In this document: in pieces, positions 1 through 64,000 of the stretch
Layout of the letters: each line of letters opens with the position of its first letter
Position numbering within the stretch: the first letter of the stretch is position 1
NCBI GenBank assembly: GCA_018644665.1
Contig: JABGQA010000058.1
Span: forward strand, 388,810 to 452,809
Length of the DNA: 64,000 bases
Origin: Candidatus Poribacteria bacterium
Lineage (GTDB): Bacteria; Poribacteria; WGA-4E; GCA-2687025
Direction of reading: 5' to 3'
Program-made: the position numbers and the translations under genes
The notes under the pieces: model-generated
The model's input: the letters and a program-made list of their open reading frames with translations, nothing else
The model's database searches: none
What the model was told of the DNA's origin: nothing

Positions 1-1797
1 GCGTCGTGCGGTGCCCGACCAATCGGGTCGATGCCGCCAGACGGATCGCTCCCGCGCGCGGTCGACGTACGGGTCGTCTGTGAAGAGCGACAGGCCGTAC
101 CACACGTCGTCCTCGCGGTCGGACTGCGTAAGGATGCTGACCCACTCGCCGGGATCGGCAATGCCGTTTGCGTCGCCCGCGCCGAACGTCACCTCGCTGT
201 CATCGTCCTGTATGCACGCGACGCCGTCCGCGACTCGGTACTCAGTCAACTCGGCCGCGGTCGAGTAGAACGGCACGTCGAGCAGATACCGGCGTGTGGC
301 TCCATCGTGCGTGACCATGACCTTCATGCGCGCGACTTCCAACTCGGCGGAGCGGCACCGGATGCGGAACGACGTGTCCAGCGAAACCTGGCCGGCCCCC
401 AGCGCGGCAACGTCGACGGCCGCGTCCAACACCTCCACATCCTCCGTTTGGGCGATGAGTTCGACGCGTGCCGACTCCACCGCGGTTCCCCCGGCATTGA
501 AGAGCACGGGCGTCAACTGGATCACGTCCCAAGCCTGCGGGACGTCACGGTCCAACCGATGGCCGGCGACGACTAACCGGCCGGATTCACCGGGGGCGTG
601 CGCGCCGACGTATTCGCCCGCGCCGCTCACAGCGAAGCGGAGTCGGCCTTCGCCGTCCGCGGTAGCTTCGTCCTCAGTCGCCCTGAGGTCCGACAGCGCG
701 AGGCGTCGCAGCGAATACGTCCCTGCTGGTTCGTATCGCCCGTCGGTCGTGATGTCGATCCGGGCCGCGGGGATGTTCGGTCCGTCCGGTAGCCACTTGC
801 GCGTTGTGACCTTCAACCCGTGTGCCGACGCCTCGTCGACGGCCGTGAACCCGGGCTCGTCGCGGTCGCTCGCGAAACGGTAACCCCAGATGTCGAAGTC
901 GGGGTAGACGTCGATGTGGCTCCATTCCGACGGCGGCGGCGCCGGCTGCCGGAAGTGGCGCATGTGGAAGTCGAACTGCCCCTCGACGTTCACCACGGTG
1001 TGGAAGCCGTCGAAGTAGTTCACGCCGTAGTGCCATGTCTCGTAGGAGAGTTCTTGGGCCTTGAACTCGCGATCGATGCCCAGGTCATGCTGCCGCAGGA
1101 AGTCCTTCATGCCCACGTGTTGGCGGATCGGCAGACCCACGTAGTTGCGACCCATGTGACGGAACGGCGTGTACACCTGAAGCGCGCGCGGGCCGATGAT
1201 GAACGCTGACGACGGATTGAAGAACGAGGCGCTGCCGATGACGTGCGGGTACTTCGACGCGACGAACATCGACATGAACCCGCCCATGCTCAGGCCGGAT
1301 GTGGCGCGGCCCTCGCGCGTGGGGATCGTCCTGTACTCGGCGTCTATGTGCGCCACGAGGTCAGGGAACTCGTCGACGAAGTGGAGGTCGTCCTTCACGG
1401 GCCCGACATCGTACGGCCGCGGGTACTGCGCGGCGACGTAGCCGTCCCACTTGACGACGATGACGTCGTTCTCGCTGACGTATGTCGCGATGTTATCTCG
1501 CGGGTCCGGGCCGGAACGTTCGATGTCGCCGTTCCACTCGTCGTAGTAGCGCGACTCCGCAGACGCCGACGGCTCGCCGTATTCGGGCCCGTTGTAGCGC
1601 CCTCCGTACCCGTGGAAGAAGTAGATGACCGGGAAGCGGTGGTCGACATCCGTCGCATAGGTCGGCGGGAGGAAGACGCGATAGTTACGCTCCTCGCCGA
1701 ACACGTCGCTGTGCCGCGAGCGATCCTGAATCACCGCCTCCCCGGCGGAGACAGCGGCGGCGCCACAGAGGCACACGGATAGCAGCAGTGATCGCAC
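1..1797 (-). CDS. Secreted esterase-like alpha/beta hydrolase, 3' end off the left edge
   Basis: The reading frame is open for 599 codons from a GTG at 1797 to the window edge, so the C-terminus is missing. A strong Shine-Dalgarno AGGGAGGGG sits just upstream and fixes the start. The N-terminus (MRSLLLSVCLCGAAAVSAG) is a signal peptide. Residues about 25-290 match the putative esterase family (esterase D / PF00756): FPVIYFFHGYGG gives the oxyanion region and SGLSMGGFMS carries the nucleophilic serine. Beyond about residue 300 comes a beta-rich stretch like the CARDB/Ig-like modules often appended to such enzymes. It probably hydrolyses ester bonds of sugars or acylated polymers outside the cytoplasm; the substrate is unknown. 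It is divergent from the secreted protein at 2031. Confidence 0.82.
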   Translation of the reverse strand, partial: MRSLLLSVCLCGAAAVSAGEAVIQDRSRHSDVFGEERNYRVFLPPTYATDVDHRFPVIYFFHGYGGRYNGPEYGEPSASAESRYYDEWNGDIERSGPDPRDNIATYVSENDVIVVKWDGYVAAQYPRPYDVGPVKDDLHFVDEFPDLVAHIDAEYRTIPTREGRATSGLSMGGFMSMFVASKYPHVIGSASFFNPSSAFIIGPRALQVYTPFRHMGRNYVGLPIRQHVGMKDFLRQHDLGIDREFKAQELSYETWHYGVNYFDGFHTVVNVEGQFDFHMRHFRQPAPPPSEWSHIDVYPDFDIWGYRFASDRDEPGFTAVDEASAHGLKVTTRKWLPDGPNIPAARIDITTDGRYEPAGTYSLRRLALSDLRATEDEATADGEGRLRFAVSGAGEYVGAHAPGESGRLVVAGHRLDRDVPQAWDVIQLTPVLFNAGGTAVESARVELIAQTEDVEVLDAAVDVAALGAGQVSLDTSFRIRCRSAELEVARMKVMVTHDGATRRYLLDVPFYSTAAELTEYRVADGVACIQDDDSEVTFGAGDANGIADPGEWVSILTQSDREDDVWYGLSLFTDDPYVDRARERSVWRHRPDWSGTARR

Positions 1798-1966
1798 TGG
1801 GCGCCCCTCCCTACGCGAGACCAGGAAACGAACGGAACGGCGACAGCATATCACGAGGCGACGCGGCCACACGACGCGTCGGACTGCGGCGAGCGCTATC
1901 TAGCGGCGCCTGTGCGTCCCGGCCCGTCGGAACGCCGTGCAGGCGCACCTGCTCCGCGTGTGCGAA

Positions 1967-1995
1967 TTGCGGGCCGTGAAGTCGTACTCTACCCT
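1967..1995 (+). promoter_or_regulatory. Candidate sigma70-type promoter for the gene at 2031
   Basis: TTGCGG (1967-1972) and TACCCT (1990-1995) are separated by 17 bases, about 36 bases upstream of the ATG at 2031. Only the hexamers and spacing support it. Confidence 0.35.
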
Positions 1996-2030
1996 ACTGA
2001 TCAGGACACGCCACGCCAAGGGGACTCCAG

Positions 2031-2834
2031 ATGCGGGCAACTAGCTCACGGGGGCCACGGATCGCGGCATCGATCTGGCTGACGATCGCCCTCGCCGTCG
2101 CGGCGACGTCCGTAGCAACGCGGTCGTCGGCGGGGACGGACCATTTCCCGGGCGGCAGGCTGAGCGCGGATTGGGCGGTCCATTCCACAGGGCAGGCGGA
2201 GTATGCCGTGCGGGACGGGCGCCTGGTCGTTGAGGTACCCGAGCGCCACTCGCTGTGGCCGCTTCCCGGCGACAACATGGACGCGCCCATGTTCCTCCTC
2301 GACCCGCCGCCAGACGCCGCCACTGTAAGCCTCGAAACACGGCTCAGCTTCGCGGCCGGCGCCGAGACGTCCGTGGGCGCCCAGGCGGGACTCGTCATCG
2401 TCCGGCGGGACATGCAGGCGCTGGCCTTGCTGCTGGCGGCTCGGGGTTGGTCGGCGCTCATGGCGGAGTGGGCGGATGCAGAGATCAACACCGCGATCGG
2501 CGGCGGGGGGGTAGCCGCCTTCGGCGCCGGCGAAGACCTGTGGATGCGGTTCGAACACCGCGGCGACGACTTCGCCGTGTTTCACAAGGACGCCGAACAG
2601 GAGCCCTGGACCGACGTCACCAGCAGCATGAACGGCTCGTTCCCCAACCTCGTACATCGATTCGAACCGGGCTCGTACCTGGTTGGGTTGTTCGTCGCGA
2701 ACGGCATGGTCCCTGTCGATACGGTCGAAGTCGCCTTCGACTACTTCCACTCGCCGGAGTTGGACCTGCGCGACATCGCGCCCGTGGGCAGACTCACCAC
2801 CACTTGGGCCGAGCTTCGCTCCCCGGCGCCGTGA
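2031..2834 (+). CDS. Secreted DUF1349-like (concanavalin/LamG-fold) protein
   Basis: This is a 267-residue protein with AAGGGG upstream of the ATG and a long N-terminal signal sequence (residues about 1-35, SIWLTIALAVAATSVATRSS). The rest is one beta-sandwich: tryptophan-rich N-terminus, then ETSVGAQAGLVIVRRDMQ and LWMRFEHRGDDFAVFHK, the pattern of DUF1349 or regulation-of-enolase-1-like lectin folds. Such domains bind sugars or act as accessory modules; there are no catalytic residues to point to. It is transcribed divergently from the esterase at 1-1797 and could share its control. Family assignment is by fold-like motifs only. Confidence 0.7.
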   Translation: MRATSSRGPRIAASIWLTIALAVAATSVATRSSAGTDHFPGGRLSADWAVHSTGQAEYAVRDGRLVVEVPERHSLWPLPGDNMDAPMFLLDPPPDAATVSLETRLSFAAGAETSVGAQAGLVIVRRDMQALALLLAARGWSALMAEWADAEINTAIGGGGVAAFGAGEDLWMRFEHRGDDFAVFHKDAEQEPWTDVTSSMNGSFPNLVHRFEPGSYLVGLFVANGMVPVDTVEVAFDYFHSPELDLRDIAPVGRLTTTWAELRSPAP

Positions 2835-3039
2835 CCCCGAACAGCGCGCGCGAGACCTCGACTCCGCGGTACGGCTCGGCTCTCACGACGTAATCGCCCT
2901 CAGAGCACACACTGCCCCGGGGCCTGCGCCGATGGCGCGGCTGAGCTTGGGCGAGTTCCAGCTATGGTCCGATTGCGGCGACCGGCGCGGGGAGGGACAT
3001 GTCGACTGACGGCGACCGAATGGCGCAGGTAGCGGGGGT

Positions 3040-3432
3040 TCAGTCCAGATCCATCGTGAGCACGCCAGACTTAGAGAAGCCGAGACCCGCGTAGAACGGC
3101 TCCATGTAGTCGCCGCAACGCAGGAGCACCTCCTCGATTTCCATCTCGCGGAGGCGGGCGACGAGGCGTCGCATCAGGTCGGAGCCAATGCCGGCCTTGC
3201 GCTCTGGCTCGTCGACGACGACATCATCGATCAGCGCGCGGTACACGCCATCCGTGACTACGCGCGCGTATCCGACCAGCCGGTCGCCGTCCCAGGCGCC
3301 AAGCATCACCGGCGTCGCTTCGAGCATCCGCCGGATGCCTTCGACGTCGCGGTCATGCGCCCAGCCGGTCTGCTGAAGGAGTGGCTGTAGGTCGCCCGGC
3401 GTAATCGCGCGGTCGAAGGAGTAGCTCACCAT
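3040..3432 (-). CDS. GNAT-family N-acetyltransferase
   Basis: A 130-residue single-domain GNAT protein. The acetyl-CoA binding motif A is clear at about residues 73-92 (VVVDEPERKAGIGSDLMRRL), after the beta4 strand ALIDDVVV. The C-terminal EPFYAGLGFSKSG is the usual motif B end (F/Y-x-x-x-G-F). The substrate cannot be told from sequence. The ribosome binding site before the ATG is weak, and a GTG one codon later is an alternative start. It lies 64 bases upstream of the receiver-domain gene on the same strand; co-transcription is possible but unproven. Confidence 0.85.
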   Translation of the reverse strand: MVSYSFDRAITPGDLQPLLQQTGWAHDRDVEGIRRMLEATPVMLGAWDGDRLVGYARVVTDGVYRALIDDVVVDEPERKAGIGSDLMRRLVARLREMEIEEVLLRCGDYMEPFYAGLGFSKSGVLTMDLD

Positions 3433-3496
3433 ATCGTCTGCGTTCTGCCGGCGTGGTTGCGAGAGAGGCGGCCGGGCGATGTGCGCGCGGCTGCGG

Positions 3497-3913
3497 TCAG
3501 ACTACGTTGGGGTAGTCGACCAGCTTGTGTCCGGCGTCCTCCTTTGCCTTCTCGATGATCGCGAGCACCTGGCCGTGCAGGAGTTCGACGCTGAACGGCT
3601 TCGTGAGGTAACCAGTCGCGCCAGCGTCGATCGCGCGCTGGATGCTGCCCATGTCTCCGAGCGCGGTCAGCATCGCGATCGGTATGCCGCTCGTGCGCTT
3701 GTCGGCTTGCAGGGCCTCGACGGCCTCGAAGCCATCGACTCCCGGCATCATCACGTCGAGCAGGATGACGTCGGGCTGCTGCCTCCGGGCGACCTTGACG
3801 ATCGCCTTCGCACCCTCCTCCTCGGTCACCTCACACCCGTCCTTCTCGAGCACAAGCCGCAACACCTGACGAATGTCCGGCTCGTCGTCGACAATCAATA
3901 CGCGCAGTGCCAC
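3497..3913 (-). CDS. Stand-alone response-regulator receiver domain
   Basis: This 138-residue protein is almost entirely a CheY-like receiver domain. The acidic pair is at residues 9-10 (IVDDEPDI), the phospho-acceptor is Asp53 (VILLDVMMPG), the switch threonine is Thr83 (MLTALGD) and the conserved lysine is Lys105 (YLTKPF). There is no output domain, so it acts through protein contact in a phosphorelay. The start is the GTG at 3913, chosen because GGGAGGAAT precedes it by about six bases and the family begins with this strand. A much longer reading frame upstream is not coding, because it overlaps ThuA out of frame. No histidine kinase lies in the window. Confidence 0.9.
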   Translation of the reverse strand: MALRVLIVDDEPDIRQVLRLVLEKDGCEVTEEEGAKAIVKVARRQQPDVILLDVMMPGVDGFEAVEALQADKRTSGIPIAMLTALGDMGSIQRAIDAGATGYLTKPFSVELLHGQVLAIIEKAKEDAGHKLVDYPNVV

Positions 3914-4040
3914 CGGTATTCCTCCCGCGACAGTCCACCACCCATGCCGCACTCCTGACACACGAGCACGGCTTTCACCCACCACATTGTAAGGCATTCC
4001 CCAGGGCACGGCTAGCGCGGAACACGGCGGACCGCAGGCG

Positions 4041-4763
4041 TCACGCAGACAGCCGCCCGGCGGCCCACTGGATGCCACGCTGTAGGATGGTGCGGAAGTT
4101 GATGTCCTCGAAACTCCGCAGGTCGTGGCCGGGCTGTAGGTAGAGCACTCGCGCCTGCTGGTACTCACGCGTCCACGCCAACTGCCTTGGCATCTGTTTC
4201 GGGTGGTCGGTCGTGAGAAGGACGCGGCAGTCGTCGTACGGTCCGAGGTCCTCGACCCCCGCCGCTTCCCACGTCTCACCCTCGATGGTGAAGTCGTGGA
4301 GACCGTGCGTGATGGGGTGCTCCGGGTCCACGATCGTGATGGGAATCGTCTCGTCGAAGTGCAATTGGACCTCGTTGGCGGCGGCCCACGCCATGCGATC
4401 GAACCCGACCAAGTCGGACCAGAAGTCCCACTTCGGGAACGCGTCCAGCGCGTGGTGCAGGACGATGATGCCCTGTTTCGTCTCGCCCAGCCCAAGGAGC
4501 GCCTCGCGCGCTGGGCGTCGCCAGATGCGTTCCTCCGCCCCTGGCGCCTCGCGATGGAAGTTGTAGAAGATGACGACGTCATACGCGGTGCGAACCTCAC
4601 CCCAGTCGTAGATGTAGTCGTCGTAGTGCTGGATGTAGGCGTTTACGCTGTCGAGCCTGCGGAACAGGTTGTGCAGTCCCACCACATCGAACGGGTGCCC
4701 GCCCGTTACGACGGCAACCGTGGTCGCCCCTGACTTGGGGAACTCGCTCCGAGGCGTCAGCAT
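4041..4763 (-). CDS. ThuA-like domain protein
   Basis: A 240-residue protein of the ThuA family (class I glutamine-amidotransferase-like fold, PF06283). Diagnostic stretches are VAVVTGGHPFD near the N-terminus, YDVVIFYNFH at about residues 61-70, GIIVLHHALDAFP, DPEHPITHGLHDF and the closing RVLYLQPGHD. The canonical amidotransferase cysteine is absent, as is normal here. ThuA proteins are linked to sugar (trehalose-related) metabolism and are common in planctomycete- and Poribacteria-like genomes; the real substrate is unknown. The ribosome site AGGAGCGACGC precedes the ATG. No signal peptide is visible, so it is likely cytoplasmic. Confidence 0.88.
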   Translation of the reverse strand: MLTPRSEFPKSGATTVAVVTGGHPFDVVGLHNLFRRLDSVNAYIQHYDDYIYDWGEVRTAYDVVIFYNFHREAPGAEERIWRRPAREALLGLGETKQGIIVLHHALDAFPKWDFWSDLVGFDRMAWAAANEVQLHFDETIPITIVDPEHPITHGLHDFTIEGETWEAAGVEDLGPYDDCRVLLTTDHPKQMPRQLAWTREYQQARVLYLQPGHDLRSFEDINFRTILQRGIQWAAGRLSA

Positions 4764-4952
4764 GCGTCGCTCCTGTCCGTTGCGGCTCCGAGACTACGGG
4801 CTCGACCGCGCGTCATCGCGCATAGACGACCGGCGTACCGGGCGAGATGGCTGCGCGCGGCGGCTCGGGACCATATCCTGACGCAAGAGCGATCGCCGGG
4901 CCAAGTCCACTAACCTGCGAGCGTGCGCCTAGCCGCGGCGTCGCGGGGTCCG

Positions 4953-5813
4953 CTATCGCCGCGTCGCCACGCCGAACATCGCGCCCGTCCCCATAGACAG
5001 AACGCCGTGCTCGGCGAGGATGGCCTCGGCGCGGGCGTGATACGCAGAGCGAAAACCCGCGACATCCGCTTCCGAGAGCGTGTGCGCCGCCATGCGGTAT
5101 GCGCTGTGTCTGACGACCTCCCACTGCCAGGCGTCCGCAGCCGAGCGAAACGGCGAACGGTATGAGAACGACCAGAGCGCGATGTCGTTCATTCCCGTGT
5201 CGCGCAGGTCGTCCGCTAGGGCCGTCGAGGGGTCCACGGAGGAGGCCGGGGCGTTGCCTGCGCGTGCACCGGTGAGTTCCGGGAAGCGTTCGCCCATGAG
5301 CGACAGGAACAGGTTGTCGACCGACGCCTCCGCTGGCGGCTCGTCCGCGGCTGCCCGGGCCGCAAGCGGCCATCGAGGAGGGCCTCCGCCGCCATGGCAG
5401 ATGGCAATGCGTCCCGCCGGGCGGAGGACTCGCGCGATCTCACGCAGCGCGCCGGCCCGGCCCGGGAAGTGTGGGTAACGCGCGGTGACGACATCGAAGG
5501 AGCGGTCGGGGAAGTCGAGGGACATCGCGTCCATCACGATGTACTCGATACGATCCGGCCCTCGGCTTCGCGCGACGCGTACCTGGCCCGGCGACAGGTC
5601 GATGCCCACTGTCCGCCCGTTCGGACCCACGGCTTCGGCGGCTCGACGCGTCGCGATGCCCGAGCCACACGCGACGTCCAGCGTGTGCAGTCCCGCCCGC
5701 ATCTCCGTCATCTCGACGAAGCACTCGGTCAGCGGGCCGCCCGTGCGCTCGGAGTAGCGGTCGAATGTCTCGGCGACCTCGTCGTACCGGTCAGGGTCCG
5801 TGTGGGCTGCCAT
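4953..5813 (-). CDS. Class I SAM-dependent methyltransferase
   Basis: A 286-residue protein starting at the ATG at 5813 (MAAHTDPDRYDEVAETFD). The SAM-binding motif I is LDVACGSGIATRRAA, followed by GIDLSPGQV, the acidic VMDAMSLDFPDRSFDVVTARY and the post-motif LREIARVLRPAGRIAICHGG, giving a Methyltransf_11-type Rossmann core at about residues 40-160. The C-terminal half resembles UbiE/COQ5-like small-molecule methyltransferases. The same frame stays open well upstream of 5813, but that part overlaps the gene at 5834-6202 and is not protein-like. The two genes are 20 bases apart and may be co-transcribed. Substrate unknown. Confidence 0.88.
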   Translation of the reverse strand: MAAHTDPDRYDEVAETFDRYSERTGGPLTECFVEMTEMRAGLHTLDVACGSGIATRRAAEAVGPNGRTVGIDLSPGQVRVARSRGPDRIEYIVMDAMSLDFPDRSFDVVTARYPHFPGRAGALREIARVLRPAGRIAICHGGGGPPRWPLAARAAADEPPAEASVDNLFLSLMGERFPELTGARAGNAPASSVDPSTALADDLRDTGMNDIALWSFSYRSPFRSAADAWQWEVVRHSAYRMAAHTLSEADVAGFRSAYHARAEAILAEHGVLSMGTGAMFGVATRR

Positions 5814-5833
5814 GCTCGGCCGTTCGGAGATGG

Positions 5834-6202
5834 TCAGGAGGGCTTCGACACGATGAGACGGTAGTACGCCGTGTGCCCATGATCTCCGGAGAGCGTCAGG
5901 CTGTCGCCAGGGTTGAGGGTCCACGCCGCTGGCTCCTCGCACCCGCTCTTGACGAGGCTTTTCTCGCCCGGCTGCCCTTTGCGCGCCGTCACCGTGTGCT
6001 CGTGTTCGTCTGACGCGATCAGGAACAGGATGACGTTGCGCGTGTATTCCGTGTTGTTGGTGCAGATCACCCGGTCGGCCTCGGCGGTTGGCCCACCGGT
6101 GGCTCCGTCGATCATCAGATGCTCGCCCAGGTCGCGCATCGACCCGCGACGGAACGGCGGGTCCGCGCGCTCGAGCATCGCCATCGTGTCGTCGTCGCAC
6201 AT
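5834..6202 (-). CDS. Hypothetical protein, 122 residues
   Basis: I do not recognise this family. The chosen start (MCDDDTMAMLERADPP) has GGAGGACCG eight bases upstream. The protein has no signal peptide or membrane segment. The middle is beta-rich (RVICTNNTEYTRNVILFLIA), and the end TAYYRLIVSKPS suggests a small beta-sandwich or cupin-like fold, which is only a guess. It lies 20 bases upstream of the methyltransferase at 4953-5813 on the same strand, so the two are probably co-expressed. Confidence 0.6.
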   Translation of the reverse strand: MCDDDTMAMLERADPPFRRGSMRDLGEHLMIDGATGGPTAEADRVICTNNTEYTRNVILFLIASDEHEHTVTARKGQPGEKSLVKSGCEEPAAWTLNPGDSLTLSGDHGHTAYYRLIVSKPS

Positions 6203-6477
6203 GCATCGGTCCTCCGGGGTGGCTCTACTTGACGCCGCACGTGGTGAGTCTACCACCCGGCGGCCCGCAACACAGGGGCGGCTTCGACGTCTCGGTACGG
6301 TGGGGCCGCGGGCCTTCTACCTCACCCGGTGCCGGTGTCGGGCCTACCGAGGAGCCAGGTCGCTGCGCTGCAGTTGTCCGGGGTCGGATTCAGAGTCGGT
6401 AGACGTAGGCGGGGCTGCGCCGCATCCGGGAGGGGGCCGCGCGCTGAGCCAGCCAACGCGCGGCCTGGGTCTGTCGA

Positions 6478-6633
6478 TCAGCGTGCGGCCTTTGTGAGAC
6501 CGCGGCGAGACGCCGCGGTGCGCCGTCTCCCTGTCGGCCGATCCACCGCCCGGTAGGCGTTGGCGCGGCTGAAGTTTCGGCGCTTGACGACCTTCTTGGT
6601 CGCGTCCCCGCGACGCAGTGTATTCCTACTCAC
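6478..6633 (-). CDS. Small, very basic hypothetical protein (51 residues)
   Basis: The GTG at 6633 has an excellent ribosome site (AAGGGAGGCGA) eight bases upstream. The product is about one third Arg+Lys (VSRNTLRRGDATKKVVKRR, then RRRTAASRRGLTK), suggesting nucleic-acid binding, for example ribosome-associated or nucleoid-associated. No family is recognised. It sits 45 bases downstream of the YbaK-type gene on the same strand. A frame this short in GC-rich DNA could be fortuitous; the ribosome site is the main support. Confidence 0.42.
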   Translation of the reverse strand: MSRNTLRRGDATKKVVKRRNFSRANAYRAVDRPTGRRRTAASRRGLTKAAR

Positions 6634-6678
6634 CGGATCGCCTCCCTTACGATCTCTCGCGTGCAATGGCGGACGCTG

Positions 6679-7161
6679 CTAGACGCCGATGCGAACTAGC
6701 TCCAGATGGAACGCCCCGACCGTCGGTCGGACGAGGCCCGCGAAGTCGGCGTAGGCTAGCTGCACCAACTCCTCGTGGGTGCCCGCGTTGAACGCGATGA
6801 GTCCATCCGCCGCCAACGCCTCGTCGACGTACACGTCCATCGCGTAGAGGTTCCCGAGTGGTGGCATCGCCCCGATTTCGCAATCGGGGAACCGGGCGCG
6901 AAACTCCGCTTCCGTCGCCAGGACGACGGTGGAGGCGCCGGTGATTTCCCTGAGGCGGTTGAAGTCGAGCATGTCATTGGCGGACAGGACCGCCATGGCG
7001 AGCACGCCGTCGATGTCGACGATCGTGGTCTTGGCGAGCTCTTTTCCGGGGATGTGCGCGGAGGCGGCGACTTCCTGCGCGGTGTACGCCGGTGAGTGGC
7101 GTATGCTGATGTACCGCACGCCATGCGTGTCGAGGAACTCCTTCAGCATCTTGGCAGGCAT
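6679..7161 (-). CDS. YbaK/ProX-type aminoacyl-tRNA deacylase
   Basis: A 160-residue protein of the YbaK/aminoacyl-tRNA synthetase-associated editing family (PF04073), which clears mischarged tRNA in trans. Family signatures are TAQEVAASAHIPGKELAKT near residues 27-45, a hydrophobic VLAMAVLSANDMLDF strand, the GAMPPLGNLYAMDVYVDE segment, which matches the conserved P-P-x-G-N stretch, and FNAGTHEELVQL close to the end. Length is typical of free-standing members. The lysine of AKTTIV is the expected active-site residue. No operon partner is evident apart from the small basic gene downstream. Confidence 0.87.
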   Translation of the reverse strand: MPAKMLKEFLDTHGVRYISIRHSPAYTAQEVAASAHIPGKELAKTTIVDIDGVLAMAVLSANDMLDFNRLREITGASTVVLATEAEFRARFPDCEIGAMPPLGNLYAMDVYVDEALAADGLIAFNAGTHEELVQLAYADFAGLVRPTVGAFHLELVRIGV

Positions 7162-7282
7162 CGTTCTCTCCTTCCCGTGTCAGAGGGGTGGGCCAAGAGA
7201 CGTAGCCTGCAAGTGCCCGGCCCGGAAACGGAAAGGCTCGGGCCGCGCGACGGGATATCGTCCCGTACCCAACGCCGACCGA

Positions 7283-9811
7283 CTACTCGCCCGCGTTGGC
7301 GCGGCCCGGCGAGGCTGCCATCGGCCCGAATTCTCCCACGCCGTTGGGCATCCTCCCGAACGACACGTCGACGGTCTGCTCGCCGTAAGCCACGCTGTCC
7401 AGAGCCGCGCCGCCCTGTTCCTCGGACGCGACAAGCAGGATGGACTCGCCCCCGCCCGCCAGCTTGAACGACGCGTGCAACCCCGGCGACGCGCCACCGT
7501 CCTCGTCGGCCCAAACCGTCAGGTAGCCGTCCGGCGCGATCACGACACCGTCCGGGACGCGCCACTTGTGGGGAGTAGTGGGGTCGTCGGACAGGTAGTG
7601 GCCGGTGAGATCGACCGGCACATCCGTGGTGTTGTGCAGTTCGATCCAGTCGTCGAACTCGCCCTGCGGGTCGGCGACGGCGGCTTCGTTGCGCGCCATG
7701 AACTCATTGATGACGACCGTCCGACCGGTCGGCGCCGTCATCTCGACCTGGAAACTCAGCGCGCTGGCCTCGGCGCGAGGTGGCGCGAAAGCCGTCGCAC
7801 CGTTCTCGCCTCGGAACTCGACGTAGTAGTAGACCGACGATCCCCCGGCATACGCGGGTATGTCGGCCGTCCACTCGCCGCCCCCGGGCGCCATGGTGAC
7901 CCGTGTGAACGGCGCGTAACGCCCCCTCGAGTGATAGAGAATCGCCGCCGAGACACCCACGTCGCCGCCGGAGGTCACACGGATCGACGTGGGTTGTCCC
8001 GCAACGCCCGCCAGAACACGTGTGACGTCCTCGACAACGGGACGCGCACGCGCGATCTCCTCAACGCCAAGCAGGTATGCCCGACGCTCCGTCACCCACG
8101 GCTGCAACCCCGGGGTCGACGGCGGGCCGTAGCCCCCGCGGCCGCCCCTCCCGCGTCCACGGCCGCCACGGGGGCCACTCCGTCTGTCGGGCGCCTCTCC
8201 GTCGCTCCTCGGCCTCGCGGCGTCCGCGTCGGCCACGTCGCCGGGCCCGGCGGGAGGGAGTCCGGACGGAGGACCGGATCCCCCGGGCCCGGCCATGCCA
8301 GGCGGCGGGCCGAATCCCCCGGGCCCGGCCATGCCAGGCGGCGGGCCGAATCCCCCGGGCATGGCCAGAGTGAACTCCTCGGTCGCGCTGGCGAGGAAGG
8401 CCTCGTACGAATAGAGCTGCTTGCCATCCGCCTCGACGTGTGGACCGATCAGGGTCTGGTAGGCCTCGACCCTATCGCCAATCCGCTCCCAATCGAGCCA
8501 CTCGTCGACGATGGCCCGTACGTGCGCGGCGTATCGCGCGCGGAGATGCGGGATCGCCAGAAGCCGCCGTATCACAGGTCGCTCGTCGCTATCGGCGTGC
8601 AGGAAAGGATCGACCTGCTCGCTGTCCCCGAGTGAGGATGGGCCGCCGCCGCGTCCGCTGTACCGGAACGTCTCGTTGCTGTCGTGCGGGACCAGATGAA
8701 AGCGGCCGGCGGGGTCCCGGTACAGGTTGTAGTCGCTGGCCCGGCTCATGTAGCCGTCGTGATCGACGAACACGTTCTCCATCGCCACATGCCAGAGCGC
8801 GCCGTCGATATTGAACAAGGGGTCGAGAGCGGCTTCTAGGTCGTCGTCCGGCGTGCTGCCGAGTACGTCGCACAGCTCGACCAGCGCGTGCCATGCCCCG
8901 TCCGAAGCCTTGGACCCGAGACGGTAGGCCTCCTGATACTCGGTAATATCCGGGCCCAGGTACGCCAGGCCTCCGTCGCCGGCCTTCGGATTGGCGGGTA
9001 CCTTCCATCGGTCTCCAGCGGCCTGTCCGAAGGTGTCCCGCGTATAGTCCTTGTTGAACTGCTGCACGTTCACGTAGACGCCCCAGTCGTCGCCGTTGAC
9101 GACCAACCGCACGTGGTTTGCCTTGGGCGCTGGCGTGTAGTCGCGTCCGATCTCGCTGTAGATCACCTCGCGGACGAACGACGGATCTTCGTGCGAGTTG
9201 AGTAGGTTGAGGGTCCGGTAACCGTACAGCCGTTGGCCTTTGTGCTCCCAGTCCAGCGAGATGTTCCACGACTTCTTCAGAGACTCACGCGTCATGAAGT
9301 ACGAGGAGTTCCCGCGGAACCGGACGCCGACGCTCGGGTACTCGCGCCCGTCGACGATGAGAGTCGCGGGGACGTCGACCTCCGTGTGGTACAGGTCGCG
9401 AAGCTCGTCGTACCAGTCGTCCGCAGGGAAGCGGAGGAACAGCGTCCGCACGACCTCAGTGTCGTACAGCGGCGTGTCCTCACCGACGGCGACTCGGGCG
9501 CTCTCGCGCATGTCCTGTTCTGCCGTGCTGAGGCGTTGAGGTGTCGGTTGGTCTTCGCCGGCGTCCGGGTCGCCACCGACTGGGAATCGTGGCGCTTCGC
9601 TGACGTTCTTACGGGCGTGTGCGCGCGCCGCCGCGCGTTCGTCGTCGTTCAGGCGTCCGTTCCCATCCGCGTCGTACCGCTCGACGAGATTCTCGCGCTC
9701 CCTGCCGGGCGGCGCGCCACGCGGCCTTCGGCGCCCTGGCGCTTGCGCATGCGCGTGGTGCAGCGCCACAGCCAACAGCATTCCCGCGCAGATCCATCGC
9801 CGTACCATCAT
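7283..9811 (-). CDS. Secreted CotH-kinase-like protein with EF-hand and lamin-tail domain
   Basis: An 842-residue secreted protein. The start is the ATG at 9811 (MMVRRWICAGMLLAVALHHA, a signal peptide) with GAGGAGTGG upstream; the open frame above it is not used. About residue 38 begins an EF-hand-like loop (DADGNGRLNDDE). The CotH domain (PF08757) covers about residues 130-470, including GVRFRGNSS, LNLLNSHEDPSFVRE and SDYNLYRDPAGRFHLVPHD. A Pro/Gly-rich linker with 12-residue repeats follows, then beta-rich FN3-like sequence, and a C-terminal lamin-tail domain (INEFMARNE...FDDWIELHN). CotH proteins are atypical protein kinases or spore-coat components; here a surface role is inferred. The gene is divergent from the ankyrin gene. 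Confidence 0.88.
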   Translation of the reverse strand: MMVRRWICAGMLLAVALHHAHAQAPGRRRPRGAPPGRERENLVERYDADGNGRLNDDERAAARAHARKNVSEAPRFPVGGDPDAGEDQPTPQRLSTAEQDMRESARVAVGEDTPLYDTEVVRTLFLRFPADDWYDELRDLYHTEVDVPATLIVDGREYPSVGVRFRGNSSYFMTRESLKKSWNISLDWEHKGQRLYGYRTLNLLNSHEDPSFVREVIYSEIGRDYTPAPKANHVRLVVNGDDWGVYVNVQQFNKDYTRDTFGQAAGDRWKVPANPKAGDGGLAYLGPDITEYQEAYRLGSKASDGAWHALVELCDVLGSTPDDDLEAALDPLFNIDGALWHVAMENVFVDHDGYMSRASDYNLYRDPAGRFHLVPHDSNETFRYSGRGGGPSSLGDSEQVDPFLHADSDERPVIRRLLAIPHLRARYAAHVRAIVDEWLDWERIGDRVEAYQTLIGPHVEADGKQLYSYEAFLASATEEFTLAMPGGFGPPPGMAGPGGFGPPPGMAGPGGSGPPSGLPPAGPGDVADADAARPRSDGEAPDRRSGPRGGRGRGRGGRGGYGPPSTPGLQPWVTERRAYLLGVEEIARARPVVEDVTRVLAGVAGQPTSIRVTSGGDVGVSAAILYHSRGRYAPFTRVTMAPGGGEWTADIPAYAGGSSVYYYVEFRGENGATAFAPPRAEASALSFQVEMTAPTGRTVVINEFMARNEAAVADPQGEFDDWIELHNTTDVPVDLTGHYLSDDPTTPHKWRVPDGVVIAPDGYLTVWADEDGGASPGLHASFKLAGGGESILLVASEEQGGAALDSVAYGEQTVDVSFGRMPNGVGEFGPMAASPGRANAGE
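8285..8356 (-). repeat. Two perfect 36-bp tandem repeats coding a Gly/Pro linker
   Basis: 8285-8320 and 8321-8356 are identical in sequence. They encode two copies of a 12-residue unit related to GGFGPPPGMAGP in the CotH-like protein, followed by a diverged third unit. The repeat is in frame, so copy-number change would only lengthen the linker. Confidence 0.9.
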
Positions 9812-10089
9812 GCGACCCACTCCTCGTGGCGGCCCACCGACGTCCGTCGCGCTCACCCGCCCGCGCCAACCCTCGTTGGGGACGACGCGCGCGTTGTGTT
9901 CGTCGTCCCGCGTGTGACTTCGGTTGAGCTGACCATGCCACTTCGACCCTGGTGGCGCGCCCGCGACACCTGGGGCGCTGGGCAAGAAGCCGGTGGCCTG
10001 GAGCGCGCGACTCCCCCATGTGCGCGTGGCCTACACTGAGCGATGGCCGTCCGCCTCCGCAGGCATCACCCCACATGGAGCGAGTACCT

Positions 10090-10491
10090 ATGGCGAGCAA
10101 CGGAACGACCGACCCGGCTATCGTCGAAGCCTTCGTCGGCGCCGCGCACAGGGACCTGGACCGGGTCACAGAGATGCTGACCGAGGACAAGGAACTCGCG
10201 AACGCCACGTGGGACTGGGGTGGCGGAGATTGGGAGACCGCCCTCGGCGCCGCGGCGCACATGGGCCGACGCGACATCGCGGAACACCTGCTGGCGCACG
10301 GGGCCCGCATGGACGTGTTCGCCGCCGCGATGCTCGGTGAACTCGATGTCGTGAAGGCGATCCTGGCCGCGAACCCGTCGGCACGCGACTTCCCGGGCCC
10401 ACACGGCATACCCCTGCTGGACCACGCCGAATGCGGCGGAGACGCGGCAGCGCCAGTGGTCGAACACCTGCAATCGCTCGCAGCCGGATAG
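10090..10491 (+). CDS. Ankyrin-repeat protein
   Basis: A 133-residue protein with two to three ankyrin repeats: WETALGAAAHMGRRDIAEHLLAHGA, then MDVFAAAMLGELDVVKAILAANP, then GIPLLDHAECGG. Ankyrin repeats mediate protein-protein contact. The start is the ATG at 10090, with GGAGCGAG upstream; an ATG at 10075 has no ribosome site. It is cytoplasmic, with no signal peptide. It converges with the gene at 10508-13903, with 16 bases between the two stops. This small ankyrin type is widespread in environmental bacteria; its partner is unknown. Confidence 0.82.
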   Translation: MASNGTTDPAIVEAFVGAAHRDLDRVTEMLTEDKELANATWDWGGGDWETALGAAAHMGRRDIAEHLLAHGARMDVFAAAMLGELDVVKAILAANPSARDFPGPHGIPLLDHAECGGDAAAPVVEHLQSLAAG

Positions 10492-10507
10492 TCGACTGCT
10501 GCGCCTG

Positions 10508-13500
10508 CTACTTCAGCACGAGCATGCGTCGTAGCGCGCGTTCGCTGCCTGCCTGTAGTTCGTACAGGTAGACGCCACTCGCAACGCGCTCACCCGTGCG
10601 GTTGCGCCCGTCCCAATACGCGGCGTCGGCGCGCGCGGTGTAGTAGCCCGCCGCGCGATAGCCCAGATCCAGGGCGCGCACGAGGCCGCCGTCCACCCCA
10701 TAGATGCGCACCAGCACCTCGGACGCCTCCTGCAACTCGAACGGAATCCACGTCTCGGGGTTGAACGGGTTCGGGTAGTTCGCCAGCAAGCGCGTGTTCG
10801 CCGGGGAGACGCGCGCGAACCGCACCGCCATGTCGCGGGCGCCCGGCGGGACGTCTACGGAGCCCGCGCGCGTAAGGTCGTGCGGGCGACCGTCTAGGTA
10901 GAGCCGGAGACTTTCGCCCTGTCGCAGATCCACGCCGTCCCACGTGAGCGTCGCGGCGGATGGTAGCGACGCGCGGAGCGGCCATTCTGCGTGGCCCGCT
11001 TCCGTCGGCGCTATGCTGCGTGATAGGCGGCCCACGGCCCCGTCTTCCAAAGCGTGTAGCGACGGCCGTGACGACAGACCCGGCATGGGTGGAGAGGGGA
11101 TGTCCATGGCGTCGTATCCCGCACGGGCCGCCGGTCCGGCGCCGATGATGACGGTCGCGGCTTCGCCCGCAGGGCCGGATACGACCAGCGACGCCTCCCA
11201 GTCGGGGGCGGCCGGCTCGCGGATTGCCGGGGCCGCCGGGCCTTCGAGACGGTATCTCAACTGCGTGAGTGTCACGTCATACGCCGTGCCGGGGTTGTAC
11301 ACCCAATAGCCCTGATACGGCCACAGCTGACTCGCGACGGTATACTTCGCGCCGTCCCAGCCGAAGACCGTGTTGGGTGTGGACGTCAGATGCCCGGGCG
11401 TCAGACCCCCGTCCGCGACGCCGACCAGGTTCCAGCCAGCCTCAATGGTGAGATCGACCGACGCAGCTTCCGGCGCGTCGACATTCACCTCCAACGTGGC
11501 ATCAACCCCGTCGAGCGTCGACCCGCGATGGATGAAATAGCCCGTGCCAACGTGTTCGAGCGGCGCGACGTCGACAGCCTCGAACTGCTGACTCACGGCG
11601 TCCCACGCGTTGATGGTGTCGACTTCGTACTCCAACAGCGCCTCCGGCGTTCCCTGCGGAGACGGGCCGGGTAGCGAGAAGAGATTCCACCCGCTCCCGA
11701 GGTGCACCGTCGCCTGCGCCGGCTCCATCACGGCCGCGTTGGGATCGAAGTTGCGGAGTGACGCGATCTCGTCGTCGGTCATGCCCTCGGTCGCGCCGTC
11801 CAGCAGTGCCACGAGACTCTCGGCCGCGGCGATGGCGTCGTCTGGCCCATAGCGCTGCACGGCAAACTGAAGCATCGTCACCTGTTCGGACGGGGCGAGG
11901 GTGAGAACGTAGTCGTACGCGACGGAGTCGGTAGAAGGGTCGCCGACGGAGGCGCTGATCGCTCCGATGTCGCCACCCGGCCCGCTGATGACGTGGGCTA
12001 CCACGGGATCGCCGCCGCCGAAGCCGTCGCTGGAGTCGTCCGTGACGAACCAATCGTCGTCAGGGCCGACCGTAGCGTCGCCCGACGAGCTAGCGATAAC
12101 TGTTGTGCTGCCGTTGGAGCCGAGGTTGGTGCGCATGCCCATCGTGATGCTGACCGTGGCGTCAGTCGTGTTCTCGATGAGGTCGATGAACCGAGCGTAG
12201 GCGCCGTCCGTGGGCACGTACACCTGCCGCGTCACCTCGACGGCGCCCAACGTCGCCGGCCCGACCGTCACCTCGCGGCCGTCCGCGATGCCAGCGCTGA
12301 ACCAGGGGAACGCCTCCTCGTCGATGCTGATCTGGTGCCCGCCGTCGTAGGCGTCATTCGTGCCGTCGCTGATGCCGCCGTTGCCCATTATGTCCCACTC
12401 GAACTCGAGCGAGTCGAACACGCGCGCGGTGAAATCCACCACCGACGTGCCGCTCCCGCTGACCGGGATCGTCAGCGGCGAGTCCAGGCCGTCGTGCGTC
12501 ACGATGATGGAGCCGGAGACGGCTGCGTCGCTCGTCGGTTGGAACTGCACGAACAGCGGCTGCGAGTCTTCCCACACGACGCGATCCGGGTAGTCGGTGA
12601 CGGAGAACTCCGGCGTGTCGGACGTGACGTCTAGTATGCCGGCGACGAGCCCGCTCGTGACCTCAAGCGTCAGTTCCTGCGCGTCGCCGGTAAGCACGCT
12701 CACCTCGCCGAACGACAGCGATGTCGGCGCCGCAGCAAGGCCGCTGGGAGCAGACACACTGAAGGTCACCGTGTCGGTCGTAAGTGGCTCGTACATGGTC
12801 CCGTCGCCGTTTACCACGGCGACCTCGATGGCGTACGAGCTGTCTGTCTCCGGCACGACGAAGGTATCGGAGTCCACGCTCGCGGCCTCCGAGCCGCCCG
12901 CGTCGCCGGAGGACGGGAACGCCCCGTCGGTTTCCACCAGGCGCCATCGCCAGTGCGTTGCGGCGGGCCGATTGGCAAGGTAGACGCGTAGATCACCACG
13001 GATGGTTGGGTCGGCGGCGCCCGCTCCCAGCGTGGTTCCTTCGCGGGGCTCGACGACCGTGATGAATGGGTCGGTGGTAACGACGAAGTTCAGGATGAGC
13101 GCGGCTTCGTCGTCCGTTATCCCAACGAGGCCTTGCGCGGTCGTCATGTTCGACAGGTCCATCGCGATGGCCACGCCGTCATCACCGTACCATCGCTGCA
13201 CGCCGTAGTGCATGACGGCAGCCTGTCCGAGCGCGGGCACGGACACGTCATACTCGTACCCTATCTCGCCCCACTCCAGCCCGCCGTACACCCGGGCCAC
13301 GGGAAGCCTTCCACCAGGCCCCGCCAACACGTGCACGACTGTCGGATCGTCGCCTGTGCCGCCCAGGGGCGTGTCGTCCGTCACGACCCACGTGTCCTCC
13401 GCGGTGAAGGCGGCGTCGCCAGTGGACGTCTCTGTGAACTCCTCGTAGTCGTCTGAGCCCAGGTTCGTGTATATCTCGACCGTCACGGTCTGGTCGATCT

Positions 13501-13903
13501 GAGACGTGTTCGTGAGTATCTCGATCCACCGGGCGAAGGCGCCGTCACGTGAGATGAAGACCTTGCGCACTACCTCGATATCGCCGAACGTGGCGGGTCC
13601 AATGACGAACTGCGCGCCGTCCAACTCCACGGTAGCGGTGGGAAAGGTCGGGAACGACTCCCCGTCAATGTGGAGTTGGTGGCCCCCGTCGTAGGCGTCG
13701 TCCGTGCCGTCGCCGATCGCGCCGCTCGGCCACATGTCCCACTCGAAGCCGAGATCGTCGACCACCGTGAGGCCTATGTCCACGGTTTCCTGGGCTTCGG
13801 CCCGCACGCCCACCAGGAGGGCCGTACAGACAGTCAGCGTCGCCGTCACCGCCCACGCCACGCCGCCAAGTCTGGACCTTCGCGCGCGATCAGTGCGCCA
13901 CAT
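10508..13903 (-). CDS. Large secreted surface protein with duplicated domain, choice-of-anchor-D module and FlgD-like sorting tail
   Basis: 1131 residues, starting at the ATG at 13903 (MWRTDRARRSR, then a hydrophobic signal segment ending AEAQ) with GGAGGCGCGGG upstream. Two homologous blocks of about 250 residues (about 38-295 and 485-740) share FEWD, DAYDGGHQ, GPATFG/GPATLG and NLGS motifs. Between them lies a choice-of-anchor-D Ig-like module (LSFGEVSVLTGDAQELTLEV). A GWNLVG/GWNLFS repeat region spans about 745-905. The C-terminal 90 residues are a FlgD-like sorting domain (NPFNPETWIPFEL ... WDGRNRTGERVASGVYLYEL). It is likely exported and anchored by a type-IX-like or related system, which is inference. 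Function unknown; probably adhesive or structural. Confidence 0.87.
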   Translation of the reverse strand: MWRTDRARRSRLGGVAWAVTATLTVCTALLVGVRAEAQETVDIGLTVVDDLGFEWDMWPSGAIGDGTDDAYDGGHQLHIDGESFPTFPTATVELDGAQFVIGPATFGDIEVVRKVFISRDGAFARWIEILTNTSQIDQTVTVEIYTNLGSDDYEEFTETSTGDAAFTAEDTWVVTDDTPLGGTGDDPTVVHVLAGPGGRLPVARVYGGLEWGEIGYEYDVSVPALGQAAVMHYGVQRWYGDDGVAIAMDLSNMTTAQGLVGITDDEAALILNFVVTTDPFITVVEPREGTTLGAGAADPTIRGDLRVYLANRPAATHWRWRLVETDGAFPSSGDAGGSEAASVDSDTFVVPETDSSYAIEVAVVNGDGTMYEPLTTDTVTFSVSAPSGLAAAPTSLSFGEVSVLTGDAQELTLEVTSGLVAGILDVTSDTPEFSVTDYPDRVVWEDSQPLFVQFQPTSDAAVSGSIIVTHDGLDSPLTIPVSGSGTSVVDFTARVFDSLEFEWDIMGNGGISDGTNDAYDGGHQISIDEEAFPWFSAGIADGREVTVGPATLGAVEVTRQVYVPTDGAYARFIDLIENTTDATVSITMGMRTNLGSNGSTTVIASSSGDATVGPDDDWFVTDDSSDGFGGGDPVVAHVISGPGGDIGAISASVGDPSTDSVAYDYVLTLAPSEQVTMLQFAVQRYGPDDAIAAAESLVALLDGATEGMTDDEIASLRNFDPNAAVMEPAQATVHLGSGWNLFSLPGPSPQGTPEALLEYEVDTINAWDAVSQQFEAVDVAPLEHVGTGYFIHRGSTLDGVDATLEVNVDAPEAASVDLTIEAGWNLVGVADGGLTPGHLTSTPNTVFGWDGAKYTVASQLWPYQGYWVYNPGTAYDVTLTQLRYRLEGPAAPAIREPAAPDWEASLVVSGPAGEAATVIIGAGPAARAGYDAMDIPSPPMPGLSSRPSLHALEDGAVGRLSRSIAPTEAGHAEWPLRASLPSAATLTWDGVDLRQGESLRLYLDGRPHDLTRAGSVDVPPGARDMAVRFARVSPANTRLLANYPNPFNPETWIPFELQEASEVLVRIYGVDGGLVRALDLGYRAAGYYTARADAAYWDGRNRTGERVASGVYLYELQAGSERALRRMLVLK

Positions 13904-14116
13904 CCCGCGCCTCCGTTTCCTCAGTGTCGTCCAGGGTCTACGCGTGTACGTATACCACCGATCCAAGGGGCACGCACGAGCCCGGTGTCAGGTGTTGCAT
14001 GTCGTGGGCAGCCGCCACCCGGCGACTGGAATCCCTTGCTAGACTGTCCGCGCCGCGAAGACCCCGTCACGCAGGCCCACAGACTCCAACGTGTCGCCGG
14101 GGCCATGGTTCAGACG

Positions 14117-14141
14117 CGCCCGGCGGCGCTGGCGCCGGGCG
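14117..14141 (-). terminator. Hairpin downstream of the APH-like gene
   Basis: A perfect 9-bp GC stem (14117-14125 with 14133-14141) with a 7-base loop lies 19 bases after the stop of the minus-strand gene at 14160. There is no clear U run. Confidence 0.4.
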
Positions 14142-14159
14142 GCACAGCGCCCGTTGTAA

Positions 14160-14963
14160 TCAGGTGAGCACGTTCTGCAACACAGAACGGTGTTCGCACA
14201 GCCACGCCGCCGCGCGGGCCCGCCATGCCAGCGCCCACACGGCCGTAGGATCGGTGGTACCCGGCGTGACCTCGAGGTCGACCGCTTGCCACGCCGTGTC
14301 GTGCACCACGAACTCGATCATCACGTCGATGAAGCCGTGTCTCTGCGCCGCCGAAAGGCCGTAAGCGTCGACCATTGCGCGCAGGTGCTTGGCGCGCTCT
14401 GAGAGCGGCGGCAGACCCTCCAGCGCGGCCACCTGGTCGTCGTGTAGCTTCGCGTTGAGCCAGCAGGCCTGAGCCAGTTCCACCAACGGGTCTACCGGGC
14501 CCGCGAAATCCCAGTCGATCAAGCCGAACGGCAGTCCGTCACGCGTGACGATGTTCCAAGGAGCCATGTCGCAGTGACCTATGACGCGCGCAGGGCCACC
14601 CAACGGCCGCCCGAACCACGGGCCCCAGACCGCGTCGCCAGGCGGAACGTACGACGCATTAGCGTCGTGCAGCTCACGCAGCATGCCGCCGATGGCGGCC
14701 GCTCCGTCCCGGGACCACGGCCCGGACGGAGTGAATTCGCCCTCGATGTACGTGAGCGTCTCGCGCCCGTCGGTGTCGAAGCCATCGCCAACGACACGTG
14801 GCGACGCCCCGAAGCCGACGTGCTCGAGATGGCGCAGAAGTGAGTGCACGGTTGGCGCCCACGGCCCAGTCTCGCGGATAACGACGTCCCCGCGGCGGTA
14901 GACTTCGTACCGATGTAGCGCGCTTCGCTCTCGGAGGACCTCGTAGTCTTGCTCAGGTGGCAT
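14160..14963 (-). CDS. Aminoglycoside phosphotransferase-family kinase
   Basis: A 267-residue APH/choline-kinase-like protein (PF01636). The catalytic loop is HCDMAPWNIVTRDG (H-x-D-x-x-x-x-N), and the metal-binding DFG-equivalent is LIDWDFAGPVDPLVELAQ. The N-terminal lobe contains YRRGDVVIRE with the expected strand arrangement. The ribosome site is AGGAAGGAGC. Members phosphorylate antibiotics or small metabolites; without close homologues this should be read as a small-molecule kinase. It is divergent from an AAC(3)-like gene only 126 bases away, an interesting pairing of two antibiotic-modifying folds. Confidence 0.87.
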   Translation of the reverse strand: MPPEQDYEVLRERSALHRYEVYRRGDVVIRETGPWAPTVHSLLRHLEHVGFGASPRVVGDGFDTDGRETLTYIEGEFTPSGPWSRDGAAAIGGMLRELHDANASYVPPGDAVWGPWFGRPLGGPARVIGHCDMAPWNIVTRDGLPFGLIDWDFAGPVDPLVELAQACWLNAKLHDDQVAALEGLPPLSERAKHLRAMVDAYGLSAAQRHGFIDVMIEFVVHDTAWQAVDLEVTPGTTDPTAVWALAWRARAAAWLCEHRSVLQNVLT

Positions 14964-15089
14964 GCGGGCTCCTTCCTGCGATGCTCGCCTACCCTCGCGG
15001 CCGGATGCACGCGGGCGCTGCGTTGGTCACCACTGGCGCCTCACCTTATGATCTTACGCGACGGCCACCCCGACGGAGGCAAGAGCGCC

Positions 15090-15854
15090 ATGGCGCGATT
15101 TATCGACGGCCCGGAGATAGAGGACGGCTTGCGCGATCTAGGGGTCGCGGCCGGCGACGCGGTGGAGGCGCACGCGTCTCTCAGCGCCTTCGGCCATGTG
15201 AACGGCGGAGCGCCGACGGTCGTCGAGGCGCTGACACGAGTCGTCGGGGAAGACGGGCTCCTGGTCATGTCCGCGTACCGCGTCGGCCCTCCCGTTCACC
15301 TCACCGAGGCCGAGCGAGGGCGGGGCATGACCTGGAAGGTACCCATACTGGCCGAGGACCATGACGAGAAGAGCGGCATGGGAGCGATCGCCGACAACTT
15401 CCGCCGCCGGCCGGACACCGTGGTCGGAACGGGCGTGCATCGGACGTGCGCGTGGGGGAGGGAAGCTCGGCTACACACGCGCGGCTACCGACGCCTGCTC
15501 CGGCAGGACGGCCGGGGGTTGCTCATCGGTGTCGGCATCGACCGGTGTTCGAGCATGCACGAGGCCGAGGACGCCGTGCAGATCCCTCCTGACATCACCC
15601 AACTGACGACCCCGCCGGGCGACATCCTCCGAGACTATCCCGAGCGCAGGTGGGCCGTCGGGTACGGGGACACCCCACGAGACGCGTGGAAGATCGTCTG
15701 GGAGGAGGCGGTCGCCGCCGGGCTAGTGCGGACGCGCCTGATCGGCGACGCGACCTGCCACCTGTTCCGCGCGCGCGCAGTGGTGGATATCTACGAGGAC
15801 CATCTGCGCTCCGACCCGTACGCGCTGTTCGGCGTCGAGCGCCCAGACGACTGA
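15090..15854 (+). CDS. AAC(3)-family (YokD-like) N-acetyltransferase
   Basis: A 254-residue protein of the aminoglycoside 3-N-acetyltransferase family (PF02522, unrelated to GNAT). Signatures are LRDLGVAAGDAVEAHASLS near the N-terminus, FGHVNGGAPTVVEAL, the GVHRTCAWGREA stretch carrying the catalytic histidine region, and GRGLLIGVGIDRCSSMHEAE with the conserved glutamate. The start is the ATG at 15090 with GGAGGCAAGAG upstream; upstream in-frame codons are unlikely to be used. Environmental members often acetylate unknown amines rather than antibiotics. It stops 7 bases before the stop of the convergent RNase gene. Confidence 0.88.
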   Translation: MARFIDGPEIEDGLRDLGVAAGDAVEAHASLSAFGHVNGGAPTVVEALTRVVGEDGLLVMSAYRVGPPVHLTEAERGRGMTWKVPILAEDHDEKSGMGAIADNFRRRPDTVVGTGVHRTCAWGREARLHTRGYRRLLRQDGRGLLIGVGIDRCSSMHEAEDAVQIPPDITQLTTPPGDILRDYPERRWAVGYGDTPRDAWKIVWEEAVAAGLVRTRLIGDATCHLFRARAVVDIYEDHLRSDPYALFGVERPDD

Positions 15855-15861
15855 CCGCGGC

Positions 15862-17475
15862 CTACGCGCCATCCTTACGCGACGGTGACAGGCGCATCCG
15901 CGGGCCCTCAAAGGCGACCTCGATCTCGTCGGCGTCGGCGTACCGGCGGCGCCACGTCGGGTGGTCGCGCATCTCCGGCGGGAAGCGCACTTCGACTCCC
16001 TCACCCGTCACGCGGACATCTCCGACGAAGCGGGCGCGGTCGGCTTCCAGGAACTCCTGCTTCGCCGTGCTCATCCACTCCGGGGCATGCATGGGGTCGA
16101 ACGTCTCGGCGTTCTTGGGGGCGTAGACGATGTACTTGTCGATGAGTTTGTCGCGGAGCGTCCGCAGCGCCCTGACCTCCCCGTGTACCAGGATGATGCT
16201 GCGCGGCTTCATGTAACTCACCTGCTGGCACAGCTGGACCTGATCGGCGTGCGCCGACAGGTTGTACTTGTCGACGCGGCACAGCATCGGGACGTCCTCG
16301 CCGTCGATCTTGAGAGTGTCGCCTGTCTGCAGTTCGAGCAATCGTCGTCCGGGCGACTCCTCGTCCTGGTAGCCGGTGATGAAGATGGCGTTCTTCCGGT
16401 CGGAGGCAAGCGCCTTCGCGTAGTACGCGCTCGGGCCACCTACGAGCATCCCGGACGACGCGATGATGACCTTCGGCCCCTTGGTGAGGATGCTGACGCG
16501 TTCGTTCGCCTGAAGCCGTGACACCTCGGGCATGTTGCGACGGGGGCGGCTCCAGAAGACGTGCTGCCGGGAGTTGCGCACGAAGTTCTGCAGCTTCTCG
16601 GGCAGATACGGCAGCAGCCCACGCTCGGGATCGCGCATGTCGTAGTATGCATCGCAGATCCAGCGAACCATGCCGTCCGTGTAGATCGGGAAGGTCGAGA
16701 TCGTCTGACTGAGCATGGAGAACTTGAGGATCAGGATGACTTCCTGCGCGCGTCCCAGCGCGAAGCTGGGGATCAGCACCGTACCTCCAGCGTCGACGAC
16801 CTCCGCCACCGCCTTCGCCAGCGTTTGCTCCTGTGACGATCTGTTCGGGTGCGCGCCGTCGCCGTACGTGCCTTCTAGTATCAGCAGGTCCGGCTGGAAG
16901 AAATCGATGGGCTTCATGCCCGCCACGGTGCGCTGTGCGGCGACGGAAACATCACCCGAATAGACGACCTTTCCGTCCTCCGTGTCGATCAGGATGCAGC
17001 CGGCTCCCACGATATGCCCCGAGCGATGGAAGTACACGCGCACGCCGGGTATCGGCTCGACCCACCGGTCGAACGCCACGGTCTGTAGGTGGGCAAGGGC
17101 GTTCTCGACCTCGCGGCGTCCGAAGAGAGGGAACTCGCCCTTCTCCTCGCGCTGCATGTCCATGATCTTGATCGTGTCGCGCAGGAGAATGTCCACGATG
17201 ACCTGCGTCGGCTCGGTGCAGAGCATGGGCGTCGCGGGATACTGCGCGTGCATCAGCGGCAATGAGCCGGTGTGGTCGATGTGCGCGTGGCTCAGGAGGA
17301 ACAGGTCGACCTTGCCGCGGGTGAGCGCCTGCAACAGTTCGAAGTTGGGCAGACTTGCCTCGCCCCGCCTGTTGGGTCTCAGGCCGGAGTCGATGACGAT
17401 GTTCTTGCCGGCGATCTGTAGCAGGTGGCAGCTCGCCCCTACCTCGCCGGCGCCCCCCAGCGCTGTGTAGATCAT
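15862..17475 (-). CDS. Metallo-beta-lactamase/beta-CASP ribonuclease
   Basis: A 537-residue MBL-fold, beta-CASP RNA-processing enzyme. The start is the ATG at 17475 (MIYTALGGAGEVGAS), where the family normally begins. The zinc motif HAHIDH is at residues 63-68, with later ligands in RSGHIVGAG and YSGDV. The beta-CASP insert spans about 200-400 (EGTYGD, PSFALGRAQEV), followed by IIASSGMLVGG, ITGYQDEESPGR and the final NLSAHADQ and LVHGE. It resembles the CPSF73/Ysh1-like bacterial RNases (YSH1/TTHA0252 type), so mRNA or tRNA endonuclease activity is likely. It is convergent with the AAC(3)-like gene. Confidence 0.92.
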   Translation of the reverse strand: MIYTALGGAGEVGASCHLLQIAGKNIVIDSGLRPNRRGEASLPNFELLQALTRGKVDLFLLSHAHIDHTGSLPLMHAQYPATPMLCTEPTQVIVDILLRDTIKIMDMQREEKGEFPLFGRREVENALAHLQTVAFDRWVEPIPGVRVYFHRSGHIVGAGCILIDTEDGKVVYSGDVSVAAQRTVAGMKPIDFFQPDLLILEGTYGDGAHPNRSSQEQTLAKAVAEVVDAGGTVLIPSFALGRAQEVILILKFSMLSQTISTFPIYTDGMVRWICDAYYDMRDPERGLLPYLPEKLQNFVRNSRQHVFWSRPRRNMPEVSRLQANERVSILTKGPKVIIASSGMLVGGPSAYYAKALASDRKNAIFITGYQDEESPGRRLLELQTGDTLKIDGEDVPMLCRVDKYNLSAHADQVQLCQQVSYMKPRSIILVHGEVRALRTLRDKLIDKYIVYAPKNAETFDPMHAPEWMSTAKQEFLEADRARFVGDVRVTGEGVEVRFPPEMRDHPTWRRRYADADEIEVAFEGPRMRLSPSRKDGA

Positions 17476-17770
17476 CGTGCGTTGCTCCCGGCGCCTCGCG
17501 CTCCCGACTCCACGATGAACCACCGGGCGTCGGCCGTCAACGGGCCCGCCGCTGAGACGGTCCTGCCCCGGCGCTCGAATCCGCGCGCCTATACGACTCG
17601 GCGCGAACTGTGGCTACCAATCAGTGAGCGGGCGAACCAATTCCTTTGGGGCAGGCGACATCGTAGCCGCCAGTCACTGCACGGCTTCGCTGATCCGCGC
17701 GTCCCCAGATCGTGGCGCCCAACAGATCGCTTCACACGGCTTCTCGCCCAGGCACAGAAGTAGGAGATTC

Positions 17771-18994
17771 ATGTTGGCACACGCCTCCGCACGACCCACG
17801 GGACGCGGCCGACCAGCATCGCGCCACGCCGGCGCCCTCGGCGCCCTGATGATCCTCGCCCTCCTCGCGACCGCGGCGTCTGCGCGGGACGTCATCCTCC
17901 TGATCGGCGACGGGATGGGCTTCAACCACGTCGCGGCCGGCCGAGCCTACTGCGTAGGCACGGAAGGCGCCCTGGTGATGGAGCAGATAGAGCGCCACGG
18001 GCAGGTGTCCACCCACGCGGCCAACGCCGCTGTCACCGACTCGGCGGCCTCGGCTACGGCCCTGGCGACCGGCGTGAAGTCGTACAACGGCGCCATAGCG
18101 GTGGCGATGGACGGATCGAATCTGGAGACGATCCTGGAGATAGCCAAGGCCAAGGGCATGGCGACGGGCCTTGTCAGCACGGCTCGCATCACCCACGCGA
18201 CTCCGGCCGCATTCGGCGCGCACGAAGCGAGCCGGAACAGTGAAGTCCAGATCGCGCAGGACCTCGTGCGGGACTCGCAGCCGGACGTGATGCTCGGCGG
18301 CGGTTCGCAGTTCTTCGGCGGCGCGCTGCTGGAGGAGGCCGCTCAGGCCGGCTATGAGGTGATCACCACTGCCGACGAACTCGGCGTCGCTACGGCGGGC
18401 GCCACCGAAACTTCGAAGACCCTGGGACTGTTTTCCGCCGGGTATATGACGTACGAGTTCGATCGATCGGACGCTTCCTCAGAGCCGCACCTGTCGGAAA
18501 TGGTAGCCAGCGCGCTCGACATGCTCTCGGTCCACCCCAACGGCTTCTTCCTGATGGTGGAGGCCGGCCGGATCGACCACGGCGCCCACGCGAACCATCT
18601 GCAACGAACCGTCCTCGAGGTCGAAGCGTTCGACGCCGCAATAGAGGTCGTGCAGAACTGGACTCGAGAGGGCTCGGCCAGACAGGCAGACACGCTCGTC
18701 CTCATCACGGCGGACCACGAGACCGGCGGGCTGAGCATCCAGAACCCCGACGACACGTTGGTAGCAGGCGAGTTCGTCAGGCCCGGATGGTCGTCCACGG
18801 GACATACGGCAGCGGATGTTCCCATATGGGGTTTCGGGCCCGGATCTGAAGCGGTCCAGGCCCAGATGGACAACATCGACATCTTCCCGATCATGCTGGA
18901 CGCCATGTCCACGGAGCCGGGGACGGCCGTAAGCCTGGTTGGCAAGCATCTCACCACGTTCGGGGCGCTCAAGCGCCCGGAAGCCACTCGATAG
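17771..18994 (+). CDS. Secreted alkaline phosphatase
   Basis: 407 residues, starting at the ATG at 17771 with TAGGAG six bases upstream; a signal peptide ends near residue 38 (LMILALLATAASA). It is a PhoA-type alkaline phosphatase: VILLIGDGMG carries the first metal aspartate, Ser91 in TDSAASATALATGVK is the nucleophile, EAGRIDHGAHANH and ITADHETGG hold further zinc ligands, and SSTGHTAADVP supplies the last histidine. It frees phosphate from organic esters in the periplasm or outside. It is followed by a hairpin and then the enolase-superfamily gene, and appears to be a single-gene unit. Confidence 0.93.
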   Translation: MLAHASARPTGRGRPASRHAGALGALMILALLATAASARDVILLIGDGMGFNHVAAGRAYCVGTEGALVMEQIERHGQVSTHAANAAVTDSAASATALATGVKSYNGAIAVAMDGSNLETILEIAKAKGMATGLVSTARITHATPAAFGAHEASRNSEVQIAQDLVRDSQPDVMLGGGSQFFGGALLEEAAQAGYEVITTADELGVATAGATETSKTLGLFSAGYMTYEFDRSDASSEPHLSEMVASALDMLSVHPNGFFLMVEAGRIDHGAHANHLQRTVLEVEAFDAAIEVVQNWTREGSARQADTLVLITADHETGGLSIQNPDDTLVAGEFVRPGWSSTGHTAADVPIWGFGPGSEAVQAQMDNIDIFPIMLDAMSTEPGTAVSLVGKHLTTFGALKRPEATR

Positions 18995-19017
18995 CGGACC
19001 GCACCGCTCGATCCTCT

Positions 19018-19051
19018 GACGCCCGGGCCGCGATGTCGTGGACCGGGCGTC
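19018..19051 (+). terminator. Hairpin after the alkaline phosphatase gene
   Basis: A perfect 9-bp stem GACGCCCGG/CCGGGCGTC (19018-19026 with 19043-19051) with a 16-base loop lies 24 bases after the stop. No strong U tract. Confidence 0.4.
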
Positions 19052-19111
19052 TGTCGTGCGGCCCTTATTGAGCGGTCGCTCGTAGGCGCGCCTGAGATCG
19101 TCGCGGCGCTG

Positions 19112-19140
19112 TTGAAGCGGACGTCATCGGACGGGACAAT
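19112..19140 (+). promoter_or_regulatory. Candidate promoter for the enolase-superfamily gene
   Basis: TTGAAG (19112-19117), a 17-base spacer and GACAAT (19135-19140) lie 46 bases upstream of the ATG at 19186. Confidence 0.45.
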
Positions 19141-19185
19141 GCCTGCGGAATCCGTGCGAAACGTCGCCCCATAAGGAGCCCGCGC

Positions 19186-20319
19186 ATGAAGGTCGCTCAG
19201 GTTGAGACGTTCCTGGTGGGCAACGTCCCGCCCTACCATGGCGGACGCTGCTGGCTCTTCGTGAAGCTCACGACGGACACCGGGATCGAAGGCGTCGGGG
19301 AGTGGGGCACGGCGCACGTTGGCCGCGAGACGTCACAGGCGCAGCTCATTGAGGCGTTGGCGCGACAGTTCGTGATCGGCGAAGACCCATTCCAGACGGA
19401 GATGCTCTTTCACCGCATCTTCGCGGCGGAGCATGACTATCGGCATCCGGGGTTGGGATCGACGCCTGCACTGAGCGCGTTGGAAATCGCGTGCTGGGAC
19501 ATCGTCGGGAAGGCGCTGGATCAGCCGATCTACAACTTACTCGGCGGCAAGTACCACGACACGCTGCGCGCTTACGCGTACATGCCGGCGGAGGGCATCT
19601 GGGAAGACCCGAAGAAGGCGGGGGACGTCGCCAAGCGGCTCGTGGACGAGGGCAACTCCGCGATGAAGTGGGACCCCTTCACCCCGTTCTTCCCACAGCC
19701 GCAGGAAGTCCCCCTCAAGACGATCAACCACGTCGCTGGCATCTTCGGCTGTATCCGCGACGCCGTCGGCGACGACATTGAGATCGGGATCGGGACGCAC
19801 GGGCAACTGACGACATCCAGCGCGATACGCGTCGCCAGCATCCTGGAGCCGTACCACCCGTTCTGGTTCGAGGAGCCGGTCGCGCCGGAGAACGTGGACG
19901 AGATGGCCCGCGTGGCGGCCCACACCAGCATCCCCATCGCCACGGGCGAGCGGCTGCTGACGAAGTACGAGTTCGCGCCAGTGCTACAGAAGCAGGCGGC
20001 GCAGATCATCCAACTCGATGTCGGCCACTGCGGCGGGATACTGGAGTCGAAGAAGATCGCCGGGATGGCTGAGGCCTACTACGCGACGATCGCGCCGCAC
20101 ATGTACTGCGGGCCTATCGCGGCGGCCGCGGCCGTGCAGGTCGCGACGTGCAGCCCGAACTTCCTCATCCAGGAGTGGAACGTCACGTCCATGCACTCGG
20201 ATCTGCTGACCGAGCCGATCGTGTTCACCGAGGGTAGGCTCACGCCACCGGCCGCGCCGGGTCTTGGCGTCGTGTTGGACATGGACGTCGTGGCGGAGCA
20301 CGCGTTCGAAGGGGCGTAG
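19186..20319 (+). CDS. Mandelate racemase/muconate-lactonizing (enolase superfamily) enzyme
   Basis: A 377-residue enolase-superfamily protein, probably a sugar-acid dehydratase. The N-terminal capping domain (about 1-125) holds GVGEWGTAHVGRETSQAQ. The barrel follows with SALEIACWDIVGKALDQPIYNLLGG and the metal/acid segments FWFEEPVAPEN, IATGERLLTKYEF and IQLDVGHCGGI, then IAPHMYCGP near the end. These give the Glu/Glu/Asp-type metal site and a distal histidine typical of galactonate/mannonate-type dehydratases. The exact substrate cannot be read. Ribosome site AAGGAG. It has its own candidate promoter. Likely a cytoplasmic step of sugar-acid breakdown. Confidence 0.9.
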   Translation: MKVAQVETFLVGNVPPYHGGRCWLFVKLTTDTGIEGVGEWGTAHVGRETSQAQLIEALARQFVIGEDPFQTEMLFHRIFAAEHDYRHPGLGSTPALSALEIACWDIVGKALDQPIYNLLGGKYHDTLRAYAYMPAEGIWEDPKKAGDVAKRLVDEGNSAMKWDPFTPFFPQPQEVPLKTINHVAGIFGCIRDAVGDDIEIGIGTHGQLTTSSAIRVASILEPYHPFWFEEPVAPENVDEMARVAAHTSIPIATGERLLTKYEFAPVLQKQAAQIIQLDVGHCGGILESKKIAGMAEAYYATIAPHMYCGPIAAAAAVQVATCSPNFLIQEWNVTSMHSDLLTEPIVFTEGRLTPPAAPGLGVVLDMDVVAEHAFEGA

Positions 20320-20426
20320 CTCCCGCGGGCGGCTGCGCGGACGGGCCGGACTCACGTCTCACCCGGGCGATACACCGGGCGGCCCCGCGCGTAGCTCTGC
20401 GCCGAGGACTTCGGATCGGCCGGCCG

Positions 20427-21008
20427 CTAGCAGTCGCAGCTTTCCCGAGGATCACGCGCCTCGTACCCCGCGATGCCGCCCGCTGGCGCCAACTCGACAT
20501 CGCAGCATTCGCTCAGCATCGCGCGGACCATGCCACGACCTCGCTGCACGCGCGACTTCATGCCGGAACCCGAGATGCCGACGCGGCGGGCAGCATCGAC
20601 CTGCGTCATGCCCTCCAGCTCGACGAGGCGTAGCGCCTCGCGATAGGGGTCGGGCAGACGGCTGACGTAGGGCCGCATGCAGGCCGCCAGCTCACCCTCC
20701 TGGTCGTCCTCTACGGCTGTGGGGCCAGAGACGCGACCGGAGTTCTCGTCCTCCAATTGCGCCATCGCGCCCGAGGCATTCGCACGGCTGCGATAGTAGT
20801 CCGTGATCGCGTTTCGCGCGATGCCGTATGCCCATGCCATGACGCGATCCGTGTCGCGCAAGCGGGACAGGTTCGCGTGCATCCGAATCAGCACGTCCTG
20901 CACGAGGTCCTCGGCGTCCTGTGGTGTGGCGACGCGGCGTTGGACGAAGGCGAGTAGTCCACGCCGCGTCTCCTCCCAGACGAGGCCGGTGTCGAAGGTG
21001 GTGGCCAT
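20427..21008 (-). CDS. SigZ-like ECF sigma factor with cysteine-rich C-terminus
   Basis: A 193-residue ECF sigma factor. Region 2 is RRVATPQDAEDLVQDVLIRMH and AWAYGIARNAITDYYRSR; region 4 is LPDPYREALRLVELEGMTQ, then AARRVGISGSGMKSRVQRGR. The C-terminal tail contains ECCDVELAP and ends ESCDC, giving four cysteines in the last 27 residues, a layout I associate with the SigZ group. No anti-sigma gene is adjacent, so the cysteine tail itself may sense metal or thiol stress (inference). AGGAGG precedes the ATG, and the stop codon of arsM lies inside that ribosome site, so translation is probably coupled. It is the last gene of the Sec redoxin-arsM-sigma unit. Confidence 0.9.
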   Translation of the reverse strand: MATTFDTGLVWEETRRGLLAFVQRRVATPQDAEDLVQDVLIRMHANLSRLRDTDRVMAWAYGIARNAITDYYRSRANASGAMAQLEDENSGRVSGPTAVEDDQEGELAACMRPYVSRLPDPYREALRLVELEGMTQVDAARRVGISGSGMKSRVQRGRGMVRAMLSECCDVELAPAGGIAGYEARDPRESCDC

Positions 21009-21020
21009 CGTCGGCGCCTC

Positions 21021-21803
21021 CTACGCGTCGCCGCGCGGTCGCCGCGCCTGGATCTTCGCCGAGACGACCAGGTCGGCCACGTCGCTGCCCGGCGCCCACT
21101 CGGCGATCATCTCTCGGCTGCCATCGACGGGCGTGACGGCGACCGCCTCGTATCCGAGCTCGGCGAGCATAGCCTCGATCTCGCCGATGGGTATGGCGCC
21201 CGAGACGCAACTCGCCCGCAGATCGAGGTCCGCGCGCGCTTCGTCGGGGATCGGGCCGCGCGCAACGATGTCGTAAATGGCGAGTCGCCCGCCCGGCTTC
21301 AGGACGCGGAACGCCTCCGCGAACACGGGCCGCTTGTCCGGCGCCAGGTTGATTACGCAGTTGGACAGGATGACGTCAACGGTCGAGTCGGCAACCGGTA
21401 GGTGCTCGATTTCGCCCAGCCGGAACTCGACGTTCGTCGCGTCGACGGACTCCGCGTTCTTGCGGGCGCGCGCGAGCATCCCGTGGGTCATATCCACACC
21501 GATGACGTGGCCCGTCCGGCCGACCTGGTTGGCGGCGAGGAAACAGTCCAGACCCGGGCCACTGCCGAGATCCAGGACCGTCTCACCGGGCTGCAGTTCG
21601 GCGATCGTGAGCGGATTGCCACAGCCGAGCCCCAGGTCGGCGCCCTCGGGCACGGATCCCTTCTCGGCGGCGGAGTACCCAAGGCGATCCTCCGCCGTGT
21701 CGGGCGCGCAGCAGTCCGACGCAGTGTCGCAGCACCCGGCGCCGTCCCTGGCGGCGATCTTCGCGTACGTCTCTCTGACGGCGGTGCGGATGTCTTCGCC
21801 CAT
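21021..21803 (-). CDS. arsM: Arsenite S-adenosylmethionine methyltransferase
   Basis: A 260-residue ArsM. The start at 21803 (MGEDIRTAVRETYAKIA) is where the family begins; AAGGGACAG precedes it. The SAM motif is VLDLGSGPGLDCFLAA with IGVDMTHGML. The three arsenic-ligand cysteines of the family are present: Cys61 in LGCGNP, Cys149 in LSNCVINL and Cys199 in ASCVSGA. An extra cysteine-rich N-terminus (GAGCCDTASDCCAP) is also typical. It methylates As(III) using SAM and thiols, detoxifying or volatilising arsenic. Directly upstream lies a selenocysteine-containing redoxin, and 12 bases downstream the SigZ-like sigma factor. Confidence 0.93.
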   Translation of the reverse strand: MGEDIRTAVRETYAKIAARDGAGCCDTASDCCAPDTAEDRLGYSAAEKGSVPEGADLGLGCGNPLTIAELQPGETVLDLGSGPGLDCFLAANQVGRTGHVIGVDMTHGMLARARKNAESVDATNVEFRLGEIEHLPVADSTVDVILSNCVINLAPDKRPVFAEAFRVLKPGGRLAIYDIVARGPIPDEARADLDLRASCVSGAIPIGEIEAMLAELGYEAVAVTPVDGSREMIAEWAPGSDVADLVVSAKIQARRPRGDA

Positions 21804-21888
21804 GCGTCTGTCCCTTCGCGTTCGGTTCGGTTGTGATGTTCGCATAGGGTGACGCGGAATGTGCGGGAAGGACGCACGATACGGCGGA

Positions 21889-22476
21889 TTAGCCGGCCGG
21901 CCACGCCGTGCGGATGTCCAGGATCGCCTGCCCCAACTCGGCGGGCTCGAAGCCCCACGGCCCTTGGCCGCCCTGGTACGCGACACGTCCGTCGACTCCC
22001 ACAAGGTATAGCCGCTCGGGTTGCGCAACGTAGGCCGTCATCACGGGATCGTCCATCTCGTCGACGTACGTCCGAATCCCGTGCGCCATGGCGACTTCGC
22101 ACTCGCCCGCGATCGCGCGGCGCTCCTCGATGGTCGTGGGGTCGTTTATCTTCGGACACAGGTCGCTGTTGGTGGCCCATCCGTCCTGAGGGTGCGCCTC
22201 GCGGATGTAGATGACCAGGAACTGCACTTCGTCGGAGTATCGGGCGTAGAGGTCGCGGAGGCTCACGGCCGCCTTGACGAACGGCGGTCAGGTGAAGCTC
22301 CCGAACACCAACGCGACGGGCCTGTCCCCGCGGAACGACGACAGGTGCACGCTCGTCTCGCCGGCGACATCGTAGAGCTCGAAGTCCGGCGCGAGGTCAC
22401 CCACTCCAGGAGCCGACGCGCCGTGCTTCTCGTGCCATTCCATCGTGGCCGCCATGTCCGGGAACGTCTCTGCCAT
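21889..22476 (-). CDS. Deiodinase-like selenoprotein (Sec63 encoded by in-frame TGA)
   Basis: The frame reads 62 codons from the ATG at 22476, meets TGA at 22290-22288, and continues in the same frame for 132 codons to a true stop at 21889. Read as selenocysteine, the protein has 195 residues of the iodothyronine-deiodinase-like (DI-like) thioredoxin fold. VFGSFT-U-PPFVK matches the vertebrate deiodinase active site (SCT-U-PPF), followed by FLVIYIREAHPQDGWA, ERLYLVGVDGRVAYQGG and GPWGFEPAEL. The N-terminus APDFELYDV is redoxin-like. A bacterial SECIS-like hairpin follows the TGA. Bacterial members are thiol/selenol oxidoreductases, not thyroid enzymes. The ribosome site is GGAGG about ten bases upstream. 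It is 85 bases upstream of arsM on the same strand. A nonsense-mutated pseudogene is unlikely, because the TGA sits exactly at the catalytic position and both sides are intact. Confidence 0.92.
22257..22273 (-). promoter_or_regulatory. Bacterial SECIS-like hairpin of the deiodinase-like gene
   Basis: Counting from the base after TGA, positions 15-20 (GGCGGC) pair with 26-31 (GCCUCC) with one C-U mismatch and close a CGUGA loop at 21-25. A three-pair minihelix with G in the first two loop bases, 20 bases after UGA, fits the bacterial SECIS model (16-37 bases). A competing CCGCC/GGCGG pairing starts right at the UGA. Confidence 0.7.
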
Positions 22477-22578
22477 GCGTCGTGCCTCCGCGCGGTGTGG
22501 CGTCTGCTCCCTCGATACTACCACGGCCCCCTATCCGCTCGTTCCTCCGCCGGGACTTCCGCGGGCCCAGCCGCCCGT

Positions 22579-23331
22579 CTACTGGCCCCAGGTCTTGCGG
22601 TAGGGGTCACCGGCCGACGCGCGCGACGCGGTCGTGTTGCGCGTCCAGTCGGTGTCCATGTCGGTGGCAAACGTCGCGTTCGTGAGACAGCTGCAGTTCC
22701 GCGCGAGCGTGGCGAACACCTCGTGTGCGATGAGCATGTTCCCAACGCGGTTTGCGTGGACGCCGTCCGGGTTGATGAGCCAGTCCGCCTGGCCCTGCGC
22801 GCGCCACACGTCCGCCAGCAGGCCGTCCATCTCCTCCGCGAGCGCCGCGATGCGGGCATTGTATGTCGCGTTAAGCTCCCGTGTGCCTCGATCGAACGGC
22901 GGGAAGCTCTTCCACCCGGTCATGTGGTAGATCGTCGTCAGCACGATGACGGGGTCACACGCGGCCTTCACGTCGGTGAGGATCGTACGCGCGTCGTCGA
23001 TGAACTCGTCGATGTCCATCCCGGCGCGCATGTCGTTCAGGCCGTAGCAGAAGATGAACAGGTCGGGATCGTGGTCGATGACGTCGTCGGCGTAGCGTTC
23101 CATCGCGCTGGGTTTGGCGGAATCCGCATAACCCGGGCTGCGCGTCGAGATCGCATTCGCGCCGATGCCGCTGTTGACGTAGTGGAACGGCGCGTCCTGC
23201 ACAGTGTCTATCAGGTCGGCGACGATGTCCGCGAAGTAGTGTGACGGATCGCTAACCCACGGCCCGCCCTGCACCGTGCTCTCGCCGAGAATCACCATCC
23301 GCTCGAACGGTTCGTGTCGGTAGTCGCGCAT
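22579..23331 (-). CDS. SGNH/GDSL-type hydrolase
   Basis: A 250-residue cytoplasmic SGNH-fold hydrolase. Block I is VILGESTVQGG with nucleophile Ser18 (a GES variant of GDS), the glycine block II is NSGIGANAIST, block III is FCYGLNDMR with the oxyanion asparagine, and block V is NPDGVHANRVG with the catalytic Asp and His. Such enzymes remove acyl groups from sugars or lipids. No signal peptide is seen. It lies 102 bases upstream of the selenoprotein gene on the same strand; whether it belongs to that unit is unclear. The C-terminus past about residue 215 is low in family features. Confidence 0.85.
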   Translation of the reverse strand: MRDYRHEPFERMVILGESTVQGGPWVSDPSHYFADIVADLIDTVQDAPFHYVNSGIGANAISTRSPGYADSAKPSAMERYADDVIDHDPDLFIFCYGLNDMRAGMDIDEFIDDARTILTDVKAACDPVIVLTTIYHMTGWKSFPPFDRGTRELNATYNARIAALAEEMDGLLADVWRAQGQADWLINPDGVHANRVGNMLIAHEVFATLARNCSCLTNATFATDMDTDWTRNTTASRASAGDPYRKTWGQ

Positions 23332-23410
23332 GGCGCTCGTTCTCCAATGGGTGGGAGACGGAGTGTATCACAGAGGCCGGGCGCGACGAGGCGGCGCGTC
23401 CTCTGAAGCG

Positions 23411-23444
23411 GGCGCGGCCCGGACCTCAATGGCCGGGCCGCGCC
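23411..23444 (-). terminator. Terminator hairpin after the TolB-like gene
   Basis: A perfect 12-bp GC-rich stem (23411-23422 with 23433-23444) with a 10-base loop lies about 30 bases beyond the stop of the minus-strand gene at 23474. Confidence 0.6.
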
Positions 23445-23473
23445 GACGAGCGCCCTTCTGGCGATCGCCTGCG

Positions 23474-25750
23474 TTACTTGAGGATGGTCATACGGCGCAC
23501 GCTGCGGTGGTCGCCCGCGCGCAACTCGTAGACGTACACGCCGCTAGAGACATGTTCGCCGTTAGCGTTGCGGCCGTTCCAGTACGCGGCCTTGGCGCCG
23601 TCGGCGTACATCCCTTGCGCCAGGGCGCCGAGCTCGAGCGTCCGCACCACGCGACCGTCTACGGCGTAGATGTGGATCGTCACGTGGGCGGCTTCGCTCA
23701 GCTCGAAGGGAATCCACGTCTCGGGGTTGAACGGGTTCGGGAAGTTCGCCATCAGGCGCGTGCGGTACGGCTCGACGGCATACGCAAACCGGAACCCGGT
23801 TTCATACGTCGCGCCGTTGAGGCGGAGGCGAGACGCCTCGATGACGCCCGACCGGACATCGTCGAGGTCCCGCGCCGCCTCGAAGACGACGTGCAACGAT
23901 GATCCCGCGGCGTCGATCGGACGCGCTGCCGCGAAGGCGACACCCACGCGGCCCTCATGCGCGTGATGCGCGAGCATCGACGCCGGGCCTTCCGGGCCAC
24001 CCATGTACGCCGTCACGGCCCGCAGCGCCACCGGGTCGAAGTCCAACCGCAGTTCACCCGCGAGCAGGTCCGGGACGTCGGACGCGTCCAACGTCACGAC
24101 GATGCGCGCTCCGGGGCGTGTCGATGACGCGACGCCCGACAGACCGTACGCGCCCACGACGGGAGCCACGCTCGGAGCGCCCGGCGCCTCAACAGGGAAC
24201 TCGGTGATCAGCTCGACGTCGTGCTGGAGAATGAGCGACGCGTCAATCGCACCGACGCTGGCGTCGCCGTCCACATCGGCGACGGCGATCGCGTCGGCGT
24301 TGCTCAGGGGCGACGACGCCCACGTCGGCGCCGACGTCTCGATCGGGAGCGTGACCGGGTCGCCGACTGAGTCCGTCGCGACGTATTCCAGCACCCACGA
24401 CGCGTCGAAGGACGTTACCGCGCCGTTGCCCGTCACGTCGCCGTAGACGAGGTTGAGGACGGTGAACAGCCCGGAGGTCTCACCCGAAGTCACCTGGCCT
24501 TCGTTCAGGTCGGCCTGCGCCAGTGTGACGACGCTCGTCGCTCCCGCCGCGGCGGCCGGGGCGACATCGAACGTTACGTTCAGCAGCACGCCGGCGCCGA
24601 CCAGCGGCTCGCCGAACCCACCCGCGAGGGATGCCTGCAGCAGGCCTGCGGTGGCGATGTTCTGCTGGATGGACCATCCCGCCGGTATGAGCGCTCCCAC
24701 GACCGCAGGCGTGGCGCCGGTGGGTGTTAGCAGCGCGGCATCGTACGTTATGCCGAGGCTGACACCTGTCACGGAGAGACTCGTGGCGTCCGTGATCGTG
24801 ATCGGGATCGTCACGGAACTTGCGGCCTGTCCTTGGGTGTTCGCGACCGTGATCGTGGAAGCTGCGGGGAACGGCGACCAACTCGGGGAGCCGTCGGCTG
24901 CGGCATCGGTCGTCAGCTGCGCCTCGTTGGTCCCGGCTGGGTCTATCGCATACACGTCGATCTGGCCGGCCGCCTCGGACTGGAAGACGATGCGTGTGCC
25001 GTCGGGCGACCAGACTGGGACGCTCTCGACCGAGCCCGCGCGGACCACCACCTGTGATGGGTTGTAGGTCGCCGTATCCATCACGAAGAGTTCCTTCTCA
25101 CCCGTGCGGTCCGAGTCGAACACGATTTGCGTGCCATCCAGCGAGAAGGCAGCGCTCCCTTCGGCCGCCGCGTTGTTGGTTCGGTTGACGGGATTCTGCC
25201 CGTCAGCGTCCATGGTATAGATTTCCCAGTCGGTGTCGCGGTTGGTAGCGAACAGGATGCTCTGACCATCCGGCGACCATCGCGGATAGTTGTCGTTCAC
25301 CCCGACGGAGTTCGTGAGGTTCGTCTGACCCGAGCCATCGGCCGCCATCACGTAGATTTCCCAACTCGCATCGCGGTTGCTATCGAAGGCCACCTTCGAC
25401 CCGTCTGGCGACAGCATCGGCGCCCCGTCGTCGCCGCCTGCTGTGGTGGTCAGCCGCACGGGGTGCGTGCCGTCCGCGTTCATCACGTAGATATTCGCCG
25501 CTCCGCTGGCGTCCGACGTGAAGTAGATTCGGCTGCCGTCCGGCGAGTACGACGGCGACCGTTCGTTCGCCGCCGTGTTCGTCAGTTGGGTCACCCCTGT
25601 CCCGTCCGGGCCGACGGTGTAGAGGTCGTAGTTCCCCGACCGGTTCGAGTCGAACACGATCTTCGTTCCAGTCAGGTCGGCCCGCGAGCCACCAGTCAAC
25701 GCTAGGAACGCCGCCGCCATGAGCGCCCATCTGATCCGTTGCGTCTTCAT
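23474..25750 (-). CDS. Secreted TolB-propeller/cohesin-like/dockerin protein with sorting tail
   Basis: 758 residues, starting at the ATG at 25750 (MKTQRIRWALMAAAFLALTG signal peptide) with AGGAG upstream. Residues about 25-315 form a six- to seven-bladed TolB-like propeller built of WSPDGxxI/FxSxR repeats. Residues about 320-460 resemble a cohesin-type module, and about 465-550 a dockerin-like calcium-binding pair (DVTGNGAVTSFDASWVLEYV; ADVDGDASVGAIDASLILQH). The last 90 residues are the FlgD-like tail with NPFNPETWIPFEL. An ATG overlapping the upstream stop (ATGATGA at about 25807-25810) offers an alternative, coupled start 20 codons earlier. It is a paralogue of the gene upstream. Surface-exposed; function unknown. 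Confidence 0.88.
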   Translation of the reverse strand: MKTQRIRWALMAAAFLALTGGSRADLTGTKIVFDSNRSGNYDLYTVGPDGTGVTQLTNTAANERSPSYSPDGSRIYFTSDASGAANIYVMNADGTHPVRLTTTAGGDDGAPMLSPDGSKVAFDSNRDASWEIYVMAADGSGQTNLTNSVGVNDNYPRWSPDGQSILFATNRDTDWEIYTMDADGQNPVNRTNNAAAEGSAAFSLDGTQIVFDSDRTGEKELFVMDTATYNPSQVVVRAGSVESVPVWSPDGTRIVFQSEAAGQIDVYAIDPAGTNEAQLTTDAAADGSPSWSPFPAASTITVANTQGQAASSVTIPITITDATSLSVTGVSLGITYDAALLTPTGATPAVVGALIPAGWSIQQNIATAGLLQASLAGGFGEPLVGAGVLLNVTFDVAPAAAAGATSVVTLAQADLNEGQVTSGETSGLFTVLNLVYGDVTGNGAVTSFDASWVLEYVATDSVGDPVTLPIETSAPTWASSPLSNADAIAVADVDGDASVGAIDASLILQHDVELITEFPVEAPGAPSVAPVVGAYGLSGVASSTRPGARIVVTLDASDVPDLLAGELRLDFDPVALRAVTAYMGGPEGPASMLAHHAHEGRVGVAFAAARPIDAAGSSLHVVFEAARDLDDVRSGVIEASRLRLNGATYETGFRFAYAVEPYRTRLMANFPNPFNPETWIPFELSEAAHVTIHIYAVDGRVVRTLELGALAQGMYADGAKAAYWNGRNANGEHVSSGVYVYELRAGDHRSVRRMTILK

Positions 25751-25806
25751 CCGTCGATCTCCTGCGTGTGCGTCGTCGGTGTGTCTCGTGCTGAGAAGTC
25801 GTCTCA

Positions 25807-28800
25807 TCATTTCAGCACCACCATCCGGCGCATCGCCCTTTGCGATCCCGCGATCAGCTCGTAGACATACAGCCCGCTAGACACCGCTTCGCCGAGCTCG
25901 TTCCTGCCGTCCCAGTACGCGGCGGCGTCGCGTACTGCGTGGACGCCCATCGCCCGACTCCCGATCTCCAGCGTCCGCACACGCTGGCCGTCCAGGCCGT
26001 ATATGTGGATCGTGACGTCCGAGTCCTCGTTCAGCTCGAACGGAATCCACGTCTCGGGATTGAACGGGTTCGGGTAGTTCGCCAACGCCTGGAAGCGGTA
26101 CGGCTCGATGTGGAACCGATACTCGAACGACGGGTCGAGGCGCGTCGCGTTGAGGCCGAGCCGCGACGAACGGATCGCGCCGTCCACCGGGCCGTCAAGG
26201 GAGGGAAGCGGCTCGAAGACGACGTTGAGCGTCGCGTCGCGCGCGGCGATGGGCTTCGCCGACGCGAACGCCACGCCCAGCCTCCCTTCGTCCTCGGCGT
26301 GCACGAGCAGCGGCGGCTTCCCGCCTTTCGACTTGCGCTCGAGGTAGACCGTCACCGGGCGGACGACCTCCGCGTCGAACTCCAGTGCGAGTTCGCCCGC
26401 GTAGAGGTCGTCGATGCCCGCGGCGTCCAGCGAGACGGTGATGCACGCGTCCGGTCGCTCGGAGGTCGCACTCGCCGTCAACTGGTAAGCGTCCGGCGAG
26501 ACAGCGCGGCTCGGAGCGGCAGGAGTGTCCGCCGGGAACGCCGTGATGATGTCCACGTCGTGCTGGAGGATCAGCGACGCGTCCATGCTCTGCACGATGG
26601 CGTTCGCGTCGACGTCCGCGACGCTGAACGCGTCCGCTTGGGTGAGCGGCGCCACGCCCCACGTCGGCGCGGTCGTCTCGATGGGGAACGTCGTCGTCTG
26701 GCCGATCATGTCCTTCGCGACGTACTCCAGCACCCACGACGCGTCGAACGCGGTGACGTCGCCGTTGCCCGTGACATCGCCGTACTTGAGCGTCACGACG
26801 GTGAGCGTCCCGGACACGATCGTCGACGTCACGCCGCCCTCGTTGAGGTTCGCTTCCGTGATCGTGAGCGCGCTCGTCGCTCCGACGGTCGCCGTTCCAC
26901 TCACGTCGAACGCCACGGTCGCCAGGACGCCGCCACCGACGCCCGTGATCGGGTCCTCGAAGCCGCCCGCCATCGAGAAGCTGAGCGTCCCGGCGGAAAC
27001 GACGTTCTGCGCCAAACCCCACGTTACCGGGACCATCGCGCCACGCGTGACTGCGGTCGTGCTCGCCCCGTCGTCTTGCGGCGTGATGATCGCGGGGTCG
27101 TACGTCAGCGTGATCGTGACGCCCGTCAGGTCCAGCCCGCGGACGTCGGTGATGTTGATGGGGACGGTCGCGACGCGACCTACCTGTCCCTGCGTGTCGA
27201 CTGCGGTGACCGTCGCAGTCGAGGGGAACGGACCCCAAGACGGGTGCGCGTCCGCCTGGCCACTGGTTGTTATCCGGATGACGTCCGTGCCGTCCGCCGC
27301 CATGTGGTACAGATCCGTTGTGGCCTGCGAATCGAGCTTGGAGCGGAACACGATGCGCGTCCCGTCTGGTGACCACGACGGGTCACCATCAAACACCGCG
27401 TTGTTGGTGATGTTCGTCTGGCCGGTGCCGTCCGGGTTCATCAGCAGGATTTCCTGGGCGCCGGCGCCGTCAACGTCCTCCTGGAAGGCGATCTTCGAAC
27501 CGTCAGGTGACCACCTGGGGAGAATGTCCTGGACCGCGTTGTTCGTGAGTCTGGTCTGCCCTGATCCGTCGGCGTCCATGACGTAGATCTCGGACAGACC
27601 GCCATCGCGTTGGGACTGGAAGACGATGCTGGCGCCGTCGGGCGACCACGACGGGTTGACGTTCCCGAGGCCGTCGGTCGTCAGACGCACGATCGTCGTC
27701 CCATCGGCGTTCATCTTGTAGATGTCGGTCTCGTTGGTGGCAGTAACCTTGCGCTTGAAGGCGATCACGGTCCCATCGGGCGACCATGCGGGGCCTGAGT
27801 CGTTGTCGACCTGCCCGGTCGTCACTTGCACGACGCCCGTGCCGTCGGCGTTGCTGACGAATATGCCCGGGAGGCCGTTCAGGTCGGAGTCGTACGCGAT
27901 TTTCGTCCCGTCGGGCGACCAATCGGCTTCGGACTCGCGCTCTGCGGTGGATGTCAGGCTGACCTCGTTCGTGCCGTCGTAATCGACGGTCATGATGTCG
28001 CCGTCACCCCGGTAGAAGAGGATCTTCGTCGCAGTGAGGTCGCCCGACCGGGGCGTGATGACGGACGTGCCGGCCGCCGCGAGGACGCTCGAACCCATGG
28101 GCCCGTTGTGGTTGACGGTGAGCGTCGCGGCGTCGGAGCCAATGGCCGTCGGCGAGTAGGTCACTGTGACCGTCTGCGTCTGGCGGGGCAGGAGGCTGAA
28201 CGTCGTCGGCAATGCCGAGAACAGGCCGTTGTCCGAGGTGATCCCGGACACGTTCAGCGTGCCGGCCGCCTGGTTCTTGACTGTTAGCGTCGTCGTGCCG
28301 CTGGAACTCGCCTCAGACTGAACCGCGATGCCGTCCGCAGCTTCAAGGACGATTGGGAATGGCGACCAGTGCGCCGCCTTGTCGTCGCCCGCTGCGGTCG
28401 TCACTTGCACTTCGTCCGTGCCGTCGGCCGCCATCGAAAACAGGTCCCACGTCCCTGTAGTGTTCCTATCGAAGATGATCCTGCTGCCGTCCGCGGACCA
28501 CACCGCCGTGCCGTCGGACACGCTGTTAGCCGTGAGCTTCACGCGATTGGCGCCACTGATGTCCATGACGTAGACATCGGTATCGCCGTCCTCGTCGGAC
28601 ACAAACAGGATCTTGGCGCCATCCGGCGATGGAACGGGATCCTGGTCGTTTACGGCGTTGTTGGATAGGTTCAGCGGGTTCGCGCCGTTGGCATCCATGA
28701 CGTATATCTGGGGATGCCCGTCGCGCTGCGATACGAACAGCAGCTTCTGCCCGTCGGGAGTCCACCGCGCCCAGGAGTCATGTGTGCCGGCGATGTTGGT

Positions 28801-30342
28801 CAGATTCGTTGGGCTCGATCCGTCGATGTTCATTGTCCACACGTCGGCAAATGCACCCTCCGCATGGAACGCGATGGTCGTTCCATCAGGGGATATCTGC
28901 GGGAACGACTGAGGTGTGCCCGCATCGTTCGTGAGGTTCACGATGTGTGTGCCGTCCGCATACATCATGTAGATGTCGTAGGAGGTGTCGCCCCTGGCCC
29001 ACACGATGCGCGACCCGTCCGGGGACCACGCAGGGTGACGGTCCAATTCGGCGAAATCCGTAAGCCGACGCTGGTTGGCGCCGTCGTAGTCCATCGCATA
29101 GAGCTCGACGTTGCCGTCACGTGCGGACTGGAAGACGATGCTCGTCTCCGTGAGGTTCCCCGGCGGGATGACCGCAGTCCCCGTCGCCCCGATGACGCTG
29201 GAGCCCATCGGCCCGTCGTGCGTGACGGTGATCGTCGTGGAATCGGCGCCGGTCGCGACCGGTGAGTACGTCACCGTGACCACCTGCGTCAGCCCGGCGG
29301 CGAGGTTGAACGTCGTCGGCGCAGCCGTGAAGAGCGCGTTGTCCGACGTGATGCCGGACACGCTCAGTGCAGACACGGCGTCCTGGTTCTTCACGGTGAA
29401 GGTTGCGGTTCCGGGCATCCCGACATCGACGGTTCCGGCGTCCACGCCGTCCGCACCTTCGAGGAGGAAGGGGAACGGCATCCAGTTCGGGTTGCTATCG
29501 TTGTCGGCTCCCGTCGTGAGCTGGACTTCGTTCGCCCCGTCCGGGTCGCTGGCGTAGATTACGCCGTTGCCCGCGGGGACGCCGTAGTACACGATGCGCG
29601 TGCCATCGGGCGACCACGACGGGCTCCAGTTGGCGAACGCGTTGACGGTGATCGATGCCTGGTTCGCGCCCGTGCTGTCCATCACGAAGATGTCCGCATC
29701 GCCGTCGCGCGTTGAGGCGAAGACGATCTTCGTCCCGTCGGGCGAGAACCCCGGTTCGTGGTCGTCGACGCCGCTGTTGGACAGATTTGTCTGATTCGCG
29801 CCGTCCGCGGCGTCCATGACGTATACCTGCCACAGGCCGTCTCGGTTCGACGTGAAGACGATCTTCGTCCCATCGGGCGACCAGCGCGGGTAGTTGTTGC
29901 GGAACGAGCTGCTCGTGAGATTGACGGGGTTCGCGCCGCTGATGTCCGCGACGATGATGTCGCTGGGCGTCGAACCAGACGTATAGGCGATCTTGGTCCC
30001 GTCAGGCGAGATGTGTGGATTGCCCTGAGCAGCCGAGCCGTCGTTCGTGAGATTCACGACGTTCGAGCCGTCGGCGTGCATCGTGAAGATGTCACGGAAG
30101 CTGTCGCCTTGCGCAAAGGCGACACGCGAGCCGTCCGGCGACCACGTCGGATGGATGCTGACCTCCGGGAAGTTGGACACTCGGCGCTGGTTCGTGCCGT
30201 CGTAGTCCATCACGTAGACTTCGGCCACGCCGTCCCGCTGCGACGTGAACGCGATCTTCGTCTCGGCCAGGTTCGCCCACGACGACGCAACATAAAACAT
30301 CGAAAGCACGCACATTAATACGAACATGCACCGCTTCTGCAT
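25807..30342 (-). CDS. Giant secreted protein with three TolB-like propellers, choice-of-anchor-D, cohesin-like and dockerin modules
   Basis: 1511 residues with a signal peptide (MQKRCMFVLMCVLSMFYVAS). Three TolB/WD40-like beta-propellers (about 24-290, 395-660 and 770-1060) consist of WSPDGTKIxF repeats. Two choice-of-anchor-D Ig-like modules (SGITSDNALFTAAPTTFNL; SGITSDNGLFSALPTTFSL) separate them. A cohesin-like module (about 1065-1205), a dockerin-like pair (YGDVTGNGDVTAFDASWVL; ADVDANAIVQSMDASLIL) and the FlgD-like tail (NPFNPETWIPFEL) follow. The layout matches the next gene, so the pair arose by duplication, with extra propellers gained here. Carrying both cohesin-like and dockerin-like parts hints at self-assembly through calcium-dependent contacts (inference). 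Likely surface-displayed. Confidence 0.88.
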   Translation of the reverse strand: MQKRCMFVLMCVLSMFYVASSWANLAETKIAFTSQRDGVAEVYVMDYDGTNQRRVSNFPEVSIHPTWSPDGSRVAFAQGDSFRDIFTMHADGSNVVNLTNDGSAAQGNPHISPDGTKIAYTSGSTPSDIIVADISGANPVNLTSSSFRNNYPRWSPDGTKIVFTSNRDGLWQVYVMDAADGANQTNLSNSGVDDHEPGFSPDGTKIVFASTRDGDADIFVMDSTGANQASITVNAFANWSPSWSPDGTRIVYYGVPAGNGVIYASDPDGANEVQLTTGADNDSNPNWMPFPFLLEGADGVDAGTVDVGMPGTATFTVKNQDAVSALSVSGITSDNALFTAAPTTFNLAAGLTQVVTVTYSPVATGADSTTITVTHDGPMGSSVIGATGTAVIPPGNLTETSIVFQSARDGNVELYAMDYDGANQRRLTDFAELDRHPAWSPDGSRIVWARGDTSYDIYMMYADGTHIVNLTNDAGTPQSFPQISPDGTTIAFHAEGAFADVWTMNIDGSSPTNLTNIAGTHDSWARWTPDGQKLLFVSQRDGHPQIYVMDANGANPLNLSNNAVNDQDPVPSPDGAKILFVSDEDGDTDVYVMDISGANRVKLTANSVSDGTAVWSADGSRIIFDRNTTGTWDLFSMAADGTDEVQVTTAAGDDKAAHWSPFPIVLEAADGIAVQSEASSSGTTTLTVKNQAAGTLNVSGITSDNGLFSALPTTFSLLPRQTQTVTVTYSPTAIGSDAATLTVNHNGPMGSSVLAAAGTSVITPRSGDLTATKILFYRGDGDIMTVDYDGTNEVSLTSTAERESEADWSPDGTKIAYDSDLNGLPGIFVSNADGTGVVQVTTGQVDNDSGPAWSPDGTVIAFKRKVTATNETDIYKMNADGTTIVRLTTDGLGNVNPSWSPDGASIVFQSQRDGGLSEIYVMDADGSGQTRLTNNAVQDILPRWSPDGSKIAFQEDVDGAGAQEILLMNPDGTGQTNITNNAVFDGDPSWSPDGTRIVFRSKLDSQATTDLYHMAADGTDVIRITTSGQADAHPSWGPFPSTATVTAVDTQGQVGRVATVPINITDVRGLDLTGVTITLTYDPAIITPQDDGASTTAVTRGAMVPVTWGLAQNVVSAGTLSFSMAGGFEDPITGVGGGVLATVAFDVSGTATVGATSALTITEANLNEGGVTSTIVSGTLTVVTLKYGDVTGNGDVTAFDASWVLEYVAKDMIGQTTTFPIETTAPTWGVAPLTQADAFSVADVDANAIVQSMDASLILQHDVDIITAFPADTPAAPSRAVSPDAYQLTASATSERPDACITVSLDAAGIDDLYAGELALEFDAEVVRPVTVYLERKSKGGKPPLLVHAEDEGRLGVAFASAKPIAARDATLNVVFEPLPSLDGPVDGAIRSSRLGLNATRLDPSFEYRFHIEPYRFQALANYPNPFNPETWIPFELNEDSDVTIHIYGLDGQRVRTLEIGSRAMGVHAVRDAAAYWDGRNELGEAVSSGLYVYELIAGSQRAMRRMVVLK

Positions 30343-30603
30343 CCTGACCCGTTCCTCTCAGCCTGAATCCGCTCTCGCGTCGGTTGGTGATGCCGCGTCG
30401 CGAGGCGCCCGGCGCGCTCCGACCCCTATCCCGCAACGGCGACTCATTCACATAGACGGGTCACCCGTGCGGAATCCGCCACAGAAATGCGCGGACTAAT
30501 GCTGGGAGGGGAAACGGCGCCGCACGGAGGGTGACAGCGCGCAACCGGCGCGTAGAGGAGTGCGCCGCCGCAGGCCCCAGGGCCGGCGCCATGCGGCGTG
30601 TGT

Positions 30604-31971
30604 CTAGCGAACGGGGATGGGCATTACCCCGGGACTCGCGTCGCGCGACGCCTCGACGAAGCGCAGGTTGTCCGCGCGGCCGTTGAAGTCCCATCCGGCG
30701 CCGAAGAGCGCCACGCGCGTGATGACGGCCGGACGCGAGGAAGCGTCGTACGCGTGCATGGGGTTGCGGAACCATCCGCCGAGTCCCGCGCGCACCGCGT
30801 CGTCTGCGCACAGCGGCGCCAACTCAGCAAGCGTCGGCGAGGTGTACGTGTGCCATACGCCCTGTGGGAGCTTCGTAGACGTGCCGTGTGTGTCGTCGCC
30901 GATGGCGTAGAAGCCCTGGCGCCATCGGTGCGCCGTGCCTCTTTGGTCGAGATAGGCGATCTCGACACACACGGGGTACTCAGATCCACCCGCCCAGCCT
31001 CCCCCGCGGAGGTTATGGCTGACGGACTTCACATCGACCTGCACCCGCAGGTCTGCGTGTTCCGAGACGTCGATGTTCACATCTCGAGCGATCCCAACGT
31101 GCGATCCGCTGGACCCGCCGCCGACGCGCGTGAATTGGATGACGTTCGAGGCTAATTCGCGGTCCCAGACGATCTCGGCGCCACGGTGGCTGTTACTGAG
31201 GTCTTCGCCGAACCAACGCTGCGAGTCTCCGATGTCAGCGTCGAGTGTCGTGGGTGATGGGATGGCGCGTCTAATGCCCGCAGGAGCGACGATGGCTCTG
31301 CCCGTGATGTCGAAGGCAGACGGCGTTTCGCGCTTCCACGGCTGATCGTTCGATGTGATGTTCCCGTCCCGCTCGACTATGGCTCTCGTCACGCGGCGCC
31401 ATTCCGCGCTGCCAGGGCCGAGGTCGTTCCATCGGCCAGGAGCGAGCCAGTTCATGTGGACGAAATGCTCGCCCTGCGGATACATGTTGTTCGGCTCGCG
31501 GTCCGCCCAGTTCGTGTAGGACGCGGGCTCCCCGCCGGCCCATCGCCACGCGCCCTCGCTACCGGCGTCCGTGAGGCCGATCCACAGCGGCTCTTCCCCT
31601 CCGAAGGTCGATACCAGCCACTTCTGTTCGGCCGCATCGTCGATCGTGACTAGGCGCGCGCCCTGATCCGCGGCCTTCGCCTGGCCGTCGCGCCACGTGC
31701 CGGCCTCGATCACGCGGTAGGAGTTGCGAGTCGCCGGGTTGACGACCCACCGCGACGACGCAGCCGCCGGGCGCGCCGGCGCGCGCCGCACGATGGTAGG
31801 CGGACGAGTCACCCTCACGGGAGGGGCAGCGACCTTCGGGGGCGCCACGCGCGCCTCGCGTTCCCCGAGAGTGAGGCCTATCGCCAGGCACGTGACCCCG
31901 GTCAGGACCAGGAACACCGGGCCAAGGATGTGCCAGAGACGACGCCACCTGCTGTCCTTCGTCCTCGACAT
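30604..31971 (-). CDS. Membrane-anchored C-type lectin-domain protein
   Basis: 455 residues, starting at the ATG at 31971 with AGGG upstream. A single N-terminal anchor (residues about 13-37, LWHILGPVFLVLTGVTCLAIG) is followed by a Pro/Ala/Arg-rich linker. Residues about 75-200 form a C-type lectin-like domain: YRVIEAGTWRDGQAKAADQGARLVTIDD, WIGLTDAGSEGAWRWAGGEP, NWADREPNN and RWNDLG match the WIGL and EPN calcium/sugar motifs. The C-terminal half is a beta-sandwich resembling a carbohydrate-binding module. It likely binds glycans outside the cell. It is between acetate kinase and the TolB-like genes on the same strand, and hairpins separate it from the former. Confidence 0.85.
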   Translation of the reverse strand: MSRTKDSRWRRLWHILGPVFLVLTGVTCLAIGLTLGEREARVAPPKVAAPPVRVTRPPTIVRRAPARPAAASSRWVVNPATRNSYRVIEAGTWRDGQAKAADQGARLVTIDDAAEQKWLVSTFGGEEPLWIGLTDAGSEGAWRWAGGEPASYTNWADREPNNMYPQGEHFVHMNWLAPGRWNDLGPGSAEWRRVTRAIVERDGNITSNDQPWKRETPSAFDITGRAIVAPAGIRRAIPSPTTLDADIGDSQRWFGEDLSNSHRGAEIVWDRELASNVIQFTRVGGGSSGSHVGIARDVNIDVSEHADLRVQVDVKSVSHNLRGGGWAGGSEYPVCVEIAYLDQRGTAHRWRQGFYAIGDDTHGTSTKLPQGVWHTYTSPTLAELAPLCADDAVRAGLGGWFRNPMHAYDASSRPAVITRVALFGAGWDFNGRADNLRFVEASRDASPGVMPIPVR

Positions 31972-32036
31972 GTGATCGCCCTCGGAAGTCACCGGGTCAC
32001 GATTGCCGCCGCCGCGCAGCGTGTTGCGTCAGGAAG

Positions 32037-32061
32037 AGTATACGGTACCTGCATAGTATAC
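32037..32061 (-). promoter_or_regulatory. Paired AGTATAC elements upstream of the lectin gene
   Basis: Two AGTATAC copies (32037-32043 and 32055-32061) lie 18 bases apart, each holding the palindrome GTATAC. On the minus strand each reads as TATACT, a good -10 element, about 70-90 bases before the lectin start at 31971. They could be tandem promoters or an operator; no convincing -35 was found. Confidence 0.35.
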
Positions 32062-32080
32062 GCGCCCTTGGTAGGAACGC

Positions 32081-32137
32081 GGCCTGCGGGCAGGCCGTTG
32101 ACGGGGGCCGGCCTCCGGGTCGGGCCCCGTCAACGGC
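32081..32137 (-). terminator. Tandem hairpins after acetate kinase
   Basis: 32081-32087 pairs with 32090-32096 (GGCCTGC/GCAGGCC). A longer perfect 13-bp stem joins 32094-32106 with 32125-32137, and the two share bases. They lie about 80 bases past the acetate kinase stop and before the lectin gene, consistent with a terminator. Confidence 0.55.
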
Positions 32138-32214
32138 GCGCGCGCTGTGCCCGATGGCTGGGTGCCTTGCTACCCGCGATGTACTAGCGTGGGCCCGTGC
32201 GGAGGGCCGCCCTG

Positions 32215-33411
32215 TCACGAGCTAGTCCCCGCGAGAACACTGCGCACCTCTCGAGCGATCATCAGATCTTCGCGCGCCCTGATGAGGAGAACGCGGGCCC
32301 TGGAATCGGCGGTCGCGATGTCGGCATCAGGCTGCGTCTCACGGTTGCGCGCGTCGTCGATGCCGATGCCTAGCGTGCCTAGCCCGTCGCACACGCTCGC
32401 GCGCAGCGCCGCCGAGTTCTCCCCGATGCCGGCCGTGAACGCCAGCGCATCAAGGCGGTCGAGCGTCGTCGCGAGGCTGCCGATGGCGCCCCGGACGCCC
32501 TCGGCGTACATGTCGAGGGCGAGTCTCGCGCGATCGCTTCCGGCGTTCGCGGCGGCCTCCACGGCGCGGTAGTCGGACGAGACGCCCGAGACGCCGAGCA
32601 GCCCGGACTCCCGGTTCAGCGCGCGGTCCAGGTCCTCGACGTCGAGACCATGCGCGCGTTGCGCGTGCAGCAAGATGCCCGGGTCGACCGTCCCGGAACG
32701 CGTGCCCATCATCGGCCCTGCGAGCGGCGTGAACCCCATGGACGTAGCCACGGCAACCCCGCCCGCCGTGGCGGTCGCCGAGCATCCGGCGCCAAGGTGG
32801 CACGTGATGACGTTGAGGCCCGACGGGGCGCGAGCCAGCATCTCGGCGGCCCGCGCGGCGCAGTACTCGTGGCTGATGCCGTGGAACCCGAATCGCCGGA
32901 TCCCCCACTCCTCGTACCACGCGTATGGCAGCGGGTAGACGTAGCGATGGCGGGGCAGGTCGCGGTAGAACGCCGTGTCGAATACGGCCACGTGCGGCGC
33001 GTCCGGGAGCAGGCGCCGAGCGGCCTCGATGGCCCGAAGCGCCGGAGGGTTGTGCAGCGGCGCGACCGACGACAGTTCCGCGATCCGGCGCGTGACGCGC
33101 TCGTCAATGCGCGTGGAGTCGCGCAGCGCGGTGCCGCCGTGCACCACCCGGTGCCCGACGGCGATCTCGTCGTTGAGTCTCAGCGCTCCCCGCTCAGAGA
33201 GCGTCTCCACGGCGACTCTCGTAGCGGCGAGATGGTCCTCCGCGTCGACGTCCGAGACACGCTCGTCGGCGCCGACGCTCACGCGGCACCCGGCCCGGCC
33301 CGCTCCGCCGCCCCAGTCAATGAGCCCGGTAGCGCACGCGTCCTCCTCCGAGGCGGTGAACGCGCTGAATTTCAGGCTGCTGGAGCCCGCGTTGATGACT
33401 AGGATACTCAC
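32215..33411 (-). CDS. ackA: Acetate kinase
   Basis: 398 residues, the normal AckA length. The start is the GTG at 33411 (first residues SILVINAGSSSLKFSAF, the ASKHA phosphate-1 motif); the longer upstream frame is not coding. Further signatures are VGHRVVHGG, VFDTAFYRDLP, FHGISHEY (catalytic His) and TCHLGAGCS (phosphate-2), then MGFTPLAGPMMGTRSG and FTAGIGENS (adenosine motif). It converts acetyl phosphate and ADP to acetate and ATP, or the reverse. No pta gene is adjacent. The ribosome site is weak. The final residues IMIAREVRSVL-type end are complete. Confidence 0.95.
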   Translation of the reverse strand: MSILVINAGSSSLKFSAFTASEEDACATGLIDWGGGAGRAGCRVSVGADERVSDVDAEDHLAATRVAVETLSERGALRLNDEIAVGHRVVHGGTALRDSTRIDERVTRRIAELSSVAPLHNPPALRAIEAARRLLPDAPHVAVFDTAFYRDLPRHRYVYPLPYAWYEEWGIRRFGFHGISHEYCAARAAEMLARAPSGLNVITCHLGAGCSATATAGGVAVATSMGFTPLAGPMMGTRSGTVDPGILLHAQRAHGLDVEDLDRALNRESGLLGVSGVSSDYRAVEAAANAGSDRARLALDMYAEGVRGAIGSLATTLDRLDALAFTAGIGENSAALRASVCDGLGTLGIGIDDARNRETQPDADIATADSRARVLLIRAREDLMIAREVRSVLAGTSS

Positions 33412-33524
33412 GCTGGGGGGCCGCGAAGGCGGCTTCCCAGCACGTTGTCCTCGTGTGCTGCCGGCAGCGGGCGATGTCCGATTGGCGCCGACGCGCCCGG
33501 CCGTGCGCGGCACAGTCTCATGCC

Positions 33525-34652
33525 CTAGCTCTCCCACTCGACGACGAGGTATTCGCTGGACGGCGCGTACCCAAAGCGCTCCAGCAGATCCCTGGCTCGG
33601 GTCTCGCAGGCAGCGGCAGTGTAATTCGTCTCGAGATAGAGACCGTTGGAGAGTTGGTGTGGGCTTGCGAAGTGCGCGTCGTTCCGGTGGCGTGGCGTGT
33701 TGCTCACAATGTACCGCGTGGCCCCCATTGTTACAGGATCTGAGCCTGGGACGATATCGCCCTGCCCAACCAACCACTCGGCGGTCTCGACAAGCACGTG
33801 TTTCGCTCGGCTGGCCGGGCGATCGTTGCCTCCTATCACGATCCGCGTCGGTCTCTTGCGTATGGCGCCTGGTCGCCGTGACTCCGTGGGTCGCGGGGAC
33901 TTGGAGCCGCGTTGAGGGTGCTGCCGTGTGGGTGGGCCGGGACGAGAGGGCACGGTGGTCAGCCGGCCCCGGTTCGTGCCCGCGCCGAGGGACGTCAGCC
34001 TAGCGCCTGCGAACCTGGCCACGCGCTCGACGTCAAGGCCAGCGGCCAGCGCAGGGATCTCGCGCCCAATCCGCGCGCGTAGCGTCTTCGCCACCGCACG
34101 CGTCAGCTCGGTCGCTTCGTCCCACATGGCCTCCCAGCATGCGCTCAATGTGGTGCGAAGCTCTATCTCGGCGCGCAACCCGGCGAGCGAGGCATACGCC
34201 ATGAGCGACAGTTCGTCTCTGGCTTCATCGACATCGGTGTTGAGGATGTCGACGTCGCAGATGATGCGTTCCGCGAATGGGCGGCCCTGCAGGAAGGGAT
34301 CGAACAGCACCCAGCGTGCGCCGTTGGTGAGGACGCCATACGGGACGCCCGTGTCGTTGTAGCAATACCGAGCCAACTGACTCATATCGTCGGGTGTGAG
34401 CGCATGGCCGGCGGCCTTGGCCTCCACATGGATAGTGGGTCTGCCCTCGTACACTAGTGTGTAATCTGGGCGGCCGTCGGAGGTCTTCTGCTCGATCTGG
34501 ACGCGCGTCAGGTCACGGACGCTCCAACCCAAAGCCTCCAAGACTGGATCGATGATGTGGAGGCGTGTCATCGCCTCGTTGGATCCGAACTCGCCTTGGT
34601 GCTGTACGAGGTGTCCTCTGGCCTCAGCAAGGCATGCTCGCAGTTCGGTCAT
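33525..34652 (-). CDS. Stand-alone HsdR-N-type nuclease-domain protein
   Basis: A 375-residue protein. Residues about 20-170 match the type I restriction HsdR N-terminal (PD-(D/E)xK) domain: Glu26 in GSNEAMTRLHIIDPVLEALGW, Pro62-Asp63 in GRPDYTLVYEG and Glu77-x-Lys79 in IHVEAKAAGHAL form the catalytic set, followed by LARYCYNDTGVPYGVLTNGARW. A helical stretch and a basic Pro/Arg-rich linker (about 225-275) lead to a C-terminal domain of unknown family ending in YLETNYTAAACETRARDLL. There is no helicase or methylase, so this is not a full restriction system. It is divergent from a caspase gene, which suggests a defence pair (inference). Confidence 0.8.
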   Translation of the reverse strand: MTELRACLAEARGHLVQHQGEFGSNEAMTRLHIIDPVLEALGWSVRDLTRVQIEQKTSDGRPDYTLVYEGRPTIHVEAKAAGHALTPDDMSQLARYCYNDTGVPYGVLTNGARWVLFDPFLQGRPFAERIICDVDILNTDVDEARDELSLMAYASLAGLRAEIELRTTLSACWEAMWDEATELTRAVAKTLRARIGREIPALAAGLDVERVARFAGARLTSLGAGTNRGRLTTVPSRPGPPTRQHPQRGSKSPRPTESRRPGAIRKRPTRIVIGGNDRPASRAKHVLVETAEWLVGQGDIVPGSDPVTMGATRYIVSNTPRHRNDAHFASPHQLSNGLYLETNYTAAACETRARDLLERFGYAPSSEYLVVEWES

Positions 34653-34974
34653 CCCTCATCACCTTCCGCACGAACGCATTGTCGGAGACCCGGCTGGCGT
34701 CGCAGATGGCCCTACCGGTGGCGCGCTGTCTGCCCGACGCGCGTCGGCAGCATAGTACACGCTGCCACGTCGGGCAACGATATCTGTTGGACGACCTCCG
34801 TGGCGGCATCTACTGGCGACCGTGGGCCCGGACGCGGAAGCTCGGCTCGCGCCTGGCGCGGTCAACCTGCCGCGCACGCGGGCGTCGAACATTAACGGGC
34901 GCACGGCCGCCGCAGAGCGCGTTTGCTATACTGCTGTAGCGCGCCTCCGAAGTACCCCAGGCAGGGACGCCGAA
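34653..34974. other. Divergent intergenic region with a perfect 14-bp palindrome
   Basis: 322 bases with no credible gene lie between the nuclease-like gene (-) and the caspase gene (+). It holds the palindrome CCGACGCGCGTCGG at 34734-34747, a possible operator in the likely promoter zone of the minus-strand gene, and an extended -10 near 34924. Nothing else was recognised. Confidence 0.5.
34924..34932 (+). promoter_or_regulatory. Extended -10 element upstream of the caspase gene
   Basis: TGCTATACT combines the TGn extension with a near-consensus TATACT, 43 bases before the GTG at 34975. No good -35 is visible, which is common for extended -10 promoters. Confidence 0.45.
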
Positions 34975-37053
34975 GTGGCTAAGGACGATACCGGCAAGTC
35001 GAAGGACGGCGAGGGCAAAGGCCGCCGCCGCGTGGGTCCGCGCTTTGAGCAGGTCGTCCGCGACCGCCTCAAACGCGAAGGGTGGACTCCGCCCGACGAG
35101 GACGAAGCGCCGACCCCGGACGACACGCCAGCCGACGCAAGCCCTGACGGCCCCAAGTCCGCGGAGTCGCGTTGGCCGACGGCTCGCGCGCTGTGGCGCA
35201 TGCCGGTCAAGGTGGTTTCCTACGCCTTGCCCATCCTCCTCACGATCTTCCTCATCAAGACGTTTGGGGGTCTCGCGCTCAGATGGGTCGACATCCCCAC
35301 CGACGCCCGGGATGCCGTCATGCGGGTCATCGGTGGCGTCACACCGGGCGCGCGCAGCAGCATCGTCGAGAAGTACCAGGTCACGCTTGTCGCTGAGCCC
35401 ACGCGCGAACGGCCCGAACTGGTGGTCCAGGTGGTGAAGTACCGGGAACAGGTGCAGACCCTCGCGGAACGCATCGAGCTAACACAGGTCAACGACGACC
35501 GGGAACCGGCGACGGATGAGCGCCTCGCAGTGTCCATCGGCGCACGCGAGTTGAGCGACGCCGTCGTGACCGGAGAGGACGGACGCGCCACGATCGACCT
35601 GCGACCCGCGCTATCGCGTGGCCGCTATCGAAGAGACTCGACCATCGCTGTCAGCATCGGCGTTCCCGCGACGGAGTACCAGCGGTCCTATCGGTATGCC
35701 GTACGCGACCTGCTGCGTTCCTACTACGTCTTCGGCGAGGCGCCGTACGCCGCGACTCCCGGCGGCGAACCCGACGGCGTGACGTCCCCGGACATGGCGT
35801 ACGAAGCCGTCGAGACCACGGAGTCCGACACCTATCGCATCACCCTGGCGGACGGGTCGGACAAGTGGGCCACTGCCCCCGACGCCGAATGGAAAGCGTT
35901 CCGGCCCAACGCAACGGCGTCGGTTGTTGCCGCTGCATCGTTGCAGGGGCCGTCGCGCATCGACAGACAGGCCGCACAGGCGGCGGCCGTGGCGGCCCCA
36001 CCGCCGCTCGGCGTGGGTGTTACCCGCGCGTTGCTGGTCGGCGTAGACCAGTACGACCATCACGCCGACCTCGCGAACCCGGTCGGCGACGTCGCGGCGA
36101 TCGAGGCGGAATTGCGGGATGTCTATAAGGCGCGCGTCACCACACTGCGCAATCCGACCCGCCACGACTTCCTGACGTCCCTATACGCCCAGGCCGACGA
36201 GCCGTACGGGCCGAACGACCAGCTCCTCGTCTACTTCGCCGGACACGGGTGGTTCGACGAACGGCTCCGCCGGGGCTTCCTCGCACTGCGAGACAGCAGA
36301 CCGCTGGAGGACGACGTTCTGCGTGACACGTTAGTCTCGCACGAGGATGTCCGCACGATATTGGAGCGCCTAGACTGCGAGCATGTGCTTCTGGTGCTGG
36401 ACTCCTGCTTCAGCGGCACGGTCGACCCCACGGTCGCGATGGCCCCGGCGATGCGCGCCATCGGCACGCGCTCGGGGTTCGTGTCGACGGCGGAGTACCT
36501 GGAACGGAAGCTGGCATACAGAACGCGACGCTACATCACCGCGGGCGGCAAGGAGTACGTCCCGGACGGTCGCCCCGGGCAACACAGCCCCTTCAGCAGA
36601 CAGTTCCTAGAAGCTCTTCGCACCTACGGCGGGACAGACGGCGTCCTGACGCTCGAGGAGATACTGGTGCACCTCGAACGCGTGAGCCCGCAGCCCAAGG
36701 CGGGAGAGTTGACCGGCAACGAGCCGGGGAGCAGCTTCGTGCTCGTGGCGCGTCCGGCCGCGGCCGATGAAAATGCCGGGCCGCCCGCAGAGTACGGAAC
36801 GCTTACCGTCACGGTGACGCCGGCGCGCGCCGTGCCGACGCTTGAGCGCATCGAGCGCGCCCAGGAAGAGGGCGTGTCCGCCTCGGCCGATGCGACGCCC
36901 GCCGATGCCAGGGCGCATCGCTTCCACCTGCGCGTCGGCTCCTATCGCGTGCACGTCGCACTGGACGGTGTGGATGCGCACGCGAGAGATGTCGTCGTCG
37001 ACCCGGGCGAACAAGGGATCGCCATCGACGTCACCGACCTGGACGGCGCATAG
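34975..37053 (+). CDS. Membrane-anchored caspase-family (C14) peptidase
   Basis: 692 residues, starting at the GTG at 34975 with AGGGACG upstream. A charged N-terminal cytoplasmic region is followed by one membrane segment (about residues 79-100, VVSYALPILLTIFLIKTFGG). A beta-rich region fills about 115-330. The caspase domain spans about 345-590: TRALLVGVDQYDHHADLANPVGDV, the catalytic dyad His424 in YFAGHGWFDE and Cys478 in LVLDSCFSGT, then YITAGGKEYVPDGRPGQHSPF. A C-terminal beta domain closes it. Bacterial caspase-like proteases are often switched on in stress or phage defence, cleaving partner proteins. The divergent nuclease-like gene next door could be a partner. Basic residue preference in P1 is expected for metacaspase-like types but unproven here. 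Confidence 0.9.
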   Translation: MAKDDTGKSKDGEGKGRRRVGPRFEQVVRDRLKREGWTPPDEDEAPTPDDTPADASPDGPKSAESRWPTARALWRMPVKVVSYALPILLTIFLIKTFGGLALRWVDIPTDARDAVMRVIGGVTPGARSSIVEKYQVTLVAEPTRERPELVVQVVKYREQVQTLAERIELTQVNDDREPATDERLAVSIGARELSDAVVTGEDGRATIDLRPALSRGRYRRDSTIAVSIGVPATEYQRSYRYAVRDLLRSYYVFGEAPYAATPGGEPDGVTSPDMAYEAVETTESDTYRITLADGSDKWATAPDAEWKAFRPNATASVVAAASLQGPSRIDRQAAQAAAVAAPPPLGVGVTRALLVGVDQYDHHADLANPVGDVAAIEAELRDVYKARVTTLRNPTRHDFLTSLYAQADEPYGPNDQLLVYFAGHGWFDERLRRGFLALRDSRPLEDDVLRDTLVSHEDVRTILERLDCEHVLLVLDSCFSGTVDPTVAMAPAMRAIGTRSGFVSTAEYLERKLAYRTRRYITAGGKEYVPDGRPGQHSPFSRQFLEALRTYGGTDGVLTLEEILVHLERVSPQPKAGELTGNEPGSSFVLVARPAAADENAGPPAEYGTLTVTVTPARAVPTLERIERAQEEGVSASADATPADARAHRFHLRVGSYRVHVALDGVDAHARDVVVDPGEQGIAIDVTDLDGA

Positions 37054-37106
37054 GGCTCGAACGCCGCTCCATCGGCCCTGCGACCACGGCGCCAAAAGCT
37101 CAGTAC

Positions 37107-37136
37107 TTGCCGCACATTCTGTACGGGTGGTATTCT
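37107..37136 (+). promoter_or_regulatory. Candidate promoter for the secreted protein at 37235
   Basis: TTGCCG (37107-37112), an 18-base spacer and TATTCT (37131-37136), giving a leader of about 90 bases before the ATG. Confidence 0.5.
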
Positions 37137-37234
37137 GCGGCACCAGGACATCCACTCACGACGCCGCGAGCCTGAACGGCTCACTTCGCCCGGCGTGGTA
37201 AGCGGACGACAGCACACACCAAGGGGGTCACCAG

Positions 37235-38047
37235 ATGAGCCCATCCCGTACATTGCGTTTCTCTGTCTGCGTCGCGGTGGCAGCGTTTCTCACGACTGCG
37301 GCGTCGGCGCAGATTTCCTTCCTGGCGGACTTCGAGGACGCCAGCAAGGCTGCGATACCGGGCCCTGAAGTGAACGACGTCACCAACTGGGACGTTCTCG
37401 CTCCCAACCAGGCTCTTGCGGTCGAAGCCCATCCCACCAACGGTACGCTTGCCATGAAGATCACGGTCGAGGGGTGTGGCTCCTCCGGGATGTTCATGGC
37501 GCCGGGCGTGGAAAACTTCCAAGACGGCATCATCCAGGTAGAGATGAACGCCGGCGACGACGACAGCTTCGGCGTCGTGTTCCGACGCGCCAGCGATGTC
37601 GAGGGCTACGTGGTCACCTTCGGCACGACCGAGACGCCCGCGGTGATCGTCGCGGATCTCCTCACATGCGGCGCACAGGGCCAATGCTTCGATCAGATAG
37701 CCTGTGAGAACAACGACGGCAACACGATCGCGCAGGAACCGCACGGTATGGTGATCGGCATCGCCAACAACACCGACACGATCGGGCGCGTGCAAGTCGA
37801 CGGCAACCGCATCCGAGTCTGGTACGCGCTGGTGGAGGATGTCGCTGATCCCATGGCGGAGGATCTGGGCATTCCTCCCACCGTCGACGTCAAGGACGAT
37901 AAATTCGGCAAGGCGGGGGCGTTCGGCCTGTGGCACGAGAGCCAGGCGAACAGCTTCTACGACAACGTGTGGGTGGCTCAGGGTGGACTCGCCGTCGACC
38001 CGGCATCCAAGGCTGCGGTCACGTGGGGCAACCTAAAGACTCAATAG
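37235..38047 (+). CDS. Secreted LamG/concanavalin-like protein
   Basis: A 270-residue protein with a clear signal peptide (MSPSRTLRFSVCVAVAAFLTTAASA). The mature part is a single beta-sandwich (FLADFEDASKAAIPG, NFQDGIIQVEMNAGDDDSFGVVFRR, AGAFGLWHESQANSFYDNVWV), the layout of LamG or 3-keto-disaccharide-hydrolase-like folds. Three cysteines cluster at LLTCGAQGQCFDQIACENN and may form disulfides outside the cell. No active site is evident. It has its own promoter and terminator, so it is a monocistronic unit. Function unknown; glycan binding is a guess. Confidence 0.72.
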   Translation: MSPSRTLRFSVCVAVAAFLTTAASAQISFLADFEDASKAAIPGPEVNDVTNWDVLAPNQALAVEAHPTNGTLAMKITVEGCGSSGMFMAPGVENFQDGIIQVEMNAGDDDSFGVVFRRASDVEGYVVTFGTTETPAVIVADLLTCGAQGQCFDQIACENNDGNTIAQEPHGMVIGIANNTDTIGRVQVDGNRIRVWYALVEDVADPMAEDLGIPPTVDVKDDKFGKAGAFGLWHESQANSFYDNVWVAQGGLAVDPASKAAVTWGNLKTQ

Positions 38048-38074
38048 CAGCACGCCACCCGGCGCCGATCAGAA

Positions 38075-38108
38075 GAAGCCGCGGACGCTCCAATCGGTCC
38101 GCGGCTTC
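38075..38108. terminator. Bidirectional terminator hairpin
   Basis: A perfect 12-bp stem GAAGCCGCGGAC/GTCCGCGGCTTC (38075-38086 with 38097-38108) with a 10-base loop lies between the convergent genes ending at 38047 and 38116. On the minus strand it is followed by TTCTGATC, on the plus strand by no U run. Confidence 0.7.
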
Positions 38109-38115
38109 GTCGTGC

Positions 38116-39201
38116 TCAGCGCGCACGCACGCACGCCTTCTCGGCGTTGCGGAGCACCGCCTCCCCCTCGTCCCGCGATAGCCCACCACCACCGCCCGCA
38201 AAGAGCAGTCCTTCCGGCGGAAGTTCGGCCAGGATCACGTCGATTTCGCTGACGTGTTCGATGATGACCTGAGCGCACTTCCCCGCGTCCTGGATTCTGC
38301 GGTAGACGTCGATCCAGCGGGTCGACGGCCCTTGACCTGCGCCGTACACCCACTGAACGCCGTTCAGTTCGGGGATCGCCAGCAACGTGTCCAGGTGGCA
38401 GAGCGCCGTCGGGCCGTCCAGGTGGAAACACGACCGATCGAGGAAGCGAATCTCGTCGAGTATGATGGGCAGGAAGAGGTCCTCGAACGCGGCGGGACTC
38501 AGCAAGCCGGCGAGGTCCATGTTCGTCCCGTAGCAGCGCCCGTCCTGGTGGTAGACGGACATCCAAGTGGTCGAGCCCTGGCCGCGTTCGCGAATCGGGT
38601 CCCACAGGTCGTCGTACATACCCTCGTACATAGCGCCGACGGCGTCGATCGCCTTTCTGAGTTCCTCCGGCTGGTCCATCACGTCGAGGCATATCTCCTC
38701 ACGGCCTCGGATGGCGGAGAGAAGATCGCCGTTAGTGTGCAGGTCGGTGATGGCGGTGATGAAGCGGCCTTCCCCCATGTCAAGCGAGAGGGCCGTCATG
38801 TCTCGGATCGTCTGCCAATACGCCGAGTCGTACTGTGGCGTGAAGTCCACCGACGCCCAGTCCTCGACGAACGGCTCGGGCCAACTCGTGCCCGGCATGA
38901 ACTCCAGTTCGGCGCCAAGGAGAGCGGCACAGATGTCCGGGCCGAGGTTCGGCATGTATGAAGGGAACGACTCGCCAATGTACTCACGGCGGGTCAAACC
39001 CGCGGCCGCCCGCCCGACGTTGTACTCGACGTCCATCCATCGGTCGCGGAGCGTTGCATGCTCCCGGTCTGGCATGGGCGGGAAGTCGCCGTCCTTTGCG
39101 GTCGTGAATTGGATGCACGGCCGGTCTATGACTTCGCAATGCCACCACGCCTCAAGTCGCTCGACCGCCTGCTCGAAGTCCGGCTTCAGCGCAAGTTCCA
39201 T
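38116..39201 (-). CDS. Uroporphyrinogen-decarboxylase-like (URO-D superfamily) protein
   Basis: A 361-residue TIM-barrel protein of the URO-D/MtaA superfamily. The start is the ATG at 39201 (MELALKPDFEQAVERLEAWW) with GGGAGGAAC upstream; the longer upstream frame is not coding. Motifs are CEVIDRPCIQ, MSVYHQDGRCYGTNMDLAGLLSPAAFEDLFLP, SCFHLDGPTALCHLDTLLAIPELNGVQWVYGAGQ and GLLFAGGGGG. The His/Cys in SCFHLDG and ALCH may bind metal. Such diverged members often act on corrinoid or zinc-dependent methyl transfer rather than haem synthesis; which applies here is unknown. It is divergent from the Rrf2 gene. Confidence 0.82.
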   Translation of the reverse strand: MELALKPDFEQAVERLEAWWHCEVIDRPCIQFTTAKDGDFPPMPDREHATLRDRWMDVEYNVGRAAAGLTRREYIGESFPSYMPNLGPDICAALLGAELEFMPGTSWPEPFVEDWASVDFTPQYDSAYWQTIRDMTALSLDMGEGRFITAITDLHTNGDLLSAIRGREEICLDVMDQPEELRKAIDAVGAMYEGMYDDLWDPIRERGQGSTTWMSVYHQDGRCYGTNMDLAGLLSPAAFEDLFLPIILDEIRFLDRSCFHLDGPTALCHLDTLLAIPELNGVQWVYGAGQGPSTRWIDVYRRIQDAGKCAQVIIEHVSEIDVILAELPPEGLLFAGGGGGLSRDEGEAVLRNAEKACVRAR

Positions 39202-39379
39202 GTTCCTCCCATTCCGCGAGCGAGAGAGTTCGACCGGTGAATCGACGGATCGCTCGGCCGCCGCGACCGACACCCGGGAAGTCGCCCGCTCTGCATACAT
39301 AGCCGGTTGACGACGCAAGCGCGAGAGCGGCGTGGCGGCGTGAAGGCCGTCCATTCGGCGCCGGACGCGTCGTCGGCCC

Positions 39380-39408
39380 TTGCACACTGGCGAGAGGGCG
39401 GCTAATTA
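39380..39408 (+). promoter_or_regulatory. Candidate promoter of the Rrf2-mobB unit, with a dyad near the start site
   Basis: TTGCAC (39380-39385), a 17-base spacer and TAATTA (39403-39408). Just downstream, AGACAAATAGGTCT (39411-39424) is an imperfect dyad in an AT-rich patch, a possible autoregulatory site for the Rrf2 protein (inference). Confidence 0.5.
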
Positions 39409-39473
39409 TCAGACAAATAGGTCTTTTACTCGCCTATCGAACCTGAAGGAAGAGGAGGCCGCGCCGACCGCCC

Positions 39474-39926
39474 ATGATCCTGTCGAAGGCGTGCGAATAC
39501 GGCGTACGAGTGGTACTGCTTCTTGCGGCGCAGGATGATCCAGGCACGTACCATCCTGTGAGGACGCTGGCGGACAGGTGTGGTTCGCCCCACTACTTCC
39601 TCAGCAAGATCTGTGGGCAGCTCACACGCGACGGCATCCTCAAGTCGTACAAGGGCCCCAACGGTGGTGTCGCGTTGGCGCGTCCTCTGACTGAGATCAC
39701 GCTCATGGACGTCGTCGTGTCGATCGACGGCAGGGAACAGTTCGACAAATGCGTCCTCGGCCTGGAACCGTGCAGTTCGTCCATGCCGTGCCCCGTCCAC
39801 GATGAATGGGCGGGCATCAAGGGCGCCATGCTGGGAATGCTGGAGAACCGGAATCTACGCGAACTCGTGGATGACCTCACGACCGGGAAGACATCGCTGA
39901 AGCTGATCTTCACCCAACAGGGCTAG
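39474..39926 (+). CDS. Rrf2-family transcription regulator with cysteine cluster
   Basis: A 150-residue Rrf2 winged-helix regulator (MILSKACEYGVRVVLLLAAQ at the N-terminus; ILKSYKGPNGGVALAR is the wing). Cys93, Cys100 and Cys106 (KCVLGLEPCSSSMPCPVH) give the C-x6-C-x5-C cluster that holds an Fe-S centre in IscR/NsrR-type members, sensing nitric oxide, redox or Fe-S status. The nearest AGGAGG is 17 bases before the ATG, too far for a normal ribosome site, so initiation may be weak. It is followed after 50 bases by mobB, suggesting redox control of molybdenum cofactor maturation (inference). Confidence 0.92.
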   Translation: MILSKACEYGVRVVLLLAAQDDPGTYHPVRTLADRCGSPHYFLSKICGQLTRDGILKSYKGPNGGVALARPLTEITLMDVVVSIDGREQFDKCVLGLEPCSSSMPCPVHDEWAGIKGAMLGMLENRNLRELVDDLTTGKTSLKLIFTQQG

Positions 39927-39976
39927 CAGGCGGTCAACGAGTAGCGACGCACAGCCGACGAGAGAGTAGCAACGCT

Positions 39977-40510
39977 ATGAGCCCAAGCGTGATCTGCATT
40001 GTGGGATCGTCAGGATCTGGGAAGACGACCGTAATCGAGGGGATCATCCCGATTCTACGTCGCGAGGGCCTCCGTGTAGGCACGCTGAAGCACACGCATC
40101 ACGATGTGCCGTTCGACACGCGCGGCAAGGACTCGTGGCGACATGGACAGGCGGGCGCGGATCAGGCTGCCATCGTCTCACCGTTTGGGCTCGCCGTGTT
40201 CGACTATCGCGCCGCCCCGCCGGGCCCCGAGGAGATCATCGAAGTGCATTTCCACGACGTCGACATCGTCCTCGTCGAGGGATACAAGTGGGGCGCGTTG
40301 CCCAAGGTCGAGGTCTATCGGCAGGATGTTTCCGAGGCCCCCGTGTGCGTCGGTGACCCATCGCTGCTCGCGCTCATCACCGACGGTCCAACGCCACGGG
40401 ACGTCCGACGTCTCCCCTCCCGCGATTACGAGCGCATCGCTGCATTCATCATGCAGTGCGCGCTGTCGACCCCCTTCGCGCTGCTCGCGACGGCATCGGC
40501 CGTCGGGTAG
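39977..40510 (+). CDS. mobB: Molybdopterin-guanine dinucleotide biosynthesis protein MobB
   Basis: A 177-residue P-loop GTPase. The Walker A motif is GSSGSGKT (residues 10-17); then LRVGTLKHTHHDVPFDTRGKD and HGQAGADQAAIVSP are MobB signatures, with DIVLVEGYKWGALPKVEVYR as the switch region. MobB assists MobA in attaching GMP to molybdopterin, or handles the cofactor in delivery. It is the second gene after the Rrf2 regulator. The window contains a molybdo-hydroxylase (49833-52420) that could be a client, although that family may use other cofactor forms. Confidence 0.92.
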   Translation: MSPSVICIVGSSGSGKTTVIEGIIPILRREGLRVGTLKHTHHDVPFDTRGKDSWRHGQAGADQAAIVSPFGLAVFDYRAAPPGPEEIIEVHFHDVDIVLVEGYKWGALPKVEVYRQDVSEAPVCVGDPSLLALITDGPTPRDVRRLPSRDYERIAAFIMQCALSTPFALLATASAVG

Positions 40511-40719
40511 CTCGCGTCGGGCCTCTGCGCCCCCTACCGCGATGTATGATCCAGAATGCGACGCGCCATGCGCGCGCGTGGCAGGGCGATGTTCGTCCAG
40601 GTAAGAGCGATCGCGGACGTCGGCGCCCTTCGACGACTCGACTGCGGCCCCTGGCGCGAGAGGGCATCGCGGTAAGGCGTCGGATCAGATGGGTCCACGT
40701 CCGCCGGGGGTGAGGCCGC

Positions 40720-40751
40720 GCGCCCACGGGCTCGCCTTGGCCCGCGGGCGC
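40720..40751. terminator. Hairpin between the convergent mobB and small gene
   Basis: 40720-40731 pairs with 40740-40751 (11 of 12 positions, one A-C mismatch) around an 8-base loop. It lies in the 288-base convergent gap; the rest of that gap shows nothing recognisable. Confidence 0.5.
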
Positions 40752-40798
40752 TTACGTTGGCTCGGAGTCATGCGGGCTCTTGGCGGGCCGACGGATCG

Positions 40799-41083
40799 TC
40801 AGCTACGCCCGACCGTGTCCGGCCACACAGAGCCACAGTAGTCCCATACCGCGTTGAAGCCGACTTGGCTCTTCCATCCGGCCTTGTAGCCGCGGCGGAA
40901 CAGATATGCGAACAGTTCCGTGGGTTCGTCCCCTAGCAGGGCCGCGGCTTCCTCTTCCATCCGCAGTGGCACCGCGCGCGTGACGCCTTCCGTCTCAATG
41001 CGGACGCTAGCCGCGCGCGCGAGCGCGGCGTAGTAGATCTCCGTCGCGCGTTGCCGTGAGATGACATCTGCCTTCTCGCTCAT
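40799..41083 (-). CDS. Hypothetical protein, 94 residues
   Basis: I do not recognise this family. The start is the ATG at 41083 with an excellent ribosome site (GGGAAGG). The N-terminal half is helical (SRQRATEIYYAALARAASVRI). The end is aromatic (LFAYLFRRGYKAGWKSQVGFNAVWDYCGSVW, given here in overlapping parts of one region near residues 60-90). No signal peptide or membrane span. It is monocistronic and convergent with mobB, and upstream lies the AT-rich repeat region. Confidence 0.62.
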   Translation of the reverse strand: MSEKADVISRQRATEIYYAALARAASVRIETEGVTRAVPLRMEEEAAALLGDEPTELFAYLFRRGYKAGWKSQVGFNAVWDYCGSVWPDTVGRS

Positions 41084-41794
41084 ATTACCTTCCCTGTCGG
41101 CGCGGTAGTCAGCGCGCCGCATCGTAAGCACGCGTGTCGGCCGCCGGACACGGGCTCCCGCAACCTATTCCCACAGTCCAACCGAAAGCCTGCGCCGTGC
41201 CGACGCCGACATTCGACCCGTCTGTCACGGGATGACTTTGCCATTAGCGTACCACATGGCCGGCGGTCCCGGGCCACTAGGCATACGATCCGGCCCGAAT
41301 TGTGGCGGGCCCGCCGGACAGTGCCACCCATAGAATGAACGCCCGCGCGAAATGTATGTTCGCCCGAGACTCGTTGTAGCGCGTCACGCCGGGCTGACCG
41401 GGCGATAGGCCTCCCGATCATCCATTAGGCGCAGTATATGGGGTTATACCCACGTCTTATATTACCGCAAATATCCAGCGGCGCCACCCCATTCACGTAT
41501 TACGCCCTGTATTACCGCGATATGCAACCCCGCAATCGTTAAGGGATATACCGTAATAAGGTGCCACGATGCGTCTGGCCGCGATGGACGGCCGGCATGT
41601 GTTCACGTCGCGCTAGCCGAGCCACGATTCACCAGGCGACCCGTGTTCGAAGCGGAGCGCACCTTGGGCGGCAACGAGGCGAACACCGGCGCTATGGTGA
41701 CGCCATCGCCCCATTCTGATACGGTCCCCGACACGCCGAGCTCGGTCGACCGGCCGGACCGGTCGGCTTGGCACAGGATTAGGAGGACGCGCCC
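41084..41794. other. 711-bp gene-free region with an AT-rich repeat island
   Basis: No credible gene was found on either strand. About 41425-41560 is strikingly AT-rich against the GC-rich background and contains repeated TATTACCG-type elements and short dyads. The flanks (41084-41424 and 41561-41794) show nothing recognisable except the ribosome site TAGGAGG before the gene at 41795. Confidence 0.6.
41434..41560. repeat. Cluster of TATTAC(C/G)G elements in direct and inverted orientation
   Basis: Copies are at 41460-41476 (TATTACCGCAAATATCC), 41498-41506 (TATTACGCC), 41510-41525 (TATTACCGCGATATGC) and, inverted, 41543-41560 (reads TTATTACGGTATATCCC on the minus strand). A GTATA/TATAC dyad lies at 41434-41449. 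Such iterated AT-rich sites could be operators, a protein-loading site or a decayed mobile-element end. Confidence 0.55.
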
Positions 41795-44700
41795 GTGTTG
41801 CCCCGCTCAGCAAGGGGACGATTCGCCCGCTTCGCTCGGATGGCCTGTGTTGCGCTGATAGCCATCGCCATCTGCGCCCGCGCGACGGAGCAGCGCATCA
41901 GCTTCGGCCGCGATGTCCGCCCCATCCTCTCGGACAAGTGCTACGCGTGCCACGGCCCGGACGAAGCGCAGCGCCAGGCAGGACTGCGTCTCGACACAAA
42001 GGAGGGCGCGCTGACCGACCCAAGCGGAATGCCCGTCATCGTGCCCGGCAAGCCGGACGAGAGCGAGGTCGTCGAGCACATCACTGCCGAGGACCCCGAC
42101 CACCGAATGCCGCCGCCGGACGCCAATCGGCAGTTGACTCCCGAAGAGATCGAGACGCTCGTTGAGTGGATCAGGCAGGGAGCGGAGTGGGAAGACCACT
42201 GGGCGTACAGCGCGCCGGAGCGGGCGGAGAAGCCGGTCACGTCCGACGGCGCATGGGCCAACGATATCGACCGGTTCGTCCTGTCGCGTCTGGCCGTCGA
42301 GGGGATCGAACCGGCGCCCGAGGCCGACAGGCCGACGCTGATCCGGCGCCTCACGTTCGACCTCACCGGCCTGCCGCCGACCCCCGCCGAGGTGGACGCA
42401 TTCGTCGCAGACGCCTCGCCGGAAGCCTACGAGAGGGTAGTCGACCGCCTGTTGGGGTCACCCCGCTACGGCGAGCGCATGGCGACACATTGGCTCGACC
42501 TCGTGCGTTACGCCGATACCTCCGGCTACCACTCCGACGAGGAGGTCAGCGTCTGGCCGTACCGCGATTACGTGATTCGCGCCTTCAACGGGAACATGCC
42601 CTACGACCGCTTCACGCGGGAGAATCTGGCGGGCGACCTGCTCCCGAATGCAACACGCGACCAGAAGGTCGCCTCGGCATTTAACCGCCTGAACCAGACG
42701 ACCGCCGAGGGCGGCGCCCAGGCGAAGGAATACCACGCAATCTACGCCGCCGACCGAGTGCGCGCGACATCCACCGTGTGGCTCGGCGCGACGATGCAGT
42801 GCGCCCAGTGCCACGATCACAAGTTCGATCCATTCACGACGAAGGACTTCTACAGCTTCGCGGCGTTCTTCGCCGATGTGGAGGAACGCGGCGTGTACCG
42901 CGGAGGCAGCAAGTGGGAACCCGTCGTTATGCTGCCGACCGATGAACAACAGCGGCGCCTGGACGCGGTCGACCACGAGCTTTCTCGCCTACGGGAGATG
43001 TACGAAGCCCCGCGACCCGGACTGGACGCCGACAGACGCGCGTGGGAAGCCGGGCTGCTAGGCCGGTTGGACTCCGCCGAATCCGCCGAGTACGTATGGG
43101 TCGACGACCAGGCCGCAGGCGCTCCGGCAGACGAGGACGGCGGCGGGTCCGGGCCGGAGCCGCTGAGCGGGGCATCCTCGGTGCGCCTGACGACCGAGGA
43201 AGACGCCATCGTACAGCACGTCGCGCGCGGTATGGCGCGTCCGCTGGCACTGGCCGAAGGCGACACCCTCTTCGCCCACGTTTGGGTTGACCCGGAGAAC
43301 GCGCCGTCCGCCGTCATGCTGCAGTGGAACGACGGGAGTTGGGAGCATCGGGCCTTTTGGGGCGAGGACACGATCGAATACGGGGACATCGGAGCCGACG
43401 GTCCGGCGCACAAGCCGATGGGGCCACTGCCGACCGCCGGCGAGTGGGTCAAGCTCGAAGTAGACTCCGCCGCGGTAGGCCTTGAACCGGGCAAGCCGGT
43501 CCGGCAGATGTCGTTCACGCAGTTCGGCGGATCGGCGTATTGGGACAAGGCGGGCGTCGACACGACCGTCGCGGGCGTTGCCGCCAACGAGCACCCCGCC
43601 GACATCCTGGCGGGCCTGCGCGTACCCGAGATCGTGCGCACCGGCGACAGGCAGTCGGCCATCGTTGGACACTACCGAACGCTGACGCCGAAGCTCGCGC
43701 TGATACGCGACGAGATGACCACGTGGCTCCAGAAGCGCGCCGCGGCCGAGAAGGAGGTCGCGTACTGCGTCACGACAGTGTCCAGGCAGCCGCGACCCGT
43801 GCGCGTGTTGCCGCGCGGAAACTGGATGGACGACTCGGGCGAGATGGTCTATCCCAACACGCCGGAGTTCCTGCCACAGCTCAAGTCGGACCCGTTGCGT
43901 AGGCCGACGCGACTCGACCTCGCGAACTGGTTGATCTCACGTGAGAACCCGCTGACGGCGCGGGCGTTCGTGAATCGCTTCTGGGCGATCTTCTTCGGCG
44001 CGGGCGTCGCGCGAGTGATGGACGACCTGGGATCGCAGGGCGCGCGGCCCGACCATCCGGAGTTGCTCGACTGGCTGGCGGTGGAGTTCATGGACAGCGG
44101 CTGGAACGTCAAGCACATCACTCGGCTCATGGTCACATCGAGCGCGTACCGGCAATCCTCGAAGCCGACGCCCGCCCTGCTCGAGCGCGATCCGTATAAC
44201 CACCTGATCGCCCGCCAGTCTCGCCGCAGACTCGACGCGGAGATGATCCGAGACAACGCGCTGGCCCTGGCAGGCCTGCTGGTCGATGACATCGGCGGCC
44301 CGAGCGTCCGGCCGTACCAGCCGGCCGGGTACTACGCCCATCTGAACTTCCCCAAGCGCGTGTACATGCACGACTCGGGTGAGTCTCAGTACCGACGCGG
44401 TCTGTATACACACCGACAGCGCACCTTCCCACACCCGAGTCTGATGGCGTTCGACGCGCCGAGCCGGCAGGAATGCGCCGCCGAGCGGCCGATGTCCAAC
44501 ACGCCGACACAAGCGCTGACGCTGCTGAACGACCCCAGCTTTGTCGAGGCGGCCATAGCGTTCGCCGCGCGTATCGTCCGGGAAGGGAGCGAATCCCCGG
44601 CGGAGCGCATCACGTGGGCGTATCGTCACGCGCTGGCGCGCGCCCCGGCTGCCGATGAGCTGGAGGTCGTGACCGCGCTGTACGAGAGCCATGCGGGCCA

Positions 44701-44848
44701 ATACGCCACCGACGCGGAGGCCGCCGACGGCCTCATTCACGCTGGCGAAACGCCGCCCCCCGACGACATCGCCCCTGCGGAACTGGCCGCTTGGACCTCC
44801 GTGGCGCGTGTAATGCTGAACCTGCACGAGGGCGTCACGCTCTACTAG
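41795..44848 (+). CDS. Planctomycete-type cytochrome (PSCyt1-PSCyt2/DUF1549-DUF1553) protein
   Basis: 1017 residues, starting at the GTG at 41795 with TAGGAGG upstream and a signal peptide (to about residue 30). A PSCyt1 domain (PF07635) carries one haem site at residues 49-53 (CYACH) with the PGKPDESEVVEHI and DHRMPPP segments. The DUF1549 domain (about 150-360) contains LTGLPPTPAEVDAFV and HWLDLVRYADTSGYHSDEE, a second haem-like CAQCHDHKFDPFT and the PSD1/DUF1553 end (RLDLANWLISRENPLTARAFVNRFW, here cited as separate short parts; SNTPTQALTLLND). It pairs with DUF1501 next to it. Thought to act in polysaccharide breakdown coupled to electron transfer. Confidence 0.92.
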   Translation: MLPRSARGRFARFARMACVALIAIAICARATEQRISFGRDVRPILSDKCYACHGPDEAQRQAGLRLDTKEGALTDPSGMPVIVPGKPDESEVVEHITAEDPDHRMPPPDANRQLTPEEIETLVEWIRQGAEWEDHWAYSAPERAEKPVTSDGAWANDIDRFVLSRLAVEGIEPAPEADRPTLIRRLTFDLTGLPPTPAEVDAFVADASPEAYERVVDRLLGSPRYGERMATHWLDLVRYADTSGYHSDEEVSVWPYRDYVIRAFNGNMPYDRFTRENLAGDLLPNATRDQKVASAFNRLNQTTAEGGAQAKEYHAIYAADRVRATSTVWLGATMQCAQCHDHKFDPFTTKDFYSFAAFFADVEERGVYRGGSKWEPVVMLPTDEQQRRLDAVDHELSRLREMYEAPRPGLDADRRAWEAGLLGRLDSAESAEYVWVDDQAAGAPADEDGGGSGPEPLSGASSVRLTTEEDAIVQHVARGMARPLALAEGDTLFAHVWVDPENAPSAVMLQWNDGSWEHRAFWGEDTIEYGDIGADGPAHKPMGPLPTAGEWVKLEVDSAAVGLEPGKPVRQMSFTQFGGSAYWDKAGVDTTVAGVAANEHPADILAGLRVPEIVRTGDRQSAIVGHYRTLTPKLALIRDEMTTWLQKRAAAEKEVAYCVTTVSRQPRPVRVLPRGNWMDDSGEMVYPNTPEFLPQLKSDPLRRPTRLDLANWLISRENPLTARAFVNRFWAIFFGAGVARVMDDLGSQGARPDHPELLDWLAVEFMDSGWNVKHITRLMVTSSAYRQSSKPTPALLERDPYNHLIARQSRRRLDAEMIRDNALALAGLLVDDIGGPSVRPYQPAGYYAHLNFPKRVYMHDSGESQYRRGLYTHRQRTFPHPSLMAFDAPSRQECAAERPMSNTPTQALTLLNDPSFVEAAIAFAARIVREGSESPAERITWAYRHALARAPAADELEVVTALYESHAGQYATDAEAADGLIHAGETPPPDDIAPAELAAWTSVARVMLNLHEGVTLY

Positions 44849-44877
44849 CAGCGAACGGACGACCCACAGGAGTCCCC

Positions 44878-46311
44878 ATGACCCCAAGGACGGTGAAACA
44901 GCGGCGGCTGGCGAGCGTCACGCGTCGCACTTTTCTGGGCAAAGCCGGCCGCGGCGTCGGTTCGTTGGCTCTTGCATCCATGCTGGATCCGGCGGCGCTG
45001 ATGGCCGCTTCGGACGCTGATGGATGGGGCGGGGTCGCCACGCCGGTCCTCCCGGCGAAGGCCAAGCGCGTTATCCACCTGTGCATGGCGGGCGGCCCCT
45101 CGCACCTGGAGACGCTCGACCACAAGCCGGACCTCGCGGCCCTCGACGGCGAGCCGATGCCCGCGTCGTTCACGCAGGGACAGCCGATCGCGCAGCTGCA
45201 GGGCGCCGAGCTGAAGTGTCTCGCGCCGCAGTACGCGTTCCAGCGGCACGGTGAGTCCGGTCAGGAGATCAGCGACGCGTTCCCACACATCGCCGGCATC
45301 GCGGATGACATCTGCATCGTCCGCTCGCTGCAGACGGAACAGATCAACCACGACCCGGCGCACACGTTCATGAACACGGGCACGGCCATCGCCGGCCGCC
45401 CCAGCATGGGATCGTGGTGGCTGTACGGCCTGGGGAGCGAGGCGGCCGACCTGCCGGGATTCGTCGTTCTCATCTCTTCAGGTGGCGGGCAAGATCAGCC
45501 CATCGCGACGCGGCAATGGCACAGCGGCTTCCTTCCCGGCGAGTTCCAGGGCGTGCAGCTTCACTCCGCAGGCGATCCGGTGCACTACGTGAACAGTCCT
45601 CAGGGCGTGGGGGTGGACCGGCAGCGTGATGTCGTCGATGCGGTGCGACGCCTCGACGGCATGCGTGGCGCAGCAGTCGACGACCCCGCAGTGAACGCGC
45701 GCGTGCGACAGTACGAGATGGCGTTCCGCATGCAGACAAGCGTCCCCGACCTGGTGGACATGTCCGACGAACCCGAACACATCTTGGAGCTGTACGGCGC
45801 GGAGCCGGGCGACGGCTCCTTCGCCTCCAACTGCCTCTTCGCCCGGCGTCTCGCGGAGCGCGGCGTCCGGTTCATCCAGCTCTACCATCGCGGCTGGGAT
45901 CACCACGGGAACATCAAGAAGGGCATCGAGGACACGTCCGCGCTCGTGGACCAGGCGTCGGCGGCGCTTGTGACGGACCTGAAGCAGCGCGGCATGCTCG
46001 ACGATACGCTCATCATCTGGGGCGGTGAGTTCGGGCGGACGCCGATGGCACAGGGCTCGGGGCGCGACCACCACATACGCGGGTTCTCGATGTGGATGGC
46101 CGGCGGCGGAATCAAGGGAGGCGTGACGTACGGCTCCACTGATGAACTCGGCTACTACGCCGTCGAGAACATAGTCCACGTGCACGACCTACACGCGACG
46201 ATGCTCCACCTGTTCGGCGTGGATCACACGAAGCTCACGTACCGGTTCCAGGGGCGCGATTTCCGGCTGACCGACGTGCACGGCCACGTCGTCCAACCGA
46301 TTCTCGCGTAG
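44878..46311 (+). CDS. DUF1501 protein with twin-arginine signal
   Basis: 477 residues, starting at the ATG at 44878 with CAGGAG upstream. The N-terminus has a Tat motif (TRRTFLGKAGRG) and a hydrophobic segment to about residue 40. The DUF1501 (alkaline-phosphatase-superfamily-like) body includes HLCMAGGPSHLETLDHKP, INHDPAHTFMNTG, GRPSMGSWWLYGLG, YHRGWDHHGNIKKG and IIWGGEFGRTPMAQGSGRDHH, which supply metal-site Asp/His residues. It follows the PSCyt gene by 29 bases, the usual arrangement of this partnership in planctomycete-type genomes. Probably periplasmic and sulfatase-like in fold; substrate unknown. Confidence 0.92.
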   Translation: MTPRTVKQRRLASVTRRTFLGKAGRGVGSLALASMLDPAALMAASDADGWGGVATPVLPAKAKRVIHLCMAGGPSHLETLDHKPDLAALDGEPMPASFTQGQPIAQLQGAELKCLAPQYAFQRHGESGQEISDAFPHIAGIADDICIVRSLQTEQINHDPAHTFMNTGTAIAGRPSMGSWWLYGLGSEAADLPGFVVLISSGGGQDQPIATRQWHSGFLPGEFQGVQLHSAGDPVHYVNSPQGVGVDRQRDVVDAVRRLDGMRGAAVDDPAVNARVRQYEMAFRMQTSVPDLVDMSDEPEHILELYGAEPGDGSFASNCLFARRLAERGVRFIQLYHRGWDHHGNIKKGIEDTSALVDQASAALVTDLKQRGMLDDTLIIWGGEFGRTPMAQGSGRDHHIRGFSMWMAGGGIKGGVTYGSTDELGYYAVENIVHVHDLHATMLHLFGVDHTKLTYRFQGRDFRLTDVHGHVVQPILA

Positions 46312-46327
46312 TCGTCGGAGGACGCCC

Positions 46328-48100
46328 GTGGCCGATGGGTTCTTCAGCATGTGGGACGACGTAACTCGCCTGGCGACGGATCATCGCGCCGCGCGAGACG
46401 GCATCACGCACCGGCACGTGGTCGACCCGCCACGGCCGCGGCCCGGCGAGGAGATCCGCCTCACGCTGGAGACGTCGTCGGCCCAACTTGTCGACGCCGC
46501 TCGGTGCCTGTACACCACGGACGGGTCGGACCCAGACGCTGCGAGCGCGACGACGTTCGACCTGTCCACTTACGGGGTGGAATGGGACGGCGTCCTGTGG
46601 CAGTACGTCCGCCGGTGGCAAGGGTCCATTCCGCCGCAGCCCGCCGGCACGATGGTGCGCTACACTCTTGCCGCGCGCATGGCTGCGGACGGCGAGTGGG
46701 TAGCCGCCCGCGGGCGCAACGCGTCCGAGCAACCGTCGACTGACCACGCGCTGTGGATCGACGACGATGCCGCGCCGGAATGGGCGCGCGCGGCAATCCT
46801 GTACCAGGTGTTCGTCGACCGCTTCTCGCCCTCGCCCGACAAACGGTGGCGACGCCCCAAGGCCCTCGACGGCTTCTACGGCGGCACGATCAACGGCGTG
46901 ACGTCCCGTCTCGACCACATCGCCTCACTCGGGTGCGATGTCGTCTGGCTGTCGCCCATCTTCGCCAGCCCCACCCACCACGGATACGACACGACCGACC
47001 TGTACACGGTGGAGCCGCGCCTCGGCACGAACGACGACTTCATGGCCCTCATTGACGCGGCGCACTCCCGCGGGATGCGGATACTGCTGGATCTCGTGCC
47101 GAACCACTGGTCGAACCAACACCCGACGTTTCAGCACGCTCAGCGGCACGCCGACAGCCCATATCGCGATTGGTACCTGTGGCGCGATTGGCCCGACGAC
47201 TACGAGACCTTCTGGGTCGTCAAGGAGATGCCGAAGCTCAACCTGGCGCGGAAGAGCCCCGCGCGCGAGCACCTCCTGGAGGCGGCCGAGCACTGGCTAC
47301 GCCTTGGAGTGGATGGCTATCGCATCGACCACGCGCAGGGGCCGCCGCCGGACATGTACGCGGATCTGCGGCGCCGCTGCCGCGCCGTGAAGCCGGACTG
47401 CTGGCTCTTCGGCGAGGTCGTCGAGGGGGCCGACTACCAACGCGGCTTCGCCTCCGCGCTCGACGGGAACCTGGACTTCCTCCTGTGTTGGACGCTTAGG
47501 CGCGCCTTCGGCTCCGACGCGTGTGGCGTCGAAGAGGTCGCGGGATTGCTCGCGGCGCACGACGACTACTTCGGGGCCGAGTTCACGCGTCCGTCGTTCC
47601 TGGACAACCACGACATGGAGCGTTTCCTCTACCACGTGGGCGGCGATGCGCGCGCCCTCAAGATAGCGACGCTGCTGCTCTACACCCTCCCCGGGCCGCC
47701 CGTGCTCTACTACGGCACGGAAGTCGGGCTGTCGCAGCGTTCCCCGGGCGGCTTCGAGCCGTCACGCGAACCCATGCTGTGGGGGAGACGCCAGGATGGC
47801 GACCTACGGAGCTATTTCCGGCGGCTTGGCGAGTTGCGGCGCGAATACGCGCTCCACACCGGCGCGCGGGGATTGGCGGCGCTAGATGCGGACGTCGGCG
47901 TGCTCGCCTACTTCCGGGATGTCCACGGGAAGCGAGCGCTCGTAGCGCTGAACAACGGCGCGCGCGCCCGTAGCGTATCGGTGGACGCGTCGGAGATGTC
48001 CGACGGCGCTTGCGACCGGTTGGGCGATGCGTCCGTGCGTCGATCGGGCGACGTCCTCACGGTGCGTCTCGGGCCGCGTAGCGGGGCGCTCGTCGTGTGA
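46328..48100 (+). CDS. GH13 alpha-amylase-family glycoside hydrolase
   Basis: 590 residues, starting at the GTG at 46328 with GGAGG directly after the upstream stop. An N-terminal beta domain (about 30-145) resembles the CBM34-like module of neopullulanases. The GH13 barrel follows: region I DLVPNH near 255-260, region II GVDGYRIDHAQ with the nucleophile near 333, region III LFGEVVEG with the acid/base Glu near 362, and region IV FLDNHDME near 425. It cleaves alpha-glucans. There is no signal peptide, so it acts in the cytoplasm on imported oligosaccharides. It is the third gene of the PSCyt-DUF1501-GH13 run. Confidence 0.92.
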   Translation: MADGFFSMWDDVTRLATDHRAARDGITHRHVVDPPRPRPGEEIRLTLETSSAQLVDAARCLYTTDGSDPDAASATTFDLSTYGVEWDGVLWQYVRRWQGSIPPQPAGTMVRYTLAARMAADGEWVAARGRNASEQPSTDHALWIDDDAAPEWARAAILYQVFVDRFSPSPDKRWRRPKALDGFYGGTINGVTSRLDHIASLGCDVVWLSPIFASPTHHGYDTTDLYTVEPRLGTNDDFMALIDAAHSRGMRILLDLVPNHWSNQHPTFQHAQRHADSPYRDWYLWRDWPDDYETFWVVKEMPKLNLARKSPAREHLLEAAEHWLRLGVDGYRIDHAQGPPPDMYADLRRRCRAVKPDCWLFGEVVEGADYQRGFASALDGNLDFLLCWTLRRAFGSDACGVEEVAGLLAAHDDYFGAEFTRPSFLDNHDMERFLYHVGGDARALKIATLLLYTLPGPPVLYYGTEVGLSQRSPGGFEPSREPMLWGRRQDGDLRSYFRRLGELRREYALHTGARGLAALDADVGVLAYFRDVHGKRALVALNNGARARSVSVDASEMSDGACDRLGDASVRRSGDVLTVRLGPRSGALVV

Positions 48101-48132
48101 GCCCGTCGACTGGGCGCCAATGGCCGCCTGAC

Positions 48133-49269
48133 TCAGAACCGATCCCCCGGCCACATGTGCGCGTAGCCGCCAGGGAACAGCACGGCGAGCAACGGGGCCG
48201 CGTCGGGTGGGATGTTGGCATCGCCGGACGCCGCGAGCGCCTGCGGACCGAGATAGCCTGCCATCATCTGCGTGAGTCGCGCTTGCGACATCTCCACACG
48301 GAGAACATCTCCCGGCGGAATCTCGTCTGAAGCACGGACGGCGCCGCGGGACACGCGCAGTGAAGCTACGCCGATGTCTGTGACGAAGGCGAGCGAGCCG
48401 ACCCACTCCGCAAGAGGCGAAGCGCGCAGTCGCCGGCCGAGCAACGGGGTCAGCGTCTCGAAGAGCGGAAGCAGCCGGAGAATCCTGAACATGCCCCCGC
48501 CCGTACGCGGCCACCGAACGCGGACGGCGCGACCGGGCGCCACGAGGAACCGCGAGAGCGCATCGTCGGGGGCGACCGAGTACTCGCAATGGGCCACACC
48601 TGCGGCATGCGCTTCGCCCGCCACCAGAGATGTCAACGGCGCGATCGCCGCCATCGACGCGTAGCCGACCTCGTCCACGACGCACACGCCCTCCTCGAAG
48701 CGAAGCGCCGCGTAGCCGCACGGCTTCCCATCGGTATCCACGAGCACACGGACGGCGGCGTCCTCGTGGAATCCCGTGTCGTTGTCGATGCCTTCGTCGC
48801 GGCCCGCGTATGGCCAGGCAGCCGGATCGCGCACACGGCTGAGCGTGCGATGTCGCGCCACGCCGCTGTGCATGCGGCATATGGCCGGCCGGTGATCGCG
48901 ACGGTACAGCACGCTGCGATACTCCGCCAACGAAGGGCACGCCGACGCAGCGACGCGCAGGGAGTATTCCGGCAGAGCGCACGCATACGCCCAGCGCTCA
49001 TAGAAGTCGCCGATGCCGAACAGGCCCGCGAGATCGTACCCCTGCCGGATCATGTGCCGTGTCGACTGTTCTATGATGCGGCGCGCGAAGCCGCGCCCAC
49101 GGTGCTCCGGCCGCGTCTCGACCCACGCGAGCCCACCGGCCTGTATTGGCACGTCGCCGATACGGACCTGCATCGGGATCACGAGCAACGAACTGACGGC
49201 CTCACCGGCCAGCTCCAGTTCGATGCGCGCGACCCCGTCGGCATCGGTGTGCGTGCTGAGTGTGGGCAT
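48133..49269 (-). CDS. Eis-like GNAT acetyltransferase
   Basis: A 378-residue protein of the Eis/enhanced-intracellular-survival-like type: an N-terminal GNAT domain (GGLAWVETRPEHRGRGFARRI carries the acetyl-CoA motif, with FGIGDFYERWAYACALPEY after it), a second GNAT-like fold (about 130-260, DTDGKPCGYAALRFEEGV) and a C-terminal SCP2-like domain (VSRGAVRASDEIPPGDVLRVEMSQARLTQMMAGYLG, in parts). Known members acetylate amines on aminoglycosides or proteins. It converges with the GH13 gene. A terminator hairpin separates it from the selenoprotein upstream. Confidence 0.85.
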   Translation of the reverse strand: MPTLSTHTDADGVARIELELAGEAVSSLLVIPMQVRIGDVPIQAGGLAWVETRPEHRGRGFARRIIEQSTRHMIRQGYDLAGLFGIGDFYERWAYACALPEYSLRVAASACPSLAEYRSVLYRRDHRPAICRMHSGVARHRTLSRVRDPAAWPYAGRDEGIDNDTGFHEDAAVRVLVDTDGKPCGYAALRFEEGVCVVDEVGYASMAAIAPLTSLVAGEAHAAGVAHCEYSVAPDDALSRFLVAPGRAVRVRWPRTGGGMFRILRLLPLFETLTPLLGRRLRASPLAEWVGSLAFVTDIGVASLRVSRGAVRASDEIPPGDVLRVEMSQARLTQMMAGYLGPQALAASGDANIPPDAAPLLAVLFPGGYAHMWPGDRF

Positions 49270-49297
49270 GCGGAGCGCTTGATGTCCCTGTAGCCAA

Positions 49298-49326
49298 GAC
49301 GCCCCGCCAGAAGTCGGCGGGGCGTC
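49298..49326 (-). terminator. Terminator hairpin after the selenolipoprotein gene
   Basis: A perfect 11-bp stem GACGCCCCGCC/GGCGGGGCGTC (49298-49308 with 49316-49326) with a 7-base loop lies 41 bases after the stop at 49368 and reads into TTGGCT on the minus strand. Confidence 0.65.
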
Positions 49327-49367
49327 GGGAGAGGCGCTACATCGTGTGCAACGCGCCTGGGTTAAGG

Positions 49368-49730
49368 TCAGTCGGCGACGGCGGCCTCGAACTGGCCCGG
49401 CGTGCCGTTCATACCGGGGGCGCCGTTAACGAGGCCAACCAGGTCATCGGGGCTGACGACTGCGGGGTCGTATTCGATGGTGGCCGCTCCGCCGGCGAGG
49501 TCGATCGTCGCCGCCGACACGCCGCTCGCTCCCTCAAGTGCTGACGCAACCTGCGCCGAGCACCCGGTTCAGCGCATCCCCGTGACGCTGAGCGTCGCGG
49601 AAGCCAGCGTGGTCTGCACTTGCGCCTCGGGTGGCGCCATATCCTGCGCCATCGGCACGGGGGCCTTCGACCCGCAACCGATGACCGCCGCCGCCGCGAT
49701 CGCGGCGATGGGGTACGTCACTCTCTTCAT
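49368..49730 (-). CDS. Heavy-metal-associated-domain selenolipoprotein (Sec54 encoded by in-frame TGA)
   Basis: The frame reads 53 codons from the ATG at 49730, meets TGA at 49571-49569, and continues in frame to a true stop at 49368, giving 120 residues. Residues 1-19 form a lipoprotein signal (AAAVIGC, lipobox V-I-G-C). Residues about 45-110 form a heavy-metal-associated (MerP/CopZ-type) ferredoxin-like fold: LSVTGM-R-U-T-G-CSAQVASALE, then VSAATIDLAGGAATIEYDP and DDLVGLV. The usual GMxCxxC motif becomes GMR-U-TGC, so selenocysteine replaces the first metal-binding cysteine. A SECIS-like hairpin lies at the expected distance. GGAG is about 10 bases upstream. Likely a periplasm-facing metal or redox carrier. 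It is downstream of the molybdo-hydroxylase and has its own candidate promoter. MerP-type selenoproteins have been described in bacteria; this lipid-anchored version may be new. Confidence 0.92.
49538..49563 (-). promoter_or_regulatory. Bacterial SECIS hairpin of the selenolipoprotein gene
   Basis: Counting from the base after TGA, 6-10 (GUGCU) pair with 27-31 (AGCAC), C11 is bulged, and 12-16 (GGCGC) pair with 22-26 (GCGUC, one G-U). The apical loop AGGUU occupies 17-21, 16 bases from the UGA. A bulge below an upper stem and a loop beginning A-G-G-U is close to the E. coli fdhF SECIS. Confidence 0.82.
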
Positions 49731-49790
49731 GCTGAGAAGCTCCAGTGGGTGGACGACGCGTCCTCACGCGGCGCGCCAGCGATCCAGATC

Positions 49791-49820
49791 ACACTACGGC
49801 GCCGAGAAGAGTCCGTGCAA
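49791..49820 (-). promoter_or_regulatory. Candidate promoter of the selenolipoprotein gene
   Basis: On the minus strand TTGCAC (49820-49815), an 18-base spacer and TAGTGT (49796-49791), about 60 bases before the ATG at 49730 and just after the stop of the molybdo-hydroxylase gene. Confidence 0.4.
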
Positions 49821-49832
49821 AGCCAATCGCGG

Positions 49833-51953
49833 CTATGCGAGCGACAGCGGCATCGACCGCGAGCGCACGCCGGCCGCGTCGAAGATCGCGTTCGCGATCG
49901 CCGGTGCAACGGCGACAATAGGCGTCTCGCCGGCGCCGACCGAGGGGAGATCCGGTCGGTTCAGCAGATGGATGGACATCGGCGGGACGTCCGTGAAGCG
50001 CGGCACGCGGTACTGGTGCAGGGACGCGTTGAGGATGCGCCCGTCCTCGAACGCCATCGCCTCCGTGAGCGCGCCCCCGAGACCCATGATGATGCATCCG
50101 CGCACCTGGGCATCGAGGTTGACGGGGTCCTGAATCGCGCCACACTCGAACGTCTGCCAGATGTGACGCAGGTCGATGCCGCGCCGCTCCTCGTCGACGA
50201 CCACCTCTGCACACGCCGCGACGTACGAGCCCTTTTCCGTGCCGCACGCCAGCCCCATGCCTACGCCGGGGGTTCGCGACCGTCCGGCCCAGTCGGCTCG
50301 TTCCGCGACGTCCTCGAGGACGGCGCGCAGGCGCTCGTGCGACAACCGCGCAAGTCGGAACGCCAACGGATCCTGCCCGGCCGCGTGCGCGAGTTCGTCC
50401 ATAAGCGACTCGCGTGCGAACACGTTCGCCGTCGAACCCAACGCGCGATAGGAGCCCTGACGCAAGGGGCCGTCCGCGTCGAGGCTGCGTGTCACTACGT
50501 TCGGCACATCGTACGGCGTGTCGAGCGCCGACCCGCCCGCGTTTGTCGTCTCGAATTCCCACGCGGCAAGCGAGCCGTTCTCGTCGAGGCCGCCACGCCC
50601 TTCGATGACCGCCGATGGGCGGAAGTACGCCCACGTGAACTCCTCTTCGCGCGTCCACCGCAGCGATACCGGAACGCCGACGGCCTTCGCCATGCGCGCG
50701 GCCTCGATGGCGGTCTCACCCGAGTGCTTCCCGCCAAATCCGCCGCCCGTATCCGGCACGATCACGCGCACGCTGTCCGCCGGTAGGCCGAACGCCTCGG
50801 CGACCTGCCCGTGCACGCGCGTGGGAACCTGGCTGCCGGTCCACACAGTGACGCGGCCGTCCGCCCATTCCGCGACGGCGGCGCGCGGCTCCATCGGCAC
50901 GTGCTGGATGTACGCGACTTCGTAGGTCGCTTCGACGACGCGTGCGGCGTCCGCGAACGCGGCGTCCGTAGAGCCGGCGGACGTCCCTCGCGACCGTCGC
51001 CCGTCGGACGCGCGCGACGTCTGCTTCAGGTGTGCGAACAGGTCCCCGCTGTTCGTGTGCGGCTCGTGCGTCCACGTCGCGCCCGCGGCAACCTGCGCCA
51101 CGGCCTTGCGAGCGGCGTGAGACGTGGGAGCGACGCACGCCACGAAGTCGCCGTCCACGACGACCTGCACGCCTTCCATCCCCTCAGCGGACGCCGTGTC
51201 CACGCCTACCAGGTCCGAGAGGTATCGTGGCGCCCGCAGCACGGACCCGTACAGCATCCCGGGTCGGCTGACGTCGGACGGGAACTTGTGCGCGCCGGTC
51301 ACCAAGTCGCGGATGGCCGGCCGAGGCGCGAGTCCCCCAAGGACCTCCCACTCGTCGACGGACGTCACGGCAACACCGTCGTCCTGGCCCGCCCGGAACG
51401 AGGCGGCGATGTCCTTGTCCGCCGCAAGTTCCGCGTATGAAGCGCGCTCGCCGGTTGCCGCGTGTGCGGCGTAGCCGTCGCTCAACGTCACCTCACCCGC
51501 GGTGACATTCCACCGTCGCGCCGCGCCTTGCGTCAGCAACTCACGAGCTGCCGCGCACGCGCGCCGGACGTCGGGGATGTTGCTGGGCGTCGTGCGGCTT
51601 CCGAACGTCCCGCCGTCGTCGGGGGTCAGTCCCGTGTCACCGAGGATCAGCCGAATGCTGTCCATCGGCGCGCGCAGCTCCTCGGCGGCCGCCATGGTGA
51701 ACTGCTTGCGCGCGCCCTGGCCGACATCCACCTTCCCGGTCATCACAGTGATGACGCCGTCCTCACCGACATGTAGTCTCGCGGCCACGGAGCCCTCGGG
51801 CGCCGCTCCAGGGTCTGCAGCGCCGGACGCGACGGCCGAGTATGTCGTCACGAGCAGTCCCGCGCCGAGGAGTTGGAGAAACGACCTACGGGTCATCCCG
51901 GCGCCTAGGCCCATGTCGCCGAGGTCATCTGCGGTGTGAAGGCGTGCGCTCAT
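49833..51953 (-). CDS. Molybdo-hydroxylase large subunit (xanthine dehydrogenase/isoquinoline oxidoreductase type)
   Basis: 706 residues, starting at the ATG at 51953 (MSARLHTADDLGDMGLGAGM, then the twin-arginine motif TRRSFLQLLGAG, so Tat-exported). It overlaps the small-subunit stop by 4 bases (ATGA), and GGGGAGGCG precedes it. The molybdopterin-binding domains include DVGQGARKQFTMAAAEEL, DGGTFGSRTT, MEPRAAVAEW, TGGGFGGKHSGE, TWAYFRP and the final GAGETPIVAVAPAIANAIFDA, whose glutamate is the base in catalysis. The layout resembles IorB-type enzymes. It hydroxylates an aldehyde or N-heterocycle outside the cytoplasm. Substrate unknown. The longer upstream frame overlaps the small subunit and is not used. 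Confidence 0.9.
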   Translation of the reverse strand: MSARLHTADDLGDMGLGAGMTRRSFLQLLGAGLLVTTYSAVASGAADPGAAPEGSVAARLHVGEDGVITVMTGKVDVGQGARKQFTMAAAEELRAPMDSIRLILGDTGLTPDDGGTFGSRTTPSNIPDVRRACAAARELLTQGAARRWNVTAGEVTLSDGYAAHAATGERASYAELAADKDIAASFRAGQDDGVAVTSVDEWEVLGGLAPRPAIRDLVTGAHKFPSDVSRPGMLYGSVLRAPRYLSDLVGVDTASAEGMEGVQVVVDGDFVACVAPTSHAARKAVAQVAAGATWTHEPHTNSGDLFAHLKQTSRASDGRRSRGTSAGSTDAAFADAARVVEATYEVAYIQHVPMEPRAAVAEWADGRVTVWTGSQVPTRVHGQVAEAFGLPADSVRVIVPDTGGGFGGKHSGETAIEAARMAKAVGVPVSLRWTREEEFTWAYFRPSAVIEGRGGLDENGSLAAWEFETTNAGGSALDTPYDVPNVVTRSLDADGPLRQGSYRALGSTANVFARESLMDELAHAAGQDPLAFRLARLSHERLRAVLEDVAERADWAGRSRTPGVGMGLACGTEKGSYVAACAEVVVDEERRGIDLRHIWQTFECGAIQDPVNLDAQVRGCIIMGLGGALTEAMAFEDGRILNASLHQYRVPRFTDVPPMSIHLLNRPDLPSVGAGETPIVAVAPAIANAIFDAAGVRSRSMPLSLA

Positions 51954-52420
51954 GCTTCGCCTCCCCGCGCGGCCCGGTGGATCGCATCGATGATCTTGGG
52001 ATAGCCACCGCATCGGCAGATGTTCCCGTTCATCGCGAGGACGATTTCGGCGTGACTTGGGTCGGGGTTCCGCTCGAGCAGAGCCGTCGCCGTGAGGATC
52101 ATCCCGGGCGTGCAGTATCCGCACTGCATCGCCTGTTCGTCCACGAACGCCTGCTGGACGCCGTTCAACGTCGCGCCGTCGGCGAGGCCCTCGATGGTCG
52201 TGATCTCCTTGCCCACGACGGCGTCGACACGCGTCATGCACGAGATGGTCGACCGGCCATCGACGAGCACAGTGCATGCTCGGCAGGCTCCCTCGCCGCA
52301 CCCGTACTTCGGCCCCGTGAGGCCCAGATCCTCCCGAAGCACGTCGAGGAGGGGACGGTCGGCCTCGGTCGGGATCGCTTCCTTCCGCCCGTTGACGACG
52401 AGCTCGATCAGAGCAGGCAT
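51950..52420 (-). CDS. [2Fe-2S] small subunit of the molybdo-hydroxylase
   Basis: A 156-residue protein with two 2Fe-2S clusters. The ferredoxin-like cluster uses Cys41, Cys46, Cys49 and Cys61 (YGCGEGACRAC, SC). The second uses Cys100, Cys103, Cys135 and Cys137 (QCGYCTPG, ICRCGG). LLDVLREDLGLTG is the family N-terminal motif. It passes electrons from the molybdenum site to an acceptor. It overlaps the large-subunit start by 4 bases, a tight IorA-IorB-type operon. There is no FAD subunit, which fits this type using a cytochrome as acceptor (inference). It lacks its own signal and would be co-exported with the Tat-bearing partner. Confidence 0.93.
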   Translation of the reverse strand: MPALIELVVNGRKEAIPTEADRPLLDVLREDLGLTGPKYGCGEGACRACTVLVDGRSTISCMTRVDAVVGKEITTIEGLADGATLNGVQQAFVDEQAMQCGYCTPGMILTATALLERNPDPSHAEIVLAMNGNICRCGGYPKIIDAIHRAARGGEA

Positions 52421-52625
52421 GTCCGGTCTCCTGGCTCACATGACGGGCGCGTGGACGCCGACGGCTCGTTCACGGCTGGATCCCTCGCAGCATTCTAGTT
52501 GGACTCACCGCCATTGGGAACGGCTCTCGGAGGCAGTCGGACGCGTCGCTCTGGTCGTCGGGAGACGGATCGCGTACCATCCGGCGCAGCACAACCGCGA
52601 GGCCCGCGGGAAGGGAGCCGTCGAA

Positions 52626-54245
52626 ATGTCAGCGCCGGACAGACGCGTGATGGGAATCGGCAGCAACGTGGTGGATGTCATCCACCGTGTGAACCAGATA
52701 GCCGGCCCCGAGTCCAAGACCTACATCGTCCCCGACGAGACGGGCAGCGTGGTCAAGGAGGTCATTGGCGGCGTCACGCTGAACCACCTCTCGTGGGCCC
52801 AGCTTCTCGGCGTGCCCGCGGGACTGTTCGGGTATCAGGGCGACGACCGCTACGGCATCATGGTTCGCTCGACGATGGATCGCCACGGCATCGACCGCGG
52901 ACACGTGCGCGTCCTAGACGGGACCGCGACTGGCTTCTCCGTCATCGACGTCGACCCGGAAGGTGAACGCGCCATCTACATGTCCCGCGGCCCGTCCGCC
53001 ACGACCACGCCAGAGCACATCCGCGCGGACTTCGCAGCGGCGATACGCGGCGCTGCGGTTGTCACGACGGAAATCTCGCAGCTCGCATTGGACACCGTGT
53101 GTGAGGTGTTGGACATCGCGAGGCAGGCCGGCGTGCAGACCGTCCTCGACGTGGACGTCCCGCCGGACTTCTGCGTCGATATCGCGAAGCTCGGGTCTCG
53201 CGCGCAGCTTGACGACGCCCTGGCGCTCGCGGACATCATCAAGCCGGCGAAATCCGCCGCGTCGCAGCTTACCGACGCCGGCACGCCCGAGGGCCAGGCC
53301 GAAGCCCTGATGAAGCGCTATGGGGCGCGTCTCGTGGCAATCACCGACGGCGGCGACGGCAGCGTGGCCACCGATGGACAGACCACTCTGAGGGCTCCGG
53401 CGCACACCATCAACGTGGTGGACACGACGGGCGCGGGAGACGCATTCCTTGGCGGGCTGATCGCCGGGGTCTACCACGACTGTCCGCTGGAGGTGACCGC
53501 GAACATCGCCAACGCCTGCGCCGCGGCCTGCTGCACGATCGTCGGCGCCTTCCCCGTCCTCGGACAGAGCCGCGCGGATGCTATGCGCCTCTATGGCGCG
53601 GACTTCCCGTTCGACATGCCGGTAGAACCACCCCCGCCGGTGGACACGTCCGGCCACGCGGGGATGCAGGTCATCCGGCAGGAGATTGCGGCCCTTCAGG
53701 TCGTGGCAGAGCTGCTGGACCCGCACGCGATGGACGCCGCGGCGGCGCTCGTCGCGGGCACGCAGGAGTCCGGCGGCCGCACGCACGTGACAGGCGTTGG
53801 GAAGTGCCGACACATAGGACACAAGATCGCCGCCACGCTCCAGAGCACCGGCACGGTCGCCTACTTCTTAGAGCCGCTCGACGCCACGCACGGCGACAGC
53901 GGACAGGTGTGCGCGGGCGATGTCGTCATCGGCATCTCGAACTCAGGCGGCACGCGGGAGCTGCTGGACACGCTGACCACCGTGAAGCGCAACGGCGCGA
54001 AGGTCATCGGCATCACCGGCGGGCGCGAGTCGGACCTCGCGCGCCTGAGCGATGTGCTGCTCCATGTCCCGGTGGAGCGCGAGGCGGACCCAATGGGGCT
54101 CGCGCCGACATCGAGCACGACCTGCCAGTTGGCGGTCGGCGACGCGTTGGCGGTGATGCTGGCGCGTCAGAGGGGGTTCACGGCCGACGACTTCGGCCGC
54201 TACCACCCGGGTGGGTCGCTGGGCGCGCGCGTGACGGACGGCTAG
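52626..54245 (+). CDS. PfkB-family sugar kinase fused to a SIS sugar-phosphate isomerase domain
   Basis: 539 residues, starting at the ATG at 52626 (MSAPDRRVMGIGSNVVDVIH) with GGGAG about ten bases upstream; the longer upstream frame overlaps the divergent gene. Residues about 1-330 are a ribokinase/PfkB domain: GFSVIDVDPEGERAIYMSRG, and DTTGAGDAFLGGL, whose Asp near 271 is the catalytic base. Residues about 345-539 are a SIS domain of the KpsF/GutQ/KdsD arabinose-5-phosphate isomerase type (GVGKCRHIGHKIAATLQSTG, ISNSGGTRELLDTL, GLAPTSSTTCQLAVGDAL, YHPGGSLGARV). The CBS pair usual in KdsD is missing. The fusion would phosphorylate a sugar and isomerise the product in one protein; which sugar is unknown. 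Confidence 0.9.
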   Translation: MSAPDRRVMGIGSNVVDVIHRVNQIAGPESKTYIVPDETGSVVKEVIGGVTLNHLSWAQLLGVPAGLFGYQGDDRYGIMVRSTMDRHGIDRGHVRVLDGTATGFSVIDVDPEGERAIYMSRGPSATTTPEHIRADFAAAIRGAAVVTTEISQLALDTVCEVLDIARQAGVQTVLDVDVPPDFCVDIAKLGSRAQLDDALALADIIKPAKSAASQLTDAGTPEGQAEALMKRYGARLVAITDGGDGSVATDGQTTLRAPAHTINVVDTTGAGDAFLGGLIAGVYHDCPLEVTANIANACAAACCTIVGAFPVLGQSRADAMRLYGADFPFDMPVEPPPPVDTSGHAGMQVIRQEIAALQVVAELLDPHAMDAAAALVAGTQESGGRTHVTGVGKCRHIGHKIAATLQSTGTVAYFLEPLDATHGDSGQVCAGDVVIGISNSGGTRELLDTLTTVKRNGAKVIGITGGRESDLARLSDVLLHVPVEREADPMGLAPTSSTTCQLAVGDALAVMLARQRGFTADDFGRYHPGGSLGARVTDG

Positions 54246-54910
54246 TCACACGAAACGCGGCGCAACTCGACGCCTACGGAGCCGACATCGGCCTGCACGA
54301 TGGCGTACTCCGCCCAAGGCGCGATGGACGGGCATCCTCGATCCCAGCCGTCGAATGGCAGTTTCCATGCCATCCCCACGCTGCCGGCGTTCACGATCAG
54401 CATGTCGCTGTAGCGCCGGACCATCTGCTCGTGGGTGTGTCCGCCGATCATCACGTCGGCCGTGTGTCCCTCGAAGGCGGCGTCGAGCTCCGCGTCGCCC
54501 GTCGTGGAAAGGATCATGCCGCTATTCGAATCGGGCGTGCCGTGGAACGCGAGCAGTTCGGAGCCACCGGGCATCGCGATACGCAGCGAGGGAACGAACG
54601 AGCGGAGGTAGTCCAACTCGTCGTCGGTGAACTCCTCGGCGCGGCGCTCAACGTCGTCGCAAACCGCAGGGAAGCACGCGTACACCTCCCGCACGAGTCC
54701 GGGTGTCAGGAGGAACTCGTCATGGTTGCCTTGGATGCACCGGCAACCAAGGTCGCGCAGCCGATCGATCACCTTCCGTGGCCCGTCGCCCATCGTCGCG
54801 ACATCACCCAAGCAGATGATCTCGTCGGCCCCGACTCGCTGAATGTCGGCGAGCACCGCGTCGAGACGCGCGTACCGAGCGTGTATGTCCGATATGAAGG
54901 CGATACGCAT
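54242..54910 (-). CDS. Calcineurin-like metallophosphoesterase (YfcE-type)
   Basis: A 222-residue phosphoesterase. The start is the ATG at 54910 (MRIAFISDIHAR, metal ligands Asp8 and His10). Then come ICLGDVATMGDGP (Asp), IQGNHDEFLL (Asn-His), LLAFHGTPDSN (His) and MIGGHTHEQM (Gly-His-x-His). NAGSVGMAW precedes the end. These five motifs define the family. It hydrolyses a phosphodiester or phosphoester; substrate unknown. The ribosome site is weak, but the start is fixed by the first metal motif. Its stop codon overlaps that of the convergent PfkB-SIS gene (shared bases CTAG at 54242-54245). Confidence 0.9.
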   Translation of the reverse strand: MRIAFISDIHARYARLDAVLADIQRVGADEIICLGDVATMGDGPRKVIDRLRDLGCRCIQGNHDEFLLTPGLVREVYACFPAVCDDVERRAEEFTDDELDYLRSFVPSLRIAMPGGSELLAFHGTPDSNSGMILSTTGDAELDAAFEGHTADVMIGGHTHEQMVRRYSDMLIVNAGSVGMAWKLPFDGWDRGCPSIAPWAEYAIVQADVGSVGVELRRVSCD

Positions 54911-55310
54911 CTGGCGCCCGGCCTTTCGTGAGACGGAGAGCGTCGGTCCGATGCCACCGGTCGGCCGTCGCCTGCCGCTGGCGACCGCGCCGCGAGCGGG
55001 CGCCACTTGAACGTCCCGGCGCGTGCCCCGGCTTGCTTCCCGTCACGACCACGCGTGCGGGCCCCGCAGGCGCCCTGGCCGGCAAGCCCGCATACGGCCG
55101 CTGTCTGCGGGCGCCCAACGTCCCAACAACGTCTCACGAAGTACCGTAGCCCGGAGCGCCGCGCCCGTAAAGGCGGGCCCTGCCCTGCGGGCGCAGGGGA
55201 AACGTTGAACCTGGCGCGCGTTGCTGTGCCATCGTGTCTGCTCGTATACTGCGGCCCGTCGCCGTGAAGCCTGGGGCCGCCCACGAGATCGGGCCTTGGC
55301 CGGAGAGCGC
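54911..55310. other. 400-bp gene-free divergent region
   Basis: It lies between the phosphoesterase (-) and nitrilase (+) genes. A small hairpin CCCTGC/GCAGGG is present near 55182-55197. The short string GCGCGTGCCC(C)GGCTTGC near 55019 recurs near 59080, within another intergenic region. No gene, RNA or clear promoter was recognised. Confidence 0.4.
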
Positions 55311-56327
55311 ATGGAACCGATACGGTACGCCGCCGCCGCATGCCAGACCGACCATCCCGCCCCCGAAACGCGCGTCGACATCAAGCGCAGCGCCGACCGC
55401 ATGCTCGAGATGATCGACATGACGGTGGAAGGGCACTCACCGTTTCTGCCGGTCAGGCTGTTGGCTTTTCCTGAATTCGGTCACGCCGTGCCGCGGTATC
55501 GTACGGTGGGGGAATTGCTGGACAGACTCGCGATACCCATCCCGAACGAGCACACAGAGAAGTACATCGCGAAGGCCCGGGAACACGACGTCTACATCCA
55601 GACGGCGACGTTCCTGGAGGCCGACGCGCGGTGGCCCGGCGTCGTGTTCAACACGACATGTCTCATCGGACCCGAGGGCATTCTCTCCCGATACCGCAAG
55701 GTGAACCCGTGGATTCCGTTCGAGGTACACGCTAGCCCGCATGACCTGGAGGGCTACGACGAGCCGCTCTTCCCGGTGGCCAAGACGCCCATCGGGAACA
55801 TCGGCGCGGCGGTCTGCTACGACTGGCTGTTTCCCGAGGCCATCCGCCAACTGGCCGCGAACGGGGCGGAAGTCCTCGTGCGCGTCTCGGCGTACATGGA
55901 CCCCTGGGGAGCCACGCCACCCATGGACTGGTGGACAGTCGTGAATCGATGCCGCGCGCTGGAGAACACCGCCTACGTCGTCGCGTCCAATCAGGGCGCG
56001 TCGATGGCGCACTTCCCACCTTACTCGTGGCCTGGCGGGAGCATGGTCCTCGACTACGACGGTCGCATCCTCGCTCAGGCGGACCCGGGCCCAGGCGAGA
56101 AGGTCGTCGTGGCGCCGATCGACATCACGGCCCTGCGACACGAGCGCAAGACGCGCCAAGGGCACCAGATGCTCGCGCATCTGCGGTCGGAGGCGTACCC
56201 CATGTACGACCGGACGTTCTTCCCGCCAGGCTCAGCGAGATCTGGACACGAACTCACCTTCGAGGGCCGCCGAACGGTCATCGACGACGCGAAGCGCCGC
56301 GTGCACCAGGACAACGGCAACGAATAG
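55311..56327 (+). CDS. Carbon-nitrogen hydrolase (nitrilase family)
   Basis: 338 residues, starting at the ATG at 55311 with GGAGAGCGC upstream. The nitrilase superfamily triad is Glu55 in FPEFGHAVP, Lys130 in YRKVNPW and Cys169 in AVCYDWLFPEA; NRCRALENTAYVVASNQG follows as the usual second signature. It hydrolyses amides, carbamoyl groups or nitriles; the long C-terminal tail (about 290-338) is extra. No signal peptide. The next gene, a secreted PHP hydrolase, starts 31 bases on, so the two may form an operon. Confidence 0.9.
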   Translation: MEPIRYAAAACQTDHPAPETRVDIKRSADRMLEMIDMTVEGHSPFLPVRLLAFPEFGHAVPRYRTVGELLDRLAIPIPNEHTEKYIAKAREHDVYIQTATFLEADARWPGVVFNTTCLIGPEGILSRYRKVNPWIPFEVHASPHDLEGYDEPLFPVAKTPIGNIGAAVCYDWLFPEAIRQLAANGAEVLVRVSAYMDPWGATPPMDWWTVVNRCRALENTAYVVASNQGASMAHFPPYSWPGGSMVLDYDGRILAQADPGPGEKVVVAPIDITALRHERKTRQGHQMLAHLRSEAYPMYDRTFFPPGSARSGHELTFEGRRTVIDDAKRRVHQDNGNE

Positions 56328-56358
56328 CTTCCGACACCACGCCAAGAGGATTCAGGAC

Positions 56359-58848
56359 ATGCGTCTACGAGCTATGGCCGCGATCACCACGTCGTTCCTA
56401 CTCACCTTCGCGGCGGCGGCGGCGCCCGAAGCGTTCGAGTTGGGCGCGCAGAACGCCGACCAACGGCCTGGCGGCAAGGAGGCCGACTCCATCAGCGGCG
56501 ACTACGTGCTGCGGAACGACCTCATCGAGGCGGTCATCTCGTCCGACGCCCCTCGCCGGAAGGCGGACATGGGCACGTTCTGGGGACAGATCACGCCCGG
56601 GTGCCTCTACGACCTCACGCTGCGCGGAGCCGACAACGACCAGATCACTATCTTCTCGCCGTCACGGCAGCAGGGCGATGTCTCCCACGTACGCATCATC
56701 AACCACGGCCACGACGGCATCGCGGCCGTCGAGACGGTGGTTTCCGCCGAGAGCAACGGCGGCCTCTACAAACGGCACGAATACCGACTGCGGGACGACT
56801 GGCAGGGCCTGCTCATAGTCACCGTCCTCGAAAACGACTCCGACGAAGCGAAGACGGTCAACCCCGGCGACGTCTGGAAGGCCGTGCAGCGCGTAGGCAC
56901 GGCGCGCGGCATCACGTTCGGCGGGCCCGTGGACCCAGCGGATCGTAGCGGGTACGCCTACGCGTGGATCGACGACGAGGGATGGACCGTCCCCGACGGC
57001 GACTTGGCCCTGGAGCCCGGTGATGGCGTGCGATACGCCCGCTTCATAGCCGTCGGCCGTTCGCCCGCCGAGGCGTTCGGCGCGGTTGCGGCGTTCCGAG
57101 GCGATGCAACCGGAACGGTAAAGGGCCGCGTAGCCGACACAGGGAAGAACGCGATCCCAAGCGCGCGCCTAGAGGTGAAGCTTGACGACGAGACGCTACG
57201 GATCTACCCGGACGACACGGGCGCCTTCGAGGTCTCGTTGCCGGTAGGCGCGTACGACGTCGAGACCATCGACATGGGTAGACCCTCGCTGCACGGACAG
57301 GTGGTCGTGGGCGAAGCAGGCGCCGAGTTTTCCACGACGATGGAGGCGGCGTCTTCCATTCGCTTGGACATCCGAGACGCAGAAGGCCGGTCCATCCCGT
57401 GTAAAGCGCAGTTCCTCGGCATCGATGGGACGGACTCGCCGGACCTCGGGCCGACGAACCGCGCCCACGGCTGCAGGGATCAGTATCAGTCAGAAACCGG
57501 CGAGTTTACCGTGCAGGTCCCGCCCGGTGACTACCGAGTGATCGTGACGCACGGAATCGAGTTCACGCACCTCGAGAGCGTGGTCCACGTCGGCGAGGGC
57601 GAGACCGTGGATGTCGAGGGTGAACTGCATCGCATCGTCGACACGACCGGTTGGGTCAGCACGGACTTCCACAACCACTCCACGCCCAGCGGCGACAACA
57701 CCTGCGGCACGGACGACCGCATCATCAACCTCGCGGCGGAAAACATCGAGTTCGCCCCGACGACCGAGCACAACCGGATGTACGACTGGCAGCCGCACAT
57801 CGACAAGCTCGGCCTGGCGACACAGATCTCGACGGTCCCGGGGCTTGAGCTCACCGGCTCCGGCGCGCATTTCAACGCGTTTCCCTTCACGCCGCACCCG
57901 CACGAACAGGACGGCGGCGCTCCCGAGTGGCAACAGGACCCGCGACTCAACGCGATCGTGCTGCGCGACTTCCAGGGGGCCATGCCCGAGCGATGGGTGC
58001 AGCTCAACCACCCGAACATGAGCGCCGACTTCATCGACCGCGACGCTGACGGTCGCGCTGACGGCGGCTTCTGGGGCCTCCATCAGCTCATCGACGCTGC
58101 GGAGACGTGGGGGCTCGGCATCCTCGCCGACGCGCCCATCTACGTCCAGACGGGCCGAGACGGCCTAGAGCACGTCCGGCATCGCCGCGAGGTGATCTGG
58201 CTGCAGATGCTCAACCGCGGGCACCGCTACTGGTGCGTCGCGGTGTCCGACGCGCACTCGGTGCATGGGAACGGGGTCGGGGGATGGCGGACGTACGTGC
58301 CGAGTTCCACCGACGCGCCCGCCGAGATCGACTGGAAGGAGATCGTCGAGAACGCGAAGGCCGGGCGGATGATGATCAGCAACGGCCCGTTCCTCGAAGT
58401 AGAGACGGTCGATGGCGCGATCTCCGGCGGCGCCACGCGGGTCAACAAGGCCGCGCGCCTACGTGTGAAGGTGCAGACCACCGATTGGGTCGACATCGAC
58501 CGCGTGCAGGTGCTGGTGAACGGGCGTAAACGCGAGGACGTGAACTTCACGCGCGCGTCGCATCCCGACATGTTCGCCGACGGCGTCGTCACGTTCGACC
58601 AGGAGATCGAGGTTCCCCTGAGCGAGGACAGCCACCTGATCGTGGTCGCCTTCGGCGAGGGACACGACCTCAGGACGGGCTACGGCAGCAGCTCGCAGTC
58701 CGGGATGAACCCGTGCGCCTATACAAACCCGATCTACGTGGACGTCGACGGTGGGGGATTCACGCCTAACGGGGACAGCCTTGGATACCCATTGCCCGTT
58801 GGGGGCATGAGCGTCGCGGAGGCCAAGGAACTCCTGGGAACCGAGTAG
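56359..58848 (+). CDS. Secreted CehA/McbA-like PHP-domain metallohydrolase
   Basis: 829 residues with a signal peptide (MRLRAMAAITTSFLLTFAAA). Residues about 25-250 are a beta-rich domain, about 250-420 carboxypeptidase-regulatory-like beta modules (TVKGRVADTGKNAIPSARLE; VTVxVPPGDY-type repeats). The PHP hydrolase core spans about 430-640: TDFHNHSTPSGDN near 436, TTEHNRMYDW near 469 and VSDAHSVHGNG near 631 supply metal ligands. A C-terminal beta domain follows. CehA-type enzymes hydrolyse carbamate or phosphate esters; the natural substrate here is unknown. Likely co-expressed with the nitrilase before it. Confidence 0.88.
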   Translation: MRLRAMAAITTSFLLTFAAAAAPEAFELGAQNADQRPGGKEADSISGDYVLRNDLIEAVISSDAPRRKADMGTFWGQITPGCLYDLTLRGADNDQITIFSPSRQQGDVSHVRIINHGHDGIAAVETVVSAESNGGLYKRHEYRLRDDWQGLLIVTVLENDSDEAKTVNPGDVWKAVQRVGTARGITFGGPVDPADRSGYAYAWIDDEGWTVPDGDLALEPGDGVRYARFIAVGRSPAEAFGAVAAFRGDATGTVKGRVADTGKNAIPSARLEVKLDDETLRIYPDDTGAFEVSLPVGAYDVETIDMGRPSLHGQVVVGEAGAEFSTTMEAASSIRLDIRDAEGRSIPCKAQFLGIDGTDSPDLGPTNRAHGCRDQYQSETGEFTVQVPPGDYRVIVTHGIEFTHLESVVHVGEGETVDVEGELHRIVDTTGWVSTDFHNHSTPSGDNTCGTDDRIINLAAENIEFAPTTEHNRMYDWQPHIDKLGLATQISTVPGLELTGSGAHFNAFPFTPHPHEQDGGAPEWQQDPRLNAIVLRDFQGAMPERWVQLNHPNMSADFIDRDADGRADGGFWGLHQLIDAAETWGLGILADAPIYVQTGRDGLEHVRHRREVIWLQMLNRGHRYWCVAVSDAHSVHGNGVGGWRTYVPSSTDAPAEIDWKEIVENAKAGRMMISNGPFLEVETVDGAISGGATRVNKAARLRVKVQTTDWVDIDRVQVLVNGRKREDVNFTRASHPDMFADGVVTFDQEIEVPLSEDSHLIVVAFGEGHDLRTGYGSSSQSGMNPCAYTNPIYVDVDGGGFTPNGDSLGYPLPVGGMSVAEAKELLGTE

Positions 58849-59190
58849 TCCGGCGACGGCGGGCGCGTATCGGGGCTTGGGCCCGGTCCGCGCCCCGGGT
58901 TCGTCCGCCCGCGACCTTGACATCGGCCGGTGTCAGGCTAGCCCTTGTACGCGGGCGGCACACCTGATGGCGATTGTCTTCCGGATCACATGTTGGTAAC
59001 ACGTCGCGTGCCGCCCATTTCTCCTCCGCGCCCCCCGGCTGCTGCCTGACCGGCCCCGCGCCAAGACGACGGATGCCAACGCGCGTGCCCGGCTTGCGTC
59101 CGGTACGCGGCTACGGGTCGTCTCTTGCTCGTTCGTCGGCGGACGCCGACAATGCCGCGGGGTCACGCCACACGCACACCGGGTTCACTC
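58849..59190. other. 342-bp intergenic region upstream of the sulfatase, with a consensus -35 inside a dyad
   Basis: A perfect TTGACA (58917-58922) overlaps an 18-base dyad (58918-58935) made of 9 pairs including one G-U. The best -10 is poor (TAGCCC at 58939-58944). It may be an operator-controlled promoter with a long leader of about 240 bases. No gene or RNA was recognised. Confidence 0.35.
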
Positions 59191-60609
59191 ATGAGCAGCC
59201 GACCGCACATCATCTACATCCTGTCCGACGAGCATAACGGCGATGCCATGACCCACACGGGCGACCCGAACGTCCGCACGCCCAACATGGACCGACTCGC
59301 CGCCGAGGGTGTCAGCTTCACGAACGCGTACTCGAACTGCCCCATCTGCACGCCGTCACGCGGCACGATCTTCTCCGGCCGTCACGCGCACGCGGGCCCG
59401 GTCCAGTTCTTCTTTGACGTGTTTCCGCCGACGGCCCCTAGCACGGCGACCATGCTCCGCGAGCAGGGCTACCACACCGCGTACTTCGGGAAGTGGCACT
59501 GCGGCGTGGTCAACAACCAGAACCCGCCCGACGTGCGTGAGAACCGGGACGACTTCACGCGCTGGCCCATGCGGACGCCGGAGTATCATCGCGGCGGCTT
59601 CCAGGACTGGTACGCTTTCGAGATCAACAACGCGCCGTTCCAGGGCTTCTACTACCACGAGGGCGAGGAGAATCCGCGCCGAATGGAGAAGTACCAAACG
59701 GACGAACTCGCCGACCTGGCCCTCGCGTATCTCGACACCTACGATCGCGACGAGCCGTTGTTCCTTGTGCTGTCGGTCGAGCCGCCACACTTTCCGTTGG
59801 AGGCCCCGGAGAAATACAAGCGCTGGGACCCGGACGACCTGGTGACGCGGCCGACCTTCGCCGACTCGCCCCGTATGCGCGAGCAGCTGGCGACCTACTA
59901 CGCGATGGTCGAGAACCTCGATCACAACATCGGACGCGTGATGTCCGCCATCGAAGAGTCGGAGCGCTTCGCGGGGAACACCGCTACGGTCTACTTCTCG
60001 GATCACGGCGACTTCATGGGCCATCACGGCGTCATCAATCGCAAGGAGTACCCGCATCAGGAATCCGTGCGGGTGCCCGCCATCTTCCACTGGCCGGGAG
60101 TCATCCCGGCGCAGGGCAGCCGGTCGGAGATGTTCAGCCTGGTGGACATGGCGCCGACGACGCTCGGGATGATCGGCGTCGAGGCGCCGGAGCACGTGCA
60201 GGGCATGGACTTCTCGCCCGCGTTACGCGGCGGAGACGTGTCGGCGCCGGACGCAGTGCTGCTGGAGATGTGCGGGAATCCTCGGTGGGGGCTCGACTTC
60301 CTCGACTGGCGCGGGCTCGTGACGGAGCGGTGGAAGTACGCCTACTACGAGACGGGCCACGAACTCCTGTTCGACCTCGACGCTGACCCGCACGAGGAGA
60401 CGAATCTCGCCGAGACAGACACCGAGACTCGCGACCGCCTGCGCGCGAGACTGCTGAGTCTCCTGCGCGAGACACGCGAGCCGTACTTCGATGTGCTCAT
60501 TGAGCATGGCGTGCAGATGCAGACGCCCGTCCTGGACGTGTCCGGCGTCCGACCGGGGGGCATCGCTCCGACGTGGGACGGCACAATCCAGTCCTCTGGC
60601 GGAGACTGA
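59191..60609 (+). CDS. Sulfatase (formylglycine-dependent)
   Basis: 472 residues, starting at the ATG at 59191 (MSSRPHIIYILSDEHNGDAM); the ribosome site is weak. Cys53 in CPICTPSRG is the C-x-P-S-R site converted to formylglycine, so an FGE enzyme is needed elsewhere. Further metal and substrate motifs are YFGKWHCG, EPPHFPLEAPEK and FSDHGDFMGHHGVINRK. MSSRPHIIYILSDEHN replaces the more usual DDxG/DDQR metal start with an Asp-Glu pair. No signal peptide is visible, so it is probably cytoplasmic, which is typical of choline-sulfatase-like members. It removes sulfate from an organic ester; substrate unknown. Confidence 0.92.
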   Translation: MSSRPHIIYILSDEHNGDAMTHTGDPNVRTPNMDRLAAEGVSFTNAYSNCPICTPSRGTIFSGRHAHAGPVQFFFDVFPPTAPSTATMLREQGYHTAYFGKWHCGVVNNQNPPDVRENRDDFTRWPMRTPEYHRGGFQDWYAFEINNAPFQGFYYHEGEENPRRMEKYQTDELADLALAYLDTYDRDEPLFLVLSVEPPHFPLEAPEKYKRWDPDDLVTRPTFADSPRMREQLATYYAMVENLDHNIGRVMSAIEESERFAGNTATVYFSDHGDFMGHHGVINRKEYPHQESVRVPAIFHWPGVIPAQGSRSEMFSLVDMAPTTLGMIGVEAPEHVQGMDFSPALRGGDVSAPDAVLLEMCGNPRWGLDFLDWRGLVTERWKYAYYETGHELLFDLDADPHEETNLAETDTETRDRLRARLLSLLRETREPYFDVLIEHGVQMQTPVLDVSGVRPGGIAPTWDGTIQSSGGD

Positions 60610-61220
60610 TGGATCCCGTCAGCGCGGTTCCCGATGTCGCGTTAGGATAGGCGGATGCGTTCGCGGGGGGACGAGAACTCACTCGGGCAGCTTGACCGGT
60701 ACGTGGTGAAGGGAAGCCACTTTTGCATTCGCGGCTTCCCTTCAGCTGTCCGGCTCCATGATTACCCTTCCAGGTGGTATCGTGTCGTCGGAACTCCTTT
60801 CGCGCGCTGGTCACATCCTCGGATGGGGCCGTTGCCGTCTCGCCCACTTCCGGTTGCGTCTGCAGGCTACTCACGCTTACGCTGCCGACCTGAGTCCCAG
60901 GCTCCCGCCGAGGGGCTATCCGGTCGATTCGCCTGACCCGCGTCCTACCGTCCCGAGTCGGAAACTCATGCCGTTTTGTCTACTGACAGTGCCTGTCGGG
61001 TTGCGCGTCGTCCGTCGAGGGATCGATCAGCGCCCTTGTGCTAGTCAGCCGGTTCCCGGCGATGCGTTCCGCGCCTCGTAGCGGAGGTGGCTTTCGCCGC
61101 TCCCTCCACTCACTCTATACATAGCCAGGTCGGCCTGAACGCCGCAAGGCCGAAGTCGGACCTTTTGGTGTGGAATCGGCGGCCGGTTGACGCGGCCTGG
61201 TGGCCCGAACGGCCGCGGCA
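60610..61220. other. 611-bp convergent gap with a 12-bp hairpin and structured sequence
   Basis: It lies between the stops of the sulfatase (+) and the DUF5916 protein (-), where only terminators are needed. A perfect 12-bp stem (60707-60718 with 60733-60744, 14-base loop) lies 98 bases after the sulfatase stop. On the minus strand, about 61110-61080 holds a GGC-GAAA-GCC tetraloop hairpin within GGAGG/CCTCC arms. Short open frames exist, but none looks like protein. It could be a decayed element or structured RNA. Confidence 0.4.
60707..60744. terminator. Hairpin downstream of the sulfatase gene
   Basis: Stem TGAAGGGAAGCC/GGCTTCCCTTCA with a 14-base loop; perfectly paired, without a clear U tract on either side. 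Confidence 0.5.
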
Positions 61221-63341
61221 TCACAGGTTCAGGAAGTACACGAGCTTCCCGATCACCGCGCGGTCCCGCACTTCCCCCGCCTGCCACAGTTCCTTGTAGA
61301 CGATGTACAGGTCGCTGCCCGGCTGATACGTGTAGCGGAGCAGCGCGTTCGCGCGGACGCGGTCGCTGTCGTCGTTCCACTGTAGGAACAGCTTCACGAA
61401 CATGTCCGGCGAGAACGTGTATATCGCGCGGCCGTTGACGGCGTTCGTGTGGAACGCGCCCGCCGGGAGGTCGACGGAGTTGTAGTCGTAGTCCGCCGTG
61501 ATAAGCAGGCTGGGCGTCGGACGGATGTGGCCGCGGGCGTTCACGGAGCGTCTCGTGCCGCCGAAGAAGCCAGACGTCTCGGAGATCGTCATGAACCGCA
61601 CCTTGCGACGTTCGTCCGTGCCGACGTGGAAGCCATACGTGCGCCACGTGTGCATTCCCGCGGGGATGACGATGCCTTCTCGGATTTCCCACGGTTCCTC
61701 GAGGAACGTCCAGTCGCGGTTGGTCCAGACGTTCGTGGAGTCGCCACTCTCGAACTCCAGTTCCAAGCGCGCGTTCGCAGACCTATCCAGGACTTGACCG
61801 TCTCGGTCGCCGGTCAGGTTGTAGCCTGTGTGGAGCGCGATGGAGCGGAACGTCGGGTCGTGCAGGCGCACACTATGCGTCGCGAACGCTCCGCCATCCC
61901 GTATCCCGGTGCGCGTGATGAATCCCATCTCGGCGTTGAACTCAGGGCCGGTATCGCTGAAGTACCCGCCCGCGAACGTGTGCTCGCCGCTCCATATGCC
62001 ATCGACGGTGACCCCGAGGTCGTCGCCTCCCGGGCCCTCGGTCCATGTCTGAGCAACGGCCCCGCTGATCTTGGCCTCCCGCGTGGGGTTGTAGCGGAAG
62101 TCTACGGCTGCGGTCTGGTTGCTCGACCCGCCCGAAGGCGTCTTCCCAAGTAGCAGGAACCCGGCCGACGACGACTGGAACAGGTCGCGCTTGACACGCA
62201 ACGCGGAGAAGTTGGTCTCGGGGATCTCGTCCACGTCGTCCGTCTGCACGCTGAGGACACCGATAGATTGCCCGCCGGCCTTCCCGGTGAGTTTCATTCC
62301 CGCGAGGATGGGCGTCTCGCGACCGCCCGCGCTGCCGATGCGTCGCGTATACAGAAGCGGCGCAGGCATGTCGAATATCCCGACACCCTCCAGAAAGAAC
62401 GGCCGCTTCTCCTCGAAGAACAGGTCGAAGCGGCTGAGATTGACGTTCTCGTCGTCCGCCTCGATCTGCGCGAAGTCCGTGTTCACCGTGGCGTCCAGCG
62501 TGAGGCCTGAGGTCACGCCGTACTTCACGTCCAGGCTCGGCTTGGCGAGACCGTCGTATTCGATGACGTCGCCGTACGTGGCATCGACGCCCGCCCCGAA
62601 CGACGGGCGGAGTTCCACGCGTCGGCTGCGCGGGAGGTCGCGGAGCCCGACGAGGAGCCCGGCGTCTGCGAGCGTAGACACGTTGTCCGACACGATCGAT
62701 GACCAGGCCGAGTCCTCGCCGACTCGCCGGATCCGGCGCCCGATGTTGAACCCCCACACCTGCTCCTCGTCGCCTGGATACCGCAACTGTCGGAAAGGTA
62801 TCGCGAATTCTGCCGACCATCCGCCCGCGTGCTTGACCGCAGCGCACTCCCACACGGCGTCCCAACTGCTGTGGAACCCGGCGCCGTTATCCGTCACGCG
62901 CGCGTCGATATAGACGCCGATGGGGTTCGTGCCGAAGTAGTAGGCGGTGCGCTTGTCGTGGAACGTGTCGAGCACGAACCGTAGGTAGTCGTTGACCTCC
63001 CACACGTGGTAGTCGCGGCGCATCTCCGTGCCGATAACGCCGTCCAGGTCGGTGTCGAGGCAGTCCGCGGCGACGTATAGGTTCTCGTCGTCGTACGCGA
63101 CGTACACGATCGTCCGCTGGCTGCTCGCCTCGCCGCGGTCGGGATGGTTGCGGATGAAGTCGCCGGACGCCTCCGCCAACTCCCACGCCTCGTCGTCCAA
63201 CAACCCGTCCAGTTCAGGCGGAGTAGCGACACGCACAGCGGCTATCTGCCGCCTGTGGGCGTCTTCGGAGGCGATGTCGGGGGATGCGATGGCGAACGTC
63301 GCCAGGAGCAGGAGTGCGCAGGAAGCGCCGATGCTTTTCAC
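61221..63341 (-). CDS. DUF5916-type outer-membrane protein with CBM9-like N-terminal domain
   Basis: 706 residues, starting at a GTG at 63341 with AGGACC upstream and a signal peptide (KSIGASCALLLLATFAIA). Residues about 35-210 are a CBM9-like sugar-binding domain (ATPPELDGLLDDEAW, VYVAYDDENLYVAADCLD, WSAEFAIPFRQLRYPG). From about 225 on, a DUF5916 region with beta-barrel character follows (NTDFAQIEADDENVNLSRFD, FFEEKRPFFLEGVGIF) ending in aromatic VYFLNL, typical of outer-membrane barrels. It probably binds or admits oligosaccharides at the cell surface. It implies a diderm cell. It lies downstream of the RND pump gene on the same strand. Confidence 0.87.
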   Translation of the reverse strand: MKSIGASCALLLLATFAIASPDIASEDAHRRQIAAVRVATPPELDGLLDDEAWELAEASGDFIRNHPDRGEASSQRTIVYVAYDDENLYVAADCLDTDLDGVIGTEMRRDYHVWEVNDYLRFVLDTFHDKRTAYYFGTNPIGVYIDARVTDNGAGFHSSWDAVWECAAVKHAGGWSAEFAIPFRQLRYPGDEEQVWGFNIGRRIRRVGEDSAWSSIVSDNVSTLADAGLLVGLRDLPRSRRVELRPSFGAGVDATYGDVIEYDGLAKPSLDVKYGVTSGLTLDATVNTDFAQIEADDENVNLSRFDLFFEEKRPFFLEGVGIFDMPAPLLYTRRIGSAGGRETPILAGMKLTGKAGGQSIGVLSVQTDDVDEIPETNFSALRVKRDLFQSSSAGFLLLGKTPSGGSSNQTAAVDFRYNPTREAKISGAVAQTWTEGPGGDDLGVTVDGIWSGEHTFAGGYFSDTGPEFNAEMGFITRTGIRDGGAFATHSVRLHDPTFRSIALHTGYNLTGDRDGQVLDRSANARLELEFESGDSTNVWTNRDWTFLEEPWEIREGIVIPAGMHTWRTYGFHVGTDERRKVRFMTISETSGFFGGTRRSVNARGHIRPTPSLLITADYDYNSVDLPAGAFHTNAVNGRAIYTFSPDMFVKLFLQWNDDSDRVRANALLRYTYQPGSDLYIVYKELWQAGEVRDRAVIGKLVYFLNL

Positions 63342-63464
63342 GCGTTGGTCCTGTGTTCTACCGCGCCGCTCGAAGCCTGCATGGGCGGCCGGCGGCCCGT
63401 GTCTACTTGGATACGTCGGGTAGACGTCGTCGATTGCAGGGGTTTGTCCGCCGGGACGGCCCGG

Positions 63465-64000
63465 TCAGTCCTCCCGGTTGCGGCGGGCCATCGCGCCGGA
63501 GTCGTCGCGGATGTCCAGCAGGATGCCGTACATCGCAGGCATCATGAACAGCGTCAGCAGCGTCGACGTCGCGAGGCCGAAGATGATCGTCACCGCGAGC
63601 GGCATCCAGATGGGGGACTTCCCGCCGAGGCCGAGCGCCATAGGCAGCAGCCCGGCGATCGTTGTCACCGACGTGAGCATGATTGGCCGGAACCGCACGG
63701 CGCCGCCCCGCATGATCGCCCGCCACTTGCCGTACCCCTTCTCGCGGTACCGGTTGATGAAGTCGATGAGCACGATAGAGTCGTTGACGACGATCCCCGA
63801 CAGCGCCACGATGCCGAACATCGCGACCATGCTCAGGGTAGCGTCGATGATGAGCAGGCCGACCATCGCCCCGACGACCCCGAACGGCACCGCGAACATG
63901 ATCACGACCGGCTGCAGGAACGACCGGAATTGCGCGCCCAGAATCACGTAGATCATCAGGATGCCGATGATGAACAGCTTCCACAGGTTCCCGAACGACT
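63465..64000 (-). CDS. RND efflux transporter, C-terminal part, 5' end off the right edge
   Basis: About 177 codons of the frame are visible, open to the window end. This is the C-terminal membrane bundle of an AcrB/HAE-type RND permease (PF00873): LQPVVIMFAVPFGVVGAMVGLL, ALSGIVVNDSIVLIDFIN, MLTSVTTIAGLLPMALG and the last spans ending STLLTLFMMPAMYGILL. Proton-driven export of drugs, metals or lipids is expected. The partner adaptor and outer-membrane channel are outside the window. The DUF5916 gene follows after 123 bases. Confidence 0.92.
   Translation of the reverse strand, partial: SFGNLWKLFIIGILMIYVILGAQFRSFLQPVVIMFAVPFGVVGAMVGLLIIDATLSMVAMFGIVALSGIVVNDSIVLIDFINRYREKGYGKWRAIMRGGAVRFRPIMLTSVTTIAGLLPMALGLGGKSPIWMPLAVTIIFGLATSTLLTLFMMPAMYGILLDIRDDSGAMARRNRED

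What the first reader, a model, noticed from the sequence alone, without database searches (positions are those of the whole stretch)
49368..49730. Hidden selenoprotein: lipid-anchored heavy-metal-associated domain with UxxC instead of CxxC
Seen directly: a single frame of 121 codons interrupted only by TGA at residue 54, exactly where the HMA motif GMxCxxC has its first metal cysteine (GMR-U-TGC). The flanking protein is intact, with a V-I-G-C lipobox, and a SECIS-like hairpin has its AGGUU loop 16 bases after UGA. MerP-type selenoproteins have been reported in bacteria; a lipobox-bearing, single-HMA form next to a molybdo-hydroxylase is not one I know. Selenolate would alter affinity for Hg, Cu or As and give redox activity, suggesting a metal trap or electron carrier rather than a chaperone.
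Basis: partly seen in the sequence, partly recalled or inferred. Interest (0 to 1): 0.93.

Follow-up and report, generated by a model that had tools for sequence, protein, structure and literature searches.

The report
Lipid-anchored selenium metal-binding protein family
A small gene in a relative of the Poribacteria has an in-frame UGA stop codon exactly where a metal-binding domain has its first cysteine; it is predicted to be read as selenocysteine, giving a likely membrane-anchored metal-binding selenoprotein, and genes with UGA at the same place occur in most genomes of its class, often cut short or misread in the public proteins looked at here.

Summary
On the minus strand, 49730-49368 encodes 120 residues with one in-frame TGA (49569-49571) at residue 54, the first metal Cys of an HMA domain (GMR-U-TGC), behind a V-I-G-C lipobox. 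The genome has selA, selB, tRNA-Sec and selD (itself with an in-frame TGA). The 40 nt from UGA form a hairpin meeting the published bacterial SECIS model. The decisive evidence is comparative: HMA proteins, mostly single-domain with a lipobox, carry TGA at the same column in 53 of the 54 class genomes fetched (of 82; the named relatives are Poribacteria). In nearly all of them a hairpin starts 18 nt after UGA, synonymous codons are frozen only there, and dN/dS beyond it is about 0.19. The family also forms tandem arrays (3-4 Sec-HMA, one Cys-HMA) and a cytochrome c-WD40-HMA fusion. HMA selenoproteins are known (MerP-like, UxxU, ATPase), so this is a new variant of a known kind. Metal and function are inferred: a periplasmic soft-metal (Cu(I)/Hg(II)) ligand is most likely, a redox carrier the main rival. 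The molybdo-hydroxylase neighbour is probably incidental.

The parts
49368..49730 (-). Gene for the lipobox-bearing single-HMA selenoprotein, 120 residues, Sec at residue 54, terminal TGA stop at 49368-49370
   Evidence: ORF open apart from one TGA
49569..49571 (-). In-frame TGA predicted to be read as selenocysteine (residue 54, first metal Cys of GMxCxxC)
   Evidence: same column TGA in relatives
49560..49562 (-). Cys57, second ligand of the UxxC motif
   Evidence: invariant in 13 of 13 rows
49535..49566 (-). SECIS-like hairpin: 8-bp lower stem, bulged C, 6-bp upper stem, GGU triloop (49549-49551), 17 nt between UGA and loop
   Evidence: -19.6 kcal/mol, z -3.47; for the background rate; model constraints from PMC13188914 (passages)
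49434..49595 (-). HMA domain, residues 46-99
   Evidence: PF00403 43.4 bits; model beta-alpha-beta-beta-alpha-beta; nearest folds ATP7B, MerP, CopZ domains
49674..49685 (-). Lipobox V-I-G-C (residues 16-19), predicted lipidation at Cys19
   Evidence: read by eye; Cys invariant in 13 of 13 rows
49740..49743 (-). GGAG, possible ribosome-binding site 9 nt before the ATG
   Evidence: read by eye

Best explanation
The gene most likely makes a lipid-anchored HMA-domain selenoprotein: its UGA at codon 54 is predicted to be read as selenocysteine by the genome's own SelA, SelB, SelD and tRNA-Sec, directed by the hairpin that starts a few bases after the codon, and Sec54 with Cys57 would then hold a soft metal such as Cu(I) or Hg(II) on the outer face of a membrane. 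Shown: the frame, the TGA position, the HMA domain, the lipobox motif, the machinery genes, the predicted hairpin, and a class-wide family with TGA at the same column, frozen hairpin codons and purifying selection after the TGA. Inferred: that Sec is really inserted, that the protein is exported and lipidated, and that the task is capture of soft metal (protecting or loading periplasmic proteins) rather than redox chemistry. The tandem arrays with 3-4 Sec-HMA domains plus one Cys-HMA fit a metal-holding role better than a catalytic one, because a catalyst would hardly need many copies of one site.
For: Machinery in G000: selA 564 bits, over cut-off; tRNA-Sec 74.2 bits, anticodon TCA; selB 343 bits; selD 346.5 bits with one internal TGA. 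SelB is 93% identical over 646 aa to the same-genus genome G001, so that contig fits the lineage. selB is found in 73 of 82 class genomes at E <= 1e-60. Family: TGA at the HMA motif in 53 of 54 class genomes whose family loci I fetched, and in 40 of 41 named Poribacteria loci; 120 of 153 distinct HMA contexts in the 164 loci held then have TGA (many loci were fetched because a TGA had been seen, so this is no frequency). Hairpin GUGCA-GGA/GUC-UGCAC or a paired variant in 101 of 113 distinct 3' contexts; 10 of the other 12 keep 4 of 5 pairs. Covariation: 96.8% of cells paired, 5 double-change cells, 0 of 500 shuffles; 2 pairs with such a change, 7 of 500 (57 of the 111 contexts listed). Val GTG 108 of 109 in the hairpin against 260 of 1221 Val codons elsewhere in the same genes; Ala GCA 107 of 107 against 197 of 732. 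Cys-HMA domains of L132 and L142 lack the hairpin (1-2 of 5 pairs). dN/dS beyond the hairpin: median 0.19 over 865 pairs, none >= 1. Fold.
Against: No protein or selenium data. The window gene has no close orthologue that I found: no match with the family alignment in its own genus (G001, 79% complete), and for the four other genomes of its family the only rows I could see were long open frames of 718-838 aa without a stop, probably P-type ATPases (their rows were not listed). Its hairpin differs in place and sequence from that of the rest of the class (loop at 17 nt, not 23), so covariation in the family does not test it directly. The 91-nt fold is ordinary, and the selD piece is not unusually stable (z -0.55). 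One family member folded alone (43 nt) prefers another structure that pairs the UGA itself, not the conserved hairpin. Sliding the structure by +1 gave more double-change cells (13 against 5), though only 28% of cells then pair. None of 8 neighbouring ORFs scanned is a metal-transport or mer gene by Pfam, so metal identity rests on the domain alone. No protein in the 5.8-billion set matched the window protein on its own at E <= 1e-3.
Confidence: 0.72

Rival explanations
1. Same selenoprotein, but the UxxC pair works as a selenenyl-sulphide redox couple: a membrane-tethered thiol/selenol carrier or reductase in the periplasm.
For: UxxC is a usual redox motif of selenoproteins (PMC13188914, passages); one fusion joins the domain to a Planctomycete cytochrome c domain and WD40 repeats; an f6 neighbour (L152) is a multiheme cytochrome by Pfam; the window neighbour is a molybdo-hydroxylase.
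Against: The domain is HMA, not thioredoxin-like; in tandem arrays one domain keeps Cys; neighbours are not conserved in the loci scanned; no reductase partner was seen in the ORFs scanned.
Confidence: 0.2
2. The TGA is a real stop: the window gene is a recent nonsense allele of a Cys lipoprotein, or a sequencing error, and only the relatives are selenoproteins.
For: One base separates TGC or TGT from TGA; the close relatives searched yielded no visible orthologue; G008 has a relative with TGA plus a TAG in frame, so decay may occur in the family.
Against: The TGA is at the exact column where relatives have TGA; a strong SECIS-like hairpin follows at the right spacing; selD of the same genome has a TGA followed by a predicted hairpin with the same GGU loop; selA, selB, selD and tRNA-Sec are present.
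Confidence: 0.05
3. TGA is reassigned to Trp in this lineage (as table 4), so no selenium is involved.
For: Some public ORF sets read this codon as W (8 of the 25 proteins I fetched of 120 listed).
Against: The window gene itself ends in TGA; Trp is not a metal ligand of the Cys kind; tRNA-Sec(TCA), selA, selB and selD are present; Cys domains of L132 and L142 lack the hairpin that TGA domains keep.
Confidence: 0.01

Closest known systems
MerP (TIGR02052), periplasmic mercury-binding protein of mer operons
   Same: Exported single HMA domain with a two-residue-spaced ligand pair; nearest folds include MerP 1osd and 1afi
   Different: 27.4 bits against a cut-off of 92.55; lipobox instead of a cleaved soluble signal peptide (MerP's peptide recalled, not tested); Sec at the first ligand; no mer genes among 8 neighbours scanned. 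A Sec-containing 'Mercuric transport protein MerP' with 2 sequences is listed for the Global Ocean Sampling set in PMC2398784 (passages); its architecture was not seen
NF041115 UxxU metal-binding (seleno)protein
   Same: HMA-like selenoprotein; the best NCBIfam match by E-value (47.9 bits); matched by 26 of 26 members scanned
   Different: Below the cut-off of 95; UxxC, not UxxU; the model is 74 positions long, without room for the lipoprotein part
NF045683 MerT/CopZ fusion-like heavy metal transport selenoprotein
   Same: Selenoprotein with a CopZ-like domain; 25 of 26 members match at E <= 0.001
   Different: 18.5 bits against 375 for the window protein; no MerT part
Cation-transporting ATPase E1-E2 selenoprotein (UxxC)
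   Same: UxxC motif in a metal-transport protein (PMC13188914 Table 1 passage)
   Different: P-type ATPase; the window protein matches only HMA in Pfam
CopZ/Atx1 chaperones and the tandem HMA domains of ATP7B
   Same: Same beta-alpha-beta-beta-alpha-beta fold and GMxCxxC site; the tandem arrays resemble the ATP7B N-terminus
   Different: All Cys; cytosolic or fused to an ATPase (recalled)

Membership tests
Bacterial selenoprotein | In-frame UGA aligned with Cys of homologues | tested here: met
   Residue 54 falls on the HMA Cys; relatives carry TGA, TGC or TGT there
Bacterial selenoprotein | SECIS hairpin just after UGA: loop 3-9 nt, upper stem 4-16 bp, G[G/U] in the loop, 16-37 nt spacing, MFE <= -7.5 (PMC13188914, passages) | tested here: met
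   Loop GGU, 6-bp upper stem, 17 nt, -19.6 kcal/mol; 115 of 1414 TGAs of the window also pass such a filter
Bacterial selenoprotein | selA, selB, selD and selC in the same genome | tested here: met
Bacterial selenoprotein | Selenium in the protein | not testable with these tools
   needs 75Se labelling or mass spectrometry
HMA domain (PF00403) | Profile match over the gathering score | tested here: met
   43.4 bits against 24.8 with C at residue 54
Bacterial lipoprotein | Signal peptide with lipobox and Cys | tested here: inconclusive
   VIGC read by eye; permissive pattern met in 104 of 120 family contexts; no signal-peptide predictor was run
MerP (TIGR02052) | Curated score cut-off 92.55 | tested here: not met
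   27.4 bits
MerP (TIGR02052) | mer operon context | tested here: not met
   8 neighbouring ORFs by Pfam, no mer gene
NF041115 UxxU metal-binding selenoprotein | Curated score cut-off 95 and UxxU motif | tested here: not met
   47.9 bits; motif is UxxC

The most novel reading that the evidence does not exclude
Poribacteria have built a periplasmic selenium-based metal buffer of their own: lipid-anchored Sec-HMA beads, often in tandem gene pairs, plus strings of up to four Sec-HMA domains and a cytochrome-WD40-HMA fusion, which would hold Hg(II), Cu(I) or a like metal as selenolate far more tightly than a Cys-only chaperone. It would also give a concrete client for the Sec machinery reported in most sponge-symbiont bins of one study (PMC5649159, passage).
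Probability: 0.35. Interest if true: 0.85.

Novelty: new variant of a known kind. Interest (0 to 1): 0.72.

Why it matters
A family seen in most genomes of a bacterial class lies largely hidden because gene callers stop at UGA: of 25 public relatives fetched (of 120 listed), 12 look like tails that begin after a UGA and 8 carry Trp at the Sec position. It places selenium in an exported metal-binding domain instead of an enzyme active site, and some members carry 3-4 Sec residues in repeated domains. Sec and Cys domains inside one protein, with the hairpin kept at UGA and decayed or decaying beside Cys, give a natural control for SECIS function and make the question 'what does Sec add to metal binding?' directly testable.

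Tried and rejected
A search of the protein set with the window protein alone gave nothing at E <= 1e-3; only the family alignment reached relatives. Rfam gave no SECIS match (one weak chance match). The + strand reading of the interval gives no sensible protein. Conserved operon partners: looked for in the window and in nine relative loci (neighbour ORFs of the relatives scanned) and not found; PhyH genes recur beside f2 and f8 members, with no metal link seen. Synteny in the window's own family: the acetyltransferase neighbour has only 34-35% matches, in 2 of 5 genomes. Spread outside the class: among the rows listed only G115 of 63 non-class genomes shows a TGA member (L071, GMSUPFC); the list was cut at about E 1e-4, and G115 is the only held genome of its phylum. 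A wrong-frame translation of L160 was discarded and redone in the right frame. In one search my first motif matching was off by the insert length ('nomotif' 61); one search replaces it. Sigma-70 promoter and intrinsic terminator scans of 49250-49900 found nothing.

Full report
What is there. On the minus strand, 49730-49368 is one frame of 120 residues broken only by TGA at residue 54, window 49569-49571. The product has a lipobox (V-I-G-C19), a short linker and an HMA domain at residues 46-99 (PF00403, 43.4 bits with C at 54, cut-off 24.8). The TGA takes the place of the first Cys of GMxCxxC. An AlphaFold model of the Cys form (26 rows, mean pLDDT 70.9, ten-residue means 78-90 from residue 41 on) has the beta-alpha-beta-beta-alpha-beta order; its nearest solved folds include ATP7B, MerP and CopZ domains. 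GC by codon position stays coding-like after the TGA: 0.62/0.58/0.89 before, 0.73/0.58/0.81 after.

Machinery. The window's genome (G000, 7.47 Mb, 92.9% complete, 5.3% contamination) has selA (564 bits), selB (343 bits) and tRNA-Sec on contig C144 (ARAGORN tRNA-SeC, anticodon TCA), and selD on C129 with one internal TGA (346.5 bits). SelB is 93% identical to that of the same-genus genome G001 and 45.7-47.7% to three more distant class members (a fourth locus given gave no line), so the contig fits the lineage. selB is present in 73 of 82 class genomes at E <= 1e-60, and in 53 of the 54 that are at least 90% complete and at most 5% contaminated.

The family. Searching 145 genomes with the window protein brought up many short frames in the same class with exactly one TGA inside. 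Read through, 35 fetched loci show mostly lipobox + HMA proteins with GMTUGAC and like motifs, often two genes in tandem. With a 13-row alignment, 80 of 82 class genomes have a match at E <= 1e-8 (some of these will be ATPase HMA domains). I checked the place of the TGA by sequence in 53 of the 54 class genomes whose family loci I fetched (G009 has Cys; G008 has TGA plus a TAG). Counting the listed rows by hand, 72 of 82 have at least one match whose only internal stop is TGA, G008 being a 73rd; for those not fetched the place of the TGA was not checked. The list is cut. The nine without a listed TGA row are G001-G005, G007, G009, G011 and G077; of these, G005, G007 and G011 also lack a selB hit. 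The six TGA-bearing genomes without a selB hit (G053, G065, G069, G070, G073, G080) are 73-83% complete. A scan of named genomes with a 5-row alignment gave 41 loci, all titled Poribacteria, 40 of them with TGA at the motif, several with contig lengths equal to those of class members here (34114, 46119 and 5849392 bases). So the class is that of these Poribacteria (inference).

Sec column and hairpin. In 164 loci, 153 distinct HMA contexts had 120 TGA, 16 TGC, 15 TGT and 2 without the motif; loci were partly chosen for a TGA, so this is not a rate, and many Cys cases are ATPases. Of 113 distinct 3' contexts, 101 carry a 5-bp stem (G-U allowed) with a 3-nt loop, GUGCA-GGA-UGCAC being commonest, 18 nt after UGA (21 nt in two with a one-codon insert), with paired swaps such as GUGCG-GUC-CGCAC and GUACA-GUC-UGUAC; 10 of the other 12 keep 4 of 5 pairs, and the remaining two (window, L071) lack this element. 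On 57 of the 111 listed contexts 96.8% of cells pair and 5 cells have changes on both sides (0 of 500 shuffles); against this, sliding by +1 gives 13 such cells but only 28% paired, and one member folded alone prefers a different structure. The stronger sign is codon freezing: in the hairpin Val is GTG in 108 of 109, Gln CAG in 103 of 103, Asp GAT in 61 of 61 and Ala GCA in 107 of 107, while elsewhere in the same genes Val is GTG in 260 of 1221 and Ala GCA in 197 of 732. Where the domain has Cys, the hairpin is gone in L132 and L142 (1-2 of 5 pairs) and one pair short in L053 and L069. Beyond the hairpin dN/dS has median 0.19 over 865 non-independent pairs, none >= 1.

The window's own hairpin. 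It lies 17 nt from UGA to loop and has the GGU triloop. It meets every constraint quoted for bacterial SECIS in PMC13188914 (passages). It scores z -3.47 with 0 of 200 shuffles as good, though a 91-nt piece scores only z -0.43; 3 of 1414 window TGAs pass the filter at this energy. The TGA in selD of the same genome is followed by UCCAGC-GGU-GCUGGA with the same loop at 20 nt, but that 42-nt piece is not unusually stable (z -0.55). A shared loop suggests a shared SelB target (inference). GCAGGUUGC also resembles the E. coli fdhF element (recalled).

Other forms. L053 has five HMA domains (four TGA, one Cys; Pfam 5 stretches), L069 four (three TGA, one Cys) and L132 four (three TGA, one Cys). 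L160 joins a Planctomycete cytochrome c domain, WD40 repeats and an HMA with TGA, and L159 carries a like frame. L147 and L148 have one extra residue, U-x-x-x-C. L063 holds a paralogue that has lost TGMTUGACTS, and L145 one with an added TAG.

What it does. Context does not tell: the window neighbours are a molybdo-hydroxylase and a GNAT acetyltransferase, and neighbours in the other lineages scanned differ. From the domain I infer a membrane-anchored periplasmic ligand for soft metal; the repeated Sec domains favour holding over catalysis. A redox carrier is the main rival. Neither was tested.

What is known. PMC13188914 (passages, Table 1 among them) lists UxxU metal-binding, a putative mercuric transport protein (PF02411) and a cation-transporting ATPase among selenoproteins, but the terms HMA, PF00403, MerT, Poribacteria, lipoprotein and NF045683 do not occur in its text. 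PMC2398784 (passages) lists a Sec MerP with 2 sequences. In the passages seen of PMC9312934 and PMC12013277 nothing of this form appears. No held paper has both 'Poribacteria' and 'selenoprotein'; two have 'Poribacteria' and 'selenocysteine': PMC5649159 (one passage) reports SelA and SelB together in most symbiont bins of various phyla of a sponge and missing in most related references, and PMC9999580 has the word only in its reference list. Subscription papers are not held, so absence is only from this library. NCBIfam has no model whose cut-off the window protein passes. So: a new variant of a known kind.

Noticed in passing
L165:1531-1533 (G000 contig C129): selD of the window's genome has its own in-frame TGA with a predicted GGU-loop hairpin behind it; it is likely a selenoprotein itself.
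   Followed up: partly
L160:534-2210 and L159: Planctomycete cytochrome c - WD40 - HMA fusion with TGA at the HMA Cys.
   Followed up: partly
L053:3053-4273, L069, L132: Tandem HMA arrays with 3-4 TGA domains and one Cys domain.
   Followed up: partly
L044:1300-1797, L053:1456-1950, L061:1506-2003: Neighbouring 164-165 aa lipoprotein-like frame with GMTRFTS or GMPRFTS, similar in start and motif region but without the Cys pair; no Pfam match for the L162 copy.
   Followed up: no
L071:2044-2110 (G115, another phylum): Exported-looking protein with a GMSUPFC HMA, outside the class.
   Followed up: partly
window 41795-46311: PSCyt1-DUF1549-DUF1553 protein followed by a DUF1501 protein, a pair often seen in Planctomycetes (pairing recalled; domains).
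   Followed up: no
window 49298-49326: GC-rich inverted repeat between this gene and the acetyltransferase gene (by eye); no T run, so not scored as a terminator.
   Followed up: no
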